Part shown: positions 1-20,495 of the stretch, piece after piece
Layout: each line of letters opens with the position of its first letter
Numbering within the stretch: position 1 is the stretch's first letter
Assembly: GCA_018398765.1 (NCBI GenBank)
Contig: JAHBMJ010002289.1
Span: forward strand, 1-20,495
Reading direction: 5' to 3'
DNA length: 20,495 nucleotides
Source: Chromera velia
Lineage: Eukaryota > Sar > Chromeraceae
The notes under the pieces: model-generated
Database searches by the model: none
Told to the model about the DNA's origin: nothing
Seen by the model: the letters and a program-made list of their open reading frames with translations, nothing else
Made by a program: the position numbers and the translations under genes

Positions 1-168
1 TTTCCCTCCCTCGCGCTGCGATCTGGTCCTCAGGCCCTTTTTCAGCCTTGCTGTATATGTTGCTTGGTGGTCGCCCCCATGCACCGTACAGAGGGCTGGA
101 AGACGCGGTTTGCCCTGCATGCAGGGGCAAAGCAGACGATCTGCTGCACTGACTGACTGAATGCACAG

Positions 169-663
169 AAACAAGAGCAGATCGAGAGGCTCTGAATGCA
201 ATTGTAACCGAAATTGAAGCCAAATTAGACAGAGCCCAAGAAAGAGAGAGAAAGTGGTTGCTATCGAAAGACTCTACCCCTCTAAAACACGCCACGCAAA
301 GCGAATTGTTGGCACGAATGAAGGTCACCCTGGCACTCAAATACTCACCCATGCATACCGGCCCTGCGACTCTTACGAAACATCTGTCTGCGCCCTCCAT
401 CGTAAGACCTGCGATTCGATGCATGTGATGGTTACTTACCTCTCTGCCCGTCTCACCTTTTGAATGTTCTTTTTCCATCTCCCAAGTACATCTCCCGTCC
501 CCCCTCTCCACCGGCCTTCCTATCTGCCTTTACTGCCTGAAAGTCTCTGTTGCAGTCGTCGCACTCCTCCCACAGAAGGGAAACGACATCAGTAATTGAG
601 AAAGCATCTTCTAGATACAGGGTGTTTAGAGTTGCGAGAATGAAGCCCCCTCCCGTTGTATGA
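169..663 (+). CDS. 3' end of an unidentified gene (two exons)
   Basis: I do not recognise this protein. Two stretches join cleanly. Exon 169-401 follows a CTGAC-rich branch-point-like region and a CACAG acceptor, and ends at a strong donor (GTAAGA). Exon 556-663 follows a pyrimidine-rich tract ending TTGCAG and ends in TGA. The frame enters the first exon in phase 1 and crosses the 154-bp intron in phase 0 without a stop, giving about 113 residues. The first part is charged and probably coiled-coil (it includes AIVTEIEAKLDRAQERE); the second is rich in Ser, Arg and Lys. An AATAAA lies 21 bp after the stop. Upstream exons would lie left of the window; a TGA just before the acceptor rules out simple read-through. 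Exon structure is inferred only from splice signals and frame. Confidence 0.42.
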
Positions 664-683
664 TGCAGGTCTGGCAAAGGGGC

Positions 684-689
684 AATAAA
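684..689 (+). terminator. Candidate polyadenylation signal
   Basis: AATAAA lies 21 bp after the TGA of the exon ending at 663. It fits a 3' end for the unidentified + strand gene. Whether this organism uses the animal-type AATAAA signal is unknown. Confidence 0.35.
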
Positions 690-718
690 GCATTGTCCTA
701 GACTCATGCACTGCATAA

Positions 719-835
719 TGGTCTATAGACTGATTAATAATAATAAAAATAATGACGTATGATGATGATGATGCATGATGGCCTATAGACCGATTAATAA
801 TAATAATAATGATAATGATGATGATGTAACATTTA
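719..835. repeat. Imperfect two-copy tandem repeat with palindromic head
   Basis: Two copies of about 57-60 bp each begin TGG[T/C]CTATAGAC and continue with AAT and GAT trinucleotide runs. The head GTCTATAGAC is a perfect 10-bp palindrome in the first copy. No coding sense is visible; the minus-strand reading is an isoleucine run caused by the trinucleotides. Confidence 0.7.
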
Positions 836-839
836 AAAT

Positions 840-890
840 GGTTAGCAGTATTGATTACCAGGCGGCTCAATGGTTCGACCCTTGCTAACC
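840..890. repeat. 51-bp inverted-repeat unit (GGTTAGCA...TGCTAACC)
   Basis: Perfect 8-bp inverted ends enclose 35 bp that include GGTTCGACCC. The pairing resembles a tRNA acceptor stem plus T-loop, but the unit is too short and lacks a D arm and an anticodon arm. It may be a degenerate tRNA-derived fragment or chance. Confidence 0.35.
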
Positions 891-2885
891 AAACTAGTAG
901 TAAATTCGTTACTGTGGGGGGAATTCAAACAATTAAAGTCAAAATTCCTACCTAACTATAACTTAATTATACAGTCTATACTATAGGCATGCTCACCCAA
1001 ATCAGGGCCAAATGCGATATAGGGTATACACTAAATGTATGATATATATATATATATATATACTATAATATCTAAAGTAATTGAATTGAATTGATTCAAT
1101 TGAATTGAATTGAGGCGGTCTAGGAGGGCTAAGGAGGCGGTTAAAGCTGGTGAGTCATTAAGGGAGCTATCCTAGAAGCCATCACTTAGGCTCTGGCCTA
1201 CCGGACCATGCATAGGGTATGAGATGCAATATTAGTTTGTGAATCTAGCATAAAGACCCAATCACATATATGCCAACATGACATCACTCAAATTTGGCTA
1301 TACATTCCGCGAGTATACGTTTGTTACATAATTTCTACCATTACAAAATTAAAATTTGAAAATCTAAGTGTCATTAAACAAAATCCTCATGCTAATCCTC
1401 ATAGTCGTATTCAACCTGACAAAGAATGATTCATTGATTCAAATTGTATGTAGGTATATATGTATGTTACAATGCAGTGCTTTGCGAAGCACCGCGGGTG
1501 TGGAGTCACTGAGGATGCCGGTGTAGATGAGGCCATGACGCTAGCCATGACGTTCTGTGGATTGATTTGGGCGGCAATGGGGCCAGAAAGGGGTGAAGCG
1601 AGATCGAACGAAGCAGGCAGACATGATGGTGCCCTTTGGCTTTTTTTTTTTTGCCGTACAAGAAGCTCGTCTGACAGACGTATGGAAGGAAGAAACTTCA
1701 AGGAGCGACCGCAAAAACACCGAACTTCCATTGCAGCCTCCCAGGCAACCCCCTTCCTATCTCTCTGTATATCTACACCTTACTCCACATGGTCCCCACA
1801 TATGATGCCCGAAGGTCTGTATATATTCAGGGCGCAGGGCAACGCCTCTTCTTGGACGATCAGATCAAGACCTTCAAGCGAGCGAGCGGACAGGCAGGCA
1901 AACCATGTGGAGGATTTGGCCTGCATGGTCTCGAAGGAACATCATGTTGATGCGTGTCGACCATTTTGTACACCCGTATCTGCGTCTTTTCTCTTCTCTT
2001 CTCTTTTCGCACCCTCCTTTCTCTGTACACCCATCCATCTGTCTCTTCTCTCCCTTTCCTTCCTGCCTGCAAAACCAATCGATAGATCGAAATCATTCAT
2101 TGATTCTCCATATCAAGTCAAAAGAAAGGATTCCTTCCAAAGAAGGAATGACACCACCTGCGCTGCCGACTTTCCGCTTCAGAGTGAGTCTCTCGATCGT
2201 CGCTCTTGCATGTTCAGCCCTTCAGCTTCTGCCCCTTCGCATTGAAGGGGGGCTGTCAGGCTGAATCTGATGGGACACACACCAATCCCCTTCCGGGGAC
2301 CCCTACCCACCGACCCACACAATTCATCCATCCTGCCGGACAGTCAGTCAGCTCCTCACCCCCCCGGCTTCCTCGACGATCAGCTCCCCCCTCCCCTTGT
2401 CTCTCGAGTGTTTCTTTCCAAGCCACTCACAACGTCCTCCATTCCTCCCTCGTCTCCCCTCTGTTCTTCCACTCGTCCGTTCTCCAAAACACCCACACAC
2501 TCCTCAAAGCCCTCGCCGCAAGTCGACCCCCTGCACCCCCGATCCCCGTGCCAAGACGGAATCTCAGAAGCCCAAACCTGCAAGAGAAGAGAAAAGATAA
2601 AGTCGTCGCAACTGTCCACAAAACGTTTTGATCCAATAGGGCGCCTGAAATAAGAACGGATATCTTTGGAAAGACGACCACACCGTGAACCAGAAGGCAT
2701 AAAACAGGCGAACAAATCAAGGCCGAAAAATGTGGGAACAAAGAATCAGCCGCACATGCGACAACTCCTTCCTGTCCTTCACGGTGAACACGAGAAAAGT
2801 CAGACAAATTCATGGAGGCGGACACAAAAAAATGAGAAGCGCAGCACTCTCGGCAAACTGAATCACGCTGCTTGCCTCTCTGTCG

Positions 2886-2890
<5 letters not shown>
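891..2890. other. Long stretch without a recognisable gene
   Basis: From 891 to about 1450 the DNA is AT-rich, with an (AT)n run at 1042-1062 and a TTGAA pentamer tract at 1081-1113. From about 1450 to 2890 it is more GC-rich and pyrimidine-rich. A 261-codon open frame at 1460-2245 (+) is open, but it crosses an 11-T run and CT-rich low complexity and shows no family resemblance. Part of 1900-2890 could be 3' untranslated sequence or a last exon of the minus-strand WDR26-like gene; I could not place such an exon. Confidence 0.5.

Positions 2891-2891
<1 letters not shown>

Positions 2892-2952
<61 letters not shown>
2892..2952. repeat. Compound microsatellite (CT)n(GT)n
   Basis: An uninterrupted TC run passes directly into a TG run. 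The same CT-then-GT arrangement in the same orientation recurs at 8582-8679. Confidence 0.95.
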
Positions 2953-2954
<2 letters not shown>

Positions 2955-3108
2955 GAGGAAAATCGCTTCGACGCACATTGTGAACGAGGGAAAAAGAGAG
3001 AAAAAGATTAAGAAATTCCATCATCGATACAAAGGACCGTCTGAGTGTGCGCAAGTCTTCTTTCTATCGCTCTTGTGATTCCAATTTGCATGCCGACTAA
3101 CCAAAAAA

Positions 3109-3152
3109 GAAGGAAGGAAGGAAGGAAGGAAGGAAGAAAGAAAGAAAGAAAA
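3109..3152. repeat. Purine microsatellite (GGAA)n(GAAA)n
   Basis: A run of AAGG tetramers followed by AAAG tetramers lies just downstream, in the sense of the minus-strand gene, of the last recognised WDR26-like exon. Another AAGG tract occurs in intron 1 of the same gene. Confidence 0.9.
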
Positions 3153-3190
3153 AACACACACGCAGTCACGCCGACTGAACTTGAACTGAC

Positions 3191-4270
3191 CCTGACGGTG
3201 GAGTCATCACTTGCGGAGAAGAGGAAGGAGGAAACACCGTTCCTCCCCATGTGGGGCCACACCACTGCATTCACAGTCGCCGCATGACCGCTGAGAACCG
3301 CCAAGAGGGATCCCACGACCTTGTGCCAAATGAACACGCGGCAGTCTTCGCTTCCGGAGATCACAAACGCTTCTCCGGGCCCACCGAAGCTAGCTCGGAC
3401 CACAAATCTGCAAAGAACGAAGAACAAACGGACTATCTAAAACCGTCCGTCTTCAAACGGAGAAAAAATTCAGGCGGTTTTGAACCCTCCCTCATCCTCT
3501 CGATCCCGTTCTGTCCGTGGAAAAAAAATTGAATAGTAGGTATGCCTTTCTCTTCTTGCCTCAAAGGCTCTGTCTTTATCTCTCTCTGCCTCGGTCTGCA
3601 TGCCCCCCCCTGTTTGCCTGACCTGCCCTGCGCGTGGCCTTTGTATCGTGCGACAACCCTTCGTCCGTTGCAGTCCCACAGTCGAATAATAGGCGTCTGG
3701 AAAGAGACGGAAACGAGGAGCGTGTCGCTTAGACGAGAGGCGCACAGCGACGTCACTGCCTCAGCCTCAGGAAGACAAAAGAGTTCTCTCCGGCTGTCAA
3801 TGTGGATGATCTTGATAGTCCTGCATCAATCAAGCAATCAACTTCTCTCAGTGTCATACGTGGACAAATACTCTGTCTGACATGTATATTAGTGCATGCT
3901 ATAGAAAACGAAAACGGCCCGTCGGTCCTGCCCTTTGACCAAAGCGACCAATGCATCGTTCTCCATAAAGTTGCAACATTGACTGACTGAGCAGCCCTCT
4001 CTCTCTGTCACCAAACTGTCCGATGCCACCAAAAAAAAAAAAAGATGTCACCAACCTGTCCGATGCCACCACGCACATGCGCGCGCCTTCATAGGTCAAC
4101 GCAACGTCCTGCACTCGGGCTGGAAAGATCCACTTGTGCTCGGGCTCGGGGGCCGTGTAGTCCCAGAGGAAAATGACCTGAGGCATGCATGCATGACAGC
4201 AGAGAGAGAGGGTCGAAGGTTGAGTGAGTGAGTGAGTGAGTGGTTGAGTAGGTGAGTGAGTGAGTAAGTG

Positions 4271-4338
<68 letters not shown>

Positions 4339-6123
4339 TGAGTGAGTGATGAGGTGTGAAGCAATCACATTTCAGTTTTTTTCTGTCTTCTTCTGGCATC
4401 CAAAAGCCCTAGCTTTCTTTTCCATTGAATCGCTGAAGGACGAGCTTTCTTTTCCATTGAATCGCTGAAGGACGCGGCAGGTTGGATGAAGGGAAAAAGA
4501 ACATGTATCAGTTCAAGTCTCCTCTGACTGTCAGCACATCGGAAAGGGCAAAGTCGAACACTTCGGACAAACAACAGAAAAGAAAAAAAAAAACAGGGAT
4601 GAAGGGAGGAGGGAGGGAAGAAATGGCACACAAGGGGAAAGGAAAAAGGGAGGAGCCCTATGTCGACGCACAGGTCCCAAAGAAAGAAAAGCATTGCGGA
4701 AAACTGTGGTTAAAGGGGAAAAAAAAGTGAGAGCACTGACTGACGTCACAGAGATGTGGGGAAACAGAAGCAGAAAATGGAAGGGAGACGCCACATGGAT
4801 GGAAAGAACGACAAGGAAACAGAAGCAGAAAATGGAAGGGAGACGCCAGATGGATGGAAAGAACGACAAGGAAACAGAAGCAGAAAATAGAAGGGAGACG
4901 CCACATGGATGGAAAGAACGACAAGGAAACAGAAGCAGAAAATAGAAGGGAGACGCCACATGCATGGAAAGAACGACAAGGAAACAGAAGCAGAAAATGG
5001 AAGCGAGACGCCAGATGGATGGAAAGAACGACAAGGAAACAGAAGCAGAAAATGGAAGGGAGACGCCACATGGATGGAAAGAACGACAAGGAAACAGAAG
5101 CAGAAAATAGAAGGGAGACGCCACATGGATGGAAAGAACGACGAGGGAACGAAGCAAATTGCATGGTGCAGCTACGGACTATCGAGAAAAAACTAGAACA
5201 GAATGCTAGCAACGTACAACAGAATTAGAAAAAAAAGTCTCTGTACCAGTCAACCACTTGATCACCTCCAGTCCTCGCTGCTCCCCTTGTTACTCACCTT
5301 ATCAAAAGAGGAGCTGATCAACCGCTTGCCGTCTCGCAGCCAGGCTACAGAGGAAACGAAATCGCTGTGTTTGCAGAAGGTTCGCAACAGCCTTCCTTTT
5401 CCCCGTTCTCGGTCTCTGTCTCTTTCTCTGCTACCGTCTTCCCTTCTCTCCTCTTGATCTTGAAGAATCTGCGCCCCTCCTCTCTTCTGCTGCTGTTGAG
5501 AAAGTGGAGTTGCCGGTTTAGTGCCTTGTTGGCCGTTCGCCTGCTGCTGTGGCTGTGAAGGGACAGGGGTGACCGCCCACACACGCACAGTCTTATCATT
5601 TGAGGCGGAGGCAATTTTCGAGTCGTCGTGAGAAAACGACAGGGAGGATGCCGGCTCCGTGTGGGCATGGAATCTGTGCACGATGGGAAAATTGGGTGCG
5701 AGATTCTCCCACACGATCACCGTCTTGTCCTTTGAGCAAGAGGCACCGAAACGCCCCGACGGAGACACTGCAGGCAGGCAGGCAGGTAGAAGGGTTCCAC
5801 GGAAGACAAAAGCAGTACCAGCAAGCGCAAGGAAAAATACGGAAATGCGTACGAATTTTTACGTGCGAGGAACGCTAAAAGAGCACACCTCGGCAGCGAA
5901 CGGAAGAAAAACGAATACGGATGACGTCACCTTCCCCCATGTGCGCGCCTCTTGTGCGACGCTTCCCTGTCTCAAAAGACCCCCTCAGCAAGGCATTTCG
6001 GACACGAGGCAGCAAAGGGAGCCTCGGCGTGAAAGGTCCGAAGGGAGTCAGACTCTCATTCAAGCGAATTCTTTTCACAAAAGGAACGAAAGAAGGAACG
6101 AAAGAAGGAAGGAAGGAAGGAAG

Positions 6124-6168
<45 letters not shown>

Positions 6169-7329
6169 AAAAGAGGAAGGAAGCAAGGAAGGAAGAAAAG
6201 AGAAGCGGAAAGCAGGGAGAACAGAACAGGACAGGACATAAAACAAGGACAGAGAAGAAGGAAACAATACACGATCAAACAGACCTGTGACAAACCACAC
6301 CTCGTCCTTCTGTTCTTCAATCGTGCATGCATTTACTTTCATGAAAATCTGTATGAAAGTATTCTGTATGAAAGTAAATGCAGACAGACCTGTGACAAAC
6401 CACACCTCGTCCTTCTGTTCTTCAATCGTAGCAATACATCGCTCTGGCATGCTTGTCTGCGTACACAGGTGGTCTTCCAGCAGTCCGTAGTAAGCGGTTG
6501 CGTTCTCGGGGTCGTGAAGGAGACAGACGGACTCCTGGAACTTCCACGCTTGGTGAAGAAGACGGGCAAGACGTTTGGGAGGAACGGAGATATGTGGGGG
6601 CAGTAGGGCGACTATTTGTTGCCACAGAGCGTTTCTGCTCTCGCTTCTGCTCCATTGGATGCCTTCTGCTGCTTCTGAGGTTTTTTCACACAGAAACAGG
6701 CCACAGCATCTGTGAAGACGCTCGCTCGAGTGGGTGTCAAAAACAGCGGGACACAACTCTTCACGGAGACAGGTGAGAGCCTCGTCCAGGAGATCTGCAC
6801 ACATCAACTCAACAAATTTTTGCTCTAGGACCAGGAAGGAACAAGCCTGCCATACCTCCAGGCAAAGCTCTAACCCATCGAGAGCTTCCCTCACAACCGC
6901 CCAGTCACCCTCCAGAACCCCCCTATGAAGTCTCTTAACCACAGGAGACTCCAAGACAATCCCAGACTCTCCTTCTAACACGGAGACGGAATCGTGCAAC
7001 CCCAACCCTTGGAGAGTTTGCAAAAGAAGGAGCACCAACTCATCACGAGGCAGACCCTCCCAGAGCACACCACCCAACTGTGTCTCCCCATTTGCCCCCA
7101 CACCATTTAGCTCGGTCAACCGTCCGGATCCATTCGTGGTGATCTCATGACCGTTCATCGAGTGCACTCGAGGTTTTTTCTGTTCTCTATGTTGTGTTTC
7201 GTCTCCTGCAGGCCTGCTGCTGCTGCTACTACTGCTGCTGCTGCTCGAAGACGAAGATGAAGATGAAGAGACGTCTCGAGAGTCCGAGTGAGACTGGTCT
7301 TCAGAGAGCTTTCTCTTATTGCATTTCAT
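3191..7329 (-). CDS. WDR26: WDR26/Gid7-like LisH-CTLH-WD40 protein (3' exon unresolved)
   Basis: Exons, in transcript order, are 7329-6390, 5767-5298, 4177-4056, 3820-3623 and 3407-3191. They join in frame (phases 1, 0, 2, 2) with GT-AG borders, giving 649 codons before an unplaced last exon. Residues 1-93 are disordered with an 18-Ser tract (21-38). LisH is at about 94-124 and CTLH at about 129-190. WD40 repeats begin near 305 (DEVWFVT, then SKDKTVIVW, NDKTVRVW, IRLWDCNG, SGSEDCRVFIWH, SASDDSTVR). Order and wording match human WDR26 closely, including FGG...SGSED and the RTIKIIHID stretch. A Q-rich and RDRDRERG-type linker interrupts the propeller in exon 2. WDR26 and yeast Gid7 are subunits of the GID/CTLH E3 ubiquitin ligase in cytosol and nucleus. 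ATG 7329 is the first after an in-frame stop. The family's final W after TVR is not found. The donor of exon 1 is duplicated (6285 or 6390). Confidence 0.88.
4006..4071. repeat. 26-bp duplication spanning the exon 3 donor of the WDR26-like gene
   Basis: Copies at 4046-4071 and 4006-4031 are separated by 14 bp, mostly A. They differ at one base. In the sense of the gene, the first copy reads GACAG|GTTGG (the donor used) and the second reads GACAGTTTGG, so the duplicate lacks the GT. Confidence 0.9.
4222..4349. repeat. TGAG tetramers flanking a (GT)n microsatellite in intron 2
   Basis: TGAG repeats at about 4222-4270 are followed by a (GT)n run with one ACGT interruption to about 4336, then more TGAG to 4349. 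All lie in intron 2 of the WDR26-like gene, close to the acceptor of exon 3. Confidence 0.9.
4411..4474. repeat. Perfect 32-bp tandem duplication
   Basis: The unit at 4411-4442 is repeated without change at 4443-4474 inside intron 2 of the WDR26-like gene. There is no spacer and no element between the copies. Confidence 0.95.
4760..5144. repeat. Minisatellite, 7 x 55 bp, in intron 2 of the WDR26-like gene
   Basis: Units start at 4760, 4815, 4870, 4925, 4980, 5035 and 5090, each beginning GGAAACAGAAGCAG. They differ at a few sites (AAATGG or AAATAG; CCACATGG, CCAGATGG or CCACATGC). 55 is not a multiple of 3, and all three frames stay largely open on both strands, which produces long spurious open frames here. 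Confidence 0.97.
6085..6165. repeat. (AAGG)n(CA)n microsatellite in intron 1
   Basis: GAAAGAAGGAAC-type purine repeats pass into AAGG tetramers and then a (CA)n run ending at CGCACA. It lies in intron 1 of the WDR26-like gene. Confidence 0.93.
6279..6429. repeat. 46-bp direct duplication spanning the exon 1 donor, flanking a small element
   Basis: Copies at 6279-6324 and 6384-6429 are identical over 46 bp. Each holds the last codons of exon 1 (IEEQKDEVWFVT) and the donor CACAG|GTCTGT, read on the minus strand. The 105-bp offset is a multiple of 3. Confidence 0.95.
6325..6383. mobile_element. Small inverted-repeat element (59 bp), copy 1
   Basis: The 59 bp between the two 46-bp duplications have 15-bp perfect inverted ends: TGCATTTACTTTCAT at 6328-6342 and its complement at 6368-6382. 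The right end, ATTCTGTATGAAAGTAA, is shared with the insert at 10035-10099. It has no coding capacity. Calling it a mobile element is inference from recurrence at two unrelated loci with flanking duplications; a templated repair insert is the alternative. Confidence 0.55.
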
Positions 7330-8580
7330 GAAAAGAACCTGAGGCGCCCTGCGAGAGGAGGCAATAGACGATCAAGGTTACATCTGATGTGCAACGGTAC
7401 CGAAAAAGAAAAGGACCTTTCGAGGGTGACTGCTACTGGCACACTGCTGGCTGCAAGAGCAAAACAATGATTGAAAAGCTCTGTCGAGAACGCTTCTGTG
7501 ACTTAAGTGAGATGTCAGACCTTGCAAGTATGACCTCGTCAGACTGATTTCGTAGATCAAATTAATTAAGCTGTGCATGGTCACAGTGTGGTGGGCCGGG
7601 GGGCCGGGGGGCCGGGGGGTCGGGGGGGTCAGGGTGCCGGGGGCCCGCCGGAGGGCCGGCCCGGCGAAGAGGGCTTTTTTTTCTTAAGTAAAAGTTTATA
7701 AGACCGTTCCCTTTTGTTTCTTCTAAGTTTTCTCAAGACCAAGCAAGTTCATGTTTCTTTCTTGAATGAAAAGACATATGTTTCTTGAACAAAAAGATAG
7801 AGACATGACAGTGATGGCAAGGGTGATGGTAGTCTTTAGAAAGAGATCTGATTAATTAATCAATCGATAAAATTTTGATCGAGAGAAAGAATAAATTTTC
7901 AGAGCATCGATCGATATAGCGAAATCGTCTTACTGCCGCTAAAAGTGGCATATGCAAGTCATTTCTATGCTGTGACTTGATATAGAAAAAACCTCTAGAA
8001 TTAACCATCATGAATTTGAATGTATTTAAATGTTTTATCTTTCATATTTTTAAAACTTTGAAATATTCACAGAGAATTGTGCAGTAGATTCCCGCTTCTA
8101 AACCAACTCTTTTTTTTGTCTTTCAGATAAAATCTGAATTTATTTTGTTGATATCTGAAACTTACGTAAATTTTCACGTTACGAGTCACGTATCATTTTC
8201 GAATCTCACCCATGTATAAGCAGGTTGGTTGAATGACCCCGAAGGATCTCTTTACGTATGCACAAACCAGAACAAACGCCTGCCAACATTAAAGTTAGAC
8301 TCATCAACTGACTGCTGCACCCCGGTTCTAGCTCGGTTACTTACCAAGCGAAACATCCATCAAGCGATCGGCCCGGCAAAACGCATGCGGCGGCTTCCTT
8401 GTTGATATTTTCTTGCAGAAAACCCTTCTTGAACGCCTTTCTCCTTTCGGGAAACAAGGTCCCTGAATCACTTTTTTTTATTTTGTAAAAGAACACGCTC
8501 CCGATCGGACTCACTGTTTAAGCCGAAAGCTTTTAAATCAAACCGCCTTCAGCCGGAGTCTCAGAACGGAGGGAGCTTGT
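7330..8580. other. Intergenic region upstream of the WDR26-like gene
   Basis: This separates the 5' end of the WDR26-like gene from the 3' end of galactokinase, both on the minus strand. It holds the G-rich block at 7590-7673 and then about 850 bp of AT-rich DNA (7680-8560) with no convincing open frame on either strand. The promoter of the WDR26-like gene should lie here, but I see no recognisable core motif. Confidence 0.6.
7590..7673 (+). repeat. G-rich GGCCGGGG tandem block
   Basis: Repeated GGGGGGCC units give at least five runs of three or more G in about 45 bp, followed by GC-rich sequence ending at a T-run. It sits about 260-340 bp upstream of the start codon of the WDR26-like gene, with the G-rich strand on the non-template side of a minus-strand promoter reversed. 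It could form G-quadruplexes. Confidence 0.75.
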
Positions 8581-8581
8581 C

Positions 8582-8642
<61 letters not shown>

Positions 8643-8679
8643 TGTGTGTGTGCGTGTGTGTGTGCGTGCGTGCGTGCGT
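8582..8679. repeat. Compound microsatellite (CT)n(GT)n
   Basis: A TC run is followed by a long TG run with TATG and TGCG interruptions. It lies about 175 bp beyond the galactokinase stop in the sense of that gene, so it may be in its 3' flank or 3' UTR. Confidence 0.95.
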
Positions 8680-8851
8680 CCTTGTACTGTGTGGTGCTTT
8701 CCCTGTTCCCTCTTCCTACGTCTTTCCCCCCCTTTCCTTCCTGTCTTCCACGTGTAAACTCCAACGCCGCCCTAGCTGTGCCCTTTCGGGAAAAAAATCC
8801 CCCCCCCTCGACACAAACAAAAAGGAATATATGCTGGACAGACATGCAGTT

Positions 8852-10184
8852 CTATTCATAACGATGGGCTCCATCTGACGGCATCGCAACGAAAGCTCCC
8901 GGCTGCGGCACGGGTGTCAGGTGTCTCTCGTAGGCGTCTCTGTTTCCCTCCACCCACTGTCGGTAGGCTGAGAGCACGGATGACCTGACGCTCTCAGCCT
9001 TCCCCGCATCCACTAGCATCACCACACACCCTCCAAACCCCCCACCCGTTATACGTGCCCCGTAAACTCCACCCTGAATACCCAACCCCTTTGCATGGTC
9101 AACCAGCCAGTCGATCTCTGGGGTGGATACTGCGTACAAGTCGCGCAAGGACGCGTGGGAAGAGTACATTTCTTCCCCTGCAGCCTCAACATCCCCCTGT
9201 TTCATTAGCTCAGCAAAACGGAGGCAACGAGCATTCTCGGAAGTCACGTGCTCTGCCCGCATGCGAACATCGCCGGTCAACACCCCCTCTGTCGATGCCT
9301 CAGCGACCTCTTCCGGTGTTGCATCGCGCAACTGAGTAAGTGATCCACCCGCAGACCCTCTTCTCTTGGAGAGAGCTGCAACCGCCTGTTTGCACTGCTC
9401 TGCTCTCAACGCATATGCCCCGTCTACCAGCCGATGCCTCACCCCCGAGTCTACCACCAGCACACGCGTCTTCTCAGTTGAGAGAGGAACATGTGAAGGC
9501 TCCTCGGAGCGACAGTCCAAAAGCATCGCATGACCAGCCAACCCCCCTGAGGAGATGGCCTGATCCATCAAACCACAGGGCATACGAGCCCACTCATGCT
9601 CAGCCCTCTGGCAGATTTTGGCTCGCTGGATTGGGTCTACTTCCATACCACATAGCGCCTCGAGCGCTGCCGAGACCGACACCTCAACTGAAGCACTCGA
9701 GGAGAGACCTGCTCCCACAGGCACGTCGGTGACAATTGCGAGGTCAAACCCAGGAGGTTCAGTACCCACTTTGTCAGGGAAAGCCTCTCTAGTGCATTGA
9801 ATTGCACCCAAAACATAATGCCACCACTGGGTGTGCTCTCCATCCGAATCCTCCCTCTTTGTGGGCAGTTCCCCCTTCTCAAACGTTTTGACCTCGTCGG
9901 GAGCGAATTTTGTGGCCATTCTGTGCACCCCGTCGGACCTCCTTCTGATCGCCACCACACACTTCTTGTCAAGTGCGATGGGCATCACAAAACCTCCCTG
10001 ATAGTCTGCAGACAGACAGATACACAGACATGCGTGCATTTACTTTCATACATTCACTTTCACACATACTCCTTGAAAAAGAATTCTGTATGAAAGTAAG
10101 GGCATCACAAAACCTCCCTGGTAGTCTGCAGACAGATAGATACACAGACATGCGCAGGCACAGGGATGAAAAGATGACCCAAAA

Positions 10185-10273
<89 letters not shown>

Positions 10274-10897
10274 GCGTGCACACATACACGCACCAACACA
10301 TACCGGTGTCAGGAATGATATGAGACGTTTGGCGTTTGAAAAATACCTGTGTGGATGGGTCAAAGCATCCCAGTTCTGATTAAAGGAAAGACAAGAACGG
10401 ACGACTGAGAGCAGAAGCCTCTAGCGAGTTATTTCTCTACTCAAGACGACAAAGTTCATTTGCTTCACCAAGACTGCTTCCATACCGGAGCCTGCTATGC
10501 TGCCAGACTGTCAGAGCTTTGCGCATTGGTTGTTTGTGGAAAGCTTGAGGCTATCAGTGTGTCACGCAGACGCTGACTCCCACAGGCACGGGCACACGCG
10601 CATGCATGCACACCCACACCCACAACCCCCCCACTCACACACACACTCACACACACATCGAAAACATCCACCCCGCTCATTCACCCCGAAAGCGCGCACA
10701 TAAACAAATACCCTTACCCCGCCCCTTCCACGCGGCATACACGACCCTCTTCTCCCTGCAAGCTACTTGCCTGTGTGCTCTCCAATAAGGTTCACGCGCC
10801 CCGGAGCACCCACGACATAGTCGGGCTCCTCTTTGAACGTCTCACGGAAAAAATCCTTCACCTCCTCGCAGATGCTGTCAGAGGGAACCACCTTCAT
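8852..10897 (-). CDS. GALK1: Galactokinase (GHMP kinase), two exons
   Basis: It phosphorylates galactose to galactose-1-phosphate with ATP, the first committed step of the Leloir pathway, in the cytosol. Exons 10897-10771 and 10005-8852 join in phase 1 to give 426 residues (typical family length is about 380-430). The galactokinase signature GRVNLIGEHTDYQGG (33-47) is split across the intron after T42. GHMP motif 2, PVGAGLSSSAS (138-148), and motif 3, GARITGGGFGG (358-368), are intact. MPCGLMD (184-190) supplies the expected catalytic Asp190, and Arg34 is present. ATG 10897 is the first ATG after an in-frame TGA at 11003-11005; the 34 codons before it have no ATG. The intron (10006-10770) starts with GC rather than GT, and its acceptor region is duplicated, with the copy at 10121-10126 leading to a premature stop. 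The neighbour RPIA is divergent. Confidence 0.95.
9980..10154. repeat. 55-bp direct duplication spanning the galactokinase exon 2 acceptor
   Basis: Copies at 9980-10034 and 10100-10154 match at 53 of 55 positions by hand. Each holds the acceptor (TGTCTGCAG) and the first 25 or so coding bases of exon 2 (DYQGGFVMP), read on the minus strand. The copy at 9980 is the coding one. Confidence 0.95.
10035..10099. mobile_element. Small inverted-repeat element (65 bp), copy 2
   Basis: The 65 bp between the two 55-bp duplications begin TGCATTTACTTTCATAC and end AATTCTGTATGAAAGTAA, giving at least 12 bp of perfect inverted ends (TTACTTTCATAC). Both ends match the insert at 6325-6383. The interior differs. 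No coding capacity. Element status is inferred from the two-locus recurrence. Confidence 0.55.
10188..10270. repeat. Self-complementary compound microsatellite (CT)n(CA)n(GA)n
   Basis: CT (10188-10218), CA (to 10242) and GA (to 10270) runs follow without a break. The CT and GA arms are complementary, so transcripts or single strands could fold into a hairpin with a CA loop. It lies in the galactokinase intron, about 65 bp upstream of the spare acceptor in transcript sense. Confidence 0.95.
10765..10770 (-). promoter_or_regulatory. Non-canonical GC splice donor of galactokinase intron 1
   Basis: On the minus strand the exon ends CACACAG and the intron starts GCAAGT. Only this junction restores the conserved GEHTDY peptide in frame (CAC ACA G + AC TAT). 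GC-AG introns usually keep an otherwise perfect donor, and AG|GCAAGT fits that rule. No GT nearby gives the right frame. Confidence 0.8.
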
Positions 10898-11669
10898 CTT
10901 CCCCCCTGTGCGCTCTCTTGGCAAAAGAGACGTCAACAAATTCAATCGAAAAGAGAAGCACCACGAAGCTCCAAACAGCAGAAAGCCAAGAAGGCCCAAT
11001 TCTCATTCACAGCGGACGAGTGAATTCACAGCCAGGCGCAGATCCAGATGTCGTTTTTCTTAAACATTCGACTGACCGACAATTTAAAGCCGGAATCACA
11101 TGAAAAAAGAACGGGTGCACGTGACTGACTGTATTTGCGAAACACAAAAAACTACTCGCGATGCTCTTCTGGTGAGGCGATTCCGACAAGAGCGCTGTAG
11201 TGAAGCCAATAGGACAGCATCAGATGATTGGAGTATTCAAAGCCATCCAAAGCCGGCCGTCTACGACTCTCTACGTTAACTCCGTCTACAACTCGTTTGT
11301 TCTGGCCGGAGACGGGGGACGGCATTCTTTCTGAGGCCCCGCCGCGGCCCCGGCAAAACCCGTGCATGCATGCAGCTGGCCCGCGCGCGCGCTTACATGC
11401 ATGCGGCACAATGCATGGACGCCGGCCCTGAAAACTTGGGAGACGCTTCAAGTTCGGAGACGGCAAGCTGCATGGATGACAGTGACTCTCTTCTCCCATC
11501 TTCTCGATCAGTCGATCCCGTGCTCAGAGTCCAATCGACGCACATAAACATCCTACATTCATCCACCTTCGAGGTCCCAAAACACGTCCTCACGCTATCC
11601 TCATTCCAACAAATTCATTCAGAAGTTTGCTGCAGGTCTCTTCCTTTCTTTCACGTTTGAGAGTTTCCG
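10898..11669. promoter_or_regulatory. Divergent intergenic region between galactokinase and RPIA
   Basis: About 770 bp separate the two start codons, which face away from each other. The region should hold both 5' UTRs and promoters. It contains an alternating (CG)n run at 11380-11392 between two ATGCATGC-type palindromic words (11364-11373 and 11396-11404). I see no TATA box at a convincing position for either gene. Short open frames here have no recognisable product. Confidence 0.5.
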
Positions 11670-13936
11670 ATGCGTTCTTTGGCCTGCGTGCTGCTCGTCT
11701 CTCTGCAGTCGTGCAATCTCTCTTTTGGCTTTAGTGCGCAGTCTGCGCTTCTCAGTCGAGCTCGCCGTGGCTTTTCCTCCCTCAGAATGTCCGTCTCCCA
11801 GGATGAGATGAAGAAGAATGTAGGGTACAAGGCTGTTGATGACTATGTGAAGTCTGGAATGCTCGTGGGACTGGGGACCGGCTCGACTGTCTATTTTGCA
11901 GTCGAAAGACTCGGAGAGAAGCTGAAGAGTGGGGAGCTGAAGGACATTGTTGGGATTCCCACCTCAGAGAGGACACGAGAGCAGGCAGAGAGTCTAGGGA
12001 TCCCTCTGATCACTTTGGATCAGAGGTCTGACATCGATGTGGCGATTGACGGCGCAGATGAAGTCGACCCGAAGTTGAGCTTGGTGAAGGGAAGAGGGGG
12101 CGCACTCTTGAGAGAAAAGCAAATTGAAGAGTGTGCAAAGGAATTCATTGTCATCGTCGACCAAAGCAAAATTCAAGACGGACTCGGAACCGACGGTCGG
12201 TCGTAACGTTCTCTTTCCCCTTCCAAAATTGGTGCCGTCCCCTTCCACTTCGCTTTGTGTGTTCGCATCTGTCTCTTGCCTCCCATCTCAGCCTCTCCCT
12301 GTTCCTTATCACCCCCTCTGCCTTCTCAGGTCCCTCCATCCGTCCTTGGATCTTTACTTCCTCCTCACTTCTTCCTTCCTTCCTTCCTTCATTCCTCACC
12401 CGCTTGCTCGTTTCCTTGCTCAAGGGGACAAGGGCTCTGCGTCCATTCTTTCAATCTTTCGTTGGCGGTGGGTGGCTTTTATCTTCTGAATGCTGGGCAT
12501 GTTTCGATAATTGCCTGTTTCTCTCTTTCCGTGTCTCTGTTCTCTTCCATTCCAGCAGTCTCTCCCATTTCTCAAACGATCCGACGGGCATTCTGATGGG
12601 TCTTTGTCTCTTTCGATGACCGAGAGATTTGGCTATTCATATCCTTCTTTTGTCATGATTCTGTGTTTTCTTCGGTCTGTGCTTGTTTCTCCGAACCCCT
12701 TCAGACGTGTCCCGTGATTGGGTTCTTCTCTTCCCCCGCTGTCTCTCTGTCTACCTCTCTCTCTCTGTCTCTCCCTTCCTTCTTCCTTCAGTCATTCCTT
12801 AGTCCATCTGTCCCTGCCTCCGCCTTTTCCCTTCCCCTCCAGGTGCTATGCCTGTTGAGGTCAACAAGTTCTGCTGCGACTACTTGAGAGCGAAGGTTGC
12901 CGATCTCCCCGCGTTGAAGGGCGTGAAGGGACTGAAAGCTGAACTCCGAAAGAACAAAGACGGAAGCCTGTACGAGACAGACAACCAGGTAGGCGTGGTG
13001 GTAGGTGGGAGGGGGACTTGATTCAAATGGACTGAAGAGAGGGGAGATTGATCGGTCGAATCGATCAAAGCAAAGAAAAAAAGACGCTGAAGAAGAAAGC
13101 AGAGAAAAAATATATATATACAGGTTGAAGATACCGCGTGGTTTTTTGGTGGTGTTCTGTTGATCTCCCTCCATTCTTTTGTTTTTCTTCTTTCTTTGTT
13201 TTCTCTCCCGTCCTCTGTGGTGGTGTTCTCTTGATCTCCCTCCATGCTTTTGTTTTTCTTCTTTCTTTGTTTTCTGTCCCGTCCTCTGTGGTGGTGTTCT
13301 CTTGATCTCCCTCCATTCTTTTGTTTTTCTTCTTTCTTTGTTTTCTCTCCCGTCCTCTGTGGTGGTGTTCTCTTGATCTCCCTCCATTCTTTTGTTTTTC
13401 TTCTTTCTTTGTTTTCTGTCCCGTCCTCCGCCTCTTCCAACCGATTCCCCCTCCCGATCGAGTCATGCAGAGTCCAATCGTCTTCAAGCACACCATTCAA
13501 TCATGATGTTCACACCACAGCTATTCTACACAAGATCCATTCTTCCGTAGTATCCTTCCTTCTCAGTCAATCACGTAACGTGCAGGCGCGCCCCTCTCCT
13601 TTAAATTTCTGACTCCATTTCCTCGTCCTCCCTCATGCAACTCTGAGCACACTCGCTCACGTTCCACAAGTGCAAAGACCCAGAGTTGTCTCTCGGCTGT
13701 TCAACAGTATGCTTATTCCGTTTTTGCTCTTTCTGTATGTGTGCCTGCCTGCCCTGTGTGTGCAGAACTACATTGTGGACCTATACATGGACTCTCCGAT
13801 TCCGGACATCAAGGAGTGCGGACGGCAACTGAAATCCCTGACTGGAGTCATCGAGCACGGTCTGTTCATCGACATGGCCTCGGCATGTCTCGTTGGACAG
13901 CCCGATGGTTCCGTTGTGCTCAAGACGGCGCTGTGA
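11670..13936 (+). CDS. RPIA: Ribose-5-phosphate isomerase A, three exons, probably plastid-targeted
   Basis: It interconverts ribose-5-phosphate and ribulose-5-phosphate in the pentose phosphate pathway and the Calvin cycle. Exons 11670-12195, 12843-12988 and 13766-13936 join (phases 1 and 0) to give 280 residues. The RpiA core starts near residue 46: GLGTGSTVYF (67-76), DIDVAIDGADEVD (121-133) and KGRGGALLREK (140-150) carry the expected substrate-binding and catalytic Asp, Lys and Glu residues; exon 2 opens with GAMPVEVNKFC. Residues 1-40 are extra compared with cytosolic enzymes: a hydrophobic N-terminus (ACVLLVSLQS), then a Ser/Arg-rich stretch starting FSAQS, which resembles the signal plus transit peptide of complex plastids (inference). 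An in-frame TGA lies 12 bases before ATG 11670. Introns are pyrimidine-rich, and intron 2 holds a 71-bp minisatellite. Confidence 0.95.
13147..13430. repeat. Minisatellite, 4 x 71 bp, in RPIA intron 2
   Basis: Units start at 13147, 13218, 13289 and 13360 with TGGTGGTGTTCT. Units 1 and 3 have TTTTCTCTCCC where units 2 and 4 have TTTTCTGTCCC, an alternating pattern. Long Lys/Glu/Arg-rich open frames on the minus strand here are a by-product of the repeat. Confidence 0.97.
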
Positions 13937-13960
13937 TTTTTTTCTAGCTTCTTTCTTCAG

Positions 13961-13989
13961 TGAGTGAGTGAGTGAGTGAGTGAGTGAGT
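13961..13989. repeat. (TGAG)7 microsatellite
   Basis: Seven TGAG tetramers lie about 25 bp after the RPIA stop codon, probably in its 3' UTR or immediate flank. The same tetramer occurs in intron 2 of the WDR26-like gene. Confidence 0.93.
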
Positions 13990-14093
13990 ATGCGTTTTCC
14001 TTCCCACCTGTGCAGCTCTTTCTGTATCCTCCCGTCGTAGAGATGAGTGAAGAAAGACGAAGTTGAGTGGGGGGGAACGCAGGGAAAGGGATT

Positions 14094-14196
14094 ACGTAGT
14101 CGTAGTAGCAGTCGATGTGATCACAACAACAGTAGTAGTAGCAGTCGATGTGATCACAACAACAGTAGTAGTAGCAGTCGATGTGATCACAACAAC

Positions 14197-14228
<32 letters not shown>

Positions 14229-14331
14229 CAGTCGATGTGATGACAACAACAGTAGTAGTAGCAGTCGATGTGATCACAACAACAGTAGTAGTAGCAGTCG
14301 ATGTGATCACAACAACAGTAGTAGTAGCAGG
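14094..14331. repeat. 33-bp tandem repeat with AGT expansion
   Basis: About seven units combine AGTAGTAGTAGCAG with TCGATGTGATCACAACAAC. One unit (about 14194-14250) has its AGT run expanded and carries GATGACA instead of GATCACA. 33 is a multiple of 3, so frames stay open (SSSSSRCDHNN on the + strand), but there is no convincing ATG-initiated gene. Confidence 0.92.
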
Positions 14332-14889
14332 GACAACCACAGAGTCAGACGGAGTGAAATTTTGGAGATGTTAAGTTGTTTTAAGATGGCGCAGATCGAG
14401 CTTGGCGCAGCTTTACTCTGTGGAGGTGCAGTCTGATGATCATTCAAAAACGTTGTGGATGAGTCTCATCTGACCATTCCAATCTGACCTTCATTTAATA
14501 TCTAAAACGTTTTGAAAACAACCATTTGCTGTTTGTTTTGTCTGGTGCATACTGGTGCACCAATCGCCGCCGCACTCAAGTCCATCAAACTTTGTTGTGT
14601 TTTTTTAAAGACTCGGAGAAAGCAAACGAACAAGCTTTGAATTACCTAGTGAATTGCAGTTACAATTTTGATGCTAGTTTTGATGTTATAAGACATTATG
14701 AGTTTATGACTATTTATAGCACTATGACCCACTATGATTAACTATGACCAAAATGATTTATATTACTTTGTATATCACGTACTAGTACATGCGTACGTGT
14801 GCGATATACGTAACACTGGATACACTTGGACTTCAAGAGTTACCTGGATAGCGCAGTAACTTTATGGTCCATGACCCCCTAAACTTACC
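14332..14889. other. AT-rich intergenic stretch
   Basis: About 560 bp between the 33-bp repeat and the retrotransposon. The composition shifts to AT-rich. There are repeated words related to ACTATGA near 14680-14750. No gene or RNA is recognised. Confidence 0.6.
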
Positions 14890-14894
14890 GTACT
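14890..14894. repeat. Target-site duplication, left copy (GTACT)
   Basis: GTACT directly precedes the TG of the left LTR and matches the 5 bp directly after the CA of the right LTR. Five bp is the usual length for copia integrases. Confidence 0.9.
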
Positions 14895-15357
14895 TGATGA
14901 ATCCCTAGCTCACCTAAGCTCAGAGATCCACGCTTGTACATATACTCGTAAATATACTCGTAAGTATGGTTTTCCGGGAATGGTCTCGAGTTCACAGATC
15001 TCTCTAGTCCGGACCTCGATACACTTTCTCTATTTGTATTTCTAATTCTCGGTCGATCGGTTGATCGATCGCTCACGTGCACATCTGCTATGTCTGTATC
15101 TATCGTATTTCATGTAATACATTTGTCTGTATATTCCGTACATGACATGCTCTTTGCTTTTCTGTCCACTCGCACTCAGTCTGTTTTAGTACTGCATTCT
15201 CTGTATGCATATTCACATGTATATTATAATTTCCCGCATGCAACGCTTCATGCATGTGTTGCTGACACGTACAATTCGCTCGACGGCGTGCGCGGATCGA
15301 TTTAGACTGGTATGATGCTGCACGCGCCTCTTCTCTCTGACCTTTGATACTTCATCA
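14895..15357 (-). repeat. 3' LTR of the copia element (463 bp)
   Basis: It aligns end to end with the other LTR. The only length difference is a 12-bp extra TATACTCGTAAA-type duplication near 14940-14965. By hand I count about 31 substitutions, nearly all transitions. Confidence 0.93.
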
Positions 15358-15363
15358 ATCGCA

Positions 15364-15379
15364 TCCTTTTTCTTTTTTC
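15364..15379 (-). promoter_or_regulatory. Polypurine tract of the copia element
   Basis: On the minus strand, a 16-base all-purine run (GAAAAAAGAAAAAGGA) ends 6 bp before the 3' LTR, the usual place for the plus-strand primer of reverse transcription. Confidence 0.75.
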
Positions 15380-15427
15380 GCGGAGCGAACCCACTCTTAC
15401 ATATTCATTCATCATTCCCATTCACGA

Positions 15428-15739
15428 TCATTCATACACATGTACCCTCTTGTCTCTTCCGTTCTCTTTTGCCATCTTGCTTTGATTTGAGGTGCTTTCC
15501 TGACTACATTTGATCTCCGTTTGAGTTGCTTCGCTTCTTTCGAACGTCTGGAGCGTTGACGCAGACAAACACATGGACGTGGAATGATCTGCCCCCCAAC
15601 AGACCAAGCATGTTGCCTTTGCTCCGTTCTTAGGTAGCTTCTCTCCCTTTGATCTCCTGTTATCAGTTCTGCGTCTCTCATCTCTGCAAAATGCTTTCTC
15701 CTTTATCTTCCCTTTTTCACCCACACCCCTTTTCTCCAT
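15428..15739 (-). pseudogene. Lys/Arg-rich frame with a CCHC zinc knuckle, downstream of RNase H
   Basis: On the minus strand, CLVCWGADHSTSMC (about 15625-15584) fits the C-x2-C-x4-H-x4-C zinc knuckle of retroviral and copia nucleocapsids, preceded by a basic stretch (KGEKLPKNGAK). The frame differs from pol, which stops at 15703, so a frameshift would be needed to join them. A nucleocapsid knuckle normally sits in gag, 5' of pol; here it lies between RNase H and the 3' LTR. Start at 15739 is only the first ATG in the open stretch. Confidence 0.5.
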
Positions 15740-17500
15740 GCATTCTTTCCTTTTTCACCAAATCGATCAGTCATCAAGCTTTCTCCCTCTTCCTTGACTT
15801 TGATCCCTTTTGTAATCGCTTTGTAGTCAACCCGTTGTCTGTTCCTCAGTCCTTCTCTCCTCGCGCCTCTGCTTTGAATCTCAGGCATCTTCAAATCCAC
15901 CTGCACACATGGCCATTCATCATCTTCTTCTTCTTCCTTTTCTTTTTCTTCTTTTGACAGACCTGTGGGTGTGTAGACTATCTGTGCCTGTCTGTCTTTC
16001 TCGAGAAGTGATGCAATCAGATCCATATCCATTGGCTTTGTGAAACTGTCTGCGTAGTTCTGATGGCCATACACATGCTGTACTCTGATCTTCCCTTCTT
16101 CCATTCCGTCCATTGCAGCTATTACTGGAACCACACACACTTTCCCCCCCATCTCTCTTATTTGTTCAATCAGGTCCTTTTCCTAGGGCTTCGGGTTTCT
16201 GGATTTAAGCATCTTGCACACCCCATCTGAATCCGTTCAAATTGTGCAATGCGAGTCCTTCCAGATCTCCCGAATGAATCTCATCATCACCAATGCGTAG
16301 TCAAGTGCATCTTCCAGTGCACAGAGTTCTACCCGATTGATGCTCATCGCACATCTCTTCTGTTTTCAACTCTTCCAAGCGATCGGTCTTCCATTCACGA
16401 TAAGTACCCAGCCTGTCTGTGGGTATAGATTCAATTCACTTCCCCCTGCTGCATCGCAATACAGAACCACTTCCATTCTCTCATGTAACTTGGGAGGGTC
16501 CAGCATGATCCCTCGATCCGAAGTCGCCTGTCCGTATTTGATGGCTCTGTTCAGAAGTCTCCATACTCTGACGGTTGGCTTTTGATTAAATTGACTCAGC
16601 CATGCGGATGCAAACTTGAGATCCGGTCTGGTGCTGTGCGCTGCATAGGACAACTCCCCTAACAACTGTCTGTACCGTCTGTATCCCTCTGCATCTAGCA
16701 CCTCCGACCTATCATCTTCTCTCGTCACCCCTGTTGGAAGAGGTTGAGATCCCTGCTTACTCTGTTCTCCTTGAATACTCTCAACGTACGCTTTCTGAGA
16801 GTACCAGATTCTTCCGTCTGAAAGGACCTCATAATCACTTCCAACATACTGCCCCAATATCTCTGGCTCCTTGCAATAGACCTCTTCTGCAATTTCTTTC
16901 ACCATCTCCTGTATGTCCCCTTCCAACGAAACGATAATCAAATCATCAACGTACTGACTCAGCAACCCAACAGCCTTTCCTCCCTTCTTTTTCCAAAACA
17001 CCCCGCTCAACGGACTGAGCTCCCAACCTAGTTTCCTCAAAACCTCCCACAAATGGTCTTCAAATGCTCTCCCTGCATCCTTCAAACCATACAGGGCCTT
17101 CTTCAATCTCCAGAGCAAACTTGCTTTTCTGTCAGGATGACTGGGAGGCGGTCTGACGTAGACTGGGACTCGGGACTTCAGCTTCGCCTAGAAATAGGCG
17201 TTCTAACAGTCTATGGAGGCGATTGAGTTCTTTCCGTAGTTTGGGGACGCTAATGCTGTAAGTAAAACGAAACGAACAAAATTAGGTGGGCAACCACACG
17301 TGGTGGTTTCCATACCCTGTCTTGGATCCTGGTCTCCTCTTGCTACTGCTCTTGCCTTAAACTCTCTCTCTCCTCCTACTTTCATCTTCAAAGTATCCAC
17401 CACCAGCATGTCTAGGACGGTTGCTCCTGTGGGGACGTTCTCCTTCCTGACCGTGTCGTAGGTGTCGTACTTCATCAACTTGGCTAGTTCTGCACTTCTT
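15703..17500 (-). pseudogene. Copia pol remnant: reverse transcriptase and RNase H
   Basis: One frame carries the RVT_2 order: KYDTYDTV...EFKARAVARGDQ (17478 down), SIDC-stop-NAYF-stop-AKL at the first catalytic Asp, RPPPSHPDR, LWRLKKALYGLKDAGRAF, SQYVDDLIIV (catalytic YVDD near 16950), ARPDLKFA-type TRPDLKFASAWL, then RNase H (LYCDAAGGSE, VELCALEDALDYAL, TDSDGV) and the family's closing VYGHQNYADSFTKPM. In-frame stops are at 17203-17205, 17188-17190, 16366-16368, 16237-16239 and 16183-16185. A 1-base frameshift lies near 17490-17500. An acidic and basic tail follows to the stop at 15703. The enzyme cannot be made intact. Confidence 0.9.
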
Positions 17501-17575
17501 TCTCATCTCTGGTGTCAAGCTCCCGTACTTTACTTTCTAATATGTAGTCTCTGTCAGTAGGACTCTTCCCACCTC

Positions 17576-18217
17576 TTAGTCTGAACAGAAGAAGGAAGAC
17601 GTACTGATAAGAAAATCAAGAAACGAAGTGACGCTGGAACCTGACATTCTGTCTTTAGGCTCTGTAGACAAAGCAAACTCCTTCTCTTTGATGTACTCTC
17701 TGAGAAGAGTACTGATCGTGCTCTCACCTAGCCTCCCATTCTTCTTAACCTTCACGTCTTCAATCATGATGTCTTCTCTCTCCACCTCAAACAGATCTGG
17801 TTTCACTGCCCCGTACTTTTTCGTATTATTTGTAAACATTACCGCTCTCTCTCTTTTTCTCCTTACTGCAGGACAACAAAGCCGATCTCTCAACGTTCCT
17901 TTCCCATACGACCCGTAATGCTACACAGTCACTCGCCTTCTCTTCTCTTCCTTCACTTCCCCTAAGAACAACTGCTTCGTCTTTTCATCCTTCCATATAA
18001 TAAATTTCTTTCCGTCTGATCTCTTTCTTTTCTCCTTTTCTTCGCGTGCTCCTTTCTTCCAATTTTGTCTGCTCTGATCACGTGCATAGCTCTTCATACT
18101 TTGACGGACACAGGCAGTTGTACGCAGATCAGCACTGACACAGAAATGGAAGAACCATCTGCAGAGGAAGTCATGTGGCTGTTTGAATTTGATCAGAAGA
18201 GTGATACAGAAAAGCAT
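17576..18217 (-). other. Unrecognised open stretches between gag position and RT
   Basis: Two minus-strand open stretches in one frame (18217-17921 and 17893-17576) separated by stops encode charged sequence (REEKEKRKRSDGKK; EVEREDIMIEDVKVKK). I recognise no integrase, protease or other domain. This is where a copia element would carry them, so it may be what remains after deletion. Confidence 0.4.
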
Positions 18218-18373
18218 GAAAAGTTTAAGAAATATTGGAAGGATTTTCGCATCCCTGTCTCGAAGAGAAAGTGAGTAGACTGTCAGAAGAGAAAAAGGTT
18301 TGGCCCTGTTTTTCTTCCTTAAGCAGTTTTACCATTCTTTTCACAGAGACCGAGGAGGACAGTGAGGAAGTAA
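18146..18373 (+). CDS. Possible two-exon mini-gene antisense to the retrotransposon
   Basis: On the strand opposite pol, exon 18146-18270 (MEEPSAEEVMWLFEF ... DFRIPVSKRK) ends at a GTGAGT donor. A pyrimidine-rich acceptor (TTCTTTTCACAG) follows 76 bp later. Using the AG at 18347-18348 gives a 49-residue product ending KRKPRRTVRK, a basic tail. Coding appearance is on this strand only: the minus strand is T-rich and non-coding in look. No family is recognised; an acidic frame (ETEEDSEEVSER) in the second exon is out of phase with the first. It could be a fragment of host DNA or chance. Confidence 0.22.
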
Positions 18374-18796
18374 GTGAAAGACACGAAGGTAGAGAGAGTC
18401 AAACAGAAAAAACAAATTGCTCTTGTTCAGAAGGTTAGTGTCCAGACCCAGGATGTCCACCGCCATCTTGAGGAACAGCATCAGCGACTTCAAGGTCAAT
18501 GAATCCTTTTCGTCCACCTTTCTGCCTTGAAGTGTCTCGTTATAGATGTGCTCAAGGGTTTTCTTCTTGTCCTCGTAGAGGGACTTGAAGATGAAGCTCT
18601 TCACCATCCGGTTAGGGTGCTCAAAGGAGAGGTTGGCGACCTGCTGGTCAGTTGGGTCGTTGATCTGGGACTCAGGATCGATAGCTTGCAGTTCCACCTT
18701 CTCGGTAAGGTGGATTTTGAGGCCGGGGAACATGGCCGTGACCTGATTCCTGAAGTTTGCATTAACGTCTACCTGCTGAGGAGAGAAGAGAACCAT
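18341..18796 (-). CDS. Open frame in gag position, 151 codons, unrecognised
   Basis: It starts at ATG 18796, about 143 bp inside the 5' LTR, where gag should begin. The first 115 or so residues look truly coding (FRNQVTAMFPGLKIHLTEKV; PNRMVKSFIFKSLYEDKKK; LKSLMLFLKMAVDILGL), with many codons ending in C or G, unlike the A/T-ending codons of the pol remnant. After about 18430 it runs into AT-rich sequence (NLFFLFDSLYL) and stops, so its 3' part is probably lost. It could be a truncated gag or a captured piece of a host gene. No zinc knuckle is present here. Confidence 0.45.
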   Translation of the reverse strand: MVLFSPQQVDVNANFRNQVTAMFPGLKIHLTEKVELQAIDPESQINDPTDQQVANLSFEHPNRMVKSFIFKSLYEDKKKTLEHIYNETLQGRKVDEKDSLTLKSLMLFLKMAVDILGLDTNLLNKSNLFFLFDSLYLRVFHLLPHCPPRSL

Positions 18797-18919
18797 TGTT
18801 GAGTTTAGATAGTCTGAGAAATCGAAGGACGGAAACGTTCAAGCTTGCACACACATCACACACCTCAACGCAGATGCAGTTCATTTTCAAAGAAGAAGAC
18901 AACGAATGGAACAAAGACC

Positions 18920-18936
18920 CCACTTCTTTATCACCA
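18920..18936 (-). promoter_or_regulatory. Putative primer-binding site
   Basis: On the minus strand the 5' LTR ends ...TTCATCA, then GA, then TGGTGATAAAGAAGTGG. TGG two bases after the LTR fits pairing with a tRNA CCA end. The rest resembles the plant copia site TGGTATCAGAGC only weakly, so the primer tRNA is not assigned. Confidence 0.4.
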
Positions 18937-18938
18937 TC

Positions 18939-19389
18939 TGATGAATCCCTAGCTCACCTAAGCTCAGAGATCCACGCTTGTACATATACTTGTAAGTATG
19001 GTCTTTTGGGAATGGTCTCGAGTTCACAGATCTCTCTAGTCCAAACCTCGATACACTTTCTCTATCTATATTTCTAATTCTCGGTCGATCGGTCGATCGA
19101 TCGCTCACGTGCACGTCTGCTATGTCTGTATCTGTCATATTTCATATAATACATTTGTTTGTATATCCCATACATGACATGCTCTTTGCTTTTCTGTCCA
19201 CTCGCACTCAGTCTCTTTCAGTACTACATTCTCTGTATGCATGTTCACGTGTATATTGCAATTTCCTGCATGCAACGCTTCATGCATATGTTGCTGACAC
19301 ATACAATTCGCTCGACAGCGTGTGCGGATCGATTTAGACTGGTATGATGCTGCGCGCGCCTCTTCTCTCTGACCCTTGATACTTTATCA
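18939..19389 (-). repeat. 5' LTR of the copia element (451 bp)
   Basis: It is a direct repeat of 14895-15357, begins TGATGAATCCC on the + strand and ends TTTATCA. It should hold the promoter and start of the element's transcript in minus-strand sense. No TATA box is assigned. Confidence 0.93.
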
Positions 19390-19394
19390 GTACT
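19390..19394. repeat. Target-site duplication, right copy (GTACT)
   Basis: It matches 14890-14894 exactly and directly follows the right LTR, showing that the element integrated as one unit and has not recombined with another copy. Confidence 0.9.
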
Positions 19395-20495
19395 TTAATA
19401 ACTTTTACAGATGCCCTAAAGTTACTAAACTACAGCTAGTAGGAAAGCTATACTATCATAATGAAACTATAGTGTTTACACAGTAGCACTATAGCACCGT
19501 GTTTTTAAAACTAGTGTGACACTGTTTTAAAATGTTTTCTCTGCTTCAAACATGCACTAAAATGATTTAAAGCTGCTATCAGTTCAAGATTTAGCTAGAG
19601 ATTTAGTTGAAACATTTTCAACACTTTACAAGGCTACTAGCTACTAATATGGTCACTTTACGGAGGCCGTCCAGGAGGTGATATAGAAGTTCTTGTTCGT
19701 CTGTCATGATCTCTGTTTTAAATCACTACATCAATGATAATGAGGTGACTTAAGTCACTTAACCCGCCAGCCATCATGTCCCAATGACAAAGGGCAGTCT
19801 GTGAATATTCATGATATATTGTAAGCTAGGAGCACGCTAGCGAATGCTCACCTAAAGTGGCTGAACTTTAGGCCTACTAGCTAGTAAAACACTGCTCCCC
19901 AGGATTGATCAGTCCGGTCCTAGGCATGTAGCAATCACCTCCCCGACACTCCAAGCTGCTCTTGAAAATATTTTTCAAGATTAGATTTTTAAGCGGCACT
20001 TAATTTCAACTTAGGATTTTTGAGCGGCGGCACCATTTCGTACCACCAAAATCAGGGTTGCCGATTTTTCTAGTGGTAAAGCGAGTTGATTACCAGTCAA
20101 CCGATAATTACCGGTAGAGTGGCCGGCCACTGGTAAAAAGTTTAGTAAAGGCTGTAGAGACAAAATATAATTCAAAACCATAGTTTAAAAAATTTATTTA
20201 TGATAATAAGCATTTTTTAAAGCATTTTGAGTTATTTGTTCGTTCATTTACATGGTCTAACTAGGTTTGACAGTCATTTACATATTGTAAATTAAGTTAT
20301 CTATGGTTTAAGTGAGACATTAAAGGGCAACCATGCCGTTTTAAATGATAAAACTGGAAAGACGGATTGCCATTGGCCTCAGTAGCATCTCAGTACAAGA
20401 AAAGTTTCCTTCGGTCACCTCTAGAAGATCCCTAATCTCCAGGATCCTGGACTTCACGAGGTTTTCTCTCTATTCGTATCGCAAATCGATACGCC
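19395..20495. other. AT-rich region without a recognisable gene
   Basis: About 1.1 kb of AT-rich sequence. It contains the 14-bp palindrome GTGACTTAAGTCAC at 19745-19758, a near-repeat of GATTTTTAAGCGGC and GATTTTTGAGCGGC near 19983-20030, an inverted pair TACCAGT/ACTGGTA near 20090-20136, and a hairpin at 20476-20494. No open frame resembles a known protein. Confidence 0.55.
20476..20494. repeat. Short hairpin at the right edge
   Basis: CGTATCG and CGATACG form a 7-bp perfect stem around a 5-base loop (CAAAT). It may belong to a feature that continues beyond the window. Confidence 0.6.

Follow-up and report, generated by a model that had tools for sequence, protein, structure and literature searches.

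Small inserts with facing arms of one shared sequence between long direct repeats in Chromera velia, and break repair as their probable source

Two unrelated genes in a 20,495 bp stretch of DNA from the free-living alga Chromera velia (contig JAHBMJ010002289.1 of assembly GCA_018398765.1; the whole stretch is called the window here) each carry, at an exon-intron boundary, a small insert that lies between two long copies of host sequence and has the same ends as the insert in the other gene. Are these inserts copies of a minute element of a new kind that moves as a unit, or traces of a repair process that used a common template? A sequence-only reading of the window had proposed both.

Two inserts and their host genes

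Insert 1 (6328–6382) lies in a WDR26/GID7-like gene on the minus strand (3191–7329; Pfam match and gene model, with exons 7329–6390, 5767–5298, 4177–4056, 3820–3623 and 3407–3191, modelled to 3191 and short of the 3′ end), at the donor after base 6390. It consists of two facing arms that form perfect 15 bp inverted ends, TGCATTTACTTTCAT (6328–6342) and ATGAAAGTAAATGCA (6368–6382); on the gene strand, TACTTTCATACAGA is repeated in the first arm, as if synthesis had slipped back. The direct repeat (DR) around it, DR 1 (6276–6324 and 6381–6429), is identical at 48 of 49 positions. Its exon-end copy (6381–6429) comprises 40 nt of exon (6390–6429) and 9 nt of intron (6381–6389), with the donor GT at 6389–6388 on the minus strand, and its intron copy (6276–6324) contains a second donor whose last exon-like base is 6285.

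Insert 2 (10,035–10,099), also made of two facing arms, lies at the acceptor before base 10,005 of a galactokinase gene on the minus strand (8852–10,897; Pfam match and gene model, with exon 1 at 10,897–10,771 followed by a GC donor, and exon 2 from 10,005 to the stop at 8852). DR 2 (9980–10,034 and 10,100–10,154) is identical at 53 of 55 positions. Its exon copy (9980–10,034) has 26 nt of exon (9980–10,005) and 29 nt of intron (10,006–10,034), and its outer copy (10,100–10,154) has an acceptor with first exon base 10,125. Use of the acceptor in the exon copy gives a 426-amino acid product, and use of the outer one a predicted product that stops after 68 amino acids. In the gene models the introns of both genes run far past their inserts. 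Folded as single-stranded DNA, both inserts do far better than shuffled versions, whichever strand is taken (z −5.1 to −6.2), and no local repeat of this kind arose in 20 simulations of the window under a first-order Markov model.

The paired inserts with shared ends reported by the sequence-only reading are thus real, insert 1 being refined to the limits given above; the 46 bp that it assigned to DR 1 is the perfect core of a 49 bp repeat, and DR 2 is 55 bp long. Its description of the shared ends as palindromic, of the long duplications as unlike those of known DNA transposons and of the end motif as recurring inside the inserts also holds. A third interrupted DR (4006–4031 and 4046–4071; 25 of 26 positions identical) lies at donor 4056 of the WDR26-like gene, where 16 nt of exon and 10 nt of intron are duplicated; the copies are separated by a 14 bp A/T-rich filler, and no hairpin insert is present between them.

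Copies in the genome assembly

The pattern is genome-wide. The 14-base end motif has 876 exact matches in the C. velia assembly and the 13-base inner motif has 1167, and the reversed pattern of either has none. Of 108 end-motif clusters, 27 were dropped that lay inside arrays or had a 13-mer in common with a site already counted, and 80 of the 81 independent sites kept have a DR; the sole site scored without one (L069) shows a short, imperfect repeat on inspection. The median DR score is 36 at the end-motif sites and 8.5 at the random places that served as their control. A DR is also present at all 27 loci found by the inner motif, two of them with a short one, L107 (17 bp) and L115 (17 of 19 positions identical). 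At 14 of the 80 sites the aligned repeat includes arm sequence (many of these are arrays), so lengths are given for the other 66: they range from 14 to 78 bp with a median of 42 bp. The two copies of a repeat have a median identity of 96.6%, with point changes between them. Repeats interrupted by unrelated filler are found at 4006–4071 in the window and, by eye, at L009, L020, L022 and L065; a duplication of variable length broken by filler is the mark of a tandem duplication made at a staggered break. A Pfam search of 50 of the 63 candidate reading frames that adjoin repeats gave matches in nine, with three (L003, L021 and L055) under the Pfam cut-off.

The inserts themselves were compared in a set of 94, taken from 74 of the 80 end-motif sites (inserts of 20–140 bp) and 20 of the 27 inner-motif loci. 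No pair is alike end to end (normalised score 0.8, with pairs within 8 bp in length compared), and the interiors include slipped and patchwork ones; a 38 bp core is identical at two contigs, C462 and C1602. By a 10-base arm test 62 inserts are two-armed, 29 one-armed and three neither. The existence of one-armed inserts, of which L055, L060 and L109 are clear cases, indicates that two ends are unnecessary for insertion.

Arms and their shared template sequence

Read from the repeat towards the middle of the insert, each arm gives a single sequence of about 41 bases, TGCATGCRTTTACTTTCATACAGAATTCTTTTTCAGGGAGCGC, cut short to a varying degree; the outer part of this sequence differs between sites and its inner part is nearly constant. 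One arm of insert 2, on the gene strand TTACTTTCATACAGAATTCTTTTTCAAGGAG, is almost the entire template. Arm starts are confined to one narrow stretch of the template. In the 94 inserts the arm ends are scattered along it up to a limit at GAGCGC, and arms that reach this limit continue past it without a shared sequence, except where they join the opposite arm. Variants tend to match within an insert: the outer six bases of its two arms differ by 0.75 mismatches, compared with 1.31 across inserts (none of 5000 permutations was as good), and the variant pairs in the 62 two-armed inserts include CA-CA in 18, CG-CG in nine and CG-CA in three. Microhomology between arm start and target averages 1.18 nt against 0.31–0.39 nt in two nulls, and is at least 2 nt at 31% of arm starts against 5–8% in the nulls; microhomology of break end and template is also a mark of the TERC-ITS discussed below.

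All 37 matches of the inner 19-mer adjoin DRs, and none is a master copy without them. A known RNA was rejected as the template, as seven loci gave no Rfam match at the gathering threshold, and so was an origin in viruses or prokaryotes: no IMG/VR or GTDB contig contains the exact 20-mer (these collections may lack records close to the window's genome). Addition of whole units head to tail, as by telomerase, was rejected as well, since it is seen at one place only. No telomeric repeat array was seen by eye in the inserts inspected.

Relation to splice junctions

The tie to exon-intron boundaries that was proposed from the window stands in part. It is true of both copies there, and at 76 of the 80 sites, other than these two, junction-like DRs are 2.0–2.7 times commoner than in control stretches by a combined motif-and-coding score; but 41 of the 80 sites have no coding flank, and L010 and L021 lie inside exons, with protein evidence. 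The earlier reading also likened the insert ends to an acceptor in one direction and a donor in the other, a likeness in sequence. A one-sided coding flank is present at 31 of 80 sites in 150 bp windows (control 33.6%), which is little excess, and at 37 of 80 in 120 bp windows (control 33.4%). By splice motif alone, donor scores of at least 5 occur at 17 of 80 sites (control 6.4%) and acceptor scores of at least 2.4 at 39 of 80 (control 43.4%). Overall, splice motifs alone show little or no excess at the DRs, and the 2.0–2.7-fold excess appears only with the combined score. Strict splice-site targeting is rejected, the by-eye impression from the first 17 loci having been too strong; the link to splice junctions is a bias and not a rule.

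Origin of the inserts

In their behavior the inserts are unlike a transposon, because no two of the 94 are alike, 29 are one-armed, the DRs vary in length and the truncated arms have a common inner end. On the first two of these counts the minute element moving as a unit has lost ground, and the repair process with a common template, the other of the two initial readings, is supported. Its probable form is that both ends of a staggered DNA break were extended on a template and then joined. The staggered break would arise from one nick in each strand, the two separated by tens of bases; each 3′ end would anneal through a few bases to the 3′ portion of a short template (perhaps with the 3′ terminus ...GTAAAYGCA and a 5′ end near GCGCTCCCTG) and would then be extended, with the polymerase stopping or slipping anywhere up to the template 5′ end. 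The two ends, now of the same sequence, would be joined face to face, and gap filling would leave the overhang sequence on both sides as the DR, all of this amounting to insertion in one step. Where the duplicated segment spanned a splice junction, one intact junction would remain and the insert would become extra intron. Paired-nick breaks with 43- and 50-nt overhangs are described as giving tandem duplications in mouse cells (PMC8355091). That the template is RNA copied by a reverse transcriptase, rather than DNA, is a guess about as probable as its opposite. Several observations weigh against templated extension: the 37 inner 19-mer matches and the Rfam search yielded no template source, whole-unit head-to-tail addition occurs at a single place, variant sharing between arms is also expected of an ordinary inverted-repeat element, and identical short cores exist at different contigs.

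On this reading the inverted ends and flanking repeats would make the inserts look like transposons although they do not move as units, and repeat finders would class them wrongly. A MITE-type DNA transposon, or an introner of the same kind, would need a transposase that makes unusually long and variable target duplications, and interiors that differ through decay and internal deletion. It would explain the terminal inverted repeats, the flanking duplications, the hundreds of matches and the variants common to both arms of an insert, and inverted ends of this sort are known from introners (PMC9860276). However, inverted repeats at both ends of the copies, a short target duplication of fixed length and an interior common to the family are expected of such elements, and here only 62 of the 94 inserts are two-armed, the one-armed ones also have DRs, the duplications span 14–78 bp at 66 sites and alike pairs number zero, though a short core is identical at two contigs. 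The two candidates for a longer parent element, C1427 and C1386, in which opposed ends are separated by 0.7 and 2.9 kb, each turned out to be a pair of distinct small inserts, every one with repeats of its own, and we regard a transposon as unlikely. A SINE-like retroelement, in which a short RNA is copied by target-primed reverse transcription that often stops early and two-armed inserts are twin-priming products, is unlikely; it shares an RNA-copying step with templated extension and fits the one fixed end, the variable truncation, the variable target duplications and the one-armed copies, but the same template end on both sides of 62 of 94 inserts is not a product of ordinary target priming, neither longer copies nor a tail was seen in the inserts inspected, and no source gene was found.

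Repair by a polymerase-theta-type DNA polymerase, with filler copied from abundant palindromic DNA and not from RNA, agrees with the microhomology at arm starts, the slipped and patchwork interiors and the other kinds of filler between similar repeats. We think it quite improbable, given that the narrow stretch of arm starts and the single inner limit are sharper than copying from random templates predicts and that an abundant DNA source without DRs was not seen. An artefact of short-read assembly comes to mind with a published assembly made from short reads and a genome described as rich in low-complexity DNA (PMC4501334), but it is hardly credible for more than 100 sites with unrelated flanks, different interiors and repeat copies that carry point differences, and the full-length galactokinase frame requires the inner copy of its repeat.

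If templated extension of both break ends is correct, C. velia preserves in one genome a natural record of DNA breaks whose two sides were both extended on one short template, and the sites greatly outnumber the vertebrate telomerase-RNA cases. The inserts would be a concrete route for intron growth at exon borders and for the origin of minisatellites, and they make testable both the cause of DNA breaks near exon-intron borders and the polymerase and template that mend them. More tentatively, C. velia may have a dedicated repair enzyme, distinct from telomerase, that carries a template and, before a staggered break in a gene is rejoined, adds the same sequence of about 40 bases to each of the two 3′ ends. 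Break repair of this kind would be of a new class: it would leave hairpins behind, extend introns at the borders and seed minisatellites.

Comparison with known systems

Introners (PMC9860276) and the introner elements of Amoebophrya (PMC7789003), an alveolate like C. velia, resemble the inserts in having inverted ends and flanking repeats and in lying in or at introns, but as described their repeats are 3–9 bp long (3–5 bp in Amoebophrya), the element itself is the intron and the copies of a family are alike. DRs near intron splice sites have likewise been taken as traces of break repair at exon-intron borders; they measure 4–30 bp and lie at or near both intron borders, and no shared insert is named in the account cited (PMC11782384). 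In paired-nick or patch-mediated repair the stretch of tens of bases between two nicks is duplicated, sometimes with added sequence, whereas the accounts cited here (PMC8355091, PMC7407515) describe no templated insert that recurs with the same sequence on its two sides.

TERC-ITS, in which telomeric repeats and reverse-transcribed telomerase RNA occur together at double-strand breaks of vertebrate genomes, are reported from 41 analysed loci across vertebrates with at most 16 per species (PMC2246262, PMC8537989). They share with the C. velia inserts the microhomology at break ends and the differing insert length, and are short RNA-derived inserts at breaks, while in C. velia the template may be RNA or DNA. 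Duplications are given for six of 130 rodent and four of 25 primate telomeric inserts in the same accounts, and telomeric repeats are included there; the C. velia inserts, in contrast, are mostly two-armed and have long duplications at nearly all sites read.

Inserts in two genes of the window

Insert 1 (bp 6328-6382) and insert 2 (bp 10035-10099) have common ends and lie between direct repeats (DRs, the duplicated host segment on either side of an insert) of 49 and 55 bp, respectively. A WDR26/GID7-like gene, with Pfam matches to the LisH_WDR26 and WD40 domains, carries insert 1 at the donor that follows base 6390, where the DR comprises 40 nt of exon and 9 nt of intron; insert 2 lies at the acceptor of a galactokinase intron of the GC-AG type, where the exon and intron parts are 26 and 29 nt. 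The galactokinase model is 426 aa long with the inner acceptor and 68 aa with the outer one. At 224 aa, the database protein is roughly half as long as the longer model, and the GC donor ACAG/GCAAGT (bp 10770-10771) closes exon 1. At the WDR26-like site, splicing from the second donor would lengthen the product by 35 in-frame residues with no stop codon, and by eye these are absent at the corresponding point of the related MMETSP protein P0241 (45% identical). The WDR26-like gene has a further donor that is spanned by a third interrupted DR (bp 4006-4071), whose filler is 14 bp of A/T.

The window also contains tandem arrays of 55-bp units (bp 4705-5205, inside a WDR26-like intron) and 71-bp units (bp 13147-13499, in the region of the ribose-5-phosphate isomerase gene); the latter gene is 100% identical to a record of Chromera velia strain CCMP2878 at 78% query coverage. 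A copia-type LTR retrotransposon occupies bp 14895-19276, with long repeats (~14895-15244 and ~18939-19276) that are 91-97% identical and an RVT_2 match between them.

Copies in the C. velia genome

The assembly (177.8 Mb, 4040 contigs) contains 470 + 406 matches to TTTACTTTCATACA and 549 + 618 to TCATACAGAATTC, which are matches and not insertion counts; the reversed patterns of both gave no matches there. Two sets of loci were retrieved, 82 partly overlapping stretches chosen for end motifs, arrays or nearby copies, and 27 stretches chosen by an inner 19-mer. In the first set, which counts the window, 80 of the 81 independent sites have a DR, as do all 27 loci of the second. DR length is 14-78 bp (median 42) at the 66 sites whose DR is free of arm sequence, and median DR identity is 96.6%. 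The median DR score is 36 at the sites vs 8.5 at random places in the same loci; a score of 18 is also attained by 12% of these random places, which we attribute to tandem repeats in the C. velia genome.

In places the host segment and the insert follow each other repeatedly, forming arrays with periods of ~64-117 bp among the matches listed, and these look like minisatellites being born. Such arrays occur at loci L066, L072, L079-L081 and L108 and on contigs C1875, C3817 and C3866; contig C135 has nine matches at a 64-bp step among those listed. Other or diverged fillers interrupt DRs at L009:1703, L020:815, L022:472, L047:2541, L063:3269 and L065:1920. The L047 filler has inverted ends of its own, ATTCATTTT...AAAATGAATGCA, and may stem from an earlier form of the template.

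Anatomy of the arms

Read inward from the DR, 116 arms at 74 sites follow TGCATGCRTTTACTTTCATACAGAATTCTTTTTCAGGGAGCGC and end at any point along it. Five of these 116 attain GGGAG or further, and 19 of 29 arms in the set selected for the inner motif attain GGGAGC; past GAGCGC the sequence in the latter set differs between arms, save for recurrent joins to the other arm. The outer part is variable by eye (TTTACTTTC, TTTTCTTTC, TTTGCTTTC, TTCATTTTC), and both arms of one insert have a common variant above chance. Arms start at differing points within TGCATGCR, and their microhomology with the target exceeds that in two null models.

Among 94 inserts compared, none are alike end to end; a short plain core is identical at at least one contig pair (C462 and C1602). 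Single-armed inserts number 29 of 94 by a 10-base test, a class in which very short second arms also land; L055, L060 and L109 are clear cases. These distinct interiors and one-armed inserts speak for what would be new synthesis at every site. Slipped repeats occur inside arms of insert 1, L052 and L053, which would fit a polymerase that loses and then regains its place. Whole units are added head-to-tail in one place only.

Relation to splice junctions

We scored junctions as a splice motif with one-sided coding, using a codon model trained on 19 kinase stretches and the two window genes; the window sites were left out of the comparison. High scores are 2.0-2.7 times commoner in DRs at 76 sites than in 1580 control stretches of equal length (p = 0.003 to 4e-6 in eight tests), an overestimate if the controls contain intergenic DNA. 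Simpler junction tests gave a weaker excess or none. Coding is two-sided at 2 of 80 sites (8.9% of controls), one-sided at 37 (33.4%) and on neither side at 41 (57.7%).

Protein evidence places an exon at nine sites, which were selected for coding at the DR and are not a random sample; L003 and L055, with matches below the cut-off, were excluded. By eye, the junction lies within the DR at seven: the window sites (WDR26-like donor, galactokinase acceptor), a donor in L011 (FAD_binding_2), and acceptors in L041 (superoxide dismutase), L061 (fumarase), L063 (DnaJ) and L054 (mitochondrial carrier). The other two lie within exons, in L021 (a WD40 match under the Pfam cut-off) and close to the end of an arabinofuranosidase gene in L010. 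The L010 insert (L010:1436-1626) is in the last coding part, where the reading frame enters an arm and then stops, and it would replace the final residues.

Loss of exon-internal inserts must contribute to the junction excess. Removal of a 9% class could not double the remainder, and therefore some bias in break sites seems likely, subject to the caveat on the controls.

Proposed mechanism and known counterparts

We infer from the sequences that these inserts may begin with a staggered DNA break, both 3' ends of which would be primed on one short template (putatively ~41 bases and perhaps an RNA); synthesis would be truncated and would slip, and the extended ends would then be joined. The overhangs would account for the host-segment duplication, the use of a single template by both ends for the inverted ends, and extension of only one end for the one-armed inserts.

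The accessible parts of the C. velia genome paper (PMC4501334) and the Amoebophrya paper (PMC7789003) hold no description of these hairpin inserts, nor was an account of them found in the accessible text of open-licence literature on Chromera introners, miniature inverted-repeats and transposable elements. A dedicated template-carrying repair enzyme, if real, would be a new kind of system. Each step of the proposed process resembles a known one. In mouse cells, paired nicks leaving 43- and 50-nt overhangs give tandem duplications (PMC8355091), and over vertebrate evolution telomerase RNA has been copied into breaks (PMC2246262, PMC8537989).
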